DNA from: Ectothiorhodospiraceae bacterium BW-2
GTDB lineage: Bacteria > Pseudomonadota > Gammaproteobacteria > Thiohalomonadales > Thiohalomonadaceae
NCBI GenBank assembly: GCA_008375315.1
Contig: CP032507.1
Location: 1,725,001-1,789,000, forward strand
DNA length: 64,000 nt
Direction of reading: 5' to 3'
Below, piece by piece: positions 1 to 64,000 of the stretch. Position 1 is the stretch's first letter; every line of letters starts with the position of its first letter. The notes beneath the pieces are model-generated. The model ran no database searches, was not told the origin of the DNA, and was given only the letters and a program-made list of their open reading frames with translations. The position numbers and the translations under genes are program-made.

Positions 1-48
1 TGCGGTGGTACCGCCGCGACTGAAGTAGATGACCAAAATTTGACACAT
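1..48 (-). CDS. Flavodoxin-fold quinone oxidoreductase (WrbA-like), N-terminal fragment
   Basis: Only the first 16 codons are inside the window, reading MCQILVIYFSRGGTTA on the minus strand from an ATG at 48. A beta strand followed by a YFSRGGTTA-type phosphate-binding loop is typical of the N-terminus of flavodoxin-like NAD(P)H:quinone oxidoreductases of the WrbA group, which bind FMN. A GGAGAG ribosome-binding site lies just upstream. The rest of the gene is beyond the left edge, so WrbA is an inference from very few residues; another small flavodoxin is possible. Confidence 0.6.
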   Translation of the reverse strand, partial: MCQILVIYFSRGGTTA

Positions 49-61
49 CGGTGGCTCTCCT

Positions 62-88
62 TGTATTAAATGTATTAAATGTATTAAA
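62..88. repeat. Three tandem 9-bp units
   Basis: The unit TGTATTAAA is repeated three times without interruption, directly upstream of the ribosome-binding site of the flavodoxin-like gene. On the minus strand it reads TTTAATACA, so it could supply or overlap a -10 element. It is a simple sequence repeat that could change length by slippage. Confidence 0.8.
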
Positions 89-135
89 TGGTTAGCAGAG
101 ACTGATCATAACGCATGTAGTGGGGGTCGTCGTGG

Positions 136-705
136 CTACCCCTGTTTTTGTAGCAGCAGCCAGTGGGGAGGAGGGCGTCGGGTCGCTTCGGGTTTAAGTG
201 AGTATCGCTGTGTGAGTGACGCTGTGCACTGTAGCCAGTTAACTACCGCTCGCGCCTCTAGTTCCCCCTCTCTATGACCGCGATAGAGCATAATGGATAG
301 ATATCCTTCCGGTTTTAAAAGTTGCAGACTCTGCTCTAATGCCGCTAGGGTCGTGTTCGCCTCAGTGGTATAGCGCCTCTCTGATCTAGGACGGTAGCCG
401 AGATTAAACATAATCAGCGCAACTCGACCGAGCATCTCTGCGCTTAGTACGGCAACCATATCGGCATGAGTGTGGCAAAAGAGCGTCACCCGATGGAGCG
501 GCTGCCGAGCTAACTGCTGTTGTAGCGCTGTAATGGCGCTGTTATCAACATCGAAACCAACTACCTGCCCTTGAGTACCGCACTGTTGTGCTAGAAAGAG
601 GGTATCGTGGCCATTACCTACTGTCGCATCAATGACAGTGGCGTCGGGCGATAGCAGCGGCGCTAACTGCTGCTGCGCCAGCGCTGTTAGAGGTAGATAG
701 GCGAT
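136..705 (-). CDS. YtqB-like class I SAM-dependent methyltransferase
   Basis: The reading frame contains VIDATVGNGHDTLFLAQ, a class I methyltransferase motif I, and later FNLGYRPR and LKPEGYLSIMLYRGHREG, which match the rRNA-methylase-like YtqB family. The frame is open with no stop to beyond 780, but there is no ATG, GTG or TTG where the protein should begin. The first in-frame GTG (489) would remove motif I. YtqB proteins as I recall them begin about 29 residues before GNGHDT. That position is an ATC codon at 705-703, five bases after the metF stop. The resulting 189-residue protein has the family's length. It follows metF on the same strand and is probably co-transcribed and translationally coupled. 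The family call is firm; the start codon is an inference. Confidence 0.75.
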   Translation of the reverse strand: MAYLPLTALAQQQLAPLLSPDATVIDATVGNGHDTLFLAQQCGTQGQVVGFDVDNSAITALQQQLARQPLHRVTLFCHTHADMVAVLSAEMLGRVALIMFNLGYRPRSERRYTTEANTTLAALEQSLQLLKPEGYLSIMLYRGHREGELEARAVVNWLQCTASLTQRYSLKPEATRRPPPHWLLLQKQG

Positions 706-710
706 TGGAG

Positions 711-1541
711 CTAACTCTGAAGGTGACGGTGGATATATTCCGTCGGGCCAACCTGATTCATCGTATAAAAATGGAGTCCCGGCGCTCCTAGCTCCAGTAG
801 CTGCTGACAGAGCTGGAGGGTGAAATCGAGCCCAAACTGGCGTAGTGAGCTAAGATCATCGCCGTAACTCTCCAGTTTCAGTCGCAGCCAGCGCGGAATT
901 TCAGCCCCACATATAGCCGAAAATCGGGCTAGCTGCTTAATATTGGTGACCGGCATGATGCCAGGATAGATCGGAACGGTAATGCCGCGTTGGTGGCAGC
1001 TATCGAGAAAGTGGCGATAGGCATCGACATTGTAGAAGTACTGGGTAATCGCTGAGTCGGCACCGGCTGCGACCTTTTGGGCAAAATAGTCTAAATCGGC
1101 CTCGGCACTAACCGCCTGCGGGTGAAACTCGGGGTAGGCGGCGACCTCAATCGTAAAGTGTTGACCATGCCGTTGGCGAATAAACTCTACCAGTTCGTTC
1201 GCATGGTTTAGCTCGCCAGTGTCGCGCATGCCTGAGGGCATATCGCCACGAAGGGCGACGATGCGGGTCACGCCCATCTCAACATAGCGCTGTAGTAGTT
1301 TGGCGATATCGTCACGGCTGGCACCGATACAGGAGAGGTGGGGGGCGGTATCGAGACCGGCTGCGAGCATCTCGCTAACCGTCTCTATCGTACCGTGTTG
1401 GGTACTGCCACCGGCTCCGAAGGTGACCGATACATAGGCTGGCTTAAGCTGCTGTAGCTGCTGGCGAGTCTGCTGTAGTGTCTGTTTGGCTTCAGCGCTC
1501 TTTGGGGGGAAAAATTCAAAACTAAATTGGGGTTGAGTCAT
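711..1541 (-). CDS. metF: Methylenetetrahydrofolate reductase
   Basis: This 276-residue protein is a FAD-dependent TIM-barrel enzyme that reduces 5,10-methylene-THF to 5-methyl-THF for methionine synthesis. Characteristic MetF segments are visible: FSFEFFPPKS at the N-terminus, VTFGAGGSTQ, RGDMP, and AITQYFYNVDAY, followed by GIMPV near the centre. The length is slightly under the E. coli enzyme (296). The ATG at 1541 is preceded by GGAGTGA. The gene lies 70 bp downstream of ahcY in the same direction, so both halves of the activated methyl cycle may share the riboswitch-controlled transcript, subject to the hairpin between them. Confidence 0.95.
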   Translation of the reverse strand: MTQPQFSFEFFPPKSAEAKQTLQQTRQQLQQLKPAYVSVTFGAGGSTQHGTIETVSEMLAAGLDTAPHLSCIGASRDDIAKLLQRYVEMGVTRIVALRGDMPSGMRDTGELNHANELVEFIRQRHGQHFTIEVAAYPEFHPQAVSAEADLDYFAQKVAAGADSAITQYFYNVDAYRHFLDSCHQRGITVPIYPGIMPVTNIKQLARFSAICGAEIPRWLRLKLESYGDDLSSLRQFGLDFTLQLCQQLLELGAPGLHFYTMNQVGPTEYIHRHLQS

Positions 1542-1560
1542 GGCTCACTCCGTAACAGAG

Positions 1561-1598
1561 CTCCCCGCTATCAAAATAGGTAGCTTGATAGCGGGGAG
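1561..1598 (-). terminator. Perfect 14-bp hairpin between ahcY and metF
   Basis: CTCCCCGCTATCAA at 1561-1574 is the exact reverse complement of 1585-1598, leaving a 10-base loop. The hairpin sits in the short ahcY-metF gap. No U-run follows it on the minus strand, so it is not a textbook intrinsic terminator. It may be a weak terminator, a 3'-end stabiliser or a processing signal that sets ahcY and metF mRNA levels apart. Confidence 0.6.
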
Positions 1599-1611
1599 AG
1601 GCGATTAAAAA

Positions 1612-3012
1612 TTAGTAGCGATAGTGGTTCGGTTTATAGGGGCCGTCTGGGCTGACGCCAATATAGTCGGCCTGATAGTCGCTCAGTCGAGTCAAATTGG
1701 CACCAATTTTTTGCAGGTGGAGCCGCGCTACCTCCTCATCCAGATGTTTTGGCAGAGTATAGACCTGATTTTGGTACTCATCCCCTTTAGTCCACAGTTC
1801 GATCTGGGCCAGTGTCTGGTTAGTAAACGAGTTAGACATCACAAAACTGGGGTGGCCGGTGGCGCAGCCTAGGTTAACCAGTCGCCCTTTAGCTAGCAGA
1901 ATAATACGCTTACCATCGGCAAAGATAACATGATCGACCTGCGGCTTAATCTCATCCCACTGGCACTTCTCCTCTAAAGAGGCGACATCAATCTCATTAT
2001 CGAAGTGGCCGATGTTACAGACAATCGCTTGATCTTTCATCTGCGCTATATGGTCGTAACGGATAACATGGAAGTTGCCGGTGGCGGTGACGAAGATATC
2101 GCCTTGAGAGCAGGCATCCTCCATTGTGACCACCCGATACCCCTCCATCGCCGCCTGTAGGGCACAAATGGGGTCGATTTCGGTGACCCAGACGGTAGCG
2201 CCGAGACCACGCAGCGACTGGGCGCACCCTTTACCGACATCGCCATAGCCGAGCACGACGGCAATTTTGCCGGCAATCATCACATCGGTCGCCCGCTTAA
2301 TGCCATCGACTAGCGACTCACGGCAGCCGTAGAGGTTATCGAATTTCGATTTGGTGACCGAATCGTTCACATTAATCGCCGGAAACGGTAGCTCACCCTT
2401 GTCGGCCATCTGATAGAGACGGTGAACGCCAGTCGTTGTCTCTTCGGTGACGCCGCGAATATTCTTCAAAATAGTGGAGTACCAGTTCGGTTGCTCGCTC
2501 AGACGCTGCTTAATTGCCGCATAGAGTACTCGCTCCTCCTCAGAGGTGGGGTGATCGAGCACCGAACTATCCTGCTCCGCTTTCGCGCCGAGGTTGATAA
2601 GCAGCGTGGCATCGCCGCCATCGTCCAGAATCATATTGGGGGTACCGCCATCGGCCCACTCCATAATCTTATGGGTATAGGCCCAGTACTCCTCCAGCGT
2701 CTCCCCCTTATAGGCGAAGACCGGAATGGCCTGTGCAGCAATCGCAGCGGCAGCGTGATCTTGGGTTGAGTAGATATTACAAGAGGCCCAGCGCACTTCG
2801 GCCCCTAACGCAACTAAGGTCTCAATCAAGACCGCCGTTTGGATCGTCATGTGGAGCGAGCCGGCGATTCGTGCCCCCTTGAGCGGTTGGCTTTGGCGAT
2901 ATTTTTCGCGCGTCTGCACCAGACCGGGCATTTCGGTTTCAGCAATGGCGATCTCTTTGCGCCCCCAGTCGGCCAGCTCGATATTGGCAACATAGTAGTC
3001 GTTAGCACTCAT
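1612..3012 (-). CDS. ahcY: S-adenosylhomocysteine hydrolase
   Basis: AhcY cleaves S-adenosylhomocysteine to adenosine and homocysteine with tightly bound NAD. The 466-residue protein has the expected N-terminal [12 protein letters not shown] segment (55-66), the catalytic [11 protein letters not shown] region (216-226), the Rossmann motif [15 protein letters not shown] (255-269) and the C-terminal KPNHYRY that closes the active site. I take the ATG at 3012 because AGGAGAG lies just before it. An in-frame ATG at 3045 would add eleven unrelated residues and lies between the riboswitch and this Shine-Dalgarno. The gene is controlled by the SAH riboswitch directly upstream. Confidence 0.97.
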
Positions 3013-3048
3013 TAGCACTCTCCTGATTTTTAAGATACTGTTCATTTA

Positions 3049-3135
3049 GCGAGCGCCGTTGAGGGTTAAATTTGAGTTGTACCCTGAGCCTGACAGGAGA
3101 GTGAAATTGGCAACCTGCTGCAGCGCCCCTCAGGG
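3049..3135 (-). promoter_or_regulatory. S-adenosylhomocysteine (SAH) riboswitch
   Basis: On the minus strand the leader reads CCCTGAGGGGCGCTGCAGC (3135-3117), then CAGGCTCAGGG (3092-3082), then AACGGCGCTCGC (3060-3049). These are the three conserved segments of the SAH riboswitch in their known order. P1 pairs CCCTGAG with CTCAGGG, and the last segment can pair with GGGGCGC to form the pseudoknot. Known members precede ahcY, and ligand binding raises expression by freeing the ribosome-binding site or preventing termination. Here the AGGAGAG of ahcY begins about 23 bases downstream, which suits translational control. Confidence 0.93.
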
Positions 3136-3181
3136 ACAAAAATAGAGAGGCCATAGCAAATAGCACCATGGCCGGAAAAAT

Positions 3182-3210
3182 AATTTAGGGTATTCCGGTA
3201 GCAGATGCAA
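3182..3210 (-). promoter_or_regulatory. Probable sigma-70 promoter for ahcY
   Basis: On the minus strand TTGCAT (3210-3205) and TAAATT (3187-3182) are separated by 17 bases. Transcription would start near 3174, about 40 bases before the riboswitch. An inverted repeat, GGCCAT-N13-ATGGCC (3149-3173), covers the predicted start and could be a 5' hairpin or an operator. Confidence 0.6.
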
Positions 3211-3270
3211 CCCGATTTGGAAATGAATTTGCCACTTTTGCCCAAAAAGTGTCGCAACCGTGGGGGGGAT

Positions 3271-3279
3271 TGCTAAAAT
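3271..3279 (+). promoter_or_regulatory. Candidate extended -10 element for the aldolase-like gene
   Basis: TGCTAAAAT fits an extended -10 (TGn followed by TAAAAT), 33 bases before the coding start. The -35 region is poor (GTCGCA at 17 bp spacing). It would diverge from the ahcY promoter. Confidence 0.35.
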
Positions 3280-3311
3280 AGTGCCACTATGCAGCGAAAG
3301 AGGGGAGAGTG

Positions 3312-4421
3312 ATGCCACTGGTTAATGCACGCGATATGTTACAACACGCCTACTATAACGGCTACGCCATCGGGGCGTTTGCTTTGGTGAATACCGACTT
3401 TTTAAGCGCTATTTTGCGTGCCGCAGAGCGGTGTCGAGCACCGGTGATACTTCGTCTGGCCGAGTCCCACTTTGATTACTTCGAGTTTCAGCCACTCATG
3501 GCGGCTGTCGAGGCGGCGGCAGAGCGGGCGTCGGTGCCGGTAGCGATCCACTTTGATCGTGGCACCTCGCTCGATGCGGCGATAGCGTCGATTCATTGCG
3601 GCTGCAATAGCGTGATGGTTGACACTTCACAGCTACCGTTTGCCGATAACTGCCGCTTGACTAAACAGGTCGTTGATATGGCGCACGCCTGCGGGATTGC
3701 GGTAGAGGGGGAGTTAGGCCGGATCGGTGATATTAGCGTGAGCGAAGCGACAGCCTACCTACAGCAGAGCGGTATCGACTCGTTAGCGATTTCGATTGGC
3801 ACGGCACAGGCGCTCGATTTTGAGCGGCTGGAGGCGCTTAATCAAGCGCTGGAGATACCGCTGGTGATTGAGAGCCATCGCGGCTTAAGGGAGGATCAGT
3901 GTCGGCAGTTAATCGCTAATGGTGTGGCAAAAATTAACGACTATACCGCCCTCTCCGATGTCGCTGGAGCCGCCATTAGAGCCCAATGTAGCAGCGTGGA
4001 CTCTTTAGGCTACACCCCTCTAACCTCAGGGGTAGTGGCGGCGATAGCCGCTGAGGTAGAGCGCTCTATTCGGCTCTGGGGAGGGACGGGGCAGGCTGAG
4101 GCGGTACTAGCCCAGAGTGAGGCATGGCTGCCGGTAGAGCATCTGATTATCTTTAATGTCAATGAGTTGGAAGATAGCGAGGCTGAGGCGATGATGCGAA
4201 AGGGAAAAGCTATTTTAGAGAAGATTCCCGGGGTAAGAGAGGTTGTGGTGGGAACTGCGGTGAAGTTAGATGCGACATATCGCTATACTTGGGTTGTCCG
4301 TTTCTGTCATCAGGCCGTTATCGATAGCTATCGTGACCATCCTGACCATTTAGCGTTTGCTAATAGCGACTTTAGACCGGTCGCCGCTGATCGAATCTCT
4401 ATCGATTTTCAGGCGGTTTAG
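3312..4421 (+). CDS. Class II aldolase-fold protein fused to a Dabb domain, zinc ligands lost
   Basis: Residues 1-250 resemble GatY/KbaY/FbaA class II aldolases: NARDMLQHAYYNGYAIGAFA at the start, PVAIHFDRG (76-84), the EGELGRIG block (132-139), IGTAQ (162-166) and PLVIESHRG (183-191). In active enzymes the corresponding motifs are HLDHG, GTAH and LVLHG, and their histidines bind zinc. Here these positions are R83, Q166 and E187, while D82 and E134 remain. Residues 273-369 form a stress-responsive alpha/beta-barrel (Dabb) domain, ending with HPDHLAFAN. A GGGGAG precedes the ATG at 3312; a GTG at 3309 is the alternative. The stop is 48 bp before trpG. The reaction is unknown; classical aldol cleavage is unlikely. 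Confidence 0.8.
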   Translation: MPLVNARDMLQHAYYNGYAIGAFALVNTDFLSAILRAAERCRAPVILRLAESHFDYFEFQPLMAAVEAAAERASVPVAIHFDRGTSLDAAIASIHCGCNSVMVDTSQLPFADNCRLTKQVVDMAHACGIAVEGELGRIGDISVSEATAYLQQSGIDSLAISIGTAQALDFERLEALNQALEIPLVIESHRGLREDQCRQLIANGVAKINDYTALSDVAGAAIRAQCSSVDSLGYTPLTSGVVAAIAAEVERSIRLWGGTGQAEAVLAQSEAWLPVEHLIIFNVNELEDSEAEAMMRKGKAILEKIPGVREVVVGTAVKLDATYRYTWVVRFCHQAVIDSYRDHPDHLAFANSDFRPVAADRISIDFQAV

Positions 4422-4469
4422 GTCAACACTCTCAGCTAGGAACTAATCAATTAATAGGACAATGGCGCG

Positions 4470-5054
4470 ATGCTACTGATGATAGATAACTACGACTCCT
4501 TTACCTACAACTTAGTACAATACTTTGGCGAGTTAGGGGTTGAGGTAAAGGTGGTGCGCAACGATGCGATCTCCATCGCGGAGATTGAGCAGTTGCAACC
4601 GGCACAGCTTGTCATTTCGCCAGGGCCTTGTACCCCGACAGAGGCGGGAATATCAATCGAAGCGATTCGCTACTTTGGCGGTAAAATCCCGCTCCTAGGG
4701 GTCTGCTTAGGCCACCAAGCGATTGGCGAGGCGTTTGGTGGTCGCATCGTCCATGCAACAACGATTATGCACGGTAAAACTTCACCTATCTACCACCATC
4801 ACTGCGGTGTGTTTACTCAACTGCCACAAGGCTTTGAGGCGACCCGCTACCACTCGTTGGTGATTGAACAGCAGTCACTGCCCGAGGTACTAGAGGTGAC
4901 CGCTTGGACCGAAAATAGCGACGGCTCAAGGGAGGAGATTATGGGGGTGCGCCATAGAGAGCTGCCGCTTGAGGGGGTACAGTTTCACCCCGAATCGATT
5001 TTGACCGAGCATGGTCATCAACTACTGCGCAATTTTTTGGATAACTACGCTTAA
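4470..5054 (+). CDS. trpG: Anthranilate synthase glutamine amidotransferase subunit
   Basis: TrpG releases ammonia from glutamine for TrpE. This 194-residue class I amidotransferase has the nucleophile in [13 protein letters not shown] (Cys79) and the His/Glu pair in [11 protein letters not shown] (H174, E176). The N-terminal [15 protein letters not shown] is characteristic of TrpG/PabA. It is directly followed by trpD, nine bases after its stop, which favours TrpG over a dedicated PabA, although one protein often serves both. TrpE is encoded 48 kb away in this window, so the trp genes are split. Confidence 0.95.
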
Positions 5055-5063
5055 GGAGTCTGC

Positions 5064-6104
5064 ATGAGTATCGATATGGTAACGGCTATTCGCCGGATGG
5101 TGGATAGAAGCGCGTTAAGTCGCGCCGAGATGGAGCAGGTCATGGCGCTGATTATGACCGGGGAGGCGACACCGGCCCAAATTGGCGGCTTTTTAATCGG
5201 CTTGCGTCAAAAGGGGGAGACGGTCGATGAGATTACCGCTGCCGCCGCCGTCATGCGCAGACTAGCGACCGTCGTGACGGTGAGGGGTGATCGTGACCAT
5301 CTCATTGATACCTGTGGCACTGGCGGTGATGCCTCAGGCAGCTTTAATATCTCTACCACGGTCGCACTGGTGGTGGCCGCCGCCGGTGGCCGGGTCGCTA
5401 AGCACGGTAATCGTTCGATCTCCTCCCGCTCTGGTAGCGCCGATCTACTCGAAGCGGCGGGGGTGCAGCTAGCCCTAACGCCAGAGCAGGTTGGCCAATG
5501 TATCGACGAGGTGGGGGTCGGTTTTATGTTTGCGCCGGCTCACCATGGTGCGATGAAGCACGCCATCGGCCCCCGTAAGGAGATGGGAGTGAGGACGATA
5601 TTTAACCTACTCGGGCCGCTAACCAATCCTGCTGGAGCGCCGAATCAGCTACTAGGGGTCTTTGATGCGATTTGGGTGGAGCCGATAGCAGAGGTGCTGC
5701 AGCAGTTAGGTAGCCGTCACGTGATGGTGGTTCATGCCGAAGATGGCCTAGATGAGATAAGTATTGCCGCAGCGACAAAGGTGGCGGAGCTGAAACAGGG
5801 CCAGATTAGTACCTATTGCATCACCCCAGAGCAGTTTGGTCTGCAGCGCTCTTCCCTAGCCTCGATTCAGGTCGATGGGGTCGAGGAGTCGCTAGCGATG
5901 GTGCAGTCGGTACTTAACGGGGAGTTAGGCCCAGCCCGCGATATTGTGTTGTTAAATGCAGCGGCCGCGCTCTATCTCTCCAATCTAGCGGTCGATATGG
6001 CCGCCGGTGTGGCCAAGGCCGCTAGGGTGCTCGATAGCGGTGCGGCGGCCAATCGATTGCGGCAGTTGGCCGACTTGACCCAAAAGCTAGCTAACGCCTC
6101 ATGA
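5064..6104 (+). CDS. trpD: Anthranilate phosphoribosyltransferase
   Basis: TrpD transfers the phosphoribosyl group of PRPP to anthranilate. The 346-residue protein carries the PRPP-binding [30 protein letters not shown] and the anthranilate-site segment [20 protein letters not shown] followed by [10 protein letters not shown], all in the expected order. The ATG at 5064 has AAGGAG at a normal distance. The stop codon overlaps the trpC start (ATGA), which implies translational coupling. Confidence 0.97.
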
Positions 6105-6892
6105 GTAGCGACATTTTGCAACGAATTTTGGCGAGAAAAGAGGAGGAGAATCGCCAGCGCAAACAGCACTCTCCCCAGTCGCTGCTTGAGGGTAGGTTAG
6201 CGAGCGCCTCAGCGCCAAGGGGGTTTATTCGGGCGTTACAGCAGCGCATCGCCGGTGGTGAGGCTGCTGTTATCGCCGAAGTGAAAAAGGCGAGCCCTAG
6301 TAAAGGGGTGATTCGCCCCGACTTTAATCCAGCCCAGATTGCGCAGAGCTATCAACAAGGAGGGGCGAGCTGCCTGTCGGTATTGACCGATAGCGACTTC
6401 TTTCAGGGCTCAACCGAAGCGCTCCAGCAGGCGCGAGCCGCGTGTGAGCTACCGGTTCTGCGCAAGGAGTTTATTATCGATCCCTATCAGCTCTACGAAG
6501 CGAGGGCGATGGGGGCCGATGCGGTGCTGCTAATTGTGGCGGCATTAGAGCAGTCTCAGCTACGCGATCTAGCTGCTTTGGCGACGGAGTTAGAGCTCGA
6601 TATCTTAACGGAGGTACATAATCGGCAGGAGCTAGAGCGGCTGCTAGCGCTCGATTTAACGCTAGTGGGTATTAATAACCGCAATTTGCGCACCTTTAAG
6701 ACCTCATTGCAGACCACTTTAGAGCTATTAGAGAGAGTGCCCGCTGATAGGTTGGTGGTGACCGAAAGCGGAATCCATACTGCTGCCGATGTTGCTCTAA
6801 TGCGACAGCATGGGGTCAATGCTTTTTTGGTGGGAGAGGCGTTTATGCGGGCCTCGGAGCCGGGTGAGAAGTTGGCGGAGCTATTTGCATGA
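6101..6892 (+). CDS. trpC: Indole-3-glycerol-phosphate synthase
   Basis: TrpC closes the indole ring from carboxyphenylaminodeoxyribulose phosphate. The 263-residue TIM barrel shows [17 protein letters not shown] (substrate-binding loop with catalytic Lys), [38 protein letters not shown] and VTESGI. It is the stand-alone enzyme without a TrpF domain. It overlaps trpD at its start and the phosphatase gene at its end, each by four bases. Confidence 0.97.
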
Positions 6893-7704
6893 TAGAGCCG
6901 ATAGAGCTGCTATCGCCGCTAATTGAGGCGGTTAAGGCGGTGGCAAAGCAGCACGGTTTAGAGCATGTAAGCGCGATTAAGGCGGAGCAGAAGCGGGATG
7001 GCTCGGTGGTCACGGCGGTCGATCTGGCCCTACAACAGCAGTTGTTACAGCAGCTACAGCAGCTCACTCCCGATATTGCCGTACTGGCCGAGGAGATGGT
7101 ACCAGAGCTGCAGCAGCGGCTGTTGGCGACACACGACTATCTTTGGGTGGTCGATCCACTCGATGGCACCACCAATTTTGCCGCCGGATTGCCTTGGTTT
7201 GCCATATCGGTCGCGCTACTCTATCAACAGCAGCCGTTATTAGGGGTGATCTATGATCCGCTTAGAGAGGAGTGTTTTAGCGCTATCGCTAACGGCGGGG
7301 CGTGGTTAAATCGAGAGCCGATAGCGCCGTTGCGGCTCCCTACGCAGCTAGCGGAGGCGATCGGCCTTATCGATTTTAAGCGGCTATTGCCCTCGTTGCG
7401 CTGGCGACTTAGCGATAGGCCGCCCTATACTTCGCAGCGCAGTTTTGGTTCCGGTGCCCTCGACTGGTGCTGGATAGCGACGGGCCGCTGTCATCTCTAC
7501 CTGCATGGGCGGCAGAGTTTGTGGGATTACGCTGCAGGATGGCTCATCTTGCAGCAGGCCGGTGGGGAGAGTTTGACGCTGGAGGGAGAGCGGCTCTTTG
7601 CGCAAGGCTTAGAGAGGTGCTCAGTGGTTGCCGCGAGTAGTTCGGCGCTATTTGAGCTGTGGTATGGCTGGGTTACAGCACCATCCGCTCGACTAGATCA
7701 TTAA
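6889..7704 (+). CDS. Inositol-monophosphatase family phosphatase
   Basis: This 271-residue protein has the metal-binding signature of the Li+-sensitive phosphatase family: AEEMVPE (E68, E69), [12 protein letters not shown] (D89, D92, G93, T94) and, near residue 212, [15 protein letters not shown]. Members dephosphorylate inositol phosphates, 3'-phosphoadenosine 5'-phosphate (CysQ) or related small molecules; the sequence alone does not decide which. It starts inside the trpC stop (ATGA), so it is the last gene of the trpGDC transcript. In some bacteria a phosphatase of this superfamily supplies histidinol phosphatase, so an amino-acid-pathway role is conceivable. Its 3' end overlaps the convergent chemoreceptor gene by 32 bp. 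Confidence 0.85.
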
Positions 7705-9529
7705 GACGCTCTACAATTTGATTTATCTGCTGTGAAGTTTGCAGCACATGCTGTGCTTTGTCGATGGCCTCCTCTGTGGTGGCATTAACACCGACAATTT
7801 CGTGATAGGTGCGGAGGCTAATCTGCTCCTCCTCTTCGGCCGATTGGCTGATATTGGCATTCATCTGTCGAATTTGACCGATAGCGGTGGCGATCTCCTG
7901 CATCGAATCGATGATCGTCGAAGCCTCCTTAACCAATCCATCGCTATAGGTCACATTGGTGCGCATGGTGCGGGTGGAGTCGTCGAGCTTCTGCTGTAAA
8001 ATTTGCGCCATCTGCTCAATTTGAGCCGTTGCCTCTTGAGTGCGTCCCGAGAGGGTACGAACCTCATCGGCAACCACAGCAAAGCCGCGACCCTGTTCAC
8101 CGGCGCGGGCAGCCTCAATCGCAGCATTCAGGGCTAATAGATTGGTCTGTTCTGCTATGGCTTTAATATCGTTAAGAATATGGACAATACTCTCGCTCTC
8201 GCTCTTGAGGCCGTTAATCACCTCGACCGAATCGTTGACATGGCTAGAGAGGGTATGAATGTGGGCGATAGTCCGTTCAATGGTCGTGACACCCTTTTTG
8301 GTATTGGTTTCGGCGATCTCTGCGGCACGACACGCCTCATTAGCGTGATCAAGTACTCGTGAACTCTGTGCTGATATCTGGTTAACTGCACTGGTAATCG
8401 ACTCAATTCGCTGCTTTTGCAGCCGGTTGTCGCTTAGGCTAGCCTCGGCATTATCGGTCAGCTCCCGATCAGATCGGGAGAGGCTCTGGATGGTTAGGTT
8501 CAGATCATCAATTAATTGGCGCAGATAGGTGACCATCTTTGCCGCAGCTAGCTCTAGCTGGCCAATCTCATCGCGGTGGCGGGGTTGGATGTCGATTCTT
8601 AAGTCGCCGTCAGCGATATGGGTAAGCTGTTGGGAGATATAGCGTAGCGGCCTAAAGAGGCGAGGGGTGTACCAGAGCAGAATGGCGATAGCGAGGATCA
8701 AAATGGTACCGCCGCCGATGAGGGCTAACTGATTCGCTCGCCTCTGGCTCTCGATACTGTCACTAAAATCGGCACCGATGAGCAGCTCTGCGACAGCTCT
8801 CTGTTCGATATCGGTTAGGGTATGGCGACTGACTGCCCAGTAGCGATTATCGTAACTTATCTGTTCAAAGGTGCGTTCTGGGCTAAAAGCGGCAAACAGA
8901 CGCGGATTAAGTTCTGCATCGGTGGTATAGAGGGGCCTCCCCTGACGCTGGATTAGCGCGTGTGAGTCGGCCTCTGTGGTGAAGTGTTGTAGGGTGGTGC
9001 GAAGATTTTTCAACAGCAGCGCACCGCCTAGCAGTTGACCACGCTGGGTGATCGGGAGGGCGACCATAACCATTAACTCACCTGTTTCATCGAGGCCGAT
9101 GGCGTGCAGATTTTTACCTTCGGTCAACACCTGATTGACCAGCCGGTTGCGGCTTTGGCCGGTGTAGTTATCGGCGGCTGACACTAAAATCTCACCTTGG
9201 GCGTTAAAGATTCGCAGGTTATGGAGCATATCCTGTGCGGCCATAGAGGCGTAAGCGGGCTCAATTTCGGCGCTAATGGCCTCAAGATCGACCGCCTTTA
9301 GTCCCCGTTTCAACTGACTGTTGCGGGTCAGCTTTTTAGTTTCGAGATCGAGTTGGCTATAGTCGTGCCTAAGAAAGTTGCGCCAGAGGAGATCGCGGCC
9401 ATAGGTGACCGCCTCTTCAAAGCGCTTTTCGCTCTGCTTTTGGGCGCTCATTCCGGCCCAAATCAGCGTAGCGGCGACCGCTAGTGTCACCACTAGGGTG
9501 AGCAGAACGATCTTTAGTCGTAGTGGCAT
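7673..9529 (-). CDS. Methyl-accepting chemotaxis protein
   Basis: A 618-residue transmembrane chemoreceptor. TM1 spans about residues 6-26 and TM2 about 268-287. The roughly 240-residue periplasmic region between them resembles a single Cache sensor domain; its ligand cannot be read from sequence. HAMP follows at about 288-345, then a long cytoplasmic coiled coil whose hairpin tip contains [20 protein letters not shown] and [12 protein letters not shown], the CheA/CheW-binding signature. The ATG at 9529 lies 15 bp after the rhodanese stop, so both are probably co-transcribed. The gene ends inside the tail of the opposing phosphatase gene. Confidence 0.95.
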
Positions 9530-9544
9530 CGGCTGTGTGGCTGC

Positions 9545-9976
9545 TTATTCGACAGGGTGTCCCGCCTCTTTCCAACTAGGAAAGCCCTCACGGTAGTAGT
9601 ACACCTCTTGGTAGCCCCACTGTAGTGCCTTTTCGATCGCCACCGCAGCGCGGGTGCACTTAGGCCCTTGGCAGTAGATGATTAACGGGTCACTAGGAGC
9701 GACCTCAGCTGCTAAATTCTCTTTCGTGAAGTCGGTTTTTAGATCGAGCAGCACCGCATCGGGAATGCGGCCTTTATCGAAGGCCATCTGACTGCGGACA
9801 TCGATAAATATCACTCCCTCATTAAAGAGCTCTTTGGCTTTGGTGGTATTGATGGTGGTGGCACCATTCACATGTTCCGGCGAGGCGTTGACTAGGTAGT
9901 CATCTGCCGCCTGTAGCGAAGCTGCGCAGCAGAGCAGCAGCAGGGCGAGTAGTTGATGGTAGGGTTTTATAGGCAT
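9545..9976 (-). CDS. Secreted single-domain rhodanese
   Basis: The 143-residue product begins with a signal peptide (hydrophobic LLALLLLCCAASLQA, cleavage near residue 23), so it acts in the periplasm. The rest is one rhodanese domain: FIDVRSQMAFDKGRIPDAV, then the active-site loop IIYCQGPKCTRAA, with the first Cys as the sulfur-carrying residue, and the C-terminal GYQEVYYYREGFPSWKEAG. Single-domain rhodaneses move sulfane sulfur or serve as sulfur/redox sensors. GGAGAG precedes the ATG at 9976. It is the first gene of a two-gene unit with the chemoreceptor, which hints that the receptor might respond to a sulfur or redox signal; that link is inference. Confidence 0.9.
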   Translation of the reverse strand: MPIKPYHQLLALLLLCCAASLQAADDYLVNASPEHVNGATTINTTKAKELFNEGVIFIDVRSQMAFDKGRIPDAVLLDLKTDFTKENLAAEVAPSDPLIIYCQGPKCTRAAVAIEKALQWGYQEVYYYREGFPSWKEAGHPVE

Positions 9977-10284
9977 GACAATCTCTCCTTTACATTTTGG
10001 TGACAGCGAATCTTATCAAGATTGCAATGGGGTCTCCAGTAAAAAATGATTTAAGTTGGTGATTTCTATATTAAAAGGTATTGATATTTTAATTTGGTGT
10101 GTTTTTTGCTTTACACTCCTGTTCGTTACTCCACCATGGCTTTTAAGAGAGCATCTTTGGTATCGGAATAAAACTGGACGGTCGGTGCTAAATCGGCGCT
10201 AAAAAAGGTTGGCTCTTAGCGATAGTCACGCTAGGATGAGCGGCCATTATCCCCCGTATTACCAATTGAAGAGGTTTGCATTTT
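9977..10284. other. Divergent intergenic region, A+T-rich
   Basis: This 308-bp gap separates the rhodanese and ppa genes, which diverge. It is A+T-rich between about 10040 and 10120 and must hold both promoters, but I see no hexamer pair with good spacing. No ORF, tRNA or strong hairpin is evident. Confidence 0.5.
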
Positions 10285-10833
10285 ATGAATATTGAGCGAG
10301 TTACCGCAGGCAGCAACATCCCTAACCAGATGAATGTCATTATTGAGATACCGGCGCACTCCGATCCGGTGAAGTATGAACTCGATAAGGAGACTGGGGC
10401 AATGTTTGTTGACCGATTTATGACCAGTGCCATGCACTACCCCTGCAACTATGGTTATGTGCCCAATACCCTCTCTTCGGATGGCGATCCGGTCGATGTG
10501 TTGGTGATAACTAGCTATCCGTTAATTCCTGGCTCGGTGATTGAGTGTCGTCCAGTTGGGGTGTTAAAGATGACTGATGAGTCGGGAGATGACGCCAAAA
10601 TTTTGGCTGTCCCTATCGATAAGCTCTCCCCGCTCTATCGGGAAGTGCAGGATTTTCGTGATTTGCCGCGAATGGTGCTGGATCAGATAGCGCACTTTTT
10701 TGAACACTATAAAGATTTAGATGAGGGCAAATGGGTACGAGTCGGTGGCTGGGGCGGTGTCGATGAGGCGAAAGCGGAGATTATGAGTAGTCTGGAGATG
10801 TATCAGCAGGCACCAGAGAAGCCCCATTTCTGA
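10285..10833 (+). CDS. ppa: Inorganic pyrophosphatase (family I)
   Basis: Soluble pyrophosphatase hydrolyses PPi from biosynthetic reactions, using Mg2+. The 182-residue protein is close to the usual bacterial length. It has the metal-binding aspartate motif DGDPVDVLV, the nearby [11 protein letters not shown], and the later [13 protein letters not shown] choose the ATG at 10285, which has GAGG about ten bases upstream; a TTG nine bases earlier is too close to that site. The gene stands alone between divergent and convergent neighbours. Confidence 0.95.
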
Positions 10834-10839
10834 GGCTTG

Positions 10840-13800
10840 TCACGCCATCTCATCCCGCCGCTGCTGTAGCTGCTGCATAAATTGCGTAAATTCGCTCTGA
10901 AGCTGAGGCCAATATGAGATGGCCTCGTCAAGCTGCTCTAGTCTAGCGGCGTTCTCCATCGCCTTCGCGGTGTGGCTAAGAGCTAGGGCAGAGAGGTTAG
11001 AGGTGGAGCCTTTCAGCTTGTGTGCACTCTTTTGAATTGCGGATAACTCTCGGCTCGCTACCGCAGCGGCAATCGTCTGTAGCTGTTTTGGGCCATCTTC
11101 AATAAAGGCATCGGCTACCCGTAAAAAGAGCCCCTGATTGTTCATTAGCCGCTCATAGGCGCTCTCAAAGTCGAAGATAGCGTGGTTATTCTCGTGATCG
11201 CTTGCATGGCAGGTGGCGGGGCTCTCTGTCTCAGAAGCGGGGCAGGGCGCGGGTTGCTTAGGTAGCCACTGGTGTAGTTTTTGCGCTAACAGCTTGGCGT
11301 CAACGGGTTTGCTAATGTAGTCGTTCATCCCCTGCTGTAGGCAGCGCTCTCTATCCCCTTTCATCGCATTGGCGGTGACAGCAATAATCGGGATATCGTG
11401 GTCGGGTAGTGTCGATGCGGGATCGCGAATCGTTCGGGTTGTCTCTAACCCATCCATATTGGGCATCTGAATATCCATTAAGATTAAGGCATATCTCTGT
11501 TGGCGTAACTTCTCTAGTGCCTGAAGACCATCTTCCGCTAGATCATTATCGGTATAGCCTAGTCGCTCCAGAATCGCTTGGATGACGATTTGATTGGTTG
11601 GATTATCTTCCACAATCAGAATCGGCGGCGAAGCACTCTCCGCTGCCTCTAGCAGCAGAGCGGCGTGCTGCTCTTTAAGTTGGTGACGAGTGATTAGCGG
11701 ATAGATCGGAGTGGGGCTGCGGCTGAGTCGCTCTAGCGCCTGTTGTAGTTCGGCGGGGGTGACCGGATGGCTTAAATAGGCCGCAAAGCCGGCTTGTTGG
11801 CTCGATAGTGCTTGACCGCGATGAGGATCGGCATCGAACAGCACTAGCGGCAGTTCGAGCTCGGGGGTGTCACGAATGACCCTACCGAGAGTGGCGGCAT
11901 CAATATCGATAATACGGCTATCGATAATGGCGGCATCAAATGGGTGCGGCTCCTCTCTGAGCCGTTGCAGCAGATCGAGGCCATACTGTAGCGGTTCGAC
12001 CTGCCAACCGTGGGCCTGTAGCTGCTGTTGCCACTGTAGAGCACCCTGTAGCGGGTGGTGAACGAGAAGGAGGCGCCGATGTGGCTCGGTAGCCGGTTCG
12101 GCTTGCGGCAGAGGCTCTTTTGCGGTCAATAGTGTGAGATAAACATCGAAACTGGAGCCCCGCCCCTCTTCGCTGCTGACACCCATTTTACCCTGCATCA
12201 GTTCTGTTAACCGTTTGGAGATCGCCAATCCTAACCCCGTCCCCCCGTGCTGACGGGTGGAGCTGCTATCGAGCTGCTGAAAATTTTGAAAGAGTAGCGG
12301 CAACTTATCTGCGGCGATACCGATGCCGCTATCTTTAACGCTAATTTTGAGCTCCACCCTCTCCTTGGGTGCCGCTAGGAGTTGTCGCTGTTGGGAGAGT
12401 TTGATGGTGACATAGCCTTGCTGGGTAAATTTAATCGCATTACCGGCTAGGTTGAGCAGAATTTGGCGCAGCCGGCCCGGATCGCCATGGAGCCACTCTG
12501 GTATAGCAGGATCGATCGAAATAATTAGGTTGAGCCCCTTTTGACGAGCGCTCTGTTGTAGTAGCTGGTGCAGATCATCGAGTAGGTGGTGAATATTGAA
12601 GTCGATCGTGTTGAGCTCCATCTTGCCTGCCTCAATTTTGGAGAAGTCGAGAATATCGTTAATCAGTTGCAGTAGTGCTTTACCACTGGTGGCGATGGTC
12701 TGGGCATACCGCTGCTGCTGCTTATTGAGTGGTGTCTGTAGCAACAGATCTACCATCCCGATAACGCCATTCATGGGGGTACGAATTTCGTGGCTCATAT
12801 TGGCTAAAAAGGCCGATTTGGCTGAATTGGCGGCGATCGCCTCCTGTCTGGCCTGCTCTATCGCGAGCTGTCCCTCTTTTTGATCGGTAATCTCGACATG
12901 GGTGCCGGTCATTCGTAACGGTCTGCCCTCTGGGCTCCACTCAACCACTTTCCCCCTATCTTGTACCCAGACCCAGTGGCCATCGCGGTGGCGCATACGC
13001 ACCTCGCAGGCGTAGAGTTCGCTCTCGCCCTGAATATGTTTTTCGATCAGTTCACTGGAGTGGTGTAGATCGTCAGGGTGGGTATTGTCGAGCCAAGTCT
13101 GTAAGGAGAGCGGCTGGAGCTCCTCCAAGGTATAGCCGATGATCTCTGCCCAGCGCTGGTTAAATACGACTCGGTTATCGCTCATATTCCAGTCCCATAG
13201 ACCGGCGTCGGTACCGGCAAGCACCAGCTCTAGCCGCTCCCGCTCCTGTTGCAGTGAGTGCGCTAGTCTCTTAGTGGCGGTAATATCTTGCACCGAGCCG
13301 ACGGAACGAATCGGTTTGCCGTTTGCATCGTAGTGGTGCTGTCCATGCTCTAGCACATATTTAACCCGCCCATCGGTCATGAGTAGCCGATGCTCAAGAG
13401 AGTAGGTGCGCTGCTCCTGTAGCGATTGCCGGTAGGTGGTGTCGAGTAGTTCGCGATCTTCGGGATGAACGACGCTCAGGAGCTGGGTGTAGGAGGGGGG
13501 CTGCTCTTTAGGTAGCTCAAAAATAGCATAGACCTGTGAAGACCAGACCAGTCGCTCATTCTCAAACCAGAGCTCCCATGAGCCGAGGTTAGCCATCGCT
13601 TGAGCTTCGCTAAGCTGGTTAGTCGCGGCTCGCTGCTGCTCTAACATCTTATTGACAATCGTACCGAGCTGGACGAACTGGTCAAATTTTAACTGTCGGG
13701 TATCGATCTGTCGCTCTTGCTGCTCTGCTTGGGTAAAAATCGCGATAAAGTGGGCAAGCTCCTGACTAATCTCGCCGATCATGGCGCTGGATATCTGGCG

Positions 13801-14001
13801 CAGCAATAGAATTAACAGGGGGATCGGTAGTAGCCACGGAATTAGTTGCAGAAGTTGTAAATAGTGCTCATCAAGGGCGGTTAGATAGTATTCGAGATAG
13901 CTATCTAGGGTGAATAGCGCTAGCCAGATAGCGATAATGATCAGTAGGATTCGTCTTATGCCTCGATTGATGTGGCGTGCAAGATCGACCGGTGAGTTCA
14001 T
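10840..14001 (-). CDS. Hybrid sensor histidine kinase, PAS-PAS-HisKA-HATPase-REC-REC-Hpt
   Basis: A 1053-residue inner-membrane phosphorelay kinase. Two membrane segments (about 17-35 and 50-68) flank only a short periplasmic loop, so sensing is probably cytoplasmic or membrane-linked. Two PAS domains follow (about 135-245 and 255-375). The HisKA box NMSHEIRTPMNG places the phosphorylated His at 404, and [13 protein letters not shown] is the ATPase G2 box near 590. The first receiver (643-760) is degenerate: its conserved Lys position is His745. The second receiver is canonical (D843, K898), and an Hpt domain has HKLKGS with His994. The start overlaps the purK stop (ATGA), which couples it to purEK. 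No dedicated response regulator is adjacent. Confidence 0.93.
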   Translation of the reverse strand: MNSPVDLARHINRGIRRILLIIIAIWLALFTLDSYLEYYLTALDEHYLQLLQLIPWLLPIPLLILLLRQISSAMIGEISQELAHFIAIFTQAEQQERQIDTRQLKFDQFVQLGTIVNKMLEQQRAATNQLSEAQAMANLGSWELWFENERLVWSSQVYAIFELPKEQPPSYTQLLSVVHPEDRELLDTTYRQSLQEQRTYSLEHRLLMTDGRVKYVLEHGQHHYDANGKPIRSVGSVQDITATKRLAHSLQQERERLELVLAGTDAGLWDWNMSDNRVVFNQRWAEIIGYTLEELQPLSLQTWLDNTHPDDLHHSSELIEKHIQGESELYACEVRMRHRDGHWVWVQDRGKVVEWSPEGRPLRMTGTHVEITDQKEGQLAIEQARQEAIAANSAKSAFLANMSHEIRTPMNGVIGMVDLLLQTPLNKQQQRYAQTIATSGKALLQLINDILDFSKIEAGKMELNTIDFNIHHLLDDLHQLLQQSARQKGLNLIISIDPAIPEWLHGDPGRLRQILLNLAGNAIKFTQQGYVTIKLSQQRQLLAAPKERVELKISVKDSGIGIAADKLPLLFQNFQQLDSSSTRQHGGTGLGLAISKRLTELMQGKMGVSSEEGRGSSFDVYLTLLTAKEPLPQAEPATEPHRRLLLVHHPLQGALQWQQQLQAHGWQVEPLQYGLDLLQRLREEPHPFDAAIIDSRIIDIDAATLGRVIRDTPELELPLVLFDADPHRGQALSSQQAGFAAYLSHPVTPAELQQALERLSRSPTPIYPLITRHQLKEQHAALLLEAAESASPPILIVEDNPTNQIVIQAILERLGYTDNDLAEDGLQALEKLRQQRYALILMDIQMPNMDGLETTRTIRDPASTLPDHDIPIIAVTANAMKGDRERCLQQGMNDYISKPVDAKLLAQKLHQWLPKQPAPCPASETESPATCHASDHENNHAIFDFESAYERLMNNQGLFLRVADAFIEDGPKQLQTIAAAVASRELSAIQKSAHKLKGSTSNLSALALSHTAKAMENAARLEQLDEAISYWPQLQSEFTQFMQQLQQRRDEMA

Positions 14002-15101
14002 GTCACCTCCTCGGATGAGTGGCTGTCAATCTGGTGCTGTAGCTGCTGTAGCTGCTGTTCGAGCAGGGTGCGACTATGGCTACAGAGTGTGGCGTGGCCG
14101 ACCTTGCGTCCAGGGCGGGACTGTTTACCGTAGTCGTGCAGATGTAGATCGGGTAGCTGTAGTAGCTGTCGATGTGGCGGGATTTGGCCAATAAAGTTGA
14201 CCATAGCGGCGTGACACTGGGTGGCCGTTGCACCGAGAGGTAGGTGGGTGATGGCTCGTAGATGATTTTCAAACTGGCTAGTTGGGGTGGCCTCTATCGT
14301 CCAGTGGCCTGAGTTGTGCACCCTAGGGGCGAACTCATTGGCTAACAGTCTGCCTTGGGACTCAAATAGTTCTAGCGCTAGCGTGCCGGTATAGTTCAAC
14401 GCTTGCAGCAGCGAGGTGGCACATTTGGCCGCCTGCTCAGACATTGCATCATCAGGGCGAGCGAAGGCGCGATGCAGGATGCCGTGGTGGTGCTCATTTT
14501 CGCTTAATGGGTAGGTGATGAGGCTGCCGTGACGATCTCGTACAGCAATAATCGATAGCTCTCTATCGAAAGGGATAGCGGCCTCCACTAAGGCGGGGAC
14601 TCCCCGTAGCTGCTCCCAAGCCGGTTGCAGATCGTCACTACGATTGATGCGAACCTGGCCTTTGCCGTCGTACCCTTGGGTGCGGGTCTTCAAAATGGCC
14701 GGATAGCCGACGCTATCTAGCGCCTGCTGTAGCTCTTTTAAAGTGTTAATCGCCACGAAAGGTGCGGTAGCGATGCCGAGGTGGCGAAAGAGCTCTTTTT
14801 CGTGTAGTCGATCTTGGGCGACAGCTAGGGCGGCAGGGGGGGGATAGACCGGTAGCTGTTTAGCAAGGTAGTTGAGGCTAGCTGTCGGGATGCTCTCAAA
14901 CTCATAGGTGATGAGATCGCACAGCTTGGCTAGCTGCTGTAACCCTTTTGGATCATCATAGGCTGTACAGAGGTGGCGGCCGAGTGGGGCGGCACAGGCC
15001 TCTTGTGAGGGATCGAGAAAGGTGAAGCTGAGTCCTAGAGGATAACCAGCTAGCGCTAGCATTCGCGCTAGCTGTCCGCCGCCTATAATGCCGATATGCA
15101 T
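13998..15101 (-). CDS. purK: N5-carboxyaminoimidazole ribonucleotide synthase
   Basis: PurK carboxylates aminoimidazole ribonucleotide with ATP and bicarbonate in purine synthesis. The 367-residue ATP-grasp protein begins MHIGIIGGGQLARMLALA, followed by FLDPSQEACA, the ATP-grasp lysine segment ILKTRTQGYDGKGQ, and NEFAPRVHNSGHWTIEA near the C-terminal third. It lies three bases downstream of purE, as in most gammaproteobacteria. Its stop overlaps the start of the hybrid kinase gene. Confidence 0.96.
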   Translation of the reverse strand: MHIGIIGGGQLARMLALAGYPLGLSFTFLDPSQEACAAPLGRHLCTAYDDPKGLQQLAKLCDLITYEFESIPTASLNYLAKQLPVYPPPAALAVAQDRLHEKELFRHLGIATAPFVAINTLKELQQALDSVGYPAILKTRTQGYDGKGQVRINRSDDLQPAWEQLRGVPALVEAAIPFDRELSIIAVRDRHGSLITYPLSENEHHHGILHRAFARPDDAMSEQAAKCATSLLQALNYTGTLALELFESQGRLLANEFAPRVHNSGHWTIEATPTSQFENHLRAITHLPLGATATQCHAAMVNFIGQIPPHRQLLQLPDLHLHDYGKQSRPGRKVGHATLCSHSRTLLEQQLQQLQHQIDSHSSEEVT

Positions 15102-15104
15102 CGG

Positions 15105-15593
15105 TTAACTCCGGGGATCGGGTTGGCTAAGTACTGTTTCGGTCTGCCGCTGCCTAAACTTTTGGTAGGCTTGACCAATGGGATTGTGGTGGGTACCGAG
15201 TATCGCTGCGGCTAATAGGGCGGCATTAACGGCACCACTGCGGCCGATGGCGAGGGTGCCGACGGGGACTCCGGCTGGCATCTGGGCGATAGAGAGCAGG
15301 GAGTCGATACCGTTTAACGCCTTGGATTCGACCGGAACCCCTAACACCGGTAGCTCGGTTTTGGCTGCGACCATGCCGGGCAGATGGGCTGCACCACCGG
15401 CACCGGCAATAATAATCTCTAATCCTCGCTGTTGCGCCGAAGCGGCATATTGAAACAGTTTGTCAGGCGTTCTGTGAGCCGATACAACCTCGGTTTCATA
15501 GCTAATACCGAGCTGTTCGAGCGTTTCGATGCAGTGACGCATCGTCTCCCAGTCCGATTTGGAACCCATAATGACCCCCACTAATGGTTTCAA
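15105..15593 (-). CDS. purE: N5-CAIR mutase (phosphoribosylaminoimidazole carboxylase catalytic subunit)
   Basis: PurE converts N5-CAIR to CAIR. The 162-residue class I PurE has [14 protein letters not shown], the catalytic [29 protein letters not shown] and [17 protein letters not shown]. It precedes purK in the same direction. The gap to hflX is about 50 bp, so an hfq-hflX-purEK transcript is possible. Confidence 0.97.
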
Positions 15594-15642
15594 GCATCTA
15601 CTCCTTATCCGGCAGTAAAAACTGGCAATTCTAGCCTAATTT

Positions 15643-16950
15643 CTAGCTGTCAGGTAGGTTTTGAGTGCTCGCTTGGGCCAATAGCGGGCTAAATTGGGGC
15701 TCTTTTTGGAGTCGGCGCAGTGCCTGAAGCGAGATCTCCGCCTCAATTTGTAGCCTGCCATCGTCAAGTGTCTTTTCATGCAGCACTTCGGCAACACTGA
15801 ATAGGCGTGAGCGTAGTCTGCCGGCAGAGGGCGGCAGCGTGAGCGAAATTCGTTGGCAGGCAGGGATAAAGCGTTCACTGATACGGCTTAGCAGCAGATC
15901 GATCCCGGCGCCACTATGGGCGGAGAGATAGAGCCGTTCTAGCCCGTTAGCGGTAACGATGAGCCGCGCCTGCTCCTGCGCTAGCGTATCGATTTTGTTG
16001 TAGATCTCCATCTGCGGCACCTGTTCGGCACCGATGTCTGCTAAGACTCGATTGACCTGATCAATTTTAGCTGCGCGTTCCGGATCTGAGGCATCGATCA
16101 CATGCAGCAGTAGATCGGCTTCGCGGGTTTCGGTTAAGGTGGAGCGAAACGATTCGACCAGATCGTGGGGTAGGTGGCGGATAAAACCGACCGTATCGGC
16201 TAGAATCATCGCCTCTTGGCTCGGCAGTTCGACTCGTCGTAGGGTCGGATCGAGGGTGGCAAAGAGCTGATCGGCGGCATAGACCACCTGCTGTTGGCAG
16301 AGGCGGTTAAATAGGGTCGATTTGCCAGCGTTGGTGTAACCGACCAGAGTGACGGTCGGTAGCTGGGCATCGCTGCGCCCTTGGCGATTCTGCTGTCGCT
16401 GCTGTCGCACCCTCTCTAATCGCCTATTGAGCTGCTTAATGCGTAAGCCTAACAGGCGACGATCGGTCTCTAGTTGGGTCTCCCCGGGGCCACGCAGGCC
16501 GATCCCCCCTTTTTGCCGCTCTAGGTGGCTCCAGCCCCGTACTAAACGGGTCGAGAGGTGGGTTAACTGCGCGAGTTCGACCTGTAGTTTGCCCTCATGG
16601 GTTCGGGCGCGTTGGGCAAAGATATCGAGTATCAGTCCGGTTCTATCGAGCACGCGACACTCTATCAGCGCCTCCAGATTCCGCTCTTGGGCGGGGCTAA
16701 TGGCGTGGTTAACGAGGACTAGCTCTATCCGATTGGCTGCGACTAACTGCTTAACCTCGTCGGCTTTGCCACTGCCGATAAAATATTTAGCATCGGGGGT
16801 TCGGCGTGCGCTAGTTACCGTGATTAAAGGGTCAGCGCCAGCGGAGAGGGTAAGATCCCGAAACTCGTCCAGATCTTCTCGCTCGCTCTCCTGCTGTAGA
16901 TTGAGATGGATAAGTAGAGCTCGCTCGCCCGAGCGTGGGCGTTCAAACAT
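15643..16950 (-). CDS. hflX: Ribosome-associated GTPase HflX
   Basis: HflX binds the large ribosomal subunit and splits stalled ribosomes. The 435-residue protein has the HflX N-terminal domain with ERNLEALIECRVLDRTGLIL and GIGLRGPGETQLETDRR, then the G domain: G1 in VGYTNAGKSTL, G3 in DTVGFIRHLP, G4 in YNKIDTL. The C-terminal region is short and Glu-rich. No Shine-Dalgarno is evident before the ATG at 16950, and a strong hairpin lies just upstream. It follows hfq, the usual partner; the miaA gene that often precedes them is absent here. Confidence 0.95.
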   Translation of the reverse strand: MFERPRSGERALLIHLNLQQESEREDLDEFRDLTLSAGADPLITVTSARRTPDAKYFIGSGKADEVKQLVAANRIELVLVNHAISPAQERNLEALIECRVLDRTGLILDIFAQRARTHEGKLQVELAQLTHLSTRLVRGWSHLERQKGGIGLRGPGETQLETDRRLLGLRIKQLNRRLERVRQQRQQNRQGRSDAQLPTVTLVGYTNAGKSTLFNRLCQQQVVYAADQLFATLDPTLRRVELPSQEAMILADTVGFIRHLPHDLVESFRSTLTETREADLLLHVIDASDPERAAKIDQVNRVLADIGAEQVPQMEIYNKIDTLAQEQARLIVTANGLERLYLSAHSGAGIDLLLSRISERFIPACQRISLTLPPSAGRLRSRLFSVAEVLHEKTLDDGRLQIEAEISLQALRRLQKEPQFSPLLAQASTQNLPDS

Positions 16951-16963
16951 CGAGGTAGAGGGG

Positions 16964-16988
16964 CGGGTACAGCCGTGTGCTGTACCCG
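16964..16988 (-). other. 10-bp hairpin in the hfq-hflX gap
   Basis: CGGGTACAGC (16964-16973) pairs perfectly with GCTGTACCCG (16979-16988) around a five-base loop. It ends 13 bases before the hflX start. Without a U-run it is more likely an RNA processing or translation-control element than an intrinsic terminator. Confidence 0.55.
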
Positions 16989-17037
16989 TACTCTGTTAGG
17001 GGGAGGGGGGGGAGAATGGTGGTAACCTTGAGATTGG

Positions 17038-17319
<282 letters not shown>

Positions 17320-17547
17320 TTAACCTCAGTTGTTGTTGTGGCGACACCAAAACAGTGTCCAGAAAAGTATAAATTCAATTTTATTGGTAATAAAAATAAA
17401 ATATTACCCGATTCTAATATAGCCAGTGGGAATTTTCTAGCCATCCCGACTAAAATTTTCACTCTTTTGCAACGCGTTATAGTGGGAGCGTACGGGCTAA
17501 ATCTAAAGGGGGGGGAGGGCATCAATGGCCCTATCGGCCATTTTGGC

Positions 17548-17576
17548 TTGCGTTGCTGGCTCTTTTTTGCTATAAA
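17548..17576 (+). promoter_or_regulatory. Probable promoter for rpmB-rpmG
   Basis: TTGCGT (17548-17553) and TATAAA (17571-17576) are 17 bases apart, with the predicted start about 48 bases before rpmB. A second candidate, TTTTCA-16-TATAGT, ends near 17484. A 14-base direct repeat, CTCTTTTGCAACGC, occurs at 17462-17475 inside that second promoter and again at 17583-17596 in the predicted leader. Confidence 0.55.
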
Positions 17577-17631
17577 GCACGGCTCTTTTGCAACGCCATC
17601 GGCTGAATCAACTATATCGGGAGTAAATTCA

Positions 17632-17868
17632 ATGTCCAAGGTCTGCCAAGTGACCGGCAAACGCCCCATTACCGGAAACAATGTGTCACACGCACACAAT
17701 AAAACTAAGCGCCGCTTTCTGCCCAATCTGCATACTCACCGCTTTTGGGTCGAGAGTGAAAAGCGCTGGGTTAAGCTGAAGCTCTCTGCTAAAGGGATGC
17801 GGATTATCGACAAAAAGGGTATCGAAACAGTTCTGGCCGATATGCGTGGCCGGGGCATTAAGGTTTAG
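17632..17868 (+). CDS. rpmB: 50S ribosomal protein L28
   Basis: The 78-residue basic protein begins [20 protein letters not shown] and continues with [21 protein letters not shown], the normal L28 pattern and length for proteobacteria. A longer reading frame starts well upstream, but the ATG at 17632 matches the conserved N-terminus. The CxxxG element is retained with a single Cys, so this is the form without the zinc-binding CxxC pair. It is followed 29 bp later by rpmG, the standard arrangement. Confidence 0.98.
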
Positions 17869-17897
17869 TTTTCAAGATTTAATTAAGGGAGAGCACC

Positions 17898-18053
17898 ATG
17901 CGCGATAAAATTCGTCTTATCTCATCAGCCGGTACCGGCCATTTTTACACCACGACTAAAAACAAGCGCAATATGCCGGAGAAGATGCAGATCAAAAAGT
18001 TTGATCCGGTAGTTCGCAAGCATGTCATCTATAAAGAGGGCAAAATTAAGTAG
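17898..18053 (+). CDS. rpmG: 50S ribosomal protein L33
   Basis: A 51-residue basic protein, [20 protein letters not shown] followed by [17 protein letters not shown], matches proteobacterial L33 over its whole length. It lacks the zinc-binding cysteines. The ribosome-binding site GGGAGA precedes the ATG. It completes the rpmB-rpmG operon. No hairpin terminator is visible in the 23 bp before the convergent hipA stop. Confidence 0.98.
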
Positions 18054-18076
18054 CCATTCAACTCTATTCTGTTCTT

Positions 18077-19399
18077 TTACCGCGCTAACCTCTCGGCCCG
18101 AACTGCGATGTCGGCCATTATTTGCGCAGTTTGGGATGCGGTAAGATGGCATTTAGCAAAGGGTGTCGCTGCCGTTTCTGCGAGAGTGAGTAGTTCATCT
18201 ATCAGTCTGGCCATCTCTTTAGCACTCATACCGAACTCTCTGGCGTTCTGTTGTAACTCGCTCCCTGTTGGCGGGAATTCATCGGCCAAAAATTTAAGTG
18301 AGTGGTAGCTAGGCTCGTAGCCTCCCATGCCATCGAGTTGATTGGCCCTGCTAGGGAGTAGATCGTACACCGGTGAGAGGCACCACCCCTCTCTATCTCG
18401 TACTACGGAGAAATTTTTCAGATGATCATCGATATTGCCAATTAAGATGTTAAATAGCATGAGCCGGCAGAGCTGCTCTAAGTCGTCTCGGGGGCGATAG
18501 CTGTAGCGTCGTAGTAACTTGGCTAGATCGGCATAACTGACGCCGCAGCTAGAGTGAACCCCCATCAGTGCCTGCATACTCATAACATGAACTCGCCCGC
18601 CGTTAGCTAGGCAGTCAAAGCGCTTTACCATTAAAATATCTTGTCCAGCGATCATTTTAAGCCTAAATGGGGGGGTATTTAATCGATAATGGTGGGCTAG
18701 TTCGAGCGTTGCCGCCTCAACAGCGGGCAGATTCATACTGTCTGTCGGCTGTGATAGTTTGACTAGCCAGATGCTATCGTGACTATCTTTGACGACGACT
18801 TTAGGTCGCCCTCCGCCTACAGAGGAGCCGCCTTTAAAGAGTGCTCGTAGTACCGGCTCTGGAATCGATTCGCGGTTAAGCAGCCGATGAGCGGCATCGA
18901 CAAGCTGCTCTAACTCCATCATCGAGCACCAAGCCATCTCTGGTTTTTGGCCATGGGTAATGATCTGAAGGGCACCAATCGGATCAGGATAGGTGTAGCC
19001 TAGTAGCTGAGCGACAGAGCTCTGCCTATTGAGTCTCTGATGCTGTCGAATTAGCATTAACCGCCCCCAACCTTCAGGGACAATATCACGAAATGTGGCA
19101 AAGAGCCCACTCGGATGGTGGGTGCGAAACAGGGTATTGCCGAGCGGTAGGCCCAAACCAGCTTGGTTTGAGGGGTGTAGCGCAAAACTGTGGCTCGCCT
19201 CGCAATAACTTCTCTCGTAACGAAACAGCCCCTCCACCCCCTCTTTAATCACCAGTTGACCGGCTACCATCTGGCTGCCATCGGGTAGTGTGATCCAGCT
19301 ATCGTAGTGGTAGATTTCAGTTTGAGCCACGAGCTGAACGGGAGATTCGGTGTCGGGGTTGTTGGCTTCTCCCCCCTTCGAGAATATCGAGCAGCTCAT
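18077..19399 (-). CDS. hipA: HipA-family serine/threonine kinase toxin
   Basis: HipA toxins phosphorylate targets such as glutamyl-tRNA synthetase and cause growth arrest. Visible features are the N-terminal domain ending in FATFRDIVPEGWGR, the autophosphorylation/P-loop region GGSSVGGGRPKVVV, the catalytic loop LIGNIDDHLKNFSVV and the metal-binding SPVYDLLPS. The start is uncertain. The ATG at 19399 lies inside the hipB gene (about 80 bp overlap) without a clear Shine-Dalgarno; a GTG at 19330 is an alternative. The frame is intact. It is directly downstream of hipB, so this is a complete toxin-antitoxin pair. Confidence 0.92.
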   Translation of the reverse strand: MSCSIFSKGGEANNPDTESPVQLVAQTEIYHYDSWITLPDGSQMVAGQLVIKEGVEGLFRYERSYCEASHSFALHPSNQAGLGLPLGNTLFRTHHPSGLFATFRDIVPEGWGRLMLIRQHQRLNRQSSVAQLLGYTYPDPIGALQIITHGQKPEMAWCSMMELEQLVDAAHRLLNRESIPEPVLRALFKGGSSVGGGRPKVVVKDSHDSIWLVKLSQPTDSMNLPAVEAATLELAHHYRLNTPPFRLKMIAGQDILMVKRFDCLANGGRVHVMSMQALMGVHSSCGVSYADLAKLLRRYSYRPRDDLEQLCRLMLFNILIGNIDDHLKNFSVVRDREGWCLSPVYDLLPSRANQLDGMGGYEPSYHSLKFLADEFPPTGSELQQNAREFGMSAKEMARLIDELLTLAETAATPFAKCHLTASQTAQIMADIAVRAERLAR

Positions 19400-19628
19400 C
19401 CGATTGGGCGAGTGCGTCGAGTAGCTGTTGTGGATTGCCGTAGTAGTCGATGGCAGTAAGCCAGTGTTTAATCGCGGTGCCAGGATCGGCTCGTTCCATT
19501 TTGGAGTAGGTGCCAAGGCTGACGCCAATGCGTGTGGCGGCATCAAGCTGGGTGTCGTTGTTAGCTAGCCGTTGTCGTCTGAGTGCCTCGGCTAGTCGTT
19601 GCAGAAGTGGCTCGTTATAACTGCTCAT
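19317..19628 (-). CDS. hipB: HipB-like Xre-family antitoxin
   Basis: The 103-residue protein has an N-terminal helix-turn-helix, with DTQLDAATRIGVSLGTYSKME as the HTH core (about residues 25-45). The C-terminal tail is Arg/Ser-rich and probably disordered. Such proteins bind the HipA dimer and repress their own operon. A perfect inverted repeat with a -10-like hexamer at its centre lies 28 bp upstream. The stop codon falls inside hipA. No clear Shine-Dalgarno precedes the ATG. Confidence 0.88.
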   Translation of the reverse strand: MSSYNEPLLQRLAEALRRQRLANNDTQLDAATRIGVSLGTYSKMERADPGTAIKHWLTAIDYYGNPQQLLDALAQSDELLDILEGGRSQQPRHRISRSARGSN

Positions 19629-19655
19629 ATTGTGGGTATTAGCTCGGTAAATTGA

Positions 19656-19685
19656 GGTTAATCTATAGTATATTGCAAATTAACC
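19656..19685 (-). promoter_or_regulatory. Candidate HipB operator and hipBA promoter
   Basis: GGTTAAT (19656-19662) and ATTAACC (19679-19685) form a perfect 7-bp inverted repeat with a 16-bp spacer. On the minus strand TATACT (19672-19667), a good -10 match, sits at the exact centre. A repressor on this site would block the hipBA promoter. The repeat overlaps the stop codon of the upstream hydantoinase gene. Confidence 0.55.
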
Positions 19686-21671
19686 AAAATAGAGCAGCCG
19701 CAGTGACCCTCCCTCGATGAGCTCTGCCTGCCAGTTAGGGGCTAGCCAGGTGGTTGAGACCGCATCGACAATGAGCGCCGGCCCGCTAAGGGTGCGATTT
19801 TGGAGCTGGTGGCGCTCGTAGAGGGGGTAGGGGGAGGTGGCGTGGAGCGAGGAGAGATCGAGAGCGAGTGGCTCACTCTCCCCCTGCCACGGATAGATGG
19901 GATCTGGCTCGCTGATTTTAACCCTGAGGGTCACTAACTCAATCTCAGCCGCTAGGGTATGGCCGTAGCGCTGCTGGTGGGCGGCATGAAAGCGCTGCTG
20001 TAGTGTTTGCAGACTCTCACCGGCCTGCCACGATAGAGTAAGGCTAAAGGCCTGCCCGTGGTAGCAGAGATCAAGACTCGGCTGACAGATGAGTCTCGCG
20101 GCGCTTACCCCTTGGGCTAACAGGGTATGGCGACCGGTTGTGATTAAGGGGGCGAGCCAGCTCTCGATCTGGTGCGGTGTTAGGTGTGACAGTGGCTTTT
20201 TAACGCTCTGGCTGAGGTGGCAGCCTCGGGGCGAGAGTAGCATACCGAGTGCCGAGAGGATGCCGGAGTGGATCGGCACCAGTGCCCGTTTCATCTGTAG
20301 CGCTTCGGCTAGGGCACAGACATGGAGTCCGCCGGCACCGCCAAAGCTGACTAGAGTTAAGGTTTTAGGATCGACGCCGCGCTCAATCGACATCACTCGC
20401 AGCGCCTGCGCCATCTGCTCATCGGCAAGCGCAACGATCCCCTCCGCCGCCGCAGTCACACTACACGCCATCCGTGCTGCTAGCGGGGTGAGTGCCGCCA
20501 GCGCCGCCGCACGGTCGAGCGCCATCTTTCCGCCTAAAAATAGGGCCGGATGGAGTCGGTTGAGGAGAAGATTAGCGTCAGTCACGGTGACCTCTTGCCC
20601 CCCTTGGCCATAGCAGGCGGGGCCGGGGAGTGCGCCGGCCGATTCGGGGCCGACATGGAGCATACCGCCCCTATCGAGGCGAGCGATAGAGCCGCCTCCG
20701 GCACCAATGGTGTGCATATCGACCATCGGTACCGCGACTGGCCAGCGACCAATGTGCCCTTCATTCGTGAGTTGTAACTCGCCTTGAATAAGCGCTACAT
20801 CGGTCGAGGTGCCGCCCATATCAAAGCTAAGTAGCTGATGGTAGCCGCTTAAAGCGGCGACGCCACGGGCACCCGCTAATCCCCCGGCTGGGCCAGATAG
20901 CAGCAGATTGACCGTGCGTTTGGCCGCCTGATTCGCCTCGATAGTGGTGGCGCTGCTCTGCATAATCTGTAGCTGCGTCTTAGGTAGCTGCCGCTGTAGC
21001 TCGGCCAGATAGCGTGCCATAATCGGCCCGGTGGCGCTGTTAAGCCAGGTGGCGATACCGCGCTCATATTCGCGGTACTCCGGTAATATCTCACTGGAGC
21101 GGGAGATAAATAGCCCCGCTGGCATAGCCTCGGCTAGCTGGCGCTCAAAGGTGTCATCTAAAAATGAGAATAGTAGATTAATCGCTACCGCCTGTGGGCG
21201 GGTGGCGATTAGCCACTGCTGTAGCTGTTCGATATCGGCTGGGGTGAGCGGTTCAACTGTCTGGCCATCGGCACCGAGGCGGCCTCCGGTCTCAAAGATC
21301 AGCTCCTCTGCGAGAGGTGGTGGCAGTGGTCGGGGCTGTAGGTTATAGAGCTCCTCTCGTGCCTGCCGTCCGAGGGTTAGAATATCCCCTAGACCTCGAT
21401 TGGTAATATAGGCGGTGGTGACCCCTTTACCCTCTAAGACCGCATTGGTCGCGACGGTAGAGCCGTGAATAATCGTTAGTGGTCGCTGCTCGGGGTCGAG
21501 TCCTAGCTCGCGTATCCCCTGTAAAATCGCTCGGTCGGGGGCCTCTGGGGTGGAGAGAACTTTGTGAATTCGTAATCGACTCCCCTCTAGTAGGGCAAAA
21601 TCGGTAAAGGTGCCGCCGGTATCGATACCGAGCAGCAGAGGGGAGGGGGAGTTAATGAGACGATTTTCCAT
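19680..21671 (-). CDS. Hydantoinase/oxoprolinase family ATPase, HyuA-type
   Basis: The 663-residue protein opens with LLLGIDTGGTFTDFALLEG, the phosphate-binding motif of the hydantoinase/oxoprolinase N domain. It continues with TIIHGSTVATNAVLEGKG, LLSGPAGGLAGARGVAA, LLSFDMGGTSTDVALI and TIGAGGGSIA, all hallmarks of HyuA, 5-oxoprolinase and acetone carboxylase beta subunits. These enzymes phosphorylate amides or ketones with ATP. The usual HyuB partner is not next to it, so the substrate is unknown. It lies 6 bp after the sensor kinase in the same direction. Confidence 0.88.
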   Translation of the reverse strand: MENRLINSPSPLLLGIDTGGTFTDFALLEGSRLRIHKVLSTPEAPDRAILQGIRELGLDPEQRPLTIIHGSTVATNAVLEGKGVTTAYITNRGLGDILTLGRQAREELYNLQPRPLPPPLAEELIFETGGRLGADGQTVEPLTPADIEQLQQWLIATRPQAVAINLLFSFLDDTFERQLAEAMPAGLFISRSSEILPEYREYERGIATWLNSATGPIMARYLAELQRQLPKTQLQIMQSSATTIEANQAAKRTVNLLLSGPAGGLAGARGVAALSGYHQLLSFDMGGTSTDVALIQGELQLTNEGHIGRWPVAVPMVDMHTIGAGGGSIARLDRGGMLHVGPESAGALPGPACYGQGGQEVTVTDANLLLNRLHPALFLGGKMALDRAAALAALTPLAARMACSVTAAAEGIVALADEQMAQALRVMSIERGVDPKTLTLVSFGGAGGLHVCALAEALQMKRALVPIHSGILSALGMLLSPRGCHLSQSVKKPLSHLTPHQIESWLAPLITTGRHTLLAQGVSAARLICQPSLDLCYHGQAFSLTLSWQAGESLQTLQQRFHAAHQQRYGHTLAAEIELVTLRVKISEPDPIYPWQGESEPLALDLSSLHATSPYPLYERHQLQNRTLSGPALIVDAVSTTWLAPNWQAELIEGGSLRLLYFG

Positions 21672-21677
21672 GGTATT

Positions 21678-24600
21678 TTAGAGAGAGCTTGGCGGTTGTG
21701 GTGGTTCGGCTCGCTCTAGCGGGATGGAGAACCAGAAACTCGAACCGTGATTGGGCACGCTTTCGACACCAATCTCTCCCCCCATCAGTTCGGTGAGCTG
21801 TCTGCTAATCGCTAATCCGAGTCCGGTGCCGCCATATTTGCGCGTTGTGGAGCCATCGGCTTGGGTAAAGCGTTCAAATAGGCGACTCTGCTGCTCTTGG
21901 GTAAGACCGATGCCGTTATCACGAACGACAATCGTTAGCACTACCGTGGTGGCTGAGTCTGGTTTGAGAGAGATATCAACCACCACCTCTCCGCCATTGG
22001 GGGTAAACTTAATCGCATTGCTAACTAGGTTGGTGATAATTTGCCCGATTCGAGTCGGATCACCGCAAAGCCAACACGGTTGGAGCCGATGGGCTGGGCA
22101 GAGGAGGGTAATCTCCTTCTCTGTAGCTCGTGGGGAGAGTAGTGAGGCTATCTGCTCTAAAGTGGTCGCTAGCTCAAACTCGATCTGCTCTAGTGCTAGT
22201 CTGCCTGCTTCAATTTTGGAGAAGTCGAGAATATCGCTCAGTAGTGTGAGGAGCGTATTGGAGCTCTGTTTGACCACCTCCAGTTTTTGGCGTTGATCGG
22301 CGGTTAGGGCAGGATCAAACTCTAGCATCAGGTCGGTCATGCCGATAATGCCGTTCATGGGGGTGCGAAGTTCGTGGCTCATGTTGGCTAAAAACTCCGA
22401 TTTGGCTCGATTGGCCGCTTCGGCGCGCTGTTGAGCGCTAATCAGTTCGCTCTCTATCTGCTTTTGTCGGGTAATATCGCGGCCAATAATCACTAGCGCC
22501 TTGCGTTCGCCTTCGGGGTCGAAGATGGGCATTTTGCGCACCTCAAAAACCCTCTTTGTACCATCCCTATCGGCGATGTTCTCTATCGTGATGGAGATAT
22601 GACGACTCTGCCAGGCGGTCTGATCACTATTGATACAGGCTTGATAGACGGTGGCGAGTATTGGCTGCAGCTGGGCTAGTTCGGCATCGGTTTTGCCCTC
22701 CCATGCCAGATCGGTCATTTGAAACAGTTGTCGTGCTACCTGATTGGTTAAGAGCCATCTTCCTTTACCATCTTTAACAAAGACGGCATCAGGTAGGGTA
22801 TTCATAAAGGTAACGAGTCGGTCGTGGTGCTCTTGTTGGGCTAGCTCGGCGAGTTTGCGTTGGGTGATATTCTCTTTAATCGCTACATAGTGGCTGGTGC
22901 GTCCTGTATCGTCACTGATGGAGGTAATGGTGGCAAACTCCCAAAACAGAGCACCATCCTTGCGCCGGTTGCAAAGCTCCCCCTGCCACGCTTGGCCGTT
23001 ACAGAGGTTGTCCCATAAGCGCTGATAGAACGCCTCATCGTGGCGGCCCGATTTGAGCAGGCGTGGGTTTTGACCAACGACCTCCTCGGGGCTGTAGCCG
23101 CTGACATAGCTAAAGGCGGGGTTGACATACTCAATGGTCCCTTCGGTATTGGTGATAACGAAGCTGGTATGGCTCTGCTCTACCGCACGAGTGAGTTTGC
23201 GTAGCTGCTCCTCGGCCTGCCGTCGTTGGGTAATCTCTTTGGCAAGGCGACGATTCCAGTAGAGAATGGTGAGCGTAATGAGTAAAAACAGGCTGATAAG
23301 TTGCCATAGTAGGGTATAGTCGGTCGTTGTCTTGGTAATTATCTGCCGCACCATCCACTTCTCATCAATCTTTTTACGCTCCTGCGGGGTAATGGCGCGA
23401 ATGGCACGATTGAGCAGCGGGAGTAGCTGTGCGTGCTCCTTGCGTACCATTAGTTGTAGGGGAAAGAGGATATCGGTCACGCCAGCTAGTTTGAGTTCGT
23501 GGGCCGAAAAGTTGGCTAGATGGTGCTGTAGTACCGGTAGAATATCGACTGCGGCAAAAGCGTTGCCATTAATGACCTGCTGTAGCGCTTGGTGGGTATT
23601 TTCGACCTGAATCAGATCGATCTGTGGATAGTGGTGTCGTAGTAGATGGTAGGCGCTGTAGTTGCGGCCAACCGCGACCGGTTTGCCGTTTAAAGAGGCG
23701 GCGTTAAAGAGATAGTCGCTGCTAGCGCGGGTGGCAACGGCGATGGGGAACTCTTCGTAACTAGCAGAGAAGAGCGCATAGGCCTCTCGATCTGCGGTGC
23801 GGGTGGTGCTAGGGTAGATATCGGTTTGACCCTGCTGCATCATCTCCAGTATGGCGGCGAAGGGGAGTGGCGGTGTTCCTGTCACTTCGTTAAGTTTAAG
23901 TTTATCCCGTATCAGTGCCCAGTAATCTTCACTAATGCCGATGATATTGCCCTGTTCATCTTTTAGGTTAAAAGGTGTCCAATCGTAGGAGAGTTGGCGG
24001 TGGAAGGTGGTGGTATCAAGGTAGTGGCGCTCTGCTGCGGTGAGTTGTAGTTCGGTGCGTTGTTGTGGCTGAAATAGTAATCCTGGTAGAGAGTCTGGCT
24101 GCGGTAGCTGATAGTAGCTAGCCACCTGGCGGGCTGCATTGAGCAGTACATCTTCAAATAGACTGCCGATAGGTAGCGGCAGCGGGAGAATGAGTTCGTG
24201 GGTCTTTTCTGCCTCATAGAGTAGCGCTTCGCGGCTTTTGTGCTGCGAATATTTTTCGAGAATGAGATCGACAATCTGTGGCTGATTCTCTAGGGCGTAG
24301 CGCCACCCCTCGTGACTGGCCTGAACAAAATGGTGGGTCTGTTCTGGCTCTCGCTCCGTTTGAGCGGTGGAGGTAAAGAGGTAGAGATCCCCGAGGCTGC
24401 GCATGTAGTCGTAAAATTCGTGGACGGTAAAGGGGATATTTTGCTGTAGCAGATAGAAAGGTTCGTTGGAGATAAAGGCGGTCATGGCATCGACCTCGCC
24501 TCTGATAAAGGGTGTGGCATTAAATGTGTGGGGTACGATATCGATATTTTTCCCCGCCGTCAGCCCCTCCTGTTTGAAGATAAGCTGTACTATTGGCGAG

Positions 24601-25028
24601 TTAAAATCCTTATCCGATATCATTAACCGCTTGCCAGCTAGTTGTGATAGTGAGTCAATGTCGGGTCGAGTGAGGATAACCAGTGGCAGTTTTTTAAAGT
24701 AGTTGGCTAGTAGTTTGATCGGTTTTTGCTGTAGGTAAGCGAGAAGTACATCGCTGTGAAAGAGGCCAAAATCGTACTCTCCAGAGAGCACAGAGGCGAT
24801 AATATCACTGCCGTGCTGATACTCAATTAGCTCAACTTCGAGTCCATGTCGGGCGTAAAAGCCCTGTTCGATGGCGGCATAGAAGCCGGCAAACTCAAAC
24901 TGGTGTTTCCAAGGGAGCATGAGCGTGATTTTAGTCGAGCTATCGGCCCCCTGTAGAGGCAGCGTCTCCGATAAGAGAGCGGAAGGGGTGATGAGCAGTA
25001 GCCACAATAGCACTGGTAGTCGGTACAT
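21678..25028 (-). CDS. Sensor histidine kinase with NMT1-like and family-3 solute-binding domains
   Basis: A 1116-residue membrane kinase. A signal sequence ([14 protein letters not shown]) leads to an NMT1/THI5-like binding domain (about 31-320; [20 protein letters not shown] is the family signature), then a family-3 amino-acid-type binding domain (about 335-560). After a membrane span at about 573-591 come two PAS domains (610-730, 735-855), HisKA with [11 protein letters not shown] (His885) and an ATPase domain with [13 protein letters not shown]. There is no receiver domain. The ATG at 25028 is chosen because it starts the signal peptide; the upstream extension overlaps the divergent ABC gene. 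No response regulator is adjacent. The NMT1 domain suggests sensing of a pyrimidine- or taurine-like ligand, which is inference. Confidence 0.9.
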
Positions 25029-25142
25029 GGTTGACAAAATTCCCCCATTGCTTGTGAAGTTAATCGTCTGTCCCCAAATCAGCCATGCTCTGTCAAATCG
25101 CTTGGTTAATGTAACAAAGACTAATTTCGGGAAAGAGTTATT

Positions 25143-26087
25143 ATGACGCAAACACGACTTCAGGTGCAGCAGTTATCGCGCCGCTATGGTGAGCAGTTAG
25201 CGGTAAACGGTATCAGCTTTAAGGTCGAACAGGGGGAGGTGCTCGGCTTTCTAGGCCCGAATGGGGCTGGAAAATCGACGACTATGCAGATGATTACCGG
25301 CAATCTGGCCCCCTCTACCGGTGAGGTTTCGGTTAACGGTATCGATCTGCTCGATAATCCTAAAGAGGCGAAAGCGATGATAGGCTTTCTGCCGGAGCAG
25401 CCCCCCCTCTATCGTGAGCTGACGGTGGATGAGTTTTTAGGCTACTGCGCTAAACTGCACGGTATTCGGCGCAGAGGCGTGGCGGAGGCGGTTGATCAGG
25501 TTAAGCAGCGCTGCGGGCTAACCGACATGGGAAGACGGCTCATTAACAACCTCTCGAAGGGGTATCAGCAGCGGGTCGGTATTGCACAGGCGATTATCCA
25601 TTCGCCGGAGCTAGTGATTCTGGATGAGCCGACGGTAGGGTTAGATCCTATTCAGATTCGCTCTATTCGGGGGCTAATTAAGGAGCTAGGCGATGATCAC
25701 AGCGTCATTCTTTCGACCCATATTCTACCCGAAGTGCAGGCGACCTGTGATCGGGTACAGATTATCAATCGGGGTGAGTTAGTCGTTAGTGATACCATTG
25801 AGGGGATGATGGGGCGTATGGCCCACGACTCGATGCGAATCAAACTGCGCCAGCCCCCGCCATTAACGGAGCTAGAGCAGATTAGCGGTGTGGTGGCGGT
25901 CGAGGCGCTCGCAGAGGGCCACTTTAGGCTAGCGTGTGATCCAGAACAAGATCCGGCCGAGCAGGTGGCGATTGCGGCGGTTGAGGCTGGTTGGGGATTA
26001 TTAGAGCTGACGCCGGAGCAGCGTTCGTTGGAGGATATTTTTGTCGATATTACCTGTAGTGAGAGTGAGGAGATGGAGACGGTATGA
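25143..26087 (+). CDS. ABC transporter ATP-binding protein, GldA-like
   Basis: The 314-residue ATPase has Walker A GPNGAGKST (38-46), the signature LSKGYQQRVGIAQAI, Walker B LVILDEPTVGLDP and the switch His in STHILPE. Its C-terminal extension of about 80 residues resembles that of GldA/NosF-type exporters. It heads a four-gene operon: it overlaps the permease gene by four bases, followed by the GldG-like and DUF4340 genes. Similar operons occur in many non-gliding bacteria, and the substrate is unknown. Confidence 0.92.
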   Translation: MTQTRLQVQQLSRRYGEQLAVNGISFKVEQGEVLGFLGPNGAGKSTTMQMITGNLAPSTGEVSVNGIDLLDNPKEAKAMIGFLPEQPPLYRELTVDEFLGYCAKLHGIRRRGVAEAVDQVKQRCGLTDMGRRLINNLSKGYQQRVGIAQAIIHSPELVILDEPTVGLDPIQIRSIRGLIKELGDDHSVILSTHILPEVQATCDRVQIINRGELVVSDTIEGMMGRMAHDSMRIKLRQPPPLTELEQISGVVAVEALAEGHFRLACDPEQDPAEQVAIAAVEAGWGLLELTPEQRSLEDIFVDITCSESEEMETV

Positions 26088-26845
26088 TGATCTTGACCAT
26101 TGCGGGGCGCGAGCTGCGCTCCATGTTTCTTTCGCCGCTAGCGTGGGCGGTACTGGCGGTGGTAGAGGCGATTTTAGCCTTTCTATTTCTACAACAGCTC
26201 GATCTCTTTATCGCCTTTCAGTCGCAGCTAGCGATGCTCGAATCTCCTCCGGGAGTGACTGAAGTGGTAGCGATGCCGATCTTCTCCACCGCAGCGATTG
26301 TGCTGCTGTTGGTGGTACCGCTGCTAACGATGCGGCTGTTAAGTGAAGAGAAGCGGCAAAAGACGCTACCGCTGTTGATGTCAGCCCCGATCTCAATGAG
26401 CGAGATTGTACTGGGGAAATATCTGGGTATGGTCGCTTTTTTGGCAATTATGGTCGCGCTAATCGGTTTAATGCCGCTGTCGCTACTAGCCGGAGGGAGG
26501 CTCGATTTTGGGCTGCTATTGACCGCCCTGCTAGGGCTGTTGCTTATGGTCTCTGCCTTTGCGGCGGCAGGGCTGTTTCTCTCCTCGCTAACCAACCACC
26601 CAGCCGTCGCGGCTGTGAGTAGCTTTGGACTACTGCTGTTATTGTGGCTAATCGATATTGCCGGCGGTGCCGATGGTGCGACATCGGATCAGCTATTGAG
26701 TTGGTTATCGTTACAGCGCCACTACGATGCTCTGCTAAAGGGGCTAATCGATAGTGGCGATCTGATCTATTTTCTGCTCTTTAGCGCTACCTTTTTACTG
26801 CTAACGGTGCGCCAACTCGATGCCGAACGGCTACAGAGCGGTTAG
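26084..26845 (+). CDS. ABC-2 type permease, GldF-like
   Basis: The 253-residue protein has about six hydrophobic segments, including IVLLLVVPLLTMRLLSEEKR, MVAFLAIMVALIGLMPLSLL and FGLLLLLWLIDIAGG. PLLTMRLLSEEK(R/Q) is the common signature of ABC-2/GldF permeases. It starts within the stop of the ATPase gene and is followed 17 bp later by the GldG-like gene. It would form the membrane channel of the exporter. Confidence 0.9.
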   Translation: MMILTIAGRELRSMFLSPLAWAVLAVVEAILAFLFLQQLDLFIAFQSQLAMLESPPGVTEVVAMPIFSTAAIVLLLVVPLLTMRLLSEEKRQKTLPLLMSAPISMSEIVLGKYLGMVAFLAIMVALIGLMPLSLLAGGRLDFGLLLTALLGLLLMVSAFAAAGLFLSSLTNHPAVAAVSSFGLLLLLWLIDIAGGADGATSDQLLSWLSLQRHYDALLKGLIDSGDLIYFLLFSATFLLLTVRQLDAERLQSG

Positions 26846-26862
26846 TCAACAGGAGACAAACG

Positions 26863-28272
26863 ATGCAACTAACAATCAAAGGACGGCGGCGACTACAGCT
26901 GCAATCTTGGAGTTTTGTACTCCTACTACTGGCGCTGGTGGCGCTAATTGGGGTGGTATCGGAGCGCTACAGTGGCCAGATCGATATGACTGCTACCGGT
27001 CGTCACACCCTGTCGGAGGCGACTACACAGCTATTGGCCCAGATGGAGGGGCCGCTTGAAATCACTGCCTTTACCCGAGCTCTCAATGAGAGCCAGTTAG
27101 CGAAGCAGATTCGGGAGCTAATCGAGCGCTACCAGCGCCTAAAGGGCGATATTAAACTTGACTTTGTCGATCCCGATCGGGAGCCGGAGCTGGTGCGACA
27201 GCACAATATCACCATGGATGGCGAGCTGTTAATTCGTTATGGTCAGCGACAAGAACAGCTAACCACCCTCGGTGAACAGGCGCTAACTAATGCGTTACAG
27301 CGGCTGTTACGCAGTGGCGAGCGCGAAGTTGTCTTCATTAGCGGTCATGGAGAGCGTCGCTTTGATGGCGCAGCAAATCATGATTTAAGCCAATGGGCCG
27401 AACGCTTAGCACAGAAAGGGTTTCTGTTTCGGGCACAAAATTTAAGTGTCGAGCTAGGGCTCTCAAAGAGTGTCGCCGCTGTGGTGCTCGCCTCACCGCG
27501 TACCGAACTGCTACCTGGCGAGGTGGAGCAGCTACTGAACTATGTTGACCAGGGAGGAAACTTACTCTGGCTACACGATCCCGACGATGCGGTCACTCTG
27601 CCGCAGCTACAGCAGGCGCTGGGGGTAGCGTTTAATCCTGGCACCTTGGTTGATCCGACCGGGCAGATGCTGGGAATCGACAACCCCGCCTTTATTCTAG
27701 TTGCAGAGTACCCGCAACACCCTGTGACCGGCGACCTGAGCAGTTTGACACTCTTTCCGATAGCCCATAGCCTTAACACGGCGCTCGATAGTCAGCAGTG
27801 GCAAGCACAGCCGATCTTACAGAGTCTGGAGCGTAGCTGGCTGGAGAGTGGTGAGCTGCAAGGGGAGATCGACTTTAACCAAGCTGAGGGTGATCTACCG
27901 GGGCCGCAAACGCTTGCGCTGGCGCTAACACGGGAGATCACAGCCGAGCAAGAGAGCCACAGCGAAGAGGCAGAGGCGGTCATTGAGGCGTTACCGGCTC
28001 GACAGCAGCGAGTGGTAGTGGTTGCCGATGGCGATTTTATTAGCAACGCCTACCTTGGCAATGGCGCGAACCACGATCTGGGCGAGCGACTATTAAACTG
28101 GCTCTCGTATGATGATGCGATGATTACCATCCCCTCTCGTGCCGCACCCGATGTTAACCTAGAGCTCTCTTCGAGCGCCTTAACCGCGATCTCACTGCTA
28201 TTTCTGATCCTAATCCCGCTAGGACTTTTAGGCAGTGGTGGCTGGATCTGGTGGCGGCGGCGCAGAGCATAG
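26863..28272 (+). CDS. GldG-like ABC auxiliary protein
   Basis: The 469-residue protein has one N-terminal membrane anchor (WSFVLLLLALVALIGVV) and one C-terminal anchor (ISLLFLILIPLGLLGSGGW) before a short Arg tail. Between them is a large extracytoplasmic domain of the ABC_transp_aux type. It contains TGRHTLSEAT, LDFVDPDREPEL and VVFISGHGERRFDG, typical of GldG. The ATG at 26863 has AGGAGA upstream. It is the auxiliary component of the exporter; its precise role is unknown outside gliding Bacteroidetes. Confidence 0.88.
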   Translation: MQLTIKGRRRLQLQSWSFVLLLLALVALIGVVSERYSGQIDMTATGRHTLSEATTQLLAQMEGPLEITAFTRALNESQLAKQIRELIERYQRLKGDIKLDFVDPDREPELVRQHNITMDGELLIRYGQRQEQLTTLGEQALTNALQRLLRSGEREVVFISGHGERRFDGAANHDLSQWAERLAQKGFLFRAQNLSVELGLSKSVAAVVLASPRTELLPGEVEQLLNYVDQGGNLLWLHDPDDAVTLPQLQQALGVAFNPGTLVDPTGQMLGIDNPAFILVAEYPQHPVTGDLSSLTLFPIAHSLNTALDSQQWQAQPILQSLERSWLESGELQGEIDFNQAEGDLPGPQTLALALTREITAEQESHSEEAEAVIEALPARQQRVVVVADGDFISNAYLGNGANHDLGERLLNWLSYDDAMITIPSRAAPDVNLELSSSALTAISLLFLILIPLGLLGSGGWIWWRRRRA

Positions 28273-28280
28273 GGGGCGAT

Positions 28281-29150
28281 ATGGCAAAGCGTAACAAACT
28301 CAATCTGCTCTTAGCGCTACTGGTTGTTGGGCTAGCGCTATTTGTCTGGTTCGATGAGCCGCCCTCCACCGAGAGTAAACCCTCCCCCTTAGCGCTACTT
28401 AAAGAGGGTGAGGTGACCGACATTCGACTCACTAAAGGGGGGGTGACCACCCTCTTAGTGCGCGAGAGTGAGGGTGAACAGTGGCAGCTAACTCAACCGA
28501 TAACCGCACCTGTGCAGCCATTTAAGGTCGATTCGCTGCTAGCGCTGTTGGCGGTTGAGCCGTTTAACCGTTTTAGTGTCGCGAATGAGGCCTCCTTAGC
28601 GCAGTATGGTTTGGCCGAACCGATGGTCGAGGTGGCGTTTAACCAAGGGGCAGTGACCTTCAAGTTTGGGGCACAGACCGCCCTAGATCGGCGTCGTTAT
28701 GTCGCTATTGGAGGCGAGGTGGCAACCATTGCCGACTACCACTACTATCAGGCGGCGGCTGACTACAATGACTTTATCAACCCACGCCTGTTGCCGAATA
28801 ATCCGCAGTTAGTTGCCTTTATACTGCCCGAATTTACCCTGCGCCATGGTGAGTCGGGTTGGGCTATCGAACCGGCAGAACCGACTGTTAGCGCCGATAG
28901 CGTGGCCGACTGGGTCGATAACTGGAAATATACCAGTGCGCTATCGGTAGAGGCGTTAGAGGAGCCGCCTACAGAGATAGAGGGGCGTATTGAGATTGAG
29001 ATGGCAGCGGGTGAGCGCGTAACTTGGCTCTTGAGCGAGAATGAGCGTCATGAGCCGCAGCTCTATCGGCCCGATCTGAAGCTGCTCTATCAACTGCCAC
29101 AGAGCCAGAGAAGACTGTTTGAGCGGCCGCTCTCTGAAGTGAGTGAGTAG
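28281..29150 (+). CDS. DUF4340 domain protein of the Gld-like ABC operon
   Basis: The 289-residue protein has one N-terminal membrane anchor (LLLALLVVGLALFVWF) and a periplasmic region with repeated DUF4340-like motifs, for example ITDIRLTKGG-like and LAQYGLAEPMVEVAF. DUF4340 proteins regularly follow gldG homologues. The ATG at 28281 has AGGGGG just upstream and lies nine bases after the GldG stop; an upstream in-frame extension would overlap gldG. It is the last gene of the operon. Function is unknown; a scaffold or substrate-binding role is a guess. Confidence 0.85.
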   Translation: MAKRNKLNLLLALLVVGLALFVWFDEPPSTESKPSPLALLKEGEVTDIRLTKGGVTTLLVRESEGEQWQLTQPITAPVQPFKVDSLLALLAVEPFNRFSVANEASLAQYGLAEPMVEVAFNQGAVTFKFGAQTALDRRRYVAIGGEVATIADYHYYQAAADYNDFINPRLLPNNPQLVAFILPEFTLRHGESGWAIEPAEPTVSADSVADWVDNWKYTSALSVEALEEPPTEIEGRIEIEMAAGERVTWLLSENERHEPQLYRPDLKLLYQLPQSQRRLFERPLSEVSE

Positions 29151-29177
29151 CAGCCGCCCATCACTCTACTCTATTTA

Positions 29178-29206
29178 GTAGGGGCGGGTTTGAAACCCGC
29201 CCCTAC
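29178..29206. repeat. Perfect 14-bp palindrome with a one-base centre
   Basis: GTAGGGGCGGGTTT (29178-29191) is followed by one G and then its exact reverse complement (29193-29206). It sits 27 bp after the ABC operon. G+C-rich palindromes of this form occur as dispersed intergenic repeats in many bacterial genomes. It could form a strong 3' hairpin, but no U-run follows. Confidence 0.8.
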
Positions 29207-29294
29207 ACGCCGTGGATTACTGGAAAAAAGGATCGTCTAAAAAGCACGGTTTGAATCACACTTGGTTGGATGGGCATCATAGAAATCGCAAGGG

Positions 29295-29316
29295 TGACGA
29301 AACGATGAACAAGGCC
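29295..29316. repeat. 22-bp direct repeat, left copy
   Basis: The 22 bases starting TGACGAAACG and ending AACAAGGCC recur exactly at 30246-30267. The two copies enclose the Uma2 gene and the small HTH ORF. They are longer than usual target-site duplications. Confidence 0.8.
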
Positions 29317-29351
29317 CAGTGCGGGGTCATGGCTACCGTTTTACCTATCCG

Positions 29352-29948
29352 TTAACCATCATCCGCTAAAATAGGGTTTATATCCTCAAACAGCTCACTC
29401 ATCGGTAGCGTCAACTCCAGCGTATAGACCGGTAACGCCGCATCACTCTCCCGGCGATAACAGTGGTAGAGCCAATCCCCTTGCTCTGCCCGACGAAAGA
29501 TCTCAATCTGCTGCTCATCAATATCGACTAACCAGTACTCCTGTAGCGTCTCTATTGTGCGATAAGCCGCAAATTTACCGTTGCGATCATAAGCTTCGGT
29601 CGATTCTGATAAGACCTCAACAATAAGAGTCGGCTCTGTAATATAGAGCTCTGCGCCATTATCTGCGGCACTACATGTCACCACAATATCGGGATAGTAG
29701 AAAGCATTACGGTTTAACAGGCGTAGTTTGAGATCGTTCGCGTAGGCCCGGCATTTTGAACCGCGCAGCTGAGATTTTAGTGCGGCAAAGATATTCCCCG
29801 TCGCCACCACATGCAGTCGTCTGGCACCGACCATGGCATAGATCTCGCCATCAACATATTCGTGTTTTAATTCGGTCTGTTGCGCCTCCCAGGTGAGATA
29901 CTCATCCGGTGTCATTAGAGTCTGGTTTAACATAGCCGCTGCTGCCAA
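29352..29948 (-). CDS. Uma2 family (DUF820) endonuclease-like protein
   Basis: The 198-residue protein shows the Uma2 pattern: MTPDEYLTWEAQQTELKHEY, VDGEIYAMVGA, YYPDIVVTC and LIVEVLSEST, ending with EYWLVDID. Uma2 proteins have a PD-(D/E)XK restriction-endonuclease-like fold; the Asp of PDIVV and Glu of VEVLS are the expected catalytic acids. Their biological role is not established. I use the TTG at 29948, which has AAGGAG six bases upstream; an ATG at 29933 is the alternative. The gene sits between 22-bp direct repeats, which suggests acquisition. Confidence 0.85.
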   Translation of the reverse strand: MAAAAMLNQTLMTPDEYLTWEAQQTELKHEYVDGEIYAMVGARRLHVVATGNIFAALKSQLRGSKCRAYANDLKLRLLNRNAFYYPDIVVTCSAADNGAELYITEPTLIVEVLSESTEAYDRNGKFAAYRTIETLQEYWLVDIDEQQIEIFRRAEQGDWLYHCYRRESDAALPVYTLELTLPMSELFEDINPILADDG

Positions 29949-29966
29949 TTAACTCTCCTTTATGTT

Positions 29967-30248
29967 TTGCACCCTATTCAGCTGCCGGCAGAGCCACCGT
30001 CACAGTCGTTCCATCTACAAGTAAGTGTAACTGAACCGGTCGCAAACCCCAAGCAGAAACCGCGCCGTAGCCGTATAAACATTGCCCAACTGCTAGAGCA
30101 ATACGAGCAAATGGCTCAGGAGCTGAGTGAAGTCGACATTGCACGGCACTTGGACATTCCTCGCACAACACTGCGTCACTATCAGCTTATTCCGGCGCTC
30201 TACCTTCAACGGGTAGCTCAGAGAATGACCACAGCAAAGGCGGCCTGA
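29967..30248 (+). CDS. Small helix-turn-helix ORF, possible transposase remnant
   Basis: The 93-residue product has a Pro-rich start, a basic segment (PKQKPRRSRIN) and a helix-turn-helix-like stretch, AQELSEVDIARHLDIPRTTLRHYQ. This resembles the N-terminal HTH of some transposases, where an HTH with SRTTLRHW-type spacing precedes the catalytic domain. There is no catalytic domain here and the ORF stops three bases into the right-hand direct repeat. It may be a truncated mobile-element gene or a small regulator diverging from the Uma2 gene. I do not recognise a named family. Confidence 0.45.
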   Translation: MHPIQLPAEPPSQSFHLQVSVTEPVANPKQKPRRSRINIAQLLEQYEQMAQELSEVDIARHLDIPRTTLRHYQLIPALYLQRVAQRMTTAKAA

Positions 30249-30267
30249 CGAAACGATGAACAAGGCC
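30246..30267. repeat. 22-bp direct repeat, right copy
   Basis: Exact second copy of the sequence at 29295-29316, overlapping the stop codon of the small HTH ORF. The two copies start 951 bp apart. Confidence 0.8.
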
Positions 30268-30362
30268 ATTTTTTGATCTAAATCAGTTTCGTGCTGTCGC
30301 TGTCGAACTAGCCGCGCTATTGACACGGTTATTACCACTCTTTTTGGCTTTCGCCCCCCAAA

Positions 30363-30396
30363 CCGTCATACTATTGTCATGAAAATCGCTTTTAAT
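30363..30396 (+). promoter_or_regulatory. Pho box and promoter of phoB
   Basis: CCGTCATACTATTGTCAT (30363-30380) matches the 18-base Pho box, two direct repeats of CTGTCAT spaced by four bases, at 14 of 18 positions. TTTAAT (30391-30396) lies ten bases after it, the place expected for a -10 element when PhoB replaces -35 recognition. This implies autoregulation of phoB. Confidence 0.75.
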
Positions 30397-30431
30397 GATC
30401 ATTTTTTCACTGAGCACTTTAATTTTTTGAG

Positions 30432-31133
30432 ATGATGCACAAAAAGAGCGTTTTGTTAGTAGAGGATGAAGCTCCGATTCGAGCTATGTTGCGCCACGCC
30501 CTCAGCCGAGAAGACTTTATAGTCTATGAGGCCGATTCCGTCCACTCGGCGCGGCTGGCGTTGGCCGACCATCGTCCCGATCTGATTCTGCTCGACTGGC
30601 TGCTTCCAGGCGGTGAGAGTGGTATCGACTTTGCCGTAAAGCTGCGTCGGGATGAGAGTTTAGGCGATATTCCGGTGATTCTGCTGACCGCACGAGCCGC
30701 CGAGGAGGATAAGGTACGCGCTCTGGAGTCGGGGGCTGATGACTACATTACCAAACCGTTCTCGCCGCGGGAACTAGTTGCCCGCATCCATGCGGTGCTA
30801 AGACGCGCCACGCCCGGAGATAAAGAGGGTAAAGTGCGGGCTGGGCGAATAACCCTAGATAAAGAGGCGCACCTGTTTTGGTGCGATGATGAGCATGAGA
30901 TCCACCTAGGACCAACCGAATATAAAATGTTAGAGCTATTTATTCTTGCCCCTGAACGCGCCTTTAGCCGTTCACAACTGCTAGATCGAATTTGGGGCCA
31001 TGGCAGTTATGTTGAAGATAGAACGGTCGATGTTCATGTTCGGCGGTTAAGGCAGGCGCTAATGCCCTACCAGTTACAGGCGTATATTAAAACGGTTCGC
31101 GGCGTCGGTTACCGCTTCTCTTCTAAAACTTAA
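30432..31133 (+). CDS. phoB: Phosphate regulon response regulator PhoB
   Basis: The 233-residue OmpR/PhoB-type regulator has a receiver domain (acidic pair in LLVEDEAP, phosphoacceptor Asp in LILLDWLLPGG, switch Thr in LLTARA, Lys in YITKPFSP) and a winged-helix DNA-binding domain ending EDRTVDVHVRRLRQAL and KTVRGVGYRFS. LDWLLPGGESG is typical of PhoB rather than other OmpR relatives. A Pho box upstream supports the name. phoR does not follow; the next gene is a 2-phosphoglycerate-kinase-like gene five bases downstream. Confidence 0.92.
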   Translation: MMHKKSVLLVEDEAPIRAMLRHALSREDFIVYEADSVHSARLALADHRPDLILLDWLLPGGESGIDFAVKLRRDESLGDIPVILLTARAAEEDKVRALESGADDYITKPFSPRELVARIHAVLRRATPGDKEGKVRAGRITLDKEAHLFWCDDEHEIHLGPTEYKMLELFILAPERAFSRSQLLDRIWGHGSYVEDRTVDVHVRRLRQALMPYQLQAYIKTVRGVGYRFSSKT

Positions 31134-31147
31134 GGTGAATGCTAGTT

Positions 31148-32356
31148 ATGGGCAAGCTCTTTATCTGTAATGGCCCGAAAAATAAACCGATACCCTTTTT
31201 GCGCGGTATTTTGACCCGTTCGCTGCAAGATGCCGGTCTTGAGTTTAATCAAGCCTACCAATTAGCGTCCGAGATTAGGGCGCAGCTCAATCGTGACAAT
31301 GAAGATTGCACCATGACGCCATACGAGTTACGCAAAGCCGTTCAGGAGCAGTTGAAACAACACCACAGTGAGGCGGTATTAAAGCGCTATAACGCTAGTG
31401 GCGTGCTGCCGGAGACGATTATGGTGCGCTTAGGGCCGACACAATTAACCCCCTTTTCGCGGCTACAGCATCAACGGGATCTTGACTCCTGTTGTCTGAC
31501 ACGAGAGGAGTCGGCGACTATTACGAACCGAGTATTTGAGTATCTGCTAGAGAGGGGCTATAGCGAAGTCTCCACCGAAGAGTTGATAAAGTTGACACAC
31601 CAATACCTAATGGCCGAGGCCGGGGTTGAGGCAGCGAAACACTACCATAGCTGGATCAAATTTCAGCGCAGCAACATTCCGTTGCTGATCTTAATTGGCG
31701 GTGCGCCCGGCTGTGGTAAGAGCTCTATTGCCACCGAGCTGGCACATCGACTCAATATCGTCCGTATTCAATCGACCGATATGTTGCGCGAGGTGATGCG
31801 GATGATGCTGCCAAAAAAGGTCGCCCCGTCGCTCCATACCTCCTCCTTTAACGCCTGGCAGATGTTACCGCAAGGGGGGGAGGGGGAAGAGGGGAGCCCC
31901 GATAAACCGTTAATTGATGGCTATCTGGCCCAAGCTGAACTGGTCTCTGTCGCCTGTGAAGGGGCGATTCAACGGGCGCACAAAGAGCGGGTGTCGCTGA
32001 TTCTGGAGGGGGTGCATATCTATCCGGTGCTAATCGAGAAGATTCACTCGTTAACTTCACAGATGTTAATCGTACCGGTTATGCTAGCCACCCTCCATCC
32101 GGATCTTCTAAAACAGCGCTTTAAGGGGCGGCATAAGGATCAGCCCGAGCGGCGCAGTAAGCGCTACCTGCGGCAGTTTAGCCGTATCTGGCAGCTACAA
32201 TCATTTCTGCTCTCTGAGGCCGATAATGCTGGCATTACCATCGTCCATAACAGCGATAAGGAGGCGATGGTACAGGAGATTTTGCGTCTAATTGGCAGCG
32301 CGATAGAGAAGCGGTGTGATGCCGTTAAAGATAAAGATAAAGACAGGAATAGATAG
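31148..32356 (+). CDS. 2-phosphoglycerate kinase-like protein (ATP-cone plus P-loop kinase)
   Basis: The 402-residue protein has an N-terminal ATP-cone-like region (about 1-90) and a P-loop kinase domain with LLILIGGAPGCGKSS (Walker A near 184-192), IQSTDMLREVMR, and LILEGVHIYPVL. This arrangement matches archaeal 2-phosphoglycerate kinase, which makes 2,3-bisphosphoglycerate, and its bacterial relatives of unknown substrate. I prefer the ATG at 31148, with AAGGTG ten bases upstream; an ATG at 31139 sits too close to that site. It directly follows phoB, so it is probably expressed under phosphate starvation. Confidence 0.8.
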   Translation: MGKLFICNGPKNKPIPFLRGILTRSLQDAGLEFNQAYQLASEIRAQLNRDNEDCTMTPYELRKAVQEQLKQHHSEAVLKRYNASGVLPETIMVRLGPTQLTPFSRLQHQRDLDSCCLTREESATITNRVFEYLLERGYSEVSTEELIKLTHQYLMAEAGVEAAKHYHSWIKFQRSNIPLLILIGGAPGCGKSSIATELAHRLNIVRIQSTDMLREVMRMMLPKKVAPSLHTSSFNAWQMLPQGGEGEEGSPDKPLIDGYLAQAELVSVACEGAIQRAHKERVSLILEGVHIYPVLIEKIHSLTSQMLIVPVMLATLHPDLLKQRFKGRHKDQPERRSKRYLRQFSRIWQLQSFLLSEADNAGITIVHNSDKEAMVQEILRLIGSAIEKRCDAVKDKDKDRNR

Positions 32357-32358
32357 CG

Positions 32359-33036
32359 CTAAACATCGCTCCACATTCTTGTCAGATTCACCAGCACATA
32401 ATCGACCTCAAAGGTCTCGCGACGACCAGGACGGCTCTGTAGTAGCCTCTCGCGGGCATTTGAGAGGGTAAAGAGCAGCTCTCGTTGTACCGGATCGCGA
32501 ATCATGCTCTGTAGCCAGCCGACGGCTACCATGCGCACACCAGCGGTTACCTCTGCGACTCGGTGCAGACTCGCCGAGGGGTAGAGTACCGCACTGCCTG
32601 CGGCCAATTTCGCCTGCTGTTCGGCGTAGTGGGTCTGAATCGTTAACTCCCCCCCCTCATACTCGTTAGGATCGGTTAAAAACACGGTAAAGGAGAGATC
32701 GGTACGGTAGTAGGGGTCGCTGCCCATAATTGGATCATCAATATGGGTGCCATAGCTCATGCCCGCAGTATAGCGGGCGAAGAGCGGGGTGGAGATTTTG
32801 GCCGGATAGGCGATACGACTAAACAGCGGATGGCGATAGAGTGCTCCTACGATCAGCTTCGCTAGTACCTCTTTTTGTGGCGCGGTACGACTTAGCTCTA
32901 GGTTCTGTTTTACCGTATCGGCCTCCTTGCCGGCGCTCAGTTTGCCATCAACGAACTGCCCCTCTGACTGCTCTAGGGTTTTGCGAATCGCCTTTAACTC
33001 TTCGGCGGTTAAGAGATTATCGAGTTGGTAGAGCAT
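32359..33036 (-). CDS. PKHD-type Fe(II)/2-oxoglutarate-dependent hydroxylase
   Basis: The 225-residue protein matches the PiuC/YbiX family: ARYTAGMSYGTHIDDPIM supplies the HxD iron ligands, SASLHRVAEVTAGVRMVAVGW supplies the distal His and the 2-oxoglutarate-binding Arg, and FLTDPNEYEGGELTI is a family signature. Members are often associated with iron-uptake receptors, but none is adjacent. It is convergent with the kinase-like gene (two bases apart) and lies 11 bp downstream of aroC on the same strand. Confidence 0.92.
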   Translation of the reverse strand: MLYQLDNLLTAEELKAIRKTLEQSEGQFVDGKLSAGKEADTVKQNLELSRTAPQKEVLAKLIVGALYRHPLFSRIAYPAKISTPLFARYTAGMSYGTHIDDPIMGSDPYYRTDLSFTVFLTDPNEYEGGELTIQTHYAEQQAKLAAGSAVLYPSASLHRVAEVTAGVRMVAVGWLQSMIRDPVQRELLFTLSNARERLLQSRPGRRETFEVDYVLVNLTRMWSDV

Positions 33037-33047
33037 CTTCTCTCCTG

Positions 33048-34124
33048 CTAATTGTCGTTACAGTTGCGATCACCGTTTTGGCCGCGATGGCGCAGCAGAT
33101 GATCCATCATGGTGATCGCCAGCATCGCCTCGGCAATCGGGGTCGCACGAATACCGACACAAGGGTCGTGCCGACCTTGGGTGATGAGCTCAATCGGCTC
33201 AGCGGCTCGATTAATGCTCTCAATGGGGAGGCGTAGGCTGGAGGTCGGTTTCAGGGCGATAGAGACCACAATATCTTGGCCACTGGAGATCCCCCCTAAG
33301 ATCCCCCCGGCATGGTTAGAGCGAAAACCTGTCGGGGTGATCGGGTCACGATGAACACTCCCCTTTTGGGTAATCGACTCAAAGCCGGCACCGATCTCAA
33401 CCCCCTTAACGGCATTAATGCTCATCATCGCATGGGCAATATCGGCATCGAGGCGATCAAATACCGGCTCCCCTAACCCGATCGGAACTCCGCTAGCGAC
33501 GACATTCACCCGCGCACCGATGGAGTCCCCCTCTCTGCGTAGCGCGTCCATATAGGCCTCTAGCTCCGGTACCTGTGCGGCGTTAGGAAAGAAGAACGGA
33601 TTGCTATCTACCGCCTCCCAGTCGAGTTGAGTCGCTCTGATCGGTCCTAGCTGCGATAGATAACCACGAATGGTAATCCCCTTTGTGGCCAGATAGCGCT
33701 TTGCAATCGCTCCGGCCGCGACTCGCATCGCCGTCTCTCGGGCTGAGGAGCGACCGCCGCCTCGGTAGTCGCGAATACCGTACTTATGGTGGTAGGTATA
33801 GTCGGCGTGTCCTGGTCGAAAGCTATCGGCAATATTGGTGTAGTCTTTGGAGCGTTGATCGGTGTTGTGAATGATCAATCCAATCGGGGTGCCGGTGGTT
33901 TGACCCTCAAAGACGCCGGAGAGGAGGGTCACCTCATCGGCTTCGCGCCGTTGGGTCGTATGGCGTGAGGTGCCCGGTTTGCGCCGATCTAGCTCCCGTT
34001 GCAGATCGGCCTCACAGAGCGGCAAACCTGGCGGACAGCCATCGACAATGGCACCGAGCGCTAGGCCGTGGCTCTCTCCAAAAGTCGTTACTGTAAAGAG
34101 TTTACCGAAGCTGTTTCCTGACAT
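33048..34124 (-). CDS. aroC: Chorismate synthase
   Basis: AroC makes chorismate from EPSP with reduced FMN, feeding the trp genes in this window. The 358-residue protein shows [31 protein letters not shown], the FMN-site [11 protein letters not shown], and [19 protein letters not shown] choose the ATG at 34124 (MSGNSFGKL), with GGAG nine bases upstream; a TTG 15 bases earlier only adds residues over that site. Confidence 0.97.
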
Positions 34125-34254
34125 CTGCGCTTGCTCCAAGGGCTGTGATAAGGGGGGATAAAACGGCGGTAGTATAGCATGCAGATGGGGTGGCTGGCGC
34201 TATTGTGGATATCTTGTGGGTAGAGTTGGGGATAATATTTTAGGTAGCTAGGGC

Positions 34255-34266
34255 GTTAGCGCTAAC
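34255..34266. other. 12-bp perfect palindrome in the aroC-nrdJ region
   Basis: GTTAGCGCTAAC is self-complementary. It lies between the divergent aroC and nrdJa genes, about 65 bp upstream of the nrdJa promoter. It could be a transcription-factor site, but no family is recognisable. Confidence 0.4.
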
Positions 34267-34320
34267 TGGTTGAGGTGCGGTAAGATTATTTTTTCCTCTC
34301 GGTGCGAGGCAAAATAGGGC

Positions 34321-34349
34321 TTGGTCAAACCACAATATGTAGCGATAAT
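34321..34349 (+). promoter_or_regulatory. Candidate nrdJ promoter
   Basis: TTGGTC (34321-34326) and GATAAT (34344-34349) are separated by 17 bases. The first NrdR box lies in the spacer and touches the -10. The -35 match is modest. Confidence 0.5.
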
Positions 34350-34377
34350 CCCCCAGCAAAACCACAATATGTTGTGT
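34330..34377 (+). promoter_or_regulatory. Pair of NrdR boxes
   Basis: CCACAATATGTAGCGA (34330-34345) and CCACAATATGTTGTGT (34362-34377) match the 16-base NrdR consensus ACACWATATATWGTGT at 12 and 14 positions. Their starts are 32 bp apart, about three helical turns, the spacing typical for cooperative binding of the NrdR repressor. They overlap and follow the predicted nrdJ promoter core. Confidence 0.85.
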
Positions 34378-34430
34378 TTTTACTGCCATCTCGGCAAATT
34401 TATTTTGTGTCAAACTTGAGGGAGAGTTTT

Positions 34431-37400
34431 GTGACCACTCAGCAGCGAGCCCACTTAAAAGCGGTTAAACCGATGAGCACCGACATTCCGTTTCAGGAGG
34501 CCTCTATCGATATTTGGGATAAAAAGTATCGTCTCAAAACGAAAGCCGGAGAGGTGATTGACGAGACGATGGACTCTACTTGGCAGCGTATCGCCCGTGC
34601 CCTAGCCGATGTTGAGCAGAGTGATATTAAGCGGGAAGAGTGGTACCAAAAGTTTCTCTGGGCGCTGCGCCACGGTGCGATACCGGCGGGGAGAATTACC
34701 TCTAATGCCGGTGCATTAAGCTATAAGCCGGCGACCTCAACGATTAACTGTACCGTATCGGGTACGATTGATGACTCGATGGATGGCATTTTGCAAAAAG
34801 TACACGAGGCGGGGCTAACATTGAAAGCCGGTTGTGGCATTGGTTACGAATTTTCCACCCTAAGACCGAAAGGGGCCTTTGTCGCTGGGGCCGGCGCCTA
34901 TACCTCTGGGCCGCTATCGTTTATGGATATCTACGATAAGATGTGCTTTACCGTCTCCTCGGCGGGCGGGCGGCGCGGGGCACAGATGGCGACTTTCGAT
35001 GTCGGTCACCCCGATGTCTTTGACTATATTCGCGCTAAACGGGAGGATGGGCGGCTGCGGCAGTTTAATCTCTCGCTGCTCATTACCAGCGACTTTATGG
35101 AGGCGGTTAAAAATGATCGCGACTGGCCGTTAGCGTTCCCCATCTCGGCTAAAGAGAGGGCGATAGATAAGATCGATATTAGCGATCCTGCGCAAGTTGT
35201 CTGGCGTGGCTGGCCTAATCCGACCCCCTATATCACTAATGAGGCCGGTAAAGTGGCTTGTCGAATCTATAAAACCGTTAAAGCTAAACGGTTGTGGGAT
35301 ATGATCATGAGTTCAACTTATGACTATGCCGAGCCTGGATTTATCCTAATTGACGAATACAACACCATGAATAACAACTGGTTTTGTGAAAATATTCGGG
35401 CGACAAATCCCTGCGTCACTGCCGAAACCTGGGTCCAGACCGATGCCGGGCCACGCCAGGTGAGTGACTTAATCGGCCAACCGTTTAACGCCGTTGTCGA
35501 TGGGAAGCTCTACGCTAGTAGTGTAGAGGGGTTCTTCTATACCGCCACCAAAGCGATCGTTGAGCTACAGTGTGTCGAGGGGTACCGACTTCAGCTTACC
35601 GCCGATCACCGTGTGCGCCGCATTACGCTGCAAAACCGTTGGCGTCAGCAGAGCGAGTGGTGCGCGGTCTCAGATCTCAAGCCCGATGATCAAGTACTGC
35701 TGCATAACCATCAAAGCTATAGCCACTGGGACGGCGCTTATAGCCGTGGCGAGGGCTACTTGGTCGGACTACTGATCGGTGATGGCACCGTTAAGGCGGA
35801 TGGTGAAGCGGTACTCTCGGTATGGCAGAACCACAGCGGTGCGGTGGTCAATGGTGTTTCAACCGATAGTGGCACCGCCAGCGTCATGGCCTATGCCCTG
35901 CATACAGCTAACGCCCTTTCGCACCGCTCTGATTTTCTCGGTTGGCGTCAAGTCAGCGGGCGTGATGAGTGGCGTCTCAGTACGGCTGCCATTAGTCACC
36001 TCGTTGCGAAACTCGGGATTAAAGCGGGGCACAAAACAGTCACACCACAGATGGAGCGCGGCTGTAGCGATTTTTATATCGGACTGCTACAGGGGCTGTT
36101 TGATGCCGATGGCTCAGTACAGGGTTCACAGCAAAAGGAGGGCAGTGTACGGCTATCACAATCCGATCTTGCCATGCTACAGGCGGTACAACGGATGCTG
36201 TTGCGCCTCGGAGTCGCCAGTCGTATCTATAAGCGTCGCCCGGCCGCCATGGCACGCCTTCCCGATGGCAAAGGGGGACAGCGTGAGTACGCCACACAGG
36301 CACAGCATGAACTGGTAATTAGTGGCTCTAATTTAACGCAATTTAGTCAGCAGATTGGCTTTATTGACAGCGTTAAACAGAGCCGGTTACAGCAGCTACT
36401 CAAAGGCTATCGCAGAGCTTTTAAGCGGGAGCGGTTTACCGCACGAGTCGCTGCCATTGTGCCCTGTGGCACCGCTAAAGTTTACGATGTGCAGGTGCCG
36501 GGAGTGAATACTTTTGATGCTAACGGACTACACGCTCACAACTGCGGCGAACAGGGGTTGCCCCCCTATGGTGCCTGTCTGCTCGGTTCGATTAACTTAA
36601 CCCGATTTGTGCGCCAACCCTTTAGCGACAGCGCTTGGTTCGACTGGGAGGCGTATCGTGACGTAGTCTCGATCTTTACCCGTATGCTCGATAATGTGGT
36701 CGAAATTAACGGTCTGCCGCTACCGGAGCAGCGGGCAGAGATTGAGAATAAACGCCGTCACGGTATGGGCTTTCTGGGGCTAGGCTCGACCATTACTCTG
36801 CTTAAGATGAGCTATGGTGATGAGGCCTCTATCGCCTTTACCGAACAGGTAACCCGTGAGATGGCGCTAGCCGGCTGGCGTATCGGCCTAGAGCTAGCGA
36901 AAGAGAAGGGGCCTGCCCCGATTATGGAGCAGGAGTTTGAAGTCACTCAAGCGATGCTGCACCAACGACCAGAGATGGCCGCCGATGGGATTAAGGTGGG
37001 AGATAGCCTTCAAGGCAAACGGCTCCATGCCCGCTACAGCCGCTATATGCAGCAGCTAGCGACAGTCGATGCGAAACTGGTGGCTCAAATCGAACAGCAC
37101 GGCTGCCGTTTTACTCACCACAGCTCAATTGCCCCGACCGGTACCATCTCGCTTAGTCTAGCTAATAATGCCAGTAACGGCATTGAGCCTAGTTTTGCCC
37201 ACCACTACTCTCGCAATGTCATTCGTGAGGGTAAAAAGAGCAAAGAGAGGGTTGATGTCTTCTCCTATGAGCTTCTAGCCTATCGTACTCTAATTAATCC
37301 AGCGGCCATGCCCTATAGCGATAACCCCGCTGAGCAGCTCCCCGACTACTTTATCGCCGCCGATGCTGTGACACCGCAGCAGCATGTCGATATTCAGGCG

Positions 37401-37724
37401 GCGGCGCAGAAGTGGATAGACTCCTCCATCTCCAAAACGGCCAATGTGCCGACCGATTATCCTTTTGACGAGTTTAAAGATATCTATCTCTACGCCTATG
37501 AGAAGCGGCTAAAGGGGTGTACCACCTTCCGCTTTAACCCTGAGGTCTTCTCTGGGGTCTTGGTGAAAGAGCAGGATCTGGCCAATACCACCTACCGCTT
37601 TAAGCTTAAAAATGGCGATACGGTCGAGGTGAAGGGGAGTGATGAGATAGAGTATGACGGCGAACTCCATACCGCAGCCAACCTCTACGATGCCCTAAAA
37701 GAGGGCTACTACGGTAAATTTTAA
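34431..37724 (+). CDS. nrdJ: B12-dependent ribonucleotide reductase NrdJa, interrupted by an intein
   Basis: NrdJ reduces ribonucleotides with adenosylcobalamin. The N-extein includes TINCTVSGTIDDSMDGIL and KAGCGIGYEFSTLRP; after splicing the junction reads ATNP-CGEQGLPPYGACLLG, where NPCGE holds the thiyl-radical Cys and catalytic Glu. The C-extein has HSSIAPTGTISLSLANNAS. The GTG at 34431 follows GGGAGAG; an upstream extension runs through the NrdR boxes and is not coding. The precursor is 1097 residues: 327 before, 377 intein, 393 after. The C-terminal zinc-binding region is on the separate nrdJb gene, as in other split gammaproteobacterial NrdJ systems. Confidence 0.95.
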   Translation: MTTQQRAHLKAVKPMSTDIPFQEASIDIWDKKYRLKTKAGEVIDETMDSTWQRIARALADVEQSDIKREEWYQKFLWALRHGAIPAGRITSNAGALSYKPATSTINCTVSGTIDDSMDGILQKVHEAGLTLKAGCGIGYEFSTLRPKGAFVAGAGAYTSGPLSFMDIYDKMCFTVSSAGGRRGAQMATFDVGHPDVFDYIRAKREDGRLRQFNLSLLITSDFMEAVKNDRDWPLAFPISAKERAIDKIDISDPAQVVWRGWPNPTPYITNEAGKVACRIYKTVKAKRLWDMIMSSTYDYAEPGFILIDEYNTMNNNWFCENIRATNPCVTAETWVQTDAGPRQVSDLIGQPFNAVVDGKLYASSVEGFFYTATKAIVELQCVEGYRLQLTADHRVRRITLQNRWRQQSEWCAVSDLKPDDQVLLHNHQSYSHWDGAYSRGEGYLVGLLIGDGTVKADGEAVLSVWQNHSGAVVNGVSTDSGTASVMAYALHTANALSHRSDFLGWRQVSGRDEWRLSTAAISHLVAKLGIKAGHKTVTPQMERGCSDFYIGLLQGLFDADGSVQGSQQKEGSVRLSQSDLAMLQAVQRMLLRLGVASRIYKRRPAAMARLPDGKGGQREYATQAQHELVISGSNLTQFSQQIGFIDSVKQSRLQQLLKGYRRAFKRERFTARVAAIVPCGTAKVYDVQVPGVNTFDANGLHAHNCGEQGLPPYGACLLGSINLTRFVRQPFSDSAWFDWEAYRDVVSIFTRMLDNVVEINGLPLPEQRAEIENKRRHGMGFLGLGSTITLLKMSYGDEASIAFTEQVTREMALAGWRIGLELAKEKGPAPIMEQEFEVTQAMLHQRPEMAADGIKVGDSLQGKRLHARYSRYMQQLATVDAKLVAQIEQHGCRFTHHSSIAPTGTISLSLANNASNGIEPSFAHHYSRNVIREGKKSKERVDVFSYELLAYRTLINPAAMPYSDNPAEQLPDYFIAADAVTPQQHVDIQAAAQKWIDSSISKTANVPTDYPFDEFKDIYLYAYEKRLKGCTTFRFNPEVFSGVLVKEQDLANTTYRFKLKNGDTVEVKGSDEIEYDGELHTAANLYDALKEGYYGKF
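35412..36542 (+). mobile_element. Intein with LAGLIDADG homing endonuclease within NrdJa
   Basis: The 377-residue insert (precursor residues 328-704) begins with Cys in CVTAETWVQT and ends HAHN before Cys+1. Block B is LQLTADHRV with TxxH. Two dodecapeptide endonuclease motifs are present, GYLVGLLIGDGTV and FYIGLLQGLFDADGSV, both with their acidic residues. Blocks F and G are VYDVQVPGVNTF and ANGLHAHN, with the penultimate His and final Asn needed for branching and Asn cyclisation. All splicing residues appear intact, and so does the endonuclease. The frame is uninterrupted. Confidence 0.95.
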
Positions 37725-37741
37725 TAGGAGAGTTTAATCTT

Positions 37742-38437
37742 ATGGCAATTCAAATTACCCAACCCATTGTCGATTTTGAAGTTGTTAAAGCAGAACAGCC
37801 CCAGATAGAGCGCGAACAGCCGCTAGTGCCTGCGAACGATGTTGTCGTGCACCTAAATGAGATGCTAGAGCGGCCGGAGATGCTGCTCGGTTCGACCTAC
37901 AAAGTCAAAACGCCACTTTCGGAGCACGCGCTCTACATTACCATTAACGATATTATCCTCAATGCTGGTACCGAACATGAGCTACGCCGGCCGTTTGAGA
38001 TCTTTATTAACTCTAAAAATATGGATCACTTTCAGTGGATTGTCGCCCTAACTCGCATTATCTCGGCAGTGCTGCGCAAAGGGGGGGATGTGACCTTTCT
38101 GGTCGAGGAGTTGCGCTCTGTTTTCGATCCGAAGGGGGGCTACTTTAAGAAGGGGGGGAAATATATGCCCTCACTGGTGGCCGAAATTGGTGATGCGATT
38201 GAGAGCCACATGCGCATGATAGGTCTGCTTAAAGACGATACGCTAGATGAGCACCAAAAACAGCTTATTGCCGAAAAGCGGGCACAGTATGAGTCGGTAC
38301 GACAGGGCGCTGAGAGCTGTGAACCGGATGAGTTTCCCGATAACTCCCAACTCTGCGCTAAGTGTCAAACTAAGGCGGTGATTCAGCTCGATGGCTGTCT
38401 TACCTGCCTTAATTGTGGCGATAGCAAGTGTGGCTAG
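37742..38437 (+). CDS. NrdJb, C-terminal subunit of the split B12-dependent reductase
   Basis: The 231-residue protein corresponds to the C-terminal part of long NrdJ proteins. It has a TSCPD-like region (PFEIFINSKNMDHFQWIVAL) and a C-terminal zinc ribbon, CAKCQTKAVIQLDGCLTC followed by NCGDSKC, whose cysteines are thought to shuttle electrons to the active site. It lies 17 bp after nrdJa with AGGAGA upstream, so both are co-transcribed under NrdR. Confidence 0.9.
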   Translation: MAIQITQPIVDFEVVKAEQPQIEREQPLVPANDVVVHLNEMLERPEMLLGSTYKVKTPLSEHALYITINDIILNAGTEHELRRPFEIFINSKNMDHFQWIVALTRIISAVLRKGGDVTFLVEELRSVFDPKGGYFKKGGKYMPSLVAEIGDAIESHMRMIGLLKDDTLDEHQKQLIAEKRAQYESVRQGAESCEPDEFPDNSQLCAKCQTKAVIQLDGCLTCLNCGDSKCG

Positions 38438-38491
38438 GGGAGGACACTTAACTTGTGGTGCGGGCGACTGATGGGATTTATTCAAATTTTC

Positions 38492-38519
38492 TTGAATATT
38501 TTTGAAAATGGGCTACTAT
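38492..38519 (+). promoter_or_regulatory. Probable promoter of the dipeptidase gene
   Basis: TTGAAT (38492-38497) and TACTAT (38514-38519) are separated by 16 bases, in an A+T-rich stretch. An inverted repeat, TTCAA-N6-TTGAA (38481-38496), overlaps the -35 and might be an operator. Confidence 0.5.
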
Positions 38520-38562
38520 CTTAATCTCCTAACCTGCCCTAGCCCCCAATCGGAGAGTCGCC

Positions 38563-39261
38563 ATGACCACTTTTCAAGTCCCTATTGCCTCTAATCTTAG
38601 CTCAATCAAGCGGTTGCCAACCTATCAGCGGTTTAAATACCACTACCCCGGCACCGTTCTAAATCAGGCAAGATGCCAACCAAATGATGAGCCGCTAATT
38701 GATGCCCGCACTCAAGTTAAGACAGCCTATTTTGAAAATGTGCCTGATGCCAATATCCGTTATCTACTGCGCCGAGATTGTGCCCTTAAACTAGCCACCG
38801 CTGCGAATCAGCTTAGTCAAATTGGACTGCAACTAGAGTTGGTTGAGGGGTATCGCTCGCTAGAGCAACAGCGGTTTGAGTTTAACCACATTAGCGCGAT
38901 GATCCGGCAGCAGCACCCCGATGCGACACCGGAGCAGGTTATTGAGCTTACCGAAGAGTTCTCCGCTAATCCCGACCTCAACCCTCCCCATACCACCGGG
39001 GGGGCGGTTGATGTTCGCCTGCGCGACTATCACAGCGGTGAGCTTATCGACATGGGCACCGACATTAATACGATCTCCCCGCTCGCCTATACCGATAGCC
39101 CCGATATCGACGATACCGCCAAAAGTTATCGTAAACTATTGCGGTTAGCGATGATTCAGGCCAACTTTGCCCCCCTCTCTACCGAGTGGTGGCACTTCGA
39201 GACTCGCACTCTACTGTGGGCTGCGGTGTATGATAGTTTGGCGTACTATCAATCGTGCTAA
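38563..39261 (+). CDS. D-alanyl-D-alanine dipeptidase, VanX/DdpX type (M15D)
   Basis: The 232-residue protein has the M15 metallopeptidase zinc motif PPHTTGGAVDVRL (His and Asp ligands), the catalytic Glu and third ligand in EWWHFET, and the substrate-guanidinium segment VEGYRS. No signal peptide is visible, so it is probably cytoplasmic and hydrolyses D-Ala-D-Ala. GGAGAG precedes the ATG at 38563. There are no vanHA-like genes nearby, so a peptidoglycan-recycling or nutritional role is more likely than glycopeptide resistance. Confidence 0.9.
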   Translation: MTTFQVPIASNLSSIKRLPTYQRFKYHYPGTVLNQARCQPNDEPLIDARTQVKTAYFENVPDANIRYLLRRDCALKLATAANQLSQIGLQLELVEGYRSLEQQRFEFNHISAMIRQQHPDATPEQVIELTEEFSANPDLNPPHTTGGAVDVRLRDYHSGELIDMGTDINTISPLAYTDSPDIDDTAKSYRKLLRLAMIQANFAPLSTEWWHFETRTLLWAAVYDSLAYYQSC

Positions 39262-39288
39262 CGGTGAGGCAGAGAGGGTAATCTTTTT

Positions 39289-40392
39289 ATGTCGAAAGAA
39301 GAGCCACAAGAGCGCGTAAAGCAGCAACCCCTATCTGGCCAGAAACTTGCCCGTTTACGCCAATTTCTACAGCTCTCTTTGGCCGATTTTGCTCATGAGC
39401 TTGGAGTAAGTTCCCCTAGTAATATTCACTACTGGGAGAATAATGGTTTAAGTAAGAAAGCCTTAAATCTCATCGAAAAGAGATATCAGCTTGAGAGTGA
39501 ACTGTTTAGCGCTAATCTCTCGCTAGCGCAGTTTAGCAGTGCCGTTAACCAGCTTCTGCTCTCTAACCATGTTAACCAAAAGTCGCTGGAGGTGAAGTCG
39601 GTTATTGTGAAAAATGCTTATGACGATCTCTATCTGCTCGATTTAGAACATGATATGAATAATCGTCTCCTTGTTTTTGATACTTTTCCGAGCTTTGCAC
39701 TTAAATACAATAAAGCTCAGGCAGAGCTGTTAGAAAAAAATGCTGCAACACAGCTACGATTTGAAAATATTAACCATATTCAGATGCGTGAGTATCATAA
39801 CTACTCGCTACGGGGAGTGTTGAGTTTTATCTTTAACCCCGTGCTCCCTCACTCTATCGAATACAAAAAGAGGATTCTTGCCAATGCGGTTGAGTTTTTT
39901 ACCTCCATGAACCATTCTCTGTTTATCTTTAATGAGAAGAGTGAAAATATTAGTAACGCTTTTTCAGATATGCAGCTTATATTCAACGACTCGATGGAGA
40001 AGCAGTTGCTAGTGATGATTTCGCCACTCTTTTATAGCAGCCAAGCTAGAGTGCCGGAGGCGGGGAGAGTTACTCCGAGTGATATTAGCTATTTTCTACA
40101 GCTAGAGGGGGAGCAGGTTCGTGAGTATGTCGATTTTTACATTCATCAAATTAAAGTTGCGTTTCACCATATTGATGGGTTTGCGCTATTGGTTCTGCTA
40201 TTAGACTATCTGCAAAATCGAACCGCCGTTCATAGCCGTGAGGCGACACTATCTGTCCCCGATCTGACTCACTTCTTAGCCTGGTTGAGCGAAGAGCCTG
40301 CCTCGGCGGGGGGGCTGCGGTTACAAAATGGCGTGACGCCAGCTCGGGTGGCTGAGTTAGCTCTACGGCTCAAAGAGTACTTTGAGCCGTAG
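39289..40392 (+). CDS. Unknown HTH-domain protein
   Basis: The 367-residue protein has an Xre-like helix-turn-helix at about residues 15-60 (LARLRQFLQLSLADFAHELG and SSPSNIHYWENNG). The remaining 300 residues are mostly helical, with many aromatic residues and no recognisable family motif. The coding sequence is richer in A+T than its neighbours (runs such as GAAAATATTA), suggesting acquisition. It starts 27 bp after the dipeptidase gene in the same direction and may be co-transcribed. A regulator with a ligand-binding domain is the natural guess, but I do not recognise it. Confidence 0.8.
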   Translation: MSKEEPQERVKQQPLSGQKLARLRQFLQLSLADFAHELGVSSPSNIHYWENNGLSKKALNLIEKRYQLESELFSANLSLAQFSSAVNQLLLSNHVNQKSLEVKSVIVKNAYDDLYLLDLEHDMNNRLLVFDTFPSFALKYNKAQAELLEKNAATQLRFENINHIQMREYHNYSLRGVLSFIFNPVLPHSIEYKKRILANAVEFFTSMNHSLFIFNEKSENISNAFSDMQLIFNDSMEKQLLVMISPLFYSSQARVPEAGRVTPSDISYFLQLEGEQVREYVDFYIHQIKVAFHHIDGFALLVLLLDYLQNRTAVHSREATLSVPDLTHFLAWLSEEPASAGGLRLQNGVTPARVAELALRLKEYFEP

Positions 40393-40422
40393 GCAGCGCA
40401 TCTTTCGCGTCAGTCCAAAAGC

Positions 40423-41502
40423 CTATGCTGGTAGCGTGGGATAGTCGAGGTACCCTTGCGCTTTTGGGGTATAGAAGGTGTTTGGATCGGGCTCGTTTAA
40501 CTCAGCCCCGATCTGCCAGCGTTTGACTAGATCGGGATTGGCTAGTGCCGGTCGCCCAACCCCGATCAGATCGCACTTACCGGCGCTGAGATCAGCTTCG
40601 GCGCTGGCAGCATCGTAACCGCCGGAGAGGATCAGCGTACCGTTAAATTCGGCCCGAAACATCTGTGGCATTGTCTCAGGTACTTCAGGCGCTCCCATAG
40701 CGGTGTGATCAACTAGGTGGATATAGATCGGCGAGAGCTGGTTTAAACGCTGGGCGAGATAGGTATAGTCGTCCGCCATGGCATCATAGAGCGGCATATC
40801 ATTAAAGACCCCATAAGGCGATAGGCGGACTCCGACCCGCTCTCTCCCAATCGCTGCAATCGTCAATTCGACGATCTCAAGCAGGAAACGAGCCCGATTT
40901 TCGATCTCTCCCCCATAACGATCGGTGCGCTGATTACTATTTGGGCGAATAAACTGCTCTAGCAGATAGCCATTGGCGGCATGAATTTCGACCCCGTCAA
41001 AACCGGCAGAGATCGCATTTTTGGCTGCAGCGACATACTCTGCTTGGGTGGAGGATAGTTCATCGAGACTCATCGCGTGAGGTATGGGATGGGGCTTGAG
41101 CCCCTCATCATCGGTATAGATCTCACCGGCTGCCGCCACCGCTGAGGGGGCCACGACTCGCGCCCCTAGAGGAAGATTATTTGGATGGGCGATACGGCCA
41201 CAGTGCATTAGCTGCATAAATAGTTTCGCTCCGCCTTGATGTACCGCTGCGGTAAGCGGTTGCCAAGAGAGAGTTTGCTCTTTGGTAAAGATGCCTGGAA
41301 TACGGGGGTATCCGAGCCCGTTCGGTGACGGCGAACTCCCTTCAGTGATAATTAATCCAAAGCTGGCTCGTTGTTGATAGTATTCCAGCATTAACTCATT
41401 GGCCAGATTCTCTTTTGCACGGTTACGGGTCAGTGGACACATAACAAGCGCATTTTGCAGGGTGAGTGAACCTAGCGTGGTCGGTGAGAACAGTGTTGAC
41501 AT
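40423..41502 (-). CDS. Ene-reductase of the old yellow enzyme family
   Basis: The 359-residue FMN-dependent TIM barrel shows LFSPTTLGSLTLQNALVM, CPLTRNRA, FDGVEIHAANGYLLEQFIRP and NQRTDRYGGEIENRARF, then LILSGGYDAASAEADL and GVGRPALANPDL. This is the pattern of NemA/xenobiotic reductases, which reduce activated alkenes and nitro compounds with NAD(P)H. The ATG at 41502 has GGAG six bases upstream; a longer frame upstream lacks similarity. It follows the Bcr/CflA pump gene in the same direction, a combination consistent with toxic-compound handling. Confidence 0.94.
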   Translation of the reverse strand: MSTLFSPTTLGSLTLQNALVMCPLTRNRAKENLANELMLEYYQQRASFGLIITEGSSPSPNGLGYPRIPGIFTKEQTLSWQPLTAAVHQGGAKLFMQLMHCGRIAHPNNLPLGARVVAPSAVAAAGEIYTDDEGLKPHPIPHAMSLDELSSTQAEYVAAAKNAISAGFDGVEIHAANGYLLEQFIRPNSNQRTDRYGGEIENRARFLLEIVELTIAAIGRERVGVRLSPYGVFNDMPLYDAMADDYTYLAQRLNQLSPIYIHLVDHTAMGAPEVPETMPQMFRAEFNGTLILSGGYDAASAEADLSAGKCDLIGVGRPALANPDLVKRWQIGAELNEPDPNTFYTPKAQGYLDYPTLPA

Positions 41503-41625
41503 AAAGACTCCGTGGTAGTCGTTCGTGGTAATAGCATAGGTGGTAGGGGAACAGATGCTTCTGCTTGAGCCAATTTCAATGTTAGAGCTCAAAAATGGGC
41601 AGCAGAATTAGCGGTGATGATGAGG

Positions 41626-42804
41626 CTACTTTTTTGCCACAGGGGTGATATAACGCCCTCCCCATGACAATACCCCGCAGATAGCAATAGTCGCTACCAT
41701 CGGCCAGTGAGTCTGGTTGTACAGCAGCCCCGTCAGCGCCCCCATAAGTGCCCCGAAGCCGAACTGCATCACCCCAAATAGTCCCGAGACAGTACCGGCC
41801 ATCTCGGGGTGGAGATTCATCGCACACGATAGCGCATTGGCAGCAATCGGGAGCAGAGTCAAAAAGAAGAGCATCAGGCCGGCAATGGTTCCCCAAGGAT
41901 AGAGCGCCTTAAACGCTGATAGCCCAACCAGTACCACTGAGGCGAGCGCCACATAGCCGGTGGCGAGCTTAAATAGCTCTTCGGCATGAAATCGCTCTAA
42001 CAGCCGTCGATTAAGGTGTGAACTGATCACCGAAGTCAGGACGCTAACTGCAAATAGTAGGCTAAACTCGGTCTCACTAAAGCCAAATAGATCGATATAG
42101 ACAAACGGCGCGGCTGAAATAAAGCTAAAGAGCGCCCCAAACATCGCTCCTGCAGAGAGCAGTAAGCCTAACAGCGCCCGATCTTGTAGCAGTCGTCCAT
42201 AGTTAGCGATGAGCTGCGAGAGAATAAATGGCTGCCGCCGCGCCAGCGGCAACGACTCCGGCAGCGCCTGCCAAGCGAGCACACCTAAAAGGAGCGATAA
42301 CCCAAATAGCACCAGAAAGATAGCCGGCCACTCAAACCAGATCAGCACCAGCGCCCCCAAAATAGGCGCGATAAGCGGTGCCACCGCCATTACCATAAGC
42401 ACCATCGATAGCACCTTCGCCACCTCATCGCCCCCAAAACGGTCACGAATGACCGCCCGACTTGCGACAATCGCCGCCCCCGCTGCCAGCGCCTGCACAA
42501 ATCGCAGCGCTGTCAATACCTCAATTGATGGGCTTAATGCGCACCCTAACGAGGCGATAGCGTAACACCCCATCCCCCCTAGTAGCACCGGACGCCGCCC
42601 TAACGTATCGGATAGCGGCCCCCACAAGAGCTGGCCTAACGCCATTCCGACAAAAAAGGCACTTAGCGTTAACTGCGTCTGCGACACCGTCCCGTCCAAC
42701 TGCTGCGCCATCTGCGGCAGTGCCGGCAGATACATATCGATCGATAGCGGTCCAATGGCACTAATGGCCGCCAATATCAGCACCAAGCGGGTGATCGTTA
42801 TCAT
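41626..42804 (-). CDS. Bcr/CflA-type MFS drug efflux transporter
   Basis: The 392-residue protein has about 12 membrane helices. The N-terminal SAIGPLSIDMYLPALPQMAQQL, the loop motif LLWGPLSDTLGRRPVLLGG (MFS motif A) and RFVQALAAGAAIVASRAVIRDRF (motif C region) are typical of the 12-TM drug:H+ antiporter Bcr/CflA group. The substrate cannot be predicted. It is upstream of the ene-reductase with a 123-bp gap. Confidence 0.93.
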   Translation of the reverse strand: MITITRLVLILAAISAIGPLSIDMYLPALPQMAQQLDGTVSQTQLTLSAFFVGMALGQLLWGPLSDTLGRRPVLLGGMGCYAIASLGCALSPSIEVLTALRFVQALAAGAAIVASRAVIRDRFGGDEVAKVLSMVLMVMAVAPLIAPILGALVLIWFEWPAIFLVLFGLSLLLGVLAWQALPESLPLARRQPFILSQLIANYGRLLQDRALLGLLLSAGAMFGALFSFISAAPFVYIDLFGFSETEFSLLFAVSVLTSVISSHLNRRLLERFHAEELFKLATGYVALASVVLVGLSAFKALYPWGTIAGLMLFFLTLLPIAANALSCAMNLHPEMAGTVSGLFGVMQFGFGALMGALTGLLYNQTHWPMVATIAICGVLSWGGRYITPVAKK

Positions 42805-43006
42805 TGTTGCAATCTCAAGTTGATAGAGCGGAGTCGGGGAGAGGGTTAACCCGTTGAGTCAAAGGCTGGGCAGCGAACTGCTTAGGAGTGGTAAAGCGGG
42901 TAATGGTAGGTTTTAAGCACCCCGAAATCAAGGGAAAGATGAGCCAGTCTGTTTTGTGGCTCAAAAGGCCAGAGGTGCCATTTAGTGTGCTGAGTAGCTC
43001 CCTGCC

Positions 43007-43015
43007 TGTTATACT
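43007..43015 (+). promoter_or_regulatory. Candidate extended -10 for the ATPase/nuclease array
   Basis: TGTTATACT matches an extended -10 element (TGn then TATACT), 36 bases before the first array gene. There is no convincing -35. The 246 bp between bcr and the array contain no gene; a small inverted repeat, GAGCCA-N10-TGGCTC, lies at 42941-42962. Confidence 0.4.
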
Positions 43016-43050
43016 CTCTACGAGATGGCCAAAACATAACCGCAACCGAC

Positions 43051-44616
43051 ATGAGCAAGATGACCAAACGCTACTTCAACACCACCGGCCCCTGCTTTCC
43101 CGACCACCACTACATGGTTGACCCGCTCAAACGGCTCAAAGGGGTTGAACAACTGATAGAGCAGGGGCAATACTTTGTCATTCACGCCCCGCGCCAAAGT
43201 GGCAAGACCACCTACGCCTTTGCGCTCATGGAGAAGCTGAATCGGGAGGGGGTCTATACGGTACTGATTAGCTCAATCCAACCGGCTGCCCAAGGGCAAA
43301 ATCCGATTGAAGCGATGAAAATTGCGGCCATGTGTATCGCTAAAGATAGCCGCCTCTATCTACCAGAGGCGGAGTGGTCGCCCGAAGTCGATAGAGGGGA
43401 GCAGGGGGCGGAAGATGGCCTGCTAAGCTACCTGCAACAGTGGAGTCTAAACAACCCCAAACCGATCGTGCTGTTGTTGGATGAGGTCGATTCGCTACAA
43501 GATGATAACTTTCTAGCGCTACTCTACCAGCTTCGTAGCGGTTTTGTTGGCCGCTACAAACAGGGCTTCCCCCACGCCATGGGGCTGATTGGGCTGCGCG
43601 ATGTGCGCGACTATAAAATTCGTCTGCGTCCTGACTCACAAAGCATGGGCACCGGCAGTCCGTTTAACATAAAAGCCGAATCGCTATTTGTCGATAGATT
43701 GACCGAGGAGGAGATTGTCACCCTCTTACAGCAACATAGCGAGGCGACCGGACAGCCCTTTGAACCACAAGCGATCGCGACCCTCGCCGAACTGACCCAA
43801 GGTCAGGCGTGGTTAGTTAACGCACTCGCCCACCATATCGTCCAGCGGCTATTAGAGGGTGATGTTGGCCAAATAATTACCGAAGCGCATGTATGGCAAG
43901 CGAAAGAGGCGCTTATTCTTCGTCGCGATACCCATCTAGACTCGCTGATCGATAAACTAAAAGAGCCGCAGGTGCGTGAAGTGATTACCGCAGTGATTAA
44001 CGGCAGCGCCCCTAACTTTGACCACTACAATGATGCCATTCTCTACTGTCGCAACCTAGGCCTCATCGCCCCCCACCCCCCGGTACGGTTTGCTAACCCG
44101 ATCTATCAAGAGATCATTCCACGGGTACTCAGTTTCGGTTTTCAAGAGAGTATCCCCCAAGACTATGCCGATCCCCACTGGTATATCCAACAGGGCAGAC
44201 TCGATATGGAGGCGCTGTTAAAAGCGTTTCAAAAGTTCTACCGCCGCCACTCCGAGGCGTGGCTAGAAAAGTACGATTTTCGAGAGGTAGGGCGGCAGCT
44301 TTTACTAATGGCCTTTTTACAGCGGGTGGTGAATGGCGGTGGGCGGATTGAGCGGGAGATGGCGGTCGGTAACGGTCGTTCTGATCTTATTGTGGAGTAT
44401 GGGGACGAGCGCTTTGTGCTGGAGTTAAAGCTCAACTATGACCGCTTTAGCGAAGAGGAGGGACTCGAACAGCTCGCCCGCTATCTGGATCGTCTCAATG
44501 AATCGACAGGCTACCTATTACTGTTTGAGTTAGATAGCGCTAAAAGCTGGGAGGAGCGTATCCGCTGGCAGAGGCTGACCGAGGCGGGTAGGCAGATTAT
44601 TTTAGTGGGAATGTAG
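43051..44616 (+). CDS. AAA ATPase / PD-(D/E)XK-like nuclease, array copy 1
   Basis: The 521-residue protein begins with a short unique N-terminus (MSKMT) and then joins the common sequence at KRYFNTTGPCFPDHHYMV. Walker A is APRQSGKTT and Walker B is VLLLDEVD. The GLRDVRDYKIR segment probably provides sensor residues. The C-terminal part has RSDLIVEYG and FVLELKL, matching the D-x(12)-E-x-K core of PD-(D/E)XK nucleases. Proteins of this kind are usually annotated only as ATP-binding proteins, and their function is unknown. No strong Shine-Dalgarno precedes this copy. It carries the NYDRFSEEEG block after the nuclease core, like copy 2, and the SAPNFDHY block, like copies 3 and 4. Confidence 0.88.
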   Translation: MSKMTKRYFNTTGPCFPDHHYMVDPLKRLKGVEQLIEQGQYFVIHAPRQSGKTTYAFALMEKLNREGVYTVLISSIQPAAQGQNPIEAMKIAAMCIAKDSRLYLPEAEWSPEVDRGEQGAEDGLLSYLQQWSLNNPKPIVLLLDEVDSLQDDNFLALLYQLRSGFVGRYKQGFPHAMGLIGLRDVRDYKIRLRPDSQSMGTGSPFNIKAESLFVDRLTEEEIVTLLQQHSEATGQPFEPQAIATLAELTQGQAWLVNALAHHIVQRLLEGDVGQIITEAHVWQAKEALILRRDTHLDSLIDKLKEPQVREVITAVINGSAPNFDHYNDAILYCRNLGLIAPHPPVRFANPIYQEIIPRVLSFGFQESIPQDYADPHWYIQQGRLDMEALLKAFQKFYRRHSEAWLEKYDFREVGRQLLLMAFLQRVVNGGGRIEREMAVGNGRSDLIVEYGDERFVLELKLNYDRFSEEEGLEQLARYLDRLNESTGYLLLFELDSAKSWEERIRWQRLTEAGRQIILVGM

Positions 44617-44634
44617 AGCAAGAGGAGAACACAC

Positions 44635-46215
44635 ATGGCGCAGCAGCAACCACATCGCATAGCAAAGCGCTACTTCAACACCACCGGCCCCTGTTTTCCC
44701 GACCACCACTACATGGTTGACCCGCTCAAACGGCTCAAAGGGGTTGAACAACTGATAGAGCAGGGGCAATACTTTGTCATTCACGCCCCGCGCCAAAGCG
44801 GCAAGACCACCTACGCCTTTGCGCTCATGGAGAAGCTGAATCGGGAGGGGGTCTATACGGTACTGATTAGCTCAATCCAACCGGCTGCCCAAGGGCAAAA
44901 TCCGATTGAAGCGATGAAAATTGCGGCCATGTGTATCGCTAAAGATAGCCGCCTCTATCTACCAGAGGCGGAGTGGTCGCCCGAAGTCGATAGAGGGGAG
45001 CAGGGGGCGGAAGATGGCCTGCTAAGCTACCTGCAACAGTGGAGTCTAAACAACCCCAAACCGATCGTGCTGTTGTTGGATGAGGTCGATTCGCTGCAAG
45101 ATGATAACTTTCTAGCGCTACTCTACCAGCTTCGTAGCGGTTTTGTTGGCCGCTACAAACAGGGCTTCCCCCACGCCATGGGGCTGATTGGGCTGCGCGA
45201 TGTGCGCGACTATAAAATTCGTCTGCGTCCTGACTCACAAAGCATGGGCACCGGCAGTCCGTTTAACATAAAAGCCGAATCGCTATTTGTCGATAGATTG
45301 ACCGAGGAGGAGATTGTCACCCTCTTACAGCAACATAGCGAGGCGACCGGACAGCCCTTTGAACCACAAGCGATCGCGACCCTCGCCGAACTGACCCAAG
45401 GTCAGGCGTGGTTAGTTAACGCACTCGCCCACCATATCGTCCAGCGGCTATTAGAGGGTGATGTTGGCCAAATAATTACCGAAGCGCATGTATGGCAAGC
45501 GAAAGAGGCGCTTATTCTTCGTCGCGATACCCATCTGGACTCGCTGATCGATAAACTAAAAGAGCCGCAGGTGCGTGAAGTGATTACCGCAGTGATTAAC
45601 GGCACCGAGCTGCATGATGATCGCTACAACGACGCCCTAAGCTATACCCAAGATTTAGGGTTGATAAGTCGCTGCCCCCCTATCCGTTTTGCCAATCCTA
45701 TCTACCAAGAGATTATTCCCAGAGTCTTGAGCTACCATTGGCAGCTCTCGATTCCCCAAGATTATGCCGATCCCCACTGGTATATCCAACAGGGCAGACT
45801 CGATATGGAGGCGCTGTTAAAAGCGTTTCAAAAGTTCTACCGCCGCCACTCCGAGGCGTGGCTAGAAAAGTACGATTTTCGAGAGGTAGGGCGGCAGCTC
45901 TTACTAATGGCCTTTTTACAGCGGGTGGTGAATGGCGGTGGGCGAATTGAGCGGGAGATGGCGGTCGGTAACGGTCGTTCTGATCTTATCGTGGAGTATC
46001 GAGGTGAGCGCTTTGTACTGGAGTTAAAGCTCAACTATGACCGCTTTAGCGAAGAGGAGGGACTCGAACAGCTCGCCCGCTATCTGGATCGTCTCGACGA
46101 ATCGACAGGCTACCTATTACTGTTTGAGTTAGATAGCGCTAAAAGCTGGGAGGAGCGTATCCGCTGGCAGAGGCTGACCGAGGCGGGTAGGCAGATTATT
46201 TTAGTGGGAATGTAG
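44635..46215 (+). CDS. AAA ATPase / PD-(D/E)XK-like nuclease, array copy 2
   Basis: The 526-residue copy starts MAQQQPHRIAKRYFNTTGPC, with GAGGAG ten bases before the ATG. Walker A is at 51-58, Walker B at about 145-150, and the nuclease core at D450, E463 and K465. It differs from the other three copies at about residues 323-372, where it reads TELHDDRYNDALSY and YHWQLS instead of SAPNFDHYNDAILY and FGFQES. That block also differs at many synonymous sites. Elsewhere it is nearly identical to copy 1. It also reads IVEYRGERF where the others have IVEYGDERF. Confidence 0.88.
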   Translation: MAQQQPHRIAKRYFNTTGPCFPDHHYMVDPLKRLKGVEQLIEQGQYFVIHAPRQSGKTTYAFALMEKLNREGVYTVLISSIQPAAQGQNPIEAMKIAAMCIAKDSRLYLPEAEWSPEVDRGEQGAEDGLLSYLQQWSLNNPKPIVLLLDEVDSLQDDNFLALLYQLRSGFVGRYKQGFPHAMGLIGLRDVRDYKIRLRPDSQSMGTGSPFNIKAESLFVDRLTEEEIVTLLQQHSEATGQPFEPQAIATLAELTQGQAWLVNALAHHIVQRLLEGDVGQIITEAHVWQAKEALILRRDTHLDSLIDKLKEPQVREVITAVINGTELHDDRYNDALSYTQDLGLISRCPPIRFANPIYQEIIPRVLSYHWQLSIPQDYADPHWYIQQGRLDMEALLKAFQKFYRRHSEAWLEKYDFREVGRQLLLMAFLQRVVNGGGRIEREMAVGNGRSDLIVEYRGERFVLELKLNYDRFSEEEGLEQLARYLDRLDESTGYLLLFELDSAKSWEERIRWQRLTEAGRQIILVGM

Positions 46216-46233
46216 AGCAAGAGGAGAACACAC

Positions 46234-47814
46234 ATGGCGCAGCAGCAACCACATCGCATAGCAAAGCGCTACTTCAACACCACCGGCCCCTGCTTTCCCG
46301 ACCACCACTACATGGTTGACCCGCTCAAACGGCTCAAAGGGGTTGAACAACTGATAGAGCAGGGGCAATACTTTGTCATTCACGCCCCGCGCCAAAGCGG
46401 CAAGACCACCTACGCCTTTGCGCTCATGGAGAAGCTGAATCGGGAGGGGGTCTATACGGTACTAATTAGCTCAATCCAACCGGCTGCCCAAGGGCAAAAT
46501 CCGATTGAAGCGATGAAAATTGCGGCCATGTGTATCGCTAAAGATAGCCGCCTCTATCTACCAGAGGCGGAGTGGTCGCCCGAAGTCGATAGAGGGGAGC
46601 AGGGGGCGGAAGATGGCCTGCTAAGCTACCTGCAACAGTGGAGTCTAAACAACCCCAAACCGATCGTGCTGTTGTTGGATGAGGTCGATTCGCTACAAGA
46701 TGATAACTTTCTAGCGCTACTCTACCAGCTTCGTAGCGGTTTTGTTGGCCGCTACAAACAGGGCTTCCCCCACGCCATGGGGCTGATTGGGCTGCGCGAT
46801 GTGCGCGACTATAAAATTCGTCTGCGTCCTGACTCACAAAGCATGGGCACCGGCAGTCCGTTTAACATAAAAGCCGAATCGCTATTTGTCGATAGATTGA
46901 CCGAGGAGGAGATTGTCACCCTCTTACAGCAACATAGCGAGGCGACCGGACAGCCCTTTGAACCACAAGCGATCGCGACCCTCGCCGAACTGACCCAAGG
47001 TCAGGCGTGGTTAGTTAACGCACTCGCCCACCATATCGTCCAGCGGCTATTAGAGGGTGATGTTGGCCAAATAATTACCGAAGCGCATGTATGGCAAGCG
47101 AAAGAGGCGCTTATTCTTCGTCGCGATACCCATCTAGACTCGCTGATCGATAAACTAAAAGAGCCGCAGGTGCGTGAAGTGATTACCGCAGTGATTAACG
47201 GCAGCGCCCCTAACTTTGACCACTACAATGATGCCATTCTCTACTGTCGCAACCTAGGCCTCATCGCCCCCCACCCCCCGGTACGGTTTGCTAACCCGAT
47301 CTATCAAGAGATCATTCCACGGGTACTCAGTTTCGGTTTTCAAGAGAGTATCCCCCAAGACTATGCCGATCCCCACTGGTATATCCAACAGGGCAGACTC
47401 GATATGGAGGCGCTGCTAAAAGCGTTTCAGGAGTTCTATCGCGAACACTCCGAGGCGTGGCTAGAAAAGTATGATTTTCGAGAGGTGGGGCGGCAGCTCT
47501 TACTCATGGCCTTTTTGCAGCGGGTGGTGAATGGCGGTGGGCGGATTGAGCGGGAGATGGCGGTCGGCAACGGTCGTTCTGATCTTATTGTGGAGTATGG
47601 GGACGAGCGCTTTGTGCTGGAGCTTAAACTGAAACGGAGCGAGTGGGATGAGTCGAAGGGGCTAAAGCAGCTCGCCCGCTATCTGGATCGTCTCAATGAA
47701 TCGACAGGCTACCTATTACTGTTTGAGTTAGATAGCGCTAAAAGCTGGGAGGAGCGTATCCGCTGGCAGAGGCTGACCGAGGCGGGTAGGCAGCTTATTG
47801 TAGTCGGGATGTAG
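46234..47814 (+). CDS. AAA ATPase / PD-(D/E)XK-like nuclease, array copy 3
   Basis: The 526-residue copy has the same N-terminus and upstream gap as copy 2, and the SAPNFDHYNDAILY block of copy 1. In the C-terminal region it switches: FQEFYREHSE replaces FQKFYRRHSE, and LKRSEWDESKGLKQ follows the ELK nuclease motif instead of LNYDRFSEEEGLEQ. The end reads LIVVGM instead of IILVGM. These changes are shared with copy 4. The ATPase and nuclease motifs are intact, so the protein is likely functional. Confidence 0.88.
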   Translation: MAQQQPHRIAKRYFNTTGPCFPDHHYMVDPLKRLKGVEQLIEQGQYFVIHAPRQSGKTTYAFALMEKLNREGVYTVLISSIQPAAQGQNPIEAMKIAAMCIAKDSRLYLPEAEWSPEVDRGEQGAEDGLLSYLQQWSLNNPKPIVLLLDEVDSLQDDNFLALLYQLRSGFVGRYKQGFPHAMGLIGLRDVRDYKIRLRPDSQSMGTGSPFNIKAESLFVDRLTEEEIVTLLQQHSEATGQPFEPQAIATLAELTQGQAWLVNALAHHIVQRLLEGDVGQIITEAHVWQAKEALILRRDTHLDSLIDKLKEPQVREVITAVINGSAPNFDHYNDAILYCRNLGLIAPHPPVRFANPIYQEIIPRVLSFGFQESIPQDYADPHWYIQQGRLDMEALLKAFQEFYREHSEAWLEKYDFREVGRQLLLMAFLQRVVNGGGRIEREMAVGNGRSDLIVEYGDERFVLELKLKRSEWDESKGLKQLARYLDRLNESTGYLLLFELDSAKSWEERIRWQRLTEAGRQLIVVGM

Positions 47815-47832
47815 AGCAAGAGGAGAACACAC

Positions 47833-49410
47833 ATGGCGCAGCAGCAACCACATCGCATAGCAAAGCGCTACTTCAACACCACCGGCCCCTGCTTTCCCGA
47901 CCACCACTACATGGTTGACCCGCTCAAACGGCTCAAAGGGGTTGAACAACTGATAGAGCAGGGGCAATACTTTGTCATTCACGCCCCGCGCCAAAGCGGC
48001 AAGACCACCTACGCCTTTGCGCTCATGGAGAAGCTGAATCGGGAGGGGGTCTATACGGTACTGATTAGCTCAATCCAACCGGCTGCCCAAGGGCAAAATC
48101 CGATTGAAGCGATGAAAATTGCGGCCATGTGTATCGAACAGGATAGCCGCCTCTATCTACCAGAGGCGGAGTGGTCGCCGACTGTTTCTGAAGTGAGCTT
48201 TCCTGAAAATGGACTACAACGCTACCTGCAACAGTGGAGTCTAAACAACCCCAAACCGATCGTGCTGTTGTTGGATGAGGTCGATTCGCTACAAGATGAT
48301 AACTTTCTAGCGCTACTCTACCAGCTTCGTAGCGGTTTTGTTGGCCGCTACAAACAGGGCTTCCCCCACGCCATGGGGCTGATTGGGCTGCGCGATGTGC
48401 GCGACTATAAAATTCGTCTGCGTCCTGACTCACAAAGCATGGGCACCGGCAGTCCGTTTAACATAAAAGCCGAATCGCTATTTGTCGATAGATTGACCGA
48501 GGAGGAGATTGTCACCCTCTTACAGCAACATAGCGAGGCGACCGGACAGCCCTTTGAACCACAAGCGATCGCGACCCTTGCCGAACTGACCCAAGGTCAG
48601 GCGTGGTTAGTTAACGCACTCGCCCACCATATCGTCCAGCGGCTATTAGAGGGTGATGTTGGCCAAATAATTACCGAAGCGCATGTATGGCAAGCGAAAG
48701 AGGCGCTTATTCTTCGTCGCGATACCCATCTAGACTCGCTGATCGATAAACTAAAAGAGCCGCAGGTGCGTGAAGTGATTACCGCAGTGATTAACGGCAG
48801 CGCCCCTAACTTTGACCACTACGATGATGCCATTCTCTACTGTCGCAACCTAGGCCTCATCGCCCCCCACCCCCCGGTACGGTTTGCTAACCCGATCTAT
48901 CAAGAGATCATTCCACGGGTACTCAGTTTCGGTTTTCAAGAGAGTATCCCCCAAGACTATGCCGATCCCCACTGGTATATCCAACAGGGCAGACTCGATA
49001 TGGAGGCGCTGCTAAAAGCGTTTCAGGAGTTCTATCGCGAACACTCCGAGGCGTGGCTAGAAAAGTACGATTTTCGAGAGGTGGGGCGGCAGCTCTTACT
49101 CATGGCCTTTTTGCAGCGGGTGGTGAATGGCGGTGGGAGGATTGAGCGGGAGATGGCGGTCGGTAACGGTCGTTCTGATCTTATTGTGGAGTATGGGGAC
49201 GAGCGCTTTGTGCTGGAGCTTAAACTGAAACGGAGCGAGTGGGATGAGTCGAAGGGGCTAAAGCAGCTCGCCCGCTATCTGGATCGTCTCAATGAATCGA
49301 CAGGCTACCTATTACTGTTTGAGATAGATAGCGCTAAAAGCTGGGAGGAGCGTATCCGCTGGCAGAGGCTGACCGAGGCGGGTAGGCAGCTTATTGTAGT
49401 CGGGATGTGA
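47833..49410 (+). CDS. AAA ATPase / PD-(D/E)XK-like nuclease, array copy 4
   Basis: The 525-residue last copy matches copy 3 except for a block between Walker A and Walker B (about residues 102-131). There it reads CIEQDSRLY and SPTVSEVSFPENGLQRYLQQ where the others have CIAKDSRLY and SPEVDRGEQGAEDGLLSYLQ, a net loss of one codon. It also has YDDAILY for YNDAILY and FEIDSAKSW for FELDSAKSW. Motifs are intact. The stop differs (TGA rather than TAG), and the common spacer is absent downstream, marking the end of the array 52 bp before the convergent bioA. Confidence 0.88.
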   Translation: MAQQQPHRIAKRYFNTTGPCFPDHHYMVDPLKRLKGVEQLIEQGQYFVIHAPRQSGKTTYAFALMEKLNREGVYTVLISSIQPAAQGQNPIEAMKIAAMCIEQDSRLYLPEAEWSPTVSEVSFPENGLQRYLQQWSLNNPKPIVLLLDEVDSLQDDNFLALLYQLRSGFVGRYKQGFPHAMGLIGLRDVRDYKIRLRPDSQSMGTGSPFNIKAESLFVDRLTEEEIVTLLQQHSEATGQPFEPQAIATLAELTQGQAWLVNALAHHIVQRLLEGDVGQIITEAHVWQAKEALILRRDTHLDSLIDKLKEPQVREVITAVINGSAPNFDHYDDAILYCRNLGLIAPHPPVRFANPIYQEIIPRVLSFGFQESIPQDYADPHWYIQQGRLDMEALLKAFQEFYREHSEAWLEKYDFREVGRQLLLMAFLQRVVNGGGRIEREMAVGNGRSDLIVEYGDERFVLELKLKRSEWDESKGLKQLARYLDRLNESTGYLLLFEIDSAKSWEERIRWQRLTEAGRQLIVVGM

Positions 49411-49462
49411 AATAGCGGCTCTGACTGCTGAGGGTCTTGCGATATAGAGTCTTTTAGTGTGG

Positions 49463-50776
49463 CTAGGGGTGGGGTGATACCATGTGCGCTCGCTCCTCGG
49501 CGAGTGTTTTGACCACCGCGGCGGTCAGCGTGTTTAGCTCTGAGGGGGAGATGGTAAACGGAGGCATGAGATAGACTAGCCGTCCAAAGGGTCTGACCCA
49601 GACGCCGTTGGCAACAAATTTCGGTTGAATGTGCGCCATATCGACCCTTTGGTGTAGCTCTACCACCCCGATGGCCCCCAATACCCGCACCTCTTTTACC
49701 TGAGGCCACTCTGCGCAGGGAGCTAGCCCCTGTTGTAGCCCCTGTTCAATCGCAGCGATCTGGCTCTGCCAAGGCGATTGCAACAGCAGCTCAATACTAC
49801 GCAACGCCACCGCACAGGCGAGTGGGTTGGCCATAAAGGTCGGGCCGTGCATAAATAGCCCCGGCTCTCCGTCGCTAATTGTGGCGGCAATATGGCGAGT
49901 GGTAAGTAGGGCGGCTAGGGTCATGTAACCACCGGTGAGTGCTTTGCCTAGAGCTAGGATATCGGGCGCTATCGCTGCATGTTCACAGGCAAAGAGTCTG
50001 CCGGTGCGACCAAAACCGGTTGCGATCTCATCTAGGATTAATAGCGTGTCGAACTGATCGCAAAGGGCTCTAACTCTGCTGAGATAGGCAGGGGAGTGAA
50101 AACGCATCCCGCCAGCCCCCTGCACGATAGGCTCCATGACGACAGCGGCAATCTGATCACCGTTGTGCTCAAGATGGCTGCGTAGCGAGGCGATATCCTC
50201 ATCTGTGCAGGGGCGGTTAAATCCGGCTGGGGGGAGATCGGCAAATAGCTGTGGCGGTAACATCTCTGAGAAGAGAGTATGCATGCCATTGACCGGATCA
50301 CAGATCGACATAGCGCCAAAGGTATCGCCGTGATAGCCGCCCCGAACGGTTAAAAAGCGCTGCCGTTTTTGGCCGCGAGCGTGCCAATACTGTATTGCCA
50401 TCTTTAAGGCCGCCTCCATAGCGACCGAACCAGAGTCGGCAAAGAAGAGCACCTCTAGTGGCGGCGGGGTGATCTGGATCAGCTTGCGTGCTAGCTCGAC
50501 GGCAGGGGGGTGGGTGAGGCCACCAAACATCACATGAGCCATCTGTGTGAGCTGCTGTTGTAGCGCACGATTGAGCTGTGGATGGTTGTAGCCGTGAATC
50601 ATGCACCACCACGAGGCCATACCGTCGATTAGCTGGCGGCCATCGGCGAGCGTCAGTTTGACCCCTTTGGCGCTAACGACTGGATAGAGTGGCAGTTTTG
50701 AGTCGATAGCGTTATAGGGGTGCCAGAGGTGGCGCAGGTCAAAGGCGAGCATCTCGCTCTGTAGGGTGACTCCCAT
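49463..50776 (-). CDS. bioA: Adenosylmethionine-8-amino-7-oxononanoate aminotransferase
   Basis: BioA is the PLP-dependent aminotransferase of biotin synthesis that uses S-adenosylmethionine as amino donor. The 437-residue protein has LRHLWHPYNAI, DGMASWWCMIHGYNHPQLN, the segment GGYHGDTFGAMSI, the cofactor Asp in LILDEIATGFGRTG and the PLP-binding lysine in LGKALTGGYM. The start may be the ATG at 50776 or the one at 50752; the latter begins at the conserved MLAFDLRHLWHPY. No other bio gene is adjacent. Confidence 0.94.
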   Translation of the reverse strand: MGVTLQSEMLAFDLRHLWHPYNAIDSKLPLYPVVSAKGVKLTLADGRQLIDGMASWWCMIHGYNHPQLNRALQQQLTQMAHVMFGGLTHPPAVELARKLIQITPPPLEVLFFADSGSVAMEAALKMAIQYWHARGQKRQRFLTVRGGYHGDTFGAMSICDPVNGMHTLFSEMLPPQLFADLPPAGFNRPCTDEDIASLRSHLEHNGDQIAAVVMEPIVQGAGGMRFHSPAYLSRVRALCDQFDTLLILDEIATGFGRTGRLFACEHAAIAPDILALGKALTGGYMTLAALLTTRHIAATISDGEPGLFMHGPTFMANPLACAVALRSIELLLQSPWQSQIAAIEQGLQQGLAPCAEWPQVKEVRVLGAIGVVELHQRVDMAHIQPKFVANGVWVRPFGRLVYLMPPFTISPSELNTLTAAVVKTLAEERAHMVSPHP

Positions 50777-50795
50777 TTGGGGATCATTTGTCGTT

Positions 50796-50903
50796 CTACT
50801 GGACGGTAACGAAGTTTATTAGTGGCTCTGCACTTTCTCGACCCCCACACGAAGAGAGAATTAAAGCCATCGCGATAGAGAGGAGTGAGTGCTTGCCTGT
50901 CAT
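50796..50903 (-). CDS. Small predicted lipoprotein
   Basis: A 35-residue ORF begins MTGKHSLLSIAMALILSSCG: a positively charged start, a hydrophobic stretch and a lipobox (LSSC), followed by a 16-residue tail. AGGA lies eight bases before the ATG. Tiny lipoproteins of this design (entericidin- or LptM-like) are common in proteobacteria, but the tail matches none I know. It lies between ssb and bioA on the same strand. No homology support, so moderate confidence. Confidence 0.5.
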   Translation of the reverse strand: MTGKHSLLSIAMALILSSCGGRESAEPLINFVTVQ

Positions 50904-50970
50904 GGTGTGTTTCCTGGTGGTTGATAGTTGTGGCATCGGCTTATGGGTGCTTTTATTCCCTAACCTGCCC

Positions 50971-51507
50971 CTAAAATGGCACATCATCATCAAACATAGG
51001 GGGCTCTTGGTTGTGTTGTGGCGGAGCCGATTGTTGTTGAGGCTGTTGAGGCTGTTGAGGCTGTTGAGGCTGTTGAGGTTGTTGAGGCGGCTGTGGTCGC
51101 TGTTGGGGTGGCTGATATTGGCCGCTATCCATCGGCGCGGTAGCACCGCTACCCCCGCCTCGTCCCCCTAATAGCTGCATCTGGCCATTGTAGGGATCAA
51201 CCACGATTTCGGTGGTATAGCGATCTAGACCATTTTGATCCTGCCACTTATTGGTGCGAATTTTGCCTTCAATGTAAACTTGCGAGCCTTTGTTTAGGTA
51301 CTGAGCGGCTACCTCTGCCATTTTGCCGAAGATGACTACCCGATGCCATTCAGTGCGCTCCTGCTGTTGGCCGCTATTTTTGTCAGTCCAGACTTCATTA
51401 GTGGCTAGGTTTAGGGTGGCGATGGCTCGCTGATCTGCGGTATAGCGAATTTCGGGATCTCGCCCTAAAGTACCTAAAATAATTGCCTTATTAACGCCTC
51501 TGGCCAT
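50971..51507 (-). CDS. ssb: Single-stranded DNA-binding protein
   Basis: The 178-residue protein has an N-terminal OB fold ([54 protein letters not shown]). A Gly/Pro/Gln-rich linker follows, with repeated QQP triplets, and then the acidic tip MFDDDVPF that recruits partner proteins. AGGAGAG precedes the ATG at 51507. The linker DNA contains in-frame 9-bp tandem repeats, so its length may vary between strains. A full SOS box is not evident upstream. Confidence 0.97.
51033..51089. repeat. 9-bp tandem repeats in the ssb linker
   Basis: The unit CTGTTGAGG (plus strand) repeats five times in succession, with diverged units on both sides. It encodes PQQ triplets on the minus strand. Slippage would change linker length without a frameshift. 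Confidence 0.8.
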
Positions 51508-51617
51508 AACTCTCTCCTCTGATATATACCGATCTGCTTGTGAATGAGTGTAGCGACTGATTGTAGTTCAAAGCGTCACCGAAAGCGATACCCATGGCCG
51601 TGATGGAGCGAATCGGG

Positions 51618-51623
51618 TAGAAT
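51618..51623 (+). promoter_or_regulatory. Candidate -10 for the rpe operon
   Basis: TAGAAT lies 49 bases before the rpe start. The corresponding -35 (TGGCCG) is poor, so support is weak. Confidence 0.3.
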
Positions 51624-51671
51624 CGCCCCGCGTTTTTGTCAATTTACCCAAAGCAACCGAGGTGATACCCC

Positions 51672-52358
51672 ATGGCTGACTATCTAATTGCCCCCTCTAT
51701 CCTCTCTGCCGATTTTGCCCGTTTAGGCGAAGAGGTGGTGAATGTCCTCAATTCTGGCGCTGATATTGTCCATTTCGATGTGATGGATAACCACTATGTG
51801 CCTAATTTGACCATTGGGCCGCTGATCTGTGAGGCGCTGCGCAAACATGGCGTGACCGCCCCTATTGATGTTCACCTAATGGTTAAGCCGGTTGATAGGA
51901 TTATTCCCGATTTTGCCAAAGCCGGTGCGAGCTACATTACCTTCCACCCCGAAGCCTCTGAGCATATCGATCGGACTTTGCAACTTATCAATGACGAAGG
52001 GTGTAAATCGGGGTTAGTCTTTAATCCGGCAACACCACTCGATTACCTTAACTATGTGATCGATAAGGTCGATATGGTGCTGCTGATGTCGGTTAACCCC
52101 GGTTTTGGTGGGCAGTCGTTTATTCCGGCCGCCCTCGATAAGCTGCGCGAAGCGCGGACAATAATCGATGAATCGGGTTACGATATTCGATTAGAGATCG
52201 ATGGTGGCGTGAAGGCGAGCAATATTGCTGACATTGCCGCCGCCGGTGCCGATACCTTTGTGGCTGGGTCAGCGATTTTTGGAGCCGCCAATAGTCGCGA
52301 TCCTCACCACTATGACACTATTTTGCAGCAGTTCCGCGACGAACTGGCCAAAGTGTAG
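51672..52358 (+). CDS. rpe: Ribulose-phosphate 3-epimerase
   Basis: Rpe interconverts ribulose- and xylulose-5-phosphate. The 228-residue TIM barrel has [55 protein letters not shown] and AGSAIFG, covering its metal and phosphate sites. GAGGTGA precedes the ATG. It heads rpe-gph-trpE, an order common in gammaproteobacteria. Confidence 0.98.
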
Positions 52359-52372
52359 TCTGGGCAGCGGTG

Positions 52373-53047
52373 ATGCTGAAACGACCTCAGCTAATTTTGA
52401 TTGATGTCGATGGCACACTGGTCGATAGCGTGCCAGATCTCGCTTACTGTATCGATACCATGTTAGAGCGGCTCGATAGGGCCCCACAGGGGGAGGCGAA
52501 GGTTCGCTGTTGGGTCGGCAATGGGGTCGAGCGACTGGTCTGCCGCGCCCTGACCGGCTCCATGACGGCGGAGCCGGATGAGGCGCTGTTTCAGCGCGGC
52601 TACCCCCTCTTTTTGGAGCTCTATGCCGAAAATATCAGTCGCCGTAGCCGACTCTATCCGGGGGTAGAGGAGGGGTTGGTGCAGCTAAAGCAGGCTGGAT
52701 TTAGGCTCGGCTGTGTGACCAATAAGGCCGAGCAGTTTACCCTGCCACTGCTGCAAAATTTGGCGCTGCGTGACTACTTTGAGATCGTGATGAGTGGCGA
52801 TAGCTTGCCAAAAAAGAAGCCCGATCCGCTGCCGCTGCTCTATGTGGCCGACTATGTTGGGGTCTCTGCGAGTGAGTCTCTGATGGTGGGCGACTCAATG
52901 AGTGATGTTAAAGCGGCCCGAGCGGCCGGTTTTAGCGTTGTCTGTCTGAGCTACGGCTATAACCATGGTGAGGATATTGGTCGCGCCCATCCCGATGCGG
53001 TGATCGATAGCCTCACTGATCTGTTACCGATGTTAGAGAGTGCCTGA
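52373..53047 (+). CDS. gph: Phosphoglycolate phosphatase
   Basis: The 224-residue HAD hydrolase has motif [16 protein letters not shown], motif II in CVTNKA, the conserved Lys in [11 protein letters not shown], and motif III/IV in [17 protein letters not shown]. Gph removes phosphate from 2-phosphoglycolate formed during DNA repair or oxygenase side reactions. I use the ATG at 52373; a GTG directly before it is possible. The stop shares one base with the trpE start. Confidence 0.94.
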
Positions 53048-54525
53048 TGATGTTATCCGCAGCAGAGTTTGCCGCTTTAGCTGAGCAGGGGTATAACCGT
53101 ATCCCACTGACTCGACAAGTACTGGCCGATCTAGATACACCGCTTTCGACCTATCTTAAACTGGCTAAAGGGGAGTATAGCTGTCTATTTGAGTCGGTGC
53201 AGGGGGGCGAGAAGTGGGGTCGATTCTCCATTATCGGTCTGCCGGCGAGGGAGCAGATACGGGTCTATGGTCAGCGGGTTGAGCAGTGGTGCGAGGGGCA
53301 GCTACGACAGAGCGAAGAGGTAGAGGATCCGTTAGCGTGGATCGAGCACTACCAGCAGCAGTTTCGGGTCGCGAGTGGCGAAGAGGAGCTTCCCCGCTTC
53401 CATGGCGGGCTGGTCGGCTACTTTGGCTACGATACGGTGCGCTACATTGAACCTAAGCTGCGCCACTCACCCAATCCAGATCAGCTACAGACGCCCGACA
53501 TTCTGCTACTGCTCTGCGAGGAGGTGGTGATTTTCGATAACCTAAAAGGGGTGATTGAGATCATCGTGCTAGCCGAGTCTGCACAACCAGAGAGCTATGG
53601 CGCTGCGATTCAACGACTACAGCAGTTACAGCAGCAGCTAGAGAGACCGCTACAGCGAGATAGGCCACGGGCTTCAGTCGCGGTTGGGGAGGCCGATTTT
53701 ATCTCCGGTTTTACCGAAGAGGGCTTTAAGGCCGCCGTGGCGAAGTCGCGCCAATATATTACCGAGGGTGATATTATGCAGGTGGTGCTGTCGCAGCGAC
53801 TATCGATTCCGTTTCGAGCAAGACCTATCGATCTCTATCGAGCGTTACGCAAACTGAACCCCTCTCCCTATATGTTTTTTCTTGATCTAGGTGACCATCA
53901 GGTGGTGGGCTCCTCGCCGGAGATTTTGGTTCGGTTTGAGGAGGGTAGAGTCACCGTCAGACCGATTGCCGGTACCCGTCCTAGGGGGCTAACTGAGGCG
54001 GAGGATGCGGCACTGCGTGAAGAGCTGCTCCACGATCCAAAAGAGTTGGCAGAGCACCTGATGCTTATCGATTTAGGTCGTAACGATACCGGTCGTATTG
54101 CAACGATAGGTAGTGTGCAGGTGACCGAACAGATGGCGGTAGAGAACTACTCCCATGTGATGCATATCGTCTCTAATGTCGAGGGGGAGCTAAAACCGGG
54201 GCTATCGGCGATGGATGTGCTGAGGGCAACCTTTCCGGCGGGGACGGTCAGTGGTGCCCCGAAGATTAGGGCGATGGAGATTATTGATGAGCTAGAGCCG
54301 GTCAAACGGGGGATCTATGCCGGAGCGGTCGGTTATTTAGGCTGGAACGGCAATATGGATACCGCGATTGCTATTCGCACTGCGGTGATTAAGGAGAATA
54401 CGCTCTATATGCAGGCCGGGGCGGGGATTGTCTATGACTCGATACCTCAAAATGAGTGGGATGAGACCATGAATAAGTCGCGGGCTATTTTTCGTGCGGC
54501 GGAGTTAGCCTGTAAGGGGTTGTAG
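53047..54525 (+). CDS. trpE: Anthranilate synthase component I
   Basis: TrpE makes anthranilate from chorismate with ammonia from TrpG. The 492-residue protein has an N-terminal regulatory region with [14 protein letters not shown]-type sequence (here [19 protein letters not shown], containing the Ser of tryptophan feedback sites), then the chorismate-binding core: [66 protein letters not shown] and [12 protein letters not shown]. It overlaps gph by one base. trpGDC are encoded about 47 kb upstream. Confidence 0.97.
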
Positions 54526-54534
54526 TCACTTAAA

Positions 54535-55959
54535 TTATTTAATCTGCTGATAGGCCTCTAGCGCCTGCTGACGCGACTGTTTCAGATCGACAATCGGCAG
54601 CGGATAGCTCTCTCCTAGCGTGACGCCGGCCTGTTGCAGCACCGCAGCCGGCGCACTCCACGGTTGGTGGATATAGTTCGGCGGTAGCTGTGCTAGCTCT
54701 GGGCAGTAGCGTTTAACATAGTGACCTTGTGGATCGAACTTCTCCCCTTGGGTCACTGGATTAAAGATCCGAAAATAGGGGGCGGCATCGGCACCACAGC
54801 CGGCAACCCACTGCCACCCCATGATATTGCTGGCCGGATCGGCATCGACTAGGGTATCGTGAAACCAGCGCTCCCCCTCATGCCAGTGCTGGCGCAGGTT
54901 TTTGACCAAAAAGGAGCCGACAACCATGCGCACGCGGTTATGCATCCAGCCGCTCTGCCAGAGCTGGCGCATGCCGGCATCGACTAATGGAATGCCGCTC
55001 TGCCCCCTCTGCCATGCGCTTAGCTGTGATCGATCGGCTTGCCACGGAAAAGCGTTAAATTTAGCCTGAAAGTTAGCTACCGTGGTATCAGGGAAGTGGT
55101 AGAGCAGCGAGTAGCCAAATTCGCGCCACCCTAACTCTGCCATAAAGGTATCGACCGCTGGCGGGAGTGGCGTCTGATCTGAGAATCGCTGGCGTAGGGT
55201 GTGCCAGATGAGGCGCGGCGAAATCTCACCGAAGTGAAGATGGGGCGAGAGGCGGGAGGTCCCCTCTAGATCGGGACGGTTACGCTGATCGTGGTACGCC
55301 GCTAGCGACTGCTGGAGAAAATGCTCTAGCTGCTCTAACGCCGTCGCCTCTCCAGCTCGCCACTGTTGGGCGATAGTGTGGTACCAATCGATAGCGGGAA
55401 GTAGCTGTAGTTGTGATAGGGGAAGAGTCTCGGTCGGGGTCAGTTGCGAGAGGTTGAGTGTCGGTATCGGCAGCGGTTGCGCCGGTGCGGCTTGAGTTAG
55501 ACACCCACGGCGGTAGAAGGGGGTAAAGACTCGATAGGGGGTGCCATCCTGTTTCACGACCTGCCAAGGCTCCCACAGCAGGGCGCTGTTAAACGATCTA
55601 ACCCCCACGCCCTGCGCCTTTAACCGCTCTTTTAGCCGCCTATCGCGTTCGATTTGCCACGGCTGATAGCCGCGATTCCAGACCACTTGACTCACACAGT
55701 AGCGCTCTATCAGAGTAGGAATAATCTGCAGCGGATCGCCCTGAAAGAGCTGTAGCCTGCCGCCATAGCGCTGCTGTAGTGCGGCGAGTGAGTGGTGTAG
55801 CCACCAGCGACTAGCACTGCCGAGCGCCCAGTGACCACCATGGTGGTTATCGACAATATAGAGGGGGAGTAGCTCCCCTTGCTGCTGCGCGGCGTAGTGG
55901 AGCGCTGGGTTATCGTGCAGACGCAGATCGTGTCGGTGCCAGAGGAGGGTGAGAGCCAT
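54535..55959 (-). CDS. phrB: Deoxyribodipyrimidine photolyase, class I
   Basis: The 474-residue flavoprotein repairs cyclobutane pyrimidine dimers in light. Visible segments are LLWHRHDLRLHDNPAL, VVWNRGYQPWQIERDRR and, in the FAD-binding domain, TSRLSPHLHFGEISPR, ELGWREFGYSLLYHFP, LVDAGMRQLWQSGWMHNRVRM and DADPASNIMGWQWVAGCGAD. These match CPD photolyases better than cryptochromes. It is convergent with trpE, nine bases apart. Confidence 0.95.
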   Translation of the reverse strand: MALTLLWHRHDLRLHDNPALHYAAQQQGELLPLYIVDNHHGGHWALGSASRWWLHHSLAALQQRYGGRLQLFQGDPLQIIPTLIERYCVSQVVWNRGYQPWQIERDRRLKERLKAQGVGVRSFNSALLWEPWQVVKQDGTPYRVFTPFYRRGCLTQAAPAQPLPIPTLNLSQLTPTETLPLSQLQLLPAIDWYHTIAQQWRAGEATALEQLEHFLQQSLAAYHDQRNRPDLEGTSRLSPHLHFGEISPRLIWHTLRQRFSDQTPLPPAVDTFMAELGWREFGYSLLYHFPDTTVANFQAKFNAFPWQADRSQLSAWQRGQSGIPLVDAGMRQLWQSGWMHNRVRMVVGSFLVKNLRQHWHEGERWFHDTLVDADPASNIMGWQWVAGCGADAAPYFRIFNPVTQGEKFDPQGHYVKRYCPELAQLPPNYIHQPWSAPAAVLQQAGVTLGESYPLPIVDLKQSRQQALEAYQQIK

Positions 55960-55971
55960 CGATACGCCTAC

Positions 55972-57243
55972 CTATCCCTGCTGCTCTACCCTAACTTTCT
56001 GTACGGTTCGTGCATCGGCCTCTACTACGGTCAGGCGGTAGCCGCTTAGCTCCAGAGTATCGTTAGGGCGGGGGATATGACGCAGTCGGGCAGTGATCAG
56101 GCCGCCGATGGTGTGTGCCTCCTCTATTGGAAAAGTGGCATAGAGCATATCGTTAACCTCAGAGATAGGGGTGCGGCCGCTCATTAAGTGAGAGGTTTCG
56201 CTCTCATGCTCTATGTAGAGGCGTTGGCGGGGGTGGTAGTCATCAAAGTCGTAACCGACATTAATCTCGCCGACCACCTCTTCGAGTACATCCTCCATGG
56301 TTAAAATGCCGACGGCAGAGCCGAATTCATCAACGACGATAGCCATGTGATCTTGTCTGGCTTGTAGCTGCGGCAGCGCATTATCGAGCGTCTGTTTAGG
56401 GGAGAGGTAGAGCGCTGGGGTGGTGTAGTCGCTAATGGTGTAGCGCAGCAGATCGGGATCCATTAAATCCCAGCTATCGAGGGTAAATATCCCGAGGACA
56501 TTGGTTAGGTTGCCGGTATAGACCGGCAGCCGGTTAAAGCCGGTCTCCATCACCTTTTTGCTGGCATCTTTCATCGATTTGCGCTCATTAATGCCGACCA
56601 CATCGGCCAGTGGAATCATCGCCTCCCCCACGGTGGTATCGGCAAAGCGGATAATGCGTCGAATCCGTTTGCGATCGATATTAGTGTTATCACTACCGGA
56701 CGATTCGGAGGCGTCGAGCAGTACCCGTAGCTCTTCACGGGTGATAAACATATTTTGTGGCACGGTACCGTTACCGACGAGGCGGGTGATAAAGCGGGCA
56801 ATGGTGCTAAAGATAAAGATAATCGGATAGAAAAGGAGCGAAAAGATGCGTAGCACGCCAATCAGACGGCCTGCGAGGCTATCGGCTTTCTGCTGAAAGA
56901 TGCTCTTCGGCACCACTTCGCCTAGTATTAGCAGCAGCGGTGTCATGATAATAATCGACAGGAGATCCCCTGCGCTGCCAAAGAGATCGATAAATAACAG
57001 TGCGGTTAAGGTGGAGATGGTAACGGTAGCGATATTGGTGCCAACGAGTGTGGTGCCGAGAATAACATCGGGGGTCTTAAACAGCTTCAGTACTTGGGCG
57101 GCTCCTTTGTCTCCCATCTTGGCTTGGTGGCGCAGTTTAAGTTTATCGGCGCTGACAATGGCGATCTCTGAACCGGAAAAGAGCCCCTTTAGCAGCAGAA
57201 AGAGCACAATGAGTAGTAGTTCTAAAATGAGGGTTGTCTCCAT
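55972..57243 (-). CDS. HlyC/CorC-family CNNM transporter, downstream paralogue
   Basis: The 423-residue protein has an N-terminal DUF21/CNNM membrane domain (about four hydrophobic segments; FSGSEIAIVSADKLKLR and ILGEVVPKS are signatures). A CBS pair follows (EAMIPLADVVGI and VVDEFGSAVGILTMEDVLEEVVGEI), then a C-terminal CorC_HlyC domain. Related proteins (CorB/YfjD) transport or regulate Mg2+/Co2+. It overlaps its upstream paralogue by one base and is about 13 bp from phrB. Confidence 0.92.
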   Translation of the reverse strand: METTLILELLLIVLFLLLKGLFSGSEIAIVSADKLKLRHQAKMGDKGAAQVLKLFKTPDVILGTTLVGTNIATVTISTLTALLFIDLFGSAGDLLSIIIMTPLLLILGEVVPKSIFQQKADSLAGRLIGVLRIFSLLFYPIIFIFSTIARFITRLVGNGTVPQNMFITREELRVLLDASESSGSDNTNIDRKRIRRIIRFADTTVGEAMIPLADVVGINERKSMKDASKKVMETGFNRLPVYTGNLTNVLGIFTLDSWDLMDPDLLRYTISDYTTPALYLSPKQTLDNALPQLQARQDHMAIVVDEFGSAVGILTMEDVLEEVVGEINVGYDFDDYHPRQRLYIEHESETSHLMSGRTPISEVNDMLYATFPIEEAHTIGGLITARLRHIPRPNDTLELSGYRLTVVEADARTVQKVRVEQQG

Positions 57244-58703
57244 TACAAACTCTCCTTGTCAGTGGTGGCGGGCTGGGGGGGGCTCGTCTGGTCGTTAGGG
57301 GTCGCGGGTGCGGGCAGCAGCGGTAGGGTAACCGGCTCGGTGGCAGCTAGTTCGTCTCTCTCTCTCTCTTCGGGGAGGGGGGGGCGTTCACTTTGATTGG
57401 TAATTTTGCGCACCTGAATTTGGCTGATGCGCAGCCCCTTAACCTCGCGGGCGATAAATTCAAACCCTTCATGGATAACGCTGTCGCCAATCTGCGGCAG
57501 TCGATCAAATAGCCGAAAAGCGACGCCACCGATGGTCGTCATCACCGGATCGTCAATATGGAAATTGGTTAGGTTGTAAAAGTCGTTCAGGCGCATATCG
57601 CCGGGGACGGTATAGCTGTTACCATCCTGTTCATCGTAGTGCTCCTGCCCCTCCATCTTGCCGGAGATCTCCCCAAAGATGAAGGTGAGCACATCTTTCA
57701 TGGTGACGATGCCAAGCACCTCGCCATATTCGCTCAAAATAACTGCCGCACGGGTGTTGTGAGCTTGAAAGTAGTCAAACATCTCATCGACCTTTTTCGT
57801 CGGCGGGACAAAGTGGGCCGGTTTGAGCAGTGACTCTAATGCGACCTCATGCGGATCGATATCGTGGTGAAATAGCCGTAAGACATCTTCAGAGTGGATA
57901 AAGCCTATCACATTATCCCAGTGGCCACGATAGACCGGAATGCGGGGGTGGCGCAGATGGCGAAACTTCTCAATTAGCTCCGGTACCGGTAGCTCGGCGT
58001 TTAAAAAACGAATGCGGGGGCCGGGGGTCATAATACGGGAGATATCGGTCTCGGCCGCCTCTAGGACATTATCGATGAGGACGCGCTCGGTTGCGTCGAT
58101 AATACCGCTCTCCTCCCCCTCCTCAATTAGGGTACGAAACTCATCGGCATGGAGAATGTTGTCGCGGTTGACGCTATCGCCAACGACAAAGGTGGTAATT
58201 CGATCTGAGACTAGCCGTACCGCCTCTCGTAGCGGGGTGATGAGAATAATCCAGCGCGGCAAAATTTTGGCCGAAATATGGGTGGCAAATTTGACCGGAA
58301 AGCTGACCGCGATAGTTTTAGGGGTGACCTCACCAATTAGCAGTAGCAGTGGTACCATGATAAAGATGTTGATCCAGCCAATATCTTGGCTACCGAAGAA
58401 CAGCAGCAGGATCGCGGCCATATTGACCGCTGAGGCGATATTGACTAACTCGTTGCCGCAGAGGATGGAGATAATGAGCCGTCGTGGCTCATCGAGCATC
58501 GCGTGAATGCTCTCTGAGTGGCGATGGCGACTCTGGCGTAGTTTTTGCAGGTCGATGCGGCTGAGTGAGAATAGTGCGGTCTCTGAGCCGGAGAAGATCG
58601 CCGATAAGCCTAAGAGCACCACCTGTAGCACGATGCGGATGATAAGTTCAATATCCTCCGCCGGCAGGGTAAGTGACTCATAGAAGGTGGTAAATTGATC
58701 CAT
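57243..58703 (-). CDS. HlyC/CorC-family CNNM transporter, upstream paralogue
   Basis: The 486-residue protein has the same layout as its neighbour: CNNM domain (FSGSETALFSLSRIDLQKLR, LIGEVTPKTIAV), a CBS pair (RIMTPGPRIRFLNA; VILSEYGEVLGIVTMKDVLTFIFGEI) and a CorC_HlyC domain. It also has a Pro/Glu-rich C-terminal tail of about 55 residues (PPLPEERERDELA onward). The two may form a heteromeric complex or handle different ions; they are clearly diverged, not a recent duplication. Confidence 0.92.
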   Translation of the reverse strand: MDQFTTFYESLTLPAEDIELIIRIVLQVVLLGLSAIFSGSETALFSLSRIDLQKLRQSRHRHSESIHAMLDEPRRLIISILCGNELVNIASAVNMAAILLLFFGSQDIGWINIFIMVPLLLLIGEVTPKTIAVSFPVKFATHISAKILPRWIILITPLREAVRLVSDRITTFVVGDSVNRDNILHADEFRTLIEEGEESGIIDATERVLIDNVLEAAETDISRIMTPGPRIRFLNAELPVPELIEKFRHLRHPRIPVYRGHWDNVIGFIHSEDVLRLFHHDIDPHEVALESLLKPAHFVPPTKKVDEMFDYFQAHNTRAAVILSEYGEVLGIVTMKDVLTFIFGEISGKMEGQEHYDEQDGNSYTVPGDMRLNDFYNLTNFHIDDPVMTTIGGVAFRLFDRLPQIGDSVIHEGFEFIAREVKGLRISQIQVRKITNQSERPPLPEERERDELAATEPVTLPLLPAPATPNDQTSPPQPATTDKESL

Positions 58704-58874
58704 TGTGACAAATCTCTAAGTCTAAGGTGGCGCGAAGTGGGTGTGTCGGTGCTATTTGGGGCGCTCTACGGCTACCTGTTTTGGGGGAGCTGCTATCGGT
58801 AACTTTTGTGGTTGGTGAGCTGCTAATCGCGGTTGCAGGGCTGTTGGCTCTACGCTATTAACTAGCTATCTAAT

Positions 58875-58951
58875 TGGGGCGAGCGACCGGGATCGAACCG
58901 GCGACAACAGGAGCCACAATCCTGTGCTCTACCAACTGAGCTACGCCCGCC
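58875..58951 (-). tRNA. tRNA-His (GTG)
   Basis: The minus strand folds as a cloverleaf. Acceptor GCGGGCG pairs with CGCTCGC (one G-U), the D arm contains GCTCAGTTGGTAGAGC, the anticodon stem CAGGA/TCCTG encloses TTGTGGC (anticodon GTG at 58917-58915), and the T arm is GCCGG-TTCGATC-CCGGT. The extra G-1 (58951) opposite C73 (58878) is the histidine identity element. CCA is encoded (58877-58875). Confidence 0.97.
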
Positions 58952-59043
58952 ACTGTTTAGTAACGGGCGCTATTGTGCCCTAACTTGAGTCAAATGGGAA
59001 GCGTAAAATCGTTGTGGGCGCTTCAGTCATGCCGCTTCTAGGC

Positions 59044-59049
59044 TATAAT
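59044..59049 (+). promoter_or_regulatory. -10 element upstream of ruvAB
   Basis: A perfect TATAAT lies 47 bases before the ruvA start. The -35 is weak (TTCAGT at 16 bp spacing). No LexA box is apparent. Confidence 0.5.
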
Positions 59050-59082
59050 GGCCCCCTATTGAGGTTTGGCGAAGGAGTTTAA

Positions 59083-59100
59083 GTGAGACGAGCATTATGA
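59083..59100 (+). promoter_or_regulatory. Possible five-codon leader ORF coupled to ruvA
   Basis: AAGGAG (59072-59077) is five bases before GTG AGA CGA GCA TTA TGA. The TGA overlaps the ruvA ATG as ATGA. The good Shine-Dalgarno belongs to this mini-ORF rather than to ruvA itself, which has none, so ruvA could be translated by re-initiation. Confidence 0.4.
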
Positions 59101-59708
59101 TTGGACGGCTGCACGGTATCTTGATCGAAAAGCAGCTCCCGCTGCTGCTAGTCGATGTCAACGGTGTCGGCTATGAGGTGGAGGCACCGATGAGTACCTG
59201 TTACGCGCTGCCGGAGCAGGGGGAGGCGGTGACGCTGCTAATCCACATGATAGTGCGCGAAGATGCGCAGCTACTCTACGGTTTTGCGACCTCTGAGGAG
59301 CGGGCGCTGTTTAAGATGTTGCTCAAAGTGAGTGGCGTGGGGGCGAAGCTGGCGCTGGTGATTCTCTCTGGCATGAGCTGTCACGACTTTGTTAGTGCGA
59401 TTCAGCAGGGGGATAGTCAGCGTCTAATGCGGCTGCCCGGTGTGGGCAAAAAGAGTGCCGAGCGGCTGGTGGTGGAGATGCGCGATAGGTTGCAGGGGTG
59501 GCCGGGGGGCGAGGCTATTGCGGCGGCGACGGTGAGTTCGGATCTGATGCCGGCAGCGACTGATACGACTTCAGAGGCGGTCAGTGCGCTCATCTCGTTA
59601 GGTTATAAACCGGCGGAGGCGAGTCGGTTGGTCAGTCGTGTCGGTGACGAAAGGATGGATAGCGAGGCGCTGATTCGGGCGGCGCTGAAGTTGGCGGTGG
59701 GGGCATGA
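59097..59708 (+). CDS. ruvA: Holliday junction DNA helicase subunit RuvA
   Basis: RuvA binds the four-way junction and loads RuvB. The 203-residue protein has [20 protein letters not shown], the first HhH motif in [18 protein letters not shown], the second in [20 protein letters not shown], and the C-terminal RuvB-binding domain ([18 protein letters not shown]). ruvC is not upstream here. Its stop overlaps the ruvB start by four bases. Confidence 0.97.
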
Positions 59709-60730
59709 TAGAGTCGGACAGAATCGAGTCGGATAGACTGGTCTCGCAGTTAGCGCAGGTAGCGGAGAGCTCGCCAGATCGAGCGATTCGCCCGACAAGG
59801 CTACAGGAGTATATCGGTCAGCCGGTCATTCGTGAGCAGTTGCAGATATTTATCGATGCGGCTCGAAAACGGCGCGAGGCACTCGACCATCTACTGCTAT
59901 TTGGCCCCCCGGGGCTTGGCAAGACTACCTTAGCGCAAATTGTAGCGAATGAGCTTCAGGTGAACTGTCGTCAAACATCGGGGCCGGTGCTGGAGCGGGC
60001 CGGTGATCTGGTGGCGCTATTGACCAACCTAGAGCCGCACGATGTGCTGTTTATCGACGAGATTCACCGCTTAAGTCCGGTGGTCGAGGAGGTGCTCTAT
60101 CCGGCGATGGAGGATTACCAGATCGATATCCTCATTGGTGAGGGGCCGGCCGCCCGCTCAATTAAGCTCGACCTCCCCCCCTTTACCCTAGTCGGGGCGA
60201 CGACTCGTGCCGGAGCGCTCACCTCCCCTTTGCGAGATCGATTTGGGATTGTGCAGCGACTAGAGTTCTACTCCCATAGCGATTTAGCGACGATTGTGGC
60301 CCGCTCAGCAACAATTTTAGGGCTAACGCTCGATAATCAGGGGGCGATGGAGATTGCGCGACGCTCCCGAGGCACGCCGAGGATCGCTAACCGACTGTTG
60401 CGGCGGGTACGCGACTTTGCTGAGGTGAAGAGTGATGGCGCGATTGGTGTCGAGGTGGCGGGGCGGGCACTCGATATGTTGGATGTCGATGATAACGGTT
60501 TCGATATGCTCGATCGTAAACTGCTACTGGCGATTATGGATAAATTTGATGGTGGGCCGGTGGGGGTAGATAATTTAGCTGCAGCCATTGGAGAGGAGCG
60601 GGGGACGATAGAGGATGTGCTAGAGCCCTACCTGATTCAGCAGGGGTTTATGATGCGCACCCCGAGGGGGCGAGTGGCCACCCAAAGTGCCTATCGCCAC
60701 TTTGGGCTAGCACTGCCCGAGAGCAATTAA
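59705..60730 (+). CDS. ruvB: Holliday junction helicase motor RuvB
   Basis: The 341-residue AAA+ ATPase drives branch migration. It has [18 protein letters not shown], Walker A in [18 protein letters not shown], Walker B in [11 protein letters not shown], the sensor/arginine-finger region [21 protein letters not shown] and the C-terminal winged helix ending [14 protein letters not shown]. Length and motif order are normal. Confidence 0.98.
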
Positions 60731-60747
60731 CAGCAGAGGAGGTTTAG

Positions 60748-61182
60748 ATGTCATACCAGTTTAACTGGCCGGTACGGGTCTATTACGAAGATACCGATAA
60801 TGGGGGCGTGGTCTATTACGCCAACTACCTTAAATTTATGGAGCGCTGTCGCACCGAGTGGCTCCGCTCTATCGGCTATGAGCAGGATCTGCTGCTGGTG
60901 GAGGAGAATATTATCTTCGCCGTGCGGCGGGTGGAGCTCGACTACCGTGCTCCAGCGCGATTTAACGATCTGCTACAGGTGAGCGCCTCCATGGTGAAGT
61001 TAGGTCGAGCGAGTATCGATTTTTATCAGTCGGTGCGCCGAGGAGAGGAGCTGCTGTGCGAAGGGCAGATAGCTCTCGCCTCACTGCGAGCCGATACGCT
61101 GCGGCCACAGAGCCTACCGAAACGGCTCCATAACGCTATGAGCGATCAAAAGCTGTTAGTACACCATGAGTTTGAACGATGA
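60748..61182 (+). CDS. ybgC: Tol-Pal system acyl-CoA thioesterase
   Basis: The 144-residue hotdog-fold protein has VYYEDTDNGGVVYYANYLKF, the catalytic Asp motif of YbgC thioesterases, and FMERCRTEWLRSIG. It is the first gene of the tol-pal cluster, and its stop overlaps the tolQ start (ATGA). GAGGAGG precedes the ATG at 60748. Confidence 0.96.
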   Translation: MSYQFNWPVRVYYEDTDNGGVVYYANYLKFMERCRTEWLRSIGYEQDLLLVEENIIFAVRRVELDYRAPARFNDLLQVSASMVKLGRASIDFYQSVRRGEELLCEGQIALASLRADTLRPQSLPKRLHNAMSDQKLLVHHEFER

Positions 61183-61877
61183 ACTCCGAATCGATGTCGG
61201 TGATAAGCCTCTTTCTGGAGGCGAGTTTAGTGGTGCAGCTAGTGATGCTGCTGCTGCTAGCGGCCTCACTCCTCTCTTGGGTCTTTATTGTTGAACGCTG
61301 GCGTATCTTTACCCAAGCGAGGGGGGCAAACTATCAATTTGAGGAGCGTTTCTGGTCGGGGGTCGATCTGGTAGAGCTCTTTCGTAGCTCCTCCCAGCGG
61401 CGGCATGAGCTAATGGGAATGGAGGCGATTTTTGAGGCCGGATTTGCCGAATATGCCAGACTGCGCAAGCAGAACAGCAGCGATGTGGCGATGATTATGG
61501 ATGGGGCACAGCGTTCGATGCGGGTGGCGTTGAACCGTGAGCTAGATCGTCTGGAGGTGAGACTCCCCTTTCTAGCCACCGTGGGCTCGACCAGCCCCTA
61601 TATCGGCCTATTTGGCACGGTATGGGGGATTATGAACGCTTTTCGCGCCTTAGGCGTTGCCGATCAGGCCACTTTAGCGATGGTCGCCCCCGGCATTGCT
61701 GAGGCGCTGGTGGCGACGGCCATCGGCCTATTTGCCGCCATCCCGGCAGTGATCGCCTATAACCGCTACAGCAGCGAACTAGAGCGACTTGAGAGCCGAA
61801 TGGAGATCTTTAAAGAGGAGTTTGCGATGCTGTTACAGCGTCAAGCGGCCACTCGCAAGCGGGACGAGATCAAATGA
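61179..61877 (+). CDS. tolQ: Tol-Pal proton channel subunit TolQ
   Basis: The 232-residue inner-membrane protein has three membrane segments: one near 17-37, then one beginning about LPFLATVGSTSPYIGLFGTV, and one around MVAPGIAEALVATAIGLFAA. These match the MotA/TolQ/ExbB family. With TolR it forms the proton-driven motor for outer-membrane constriction. It overlaps tolR by four bases. Confidence 0.96.
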   Translation: MNSESMSVISLFLEASLVVQLVMLLLLAASLLSWVFIVERWRIFTQARGANYQFEERFWSGVDLVELFRSSSQRRHELMGMEAIFEAGFAEYARLRKQNSSDVAMIMDGAQRSMRVALNRELDRLEVRLPFLATVGSTSPYIGLFGTVWGIMNAFRALGVADQATLAMVAPGIAEALVATAIGLFAAIPAVIAYNRYSSELERLESRMEIFKEEFAMLLQRQAATRKRDEIK

Positions 61878-62287
61878 GACAGCGAAAACGGCGCTTAATG
61901 GCAGAGATTAATGTCGTGCCCTATATTGATGTCATGCTAGTGCTACTGGTGATTTTTATGGTGACCGCACCACTCATTACCCAAGGGGTGAAGGTGGCGC
62001 TGCCACAGACGAGTGCCGATCCGGTCTCTACCGAGGGGCCAGAACCCTTAGTGGTGACGGTCGATAGCCACGGCGAGCTCTATCTCGACAATAGCCGGCA
62101 GCCGCAGGGGCTCGATAATCTGCTGCTACAGCTACAGACGGCAAGGGCGGCAGATCCGCTTCGGCCCGTCTATCTGCGCGGTGATGAGGCGGTTCCTTAT
62201 GGCCGAGTGGTTGAGGTGATGGCGCTGCTACAGCAGGCCGGTATCGTCCAAGTAGGGCTATTGACCCGCACACTCGATAATCGCTAG
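61874..62287 (+). CDS. tolR: Tol-Pal proton channel subunit TolR
   Basis: The 137-residue protein has a basic N-terminus, one membrane span containing the proton-carrying Asp (VVPYIDVMLVLLVIFMVT), and a periplasmic domain. The PLITQGVKVALPQT segment is typical of TolR/ExbD. It starts within the tolQ stop. Confidence 0.96.
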   Translation: MRQRKRRLMAEINVVPYIDVMLVLLVIFMVTAPLITQGVKVALPQTSADPVSTEGPEPLVVTVDSHGELYLDNSRQPQGLDNLLLQLQTARAADPLRPVYLRGDEAVPYGRVVEVMALLQQAGIVQVGLLTRTLDNR

Positions 62288-62296
62288 AGTACCGTT

Positions 62297-63286
62297 TTGT
62301 CACGCCAGAACGCCCTCTCAAATTGGCCGCAGCTCTCGTTAGGGGTGGGGGTCTCACTGCTGCTGCATGGGGCGCTGTTAGCGGCGCTGCTGCTGTTTGG
62401 GCGCGAGTTGACCCGTAGCGTAGTACCGCCGTCGCCCCCCCCATCGCAACCCGTTATCGAAGCGATCGCTATCGACGAGAGCCGTCTGGAGCAGCAGCGC
62501 CAAGCGAAACTAGAGGCCGAACGCCAAGCCAAAGCCAAAGCCGAGGCCGAGCAGCAAGCGAAACTAGAGGCCGAACGCCAAGCCCAAGCCAAAGCCAAAG
62601 CTAAAGCCGAAGCCGAGCAGCAAGCGAAACTAGAGGCCGAACGCCAAGCTAAAGCTAAAGCTAAAGCCGAAGCCGAGCAGCAAGCAAAACTAGAGGCCGA
62701 ACGCCAAGCTAAAGCTAAAGCTAAAGCCGAGCAGCAAGCAAAACTAGAGGCCGAACGCCAAGCTAAAGCTAAAGCCGAAGCCGAGCAGCAAGCAAAACTA
62801 GAGGCCGAGCGCCAAGCTAAAGCTAAAGCCGAGGCCGAGCAGCAAGCAAAACTAGAGGCCGAACGCCAAGCTAAAGCTAAAGCTAAAGCTAAAGCCGAGG
62901 CCGAGCAGCAAGCAAAACTAGAGGCCGAGCGCCAGGCGAGGGAGGAGGCGCTGCAAAAGCAGTTACAAGCCGAGTCTGAGAGACTACGCCAGCAGCATCA
63001 GCAGCAGCTAGGTCAGGCGCGACAGCGCTATATGGCCGCGCTACAGGCGAAAGTGGAGCGAAACTGGAACCCCCCACTGGGGGCCAAATCGGGTGACCGT
63101 TGTCAGGTTTTGGTCGATCAGATCCCCAGTGGCGTGGTGGTTGATGTTAAAGTAGAGAACTGTCGAGGTTCAGACGCTTTTCGCATCTCGGTTGAGCAGG
63201 CGGTAAGAAAGGCCTCACCGCTGCCAACACCGACGGAGCGAGAGCTGTTTGAGCGCGAAATTGAGTTTACCTTTTCACCACAATAG
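62297..63286 (+). CDS. tolA: Tol-Pal protein TolA
   Basis: TolA links TolQR to Pal and TolB through the periplasm. The 329-residue protein has a membrane anchor (LSLGVGVSLLLHGALLAALL), a long helical stretch of repeated Ala/Lys/Glu/Gln units, and a C-terminal domain (RYMAALQAKVERNW and GDRCQVLVDQIPSGVVVDV). The first codon is TTG at 62297, with no clear Shine-Dalgarno, so it may depend on ribosomes from tolR nine bases upstream. No ATG lies in a plausible position. Confidence 0.93.
   Translation: MSRQNALSNWPQLSLGVGVSLLLHGALLAALLLFGRELTRSVVPPSPPPSQPVIEAIAIDESRLEQQRQAKLEAERQAKAKAEAEQQAKLEAERQAQAKAKAKAEAEQQAKLEAERQAKAKAKAEAEQQAKLEAERQAKAKAKAEQQAKLEAERQAKAKAEAEQQAKLEAERQAKAKAEAEQQAKLEAERQAKAKAKAKAEAEQQAKLEAERQAREEALQKQLQAESERLRQQHQQQLGQARQRYMAALQAKVERNWNPPLGAKSGDRCQVLVDQIPSGVVVDVKVENCRGSDAFRISVEQAVRKASPLPTPTERELFEREIEFTFSPQ
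62490..62935 (+). repeat. Eight repeats in the tolA helical domain
   Basis: The octapeptide KLEAERQA occurs eight times, separated by AKAKAEAEQQA-like segments of varying length. The DNA units are about 48-60 bp and nearly identical (AAACTAGAGGCCGAACGCCA and variants). Recombination between units could change the domain's length in frame. Confidence 0.9.
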
Positions 63287-63308
63287 AGAACGACTGAAGG
63301 GGAGAGTG

Positions 63309-64000
63309 ATGAGTCATCCTATATTTGGCAGACGATTACCGCACTACTGGGGAGTGCTACTACTACTGTTGACGGCCAACCTTGAGGCGAGGTTGCAGAT
63401 AGAGATTACCGCCGGCGTGGAGAGTGCCGTACCGATTGCGATTGTCCCCTTCGCCGCAACTGAGGCGTTGCCCGAAGATATCGCCGCCATTATTAGCAAC
63501 GATTTGGCCCGCAGTGGCCAGTTTGCACCACTCGCTGCGGCAAAGCTGCCGGCGAGACCCTCAGAGGGGAGCGACATTGAGTTTGAACAGTGGCGCACAC
63601 TAGGAGTTGACCATATCGTGGTCGGGCAAGTGAGTCGTGGCGGCGAGGGCTATACCGTCCGTTTTCAACTCTTTGATCTCCATCGTGGGCGCCAGCTAAC
63701 CGGCTACGCCCTGCCGGTCGGTAGCGCCAGTGGCCTGCGCCAAGCGGCCCATCAGGTGAGCGATCTGGTCTATGAGCAGTTAACCGGCATTAAAGGGGTA
63801 TTTAACACCCATATCATCTATGTCACCAGCCACGATGGCGCTAAGGGGCGGGTATTTGAGCTTAAGCTGGCCGACTCAGACGGCTTTAACGAGAAGACGA
63901 TTCTCACCTCCTCGCAACCACTGCTCTCCCCCGCTTGGTCACCCGATGGAAAGCAGATCGCCTATGTCTCGTTTGAGGGTAAGCGCTCTGAAGTCTATCT
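63309..64000 (+). CDS. tolB: Tol-Pal translocation protein TolB, 5' part
   Basis: The reading frame runs to the window edge. It has a signal sequence (HYWGVLLLLLTANLEA), the TolB N-terminal domain (IEITAGVESAVPIAIVPFAA, FEQWRTLGVDHIVVGQV) and the start of the beta-propeller (LSPAWSPDGKQIAYVSFEG). GGGGAG precedes the ATG at 63309. About 230 codons are present; the remaining blades and pal should lie beyond the edge. Confidence 0.96.
   Translation, partial: MSHPIFGRRLPHYWGVLLLLLTANLEARLQIEITAGVESAVPIAIVPFAATEALPEDIAAIISNDLARSGQFAPLAAAKLPARPSEGSDIEFEQWRTLGVDHIVVGQVSRGGEGYTVRFQLFDLHRGRQLTGYALPVGSASGLRQAAHQVSDLVYEQLTGIKGVFNTHIIYVTSHDGAKGRVFELKLADSDGFNEKTILTSSQPLLSPAWSPDGKQIAYVSFEGKRSEVY

Follow-up and report, generated by a model that had tools for sequence, protein, structure and literature searches.

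Why does Ectothiorhodospiraceae bacterium BW-2 carry four copies of an ATPase/nuclease gene in a row, and what might these copies do? The window, i.e. the whole 64,000-nucleotide stretch analyzed, contains four plus-strand reading frames, all intact and separated by three gaps of 18 bp (Table 1), exactly as the original prediction described. The AGAGGAG-bearing gaps are consistent with the array being one operon; scanning the array for promoters and terminators gave results at the chance level. The exact period of 1599 bp claimed for the array applies to the shared body and not to the full genes, because copy 1 lacks five N-terminal codons and copy 4 lacks one internal codon; the three steps from copy to copy measure 1599 bp each in the 5' part, and 1599, 1599 and 1596 bp in the 3' part. 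Judged by eye, the neighboring genes encode an MFS transporter, an Old-yellow-enzyme-like protein and a BioA-like aminotransferase.

Table 1. Positions of the genes, gaps, motifs and variable segments of the array within the window.
Feature	Position	Strand	Remarks
Copy 1, AAA+ ATPase-winged helix-PD-(D/E)XK gene	43051..44616	+	intact ORF, 521 aa
Copy 2, AAA+ ATPase-winged helix-PD-(D/E)XK gene	44635..46215	+	intact ORF, 526 aa
Copy 3, AAA+ ATPase-winged helix-PD-(D/E)XK gene	46234..47814	+	intact ORF, 526 aa
Copy 4, AAA+ ATPase-winged helix-PD-(D/E)XK gene	47833..49410	+	intact ORF, 525 aa
18-bp gap with AGAGGAG ribosome-binding-like motif	44617..44634	+	seen directly
Same 18-bp gap, two further instances	46216-46233 and 47815-47832	+	
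Block V1, copy 2, N-terminal, ahead of Walker A (residues 18-46)	44686..44772	+	
Walker A, copy 2, residues 51-58 APRQSGKT	44785..44808	+	G56, K57 invariant in 80 sequences
Block V2, copy 2, lying between the two Walker motifs (residues 80-140)	44872..45054	+	
Walker B, copy 2, residues 145-150 VLLLDE	45067..45084	+	D149, E150 invariant in 80 sequences
Block V3, copy 2, winged helix with the next helix (residues 311-378)	45565..45768	+	
Divergent V3 tract, copy 2	45603..45765	+	per-window nt identity of 49-70% with the other three copies; neighbors 98-100%
PD-(D/E)XK nuclease domain (predicted), copy 2, residues 383-526	45781..46212	+	D450, E463, K465, Q479, Y483 invariant
Variant nuclease tract LKLKRSEWDESKGLK, copy 3	47623..47667	+	copies 1 and 2 carry LKLNYDRFSEEEGLE
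Divergent V2 tract, copy 4	48136..48222	+	down to 62% nt identity per 60-nt window; flanks 98-100%
Variant nuclease tract LKLKRSEWDESKGLK, copy 4	49219..49263	+	

In each protein, a predicted AAA+ ATPase is followed by a winged helix and then by a PD-(D/E)XK nuclease domain. All four copies contain APRQSGKT as Walker A, LLLDE as Walker B and D450-x(12)-E463-x-K465 as the nuclease core, and the residues G56, K57, D149, E150, D450, E463 and K465 are invariant across 80 aligned sequences. The four copies are members of AAA_35 (PF14516), scoring 35.9-36.6 bits against a gathering cut-off of 27, and the same model is matched by 80/80 aligned sequences at E <= 0.01. The AlphaFold2 model of copy 2 (pLDDT 86.6, pTM 0.83) as a whole finds its best fold match in the archaeal Walker ATPase 2qen (E 3e-9, TM 0.66 on the target), with further matches to Orc1/Cdc6 (2qby, E 5.5e-7), RuvB, RFC and TnsC. 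The model of the nuclease domain (pLDDT 90.9) has the secondary-structure order H-E-E-E-H-E, so that the D...(D/E)xK residues are predicted to lie on the alpha-beta-beta-beta-alpha-beta core of the PD-(D/E)XK superfamily; its fold matches are weak (best E 1.4e-3) and mostly to PD-(D/E)XK enzymes (Bax1, Hjc, EndoMS, OkrAI). Structure prediction of one copy, which had been proposed as a check, thus recovered both folds, and the union of an AAA ATPase with a PD-(D/E)XK-type domain is supported.

Comparison of the four copies by windowed nucleotide identity revealed that the differences are unevenly spread and fall in blocks. The ATPase core shows 99-100% DNA identity, and divergent alleles occur in V2 (between Walker A and B), in V3 (the winged helix) and in a tract of the nuclease domain; V1 is invariable in this array and has two classes in other arrays. 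The pairwise protein identity is 90-97%, and the description of the copies as near-identical misses the clustering of the differences, which makes the copies mosaics. Taken alone, the window array is tree-compatible, and its four copies can be explained without recombination among them.

A genome-wide search, also proposed earlier, yielded 31 matches to the window family in one 4.07-Mb contig. Twenty-six are full-length and lie at seven places, the window array contributing four of them; the arrays contain 9, 7 (4+3), 4 and 3 genes, and pseudogene fragments are found in array A and at locus F. The same genome carries 34 full-length genes of a PF09820+PF08011 family, mostly in tandem arrays and with the same three variable blocks. 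Counting both families, more than 50 relatives of the window genes are located elsewhere in the genome, and the approximately 60 such genes occupy roughly 100 kb, or about 2.5% of the genome. DUF4143-type nucleases were also considered and rejected, with just one gene in the genome. Within the window family, every array displays a block mosaic with sharp borders, and the V1-V4 combinations are all different among the 23 array copies. Permutation of shuffled alleles gave P values of 0.034 and 0.051 for this count at two thresholds, so strong selection for distinct combinations is not relied on here.

The core tree groups the genes by array with 97-100% support. This grouping is rejected by V2 (p-AU 2.9e-8 and 2.4e-44) and by V1 (p-AU 0.014, 0.021 and 0.047); V3 was discarded as proof of trans-array descent, since the AU test leaves the array grouping standing (p 0.15 and 0.23). 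For the allele pairs of array A and Tepidimonas, no single tree fits without recombination or recurrent origin. The dN/dS ratios across arrays, 0.06-0.38 within allele classes and 0.05-0.11 in the cores, indicate purifying selection and bear out the suggestion that selection keeps the copies. The core, the Walker motifs and the catalytic residues are retained, and V1, V2 and V3, sometimes together with a fourth segment in the nuclease, are ancient alleles reassorted on this constant scaffold among copies, between arrays and between genomes.

The same block pattern was found in Tepidimonas, Calothrix, Symbiothrix and Omnitrophus, as well as on Pseudanabaena plasmids, and some Omnitrophus copies share repeated combinations. 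A fragment from another genus (L035 of G004) combines a B1-like core (94%) with a V2 of the array-A type. The arrays go beyond what had been expected: they are combinatorial mosaics, several per genome, they involve a second family and they recur in other phyla. Phage cargo was rejected, as the family gave zero matches in 50,697 phage records and none in viral contigs. The original claim that no described system has such an array is too strong for the expansion, as the sister family DUF1703 has 25 paralogs in Cardinium cCpun, and these recombine (PMC6387759). The three-cassette combinatorial form was not found in the searched open-access papers; full-text searches, which mostly cover open-access papers, turned up nothing on tandem AAA_35 nucleases.

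Several known systems resemble the window family in part. DUF1703 (PF09820+PF08011) is like it in domain order, multicopy expansion and paralog recombination, but tandem combinatorial cassettes are not described in the available part of the Cardinium paper (PMC6387759). The window proteins have no PF09820 match and score 19.7 bits against a threshold of 25.5 for PF08011 (PDDEXK_9); comparison of the two families gave no BLASTP match and an hhalign probability of 93, pointing to a remote relationship of the ATPases only. Among archaeal ATPase_2-type Walker ATPases, 2qen (PABY2304) is the best fold match and 2fna a weak sequence match (E 0.1), and the proteins fall outside the ATPase_2 + DUF234 group, with 11.7-13 bits against 33.2 for PF01637 and no match to PF03008. 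Orc1/Cdc6 has the AAA+ plus winged-helix fold in common with the window family (2qby). In Orc1-2, both the initiator-specific motif (ISM) and the winged helix confer specific DNA binding (PMC9738581); these elements correspond to V2 and V3, the ISM by position only. Orc1 lacks a fused nuclease, unlike the window family, and none of the tests made identified the family as an initiator. The HsdS subunit of type I restriction is alike in function, at least two specificity segments being recombined on a constant scaffold; HsdS segments are swapped by DNA inversion among few hsdS genes (PMC4948785), whereas the window family consists of full intact genes. The window array shows neither Pfam matches to HsdM, HsdR or HsdS nor such neighbors, and lacks a methyltransferase or translocase partner, which sets it apart from HsdS systems. 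The nuclease domain, and this domain only, matches the C-terminal part of the PADLOC model of Lamassu LmuA (E 1.3e-7), and no SMC-type LmuB partner was found beside the window array, which argues against a Lamassu system.

The genomic context provides a partial link to defence. A type I-C cas3-cas5-cas8-cas7 set is located 4.5 kb from copy E, and PglZ and HEC-01 genes are found farther on; direct repeats of a CRISPR array were not found in the 19.9 kb examined near this copy. Immediate neighbors of the Pseudanabaena copies include DISARM drmA, cas6 and a phosphorothioation-linked methyltransferase gene. Most copies in the genome, the window array included, sit among housekeeping genes outside defence islands, and the PADLOC model matches of the family are partial. 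No gene recurs beside the arrays of the window family when those in the genome are compared, which argues against an operon with a partner gene, and no modification or immunity partner was found with the arrays; a sequence-specific nuclease would therefore need other means to spare its own genome.

Based on these results, we propose that the window genes belong to a combinatorially diversified repertoire of AAA+ ATPase-winged helix-PD-(D/E)XK nucleases that is spread over several arrays, in which V2 and V3 set the specificity and whose likely role is defence, a reading that we give an even chance of being right. New copies would arise by tandem duplication and then be altered by segmental gene conversion via the conserved stretches. 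The segments may determine the target, and each V2/V3 combination would recognize a different one, because V2 and V3 lie where Orc1/Cdc6 proteins have their two elements for DNA contact, the ISM and the winged helix; the target might be DNA, recognized by its sequence or its structure, or an invader's DNA-protein state. Upon ATP binding the protein would switch, and the nuclease would then cut. The family probably protects against phages or plasmids, and variety of the repertoire would be under selection. The broader possibility, that bacteria of several phyla have germline-encoded combinatorial immune repertoires of dozens of AAA+ nucleases, each gene being a different sensor through ongoing reshuffling of three recognition cassettes by gene conversion, selected for variety and built from at least two distantly related nuclease families, is tentative and on balance doubtful.

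The mosaics could also be a by-product of selfish amplification through self-induced gene conversion: as in homing, the enzyme would cleave its own paralogs, sites close to them or allelic sites, and repair with a sister copy as template would propagate both segments and copies, without any gain for the cell. The high copy number, the tandem growth and the pseudogene fragments agree with this, as does the scattered distribution of the family (2/19 other genomes of the order, 10/370 of the class); moreover, a tyrosine recombinase gene directly follows 2/8 plasmid copies and lies within 1.5 kb of two more, and transposases adjoin some copies. Homing should, however, spread one allele, whereas here divergent alleles coexist and no combination is repeated in the arrays of the genome. 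An unrelated gene in the same genome forms a six-gene tandem array with 0-4 differences in 720 nt and no blocks, indicating that genes amplified in tandem in this genome can stay identical. Given also that no phage carriage was found, we regard selfish amplification as unlikely. Neutral concerted evolution, by RecA-dependent gene conversion among useful tandem duplicates, would make the blocks entry points of divergent donors and their variety functionless. Recombination has natural substrates in the conserved stretches, which are 100% identical, the statistic on distinct combinations is weak, and the window array fits a tree. Against this, the blocks recur at the same three places in the structure for nearly every array, in two families with no mutual BLASTP match and in several phyla, the V1 and V2 allele classes predate the arrays, and the alleles are under purifying selection, making a neutral origin distinctly unlikely.

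AAA+ proteins of this type commonly act as rings or filaments, and in the sequence V1 and V2 lie on either side of the nucleotide-binding motif. These two blocks might therefore be subunit interfaces, each paralog using its own alleles to remain a separate homo-oligomer without cross-talk. We consider this improbable, since V3, in the winged helix, is as variable as V1, and V1 and V2 alleles pair freely in array A, which is unexpected if an interface must match. Finally, repeat collapse or mis-joining during assembly could have produced the combinations, as stretches of over 1 kb are identical between copies and the Omnitrophus contigs are single-amplified-genome records that may be chimeric. 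The genome is a single contig with a completeness of 99.73%, mosaics appear in independent assemblies including complete-sequence plasmid records and a named-strain Tepidimonas genome, and the alleles differ by 30-60%, far above sequencing error; an artefact is thus very improbable.

Returning to the proposed repertoire, the arrays provide natural sets of proteins that differ by one segment and are suited to direct tests of segment recognition. For instance, copies 287056 and 288779 differ essentially in V1, and copies 2854859 and 2856602 mainly in V3 and in part of the lid region. If the cassettes set specificity, these bacteria would possess a combinatorial recognition repertoire made of whole intact genes, as opposed to silent cassettes or CRISPR spacers, and it would be common to two families with at most remote similarity. 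This would also assign a function to very widespread proteins that are annotated merely as 'AAA-like domain-containing' or 'ATP-binding protein'.

All four full-length genes of the window array (array W) and each 18-bp spacer between them were found as described in the original prediction, and the exact 1599-bp period claimed for them holds for the 5' half (1599/1599/1599) but not for the 3' half (1599/1599/1596). The genes look like one operon from their sequence, because the gaps hold an AGAGGAG motif before the ATG. GC content is the same in array W (0.534) as in the window as a whole (0.536). In Pfam, the array W proteins matched PF14516 (AAA_35) over the cut-off and scored slightly under the cut-offs of PD-(D/E)XK families. 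The AlphaFold2 model is confident (pLDDT 86.6, pTM 0.83), and its top Foldseek match in the PDB was the Pyrococcus abyssi Walker ATPase 2qen (E 3e-9), followed by ORC/Cdc6, RuvB, RFC, Orc1/Cdc6 on origin DNA (2qby) and TnsC. The nuclease domain modelled alone (pLDDT 90.9) yielded matches that are weak by E-value, mostly to PD-(D/E)XK proteins such as Bax1, Hjc, OkrAI and EndoMS, so that both the ATPase and the nuclease fold expected beforehand are predicted. The residues R53, Q54, G56, K57, D149, E150, D450, E463, K465, Q479 and Y483 are invariant in all 80 aligned sequences.

Positions of genes, domains, variable blocks and other repeats (residues of copy 2)
Feature	Position	Strand	Remark
Array W copy 1	window 43051-44616	+	ORF reading
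Array W copy 2	window 44635-46215	+	ORF reading
Array W copy 3	window 46234-47814	+	ORF reading
Array W copy 4	window 47833-49410	+	ORF reading
AAA+ core with lid	residues about 1-310		AlphaFold2 model
Winged helix	residues 311-378		AlphaFold2 model
Nuclease domain	residues 383-526		AlphaFold2 model
V1	residues 18-46		before Walker A
V2	residues 80-140		between strand 2 and Walker B
V3	residues 311-378		winged helix
Array A	274.6-293.0 kb		nine full copies and fragments
Array B	2851-2864 kb		4+3 copies (B1, B2)
Array C	889-896 kb		three copies
Array W	window array		four copies
D, E, G	975, 1585, 3803 kb		lone copies
F	718 kb		broken copy
Third-type PF09820 genes (L209)	3441089-3448349		four tandem genes
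Control array (L048)	711673-718024		six tandem genes
Defence island (L219)	1586500-1606400
54-base repeat unit	window 62501-62930		Ala/Glu/Lys-rich frame, TolA-like by eye
9-base tandem repeat	window 51035-51088	-	Gln-Pro repeats in SSB-like gene

The window occupies 1725001-1789000 of one 4,074,140-bp contig, and the genome search for further copies gave 31 family matches (26 full-length ORFs) in place of four genes. Array W shares only about 40% identity with the remaining copies; among those, identity is 60-98%. Windowed DNA comparison revealed in all arrays stretches of about 95-100% identity interrupted, with sharp borders, by blocks of 20-75% identity, namely V1, V2, V3 and, in some arrays, an additional block covering part of the nuclease. 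In array W, V2 is divergent in copy 4, V3 in copy 2 and the nuclease tract in copies 3 and 4. Array A combines two V1, four V2 and two V3 classes into nine different combinations in nine copies; its copies 287056 and 288779 (named by coordinate) are near-identical in DNA except for V1. At the 90% threshold, all 23 array copies of this first family carry distinct combinations, a count that departs weakly from independent allele shuffling (P 0.034; 0.051 at 85%), and no conclusion rests on these P values. Recombination is demonstrated more directly by allele-pair conflict in array A, where V1 with V2, V1 with V3 and V2 with V3 fit no single tree without recombination or recurrent origin; in W, B1, B2 and C, each tested alone, the pairs fit one tree and recombination is not required. 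Two spacer types lie 5' of the array A genes (L041/L042) in association with the V1 class, and the one preceding I-class genes holds an apparent 5' end of a PP2C phosphatase gene (MVFNHYALTDIGRVREENQDRYLL). From its sequence, the exchanged V1 module of array A seems to include the leader.

Core trees separated A+C, B1 and B2 with 97-100% support. The V2 tree rejected the clades A+C (p-AU 2.9e-8) and B1 (2.4e-44), and the V1 tree rejected A+C, B1 and B2 (p-AU 0.014, 0.021 and 0.047); in the V3 tree, A+C and B1 were not rejected (p-AU 0.147 and 0.227). These topologies show the V1 and V2 alleles to be older than the arrays. Fragments from a related genus (G004) combine V1 and V2 classes found in these arrays with a different core background. 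The dN/dS ratio was 0.06-0.38 within allele classes between arrays and 0.05-0.11 for cores, values meaningful in order of magnitude alone as several synonymous distances are saturated. Purifying selection therefore acts on the alleles as well as on the cores.

A second family was found through a PF09820+PF08011 gene close to array C, whose protein has 40 matches in the source genome. PDDEXK_9 gave 34 matches over the cut-off there versus none in 14 control genomes, and 34 PF09820+PF08011 genes are full-length (>450 aa), most in tandem arrays. The three blocks of the first family recur here at equivalent places, one at the N-terminus, one between the two Walker motifs and one in the wing of the winged helix (placed by sequence position), giving 26 distinct combinations among 28 array copies. 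A third-type PF09820 subfamily is also mosaic, with an extra block near mid-gene. BLASTP detected no similarity between the first and second families, and profile comparison joined the ATPase alone (probability 93, E 3.4e-7). The unrelated control genes of the same genome differ by 0-4 bases in 720 and have no blocks; therefore, tandem amplification alone does not produce the mosaic pattern. Their products (MKVANPMYDVVFRYLLDD..., about 315-341 aa) are nuclease-transposase-like by eye, have no Pfam match at E 1e-3 and differ chiefly in a C-terminal repeat region.

At least 567 candidate stretches across many phyla encode relatives. The family is present in 2 of 19 other genomes of the order and in 10 of 370 sampled genomes of the class, the window's own counted, and its distribution is therefore scattered. 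Tandem or multicopy mosaics occur in Tepidimonas sediminis, with all four combinations of V2 {x,y} and V3 {p,q}, Calothrix, Candidatus Symbiothrix and Candidatus Omnitrophus magneticus (at least 73 matches, certain copies having the same combination). Gene order in the last is taken cautiously, because its contigs are single-amplified-genome records; on L053-L057 the first two array genes are common and the third differs, reflecting either shuffling between cells or chimeras that arose in amplification and assembly. Single copies on Pseudanabaena plasmids show the same segment exchange between plasmids and strains (L212/L213, V2 99% and V3 61% identity; L211/L216, 54% and 96%). In most groups the low-identity blocks are V2 and V3, usually also V1. 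Recombining, expanded ATPase-PD-(D/E)XK paralogs are already known as DUF1703 proteins in Cardinium (PMC6387759). Against the open full-text literature, the three-cassette combinatorial form provisionally appears to be new, as do its equivalent occurrence in two families and its recurrence in different phyla.

Gene context favours a defence role for some copies, because type I-C cas genes lie 4.5 kb from copy E with PglZ and HEC-01 genes beyond, and plasmid copies of Pseudanabaena adjoin DISARM drmA, cas6 and a phosphorothioation-linked methyltransferase gene. The island near copy E holds cas3, cas5, cas8c and cas7, then transposases, a truncated PglZ and HEC-01 A/B; no CRISPR repeats were found within it. 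However, the majority of copies, the window's included, are located among housekeeping genes, which counts against defence. A replicon-maintenance or mobile role fits as well, with tyrosine recombinase genes adjoining some plasmid copies. Such a gene is directly 3' of the ATPase-nuclease gene on L211 and L215 and within 1.5 kb on L213 and L218, four of eight plasmids in all.

In Orc1-2, the initiator-specific motif (127-128) follows Walker A K72 and precedes Walker B E154; together with the winged helix it confers specific DNA binding (PMC9738581). By likeness to Orc1/Cdc6, we infer that V2 is at the position of this motif and that V3 is the winged helix. The comparisons show a constant engine with variable blocks, reassortment of these blocks, and purifying selection. 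The simplest fit is a protein in which V2 and V3 would read a target and the nuclease would cut upon ATP switching.
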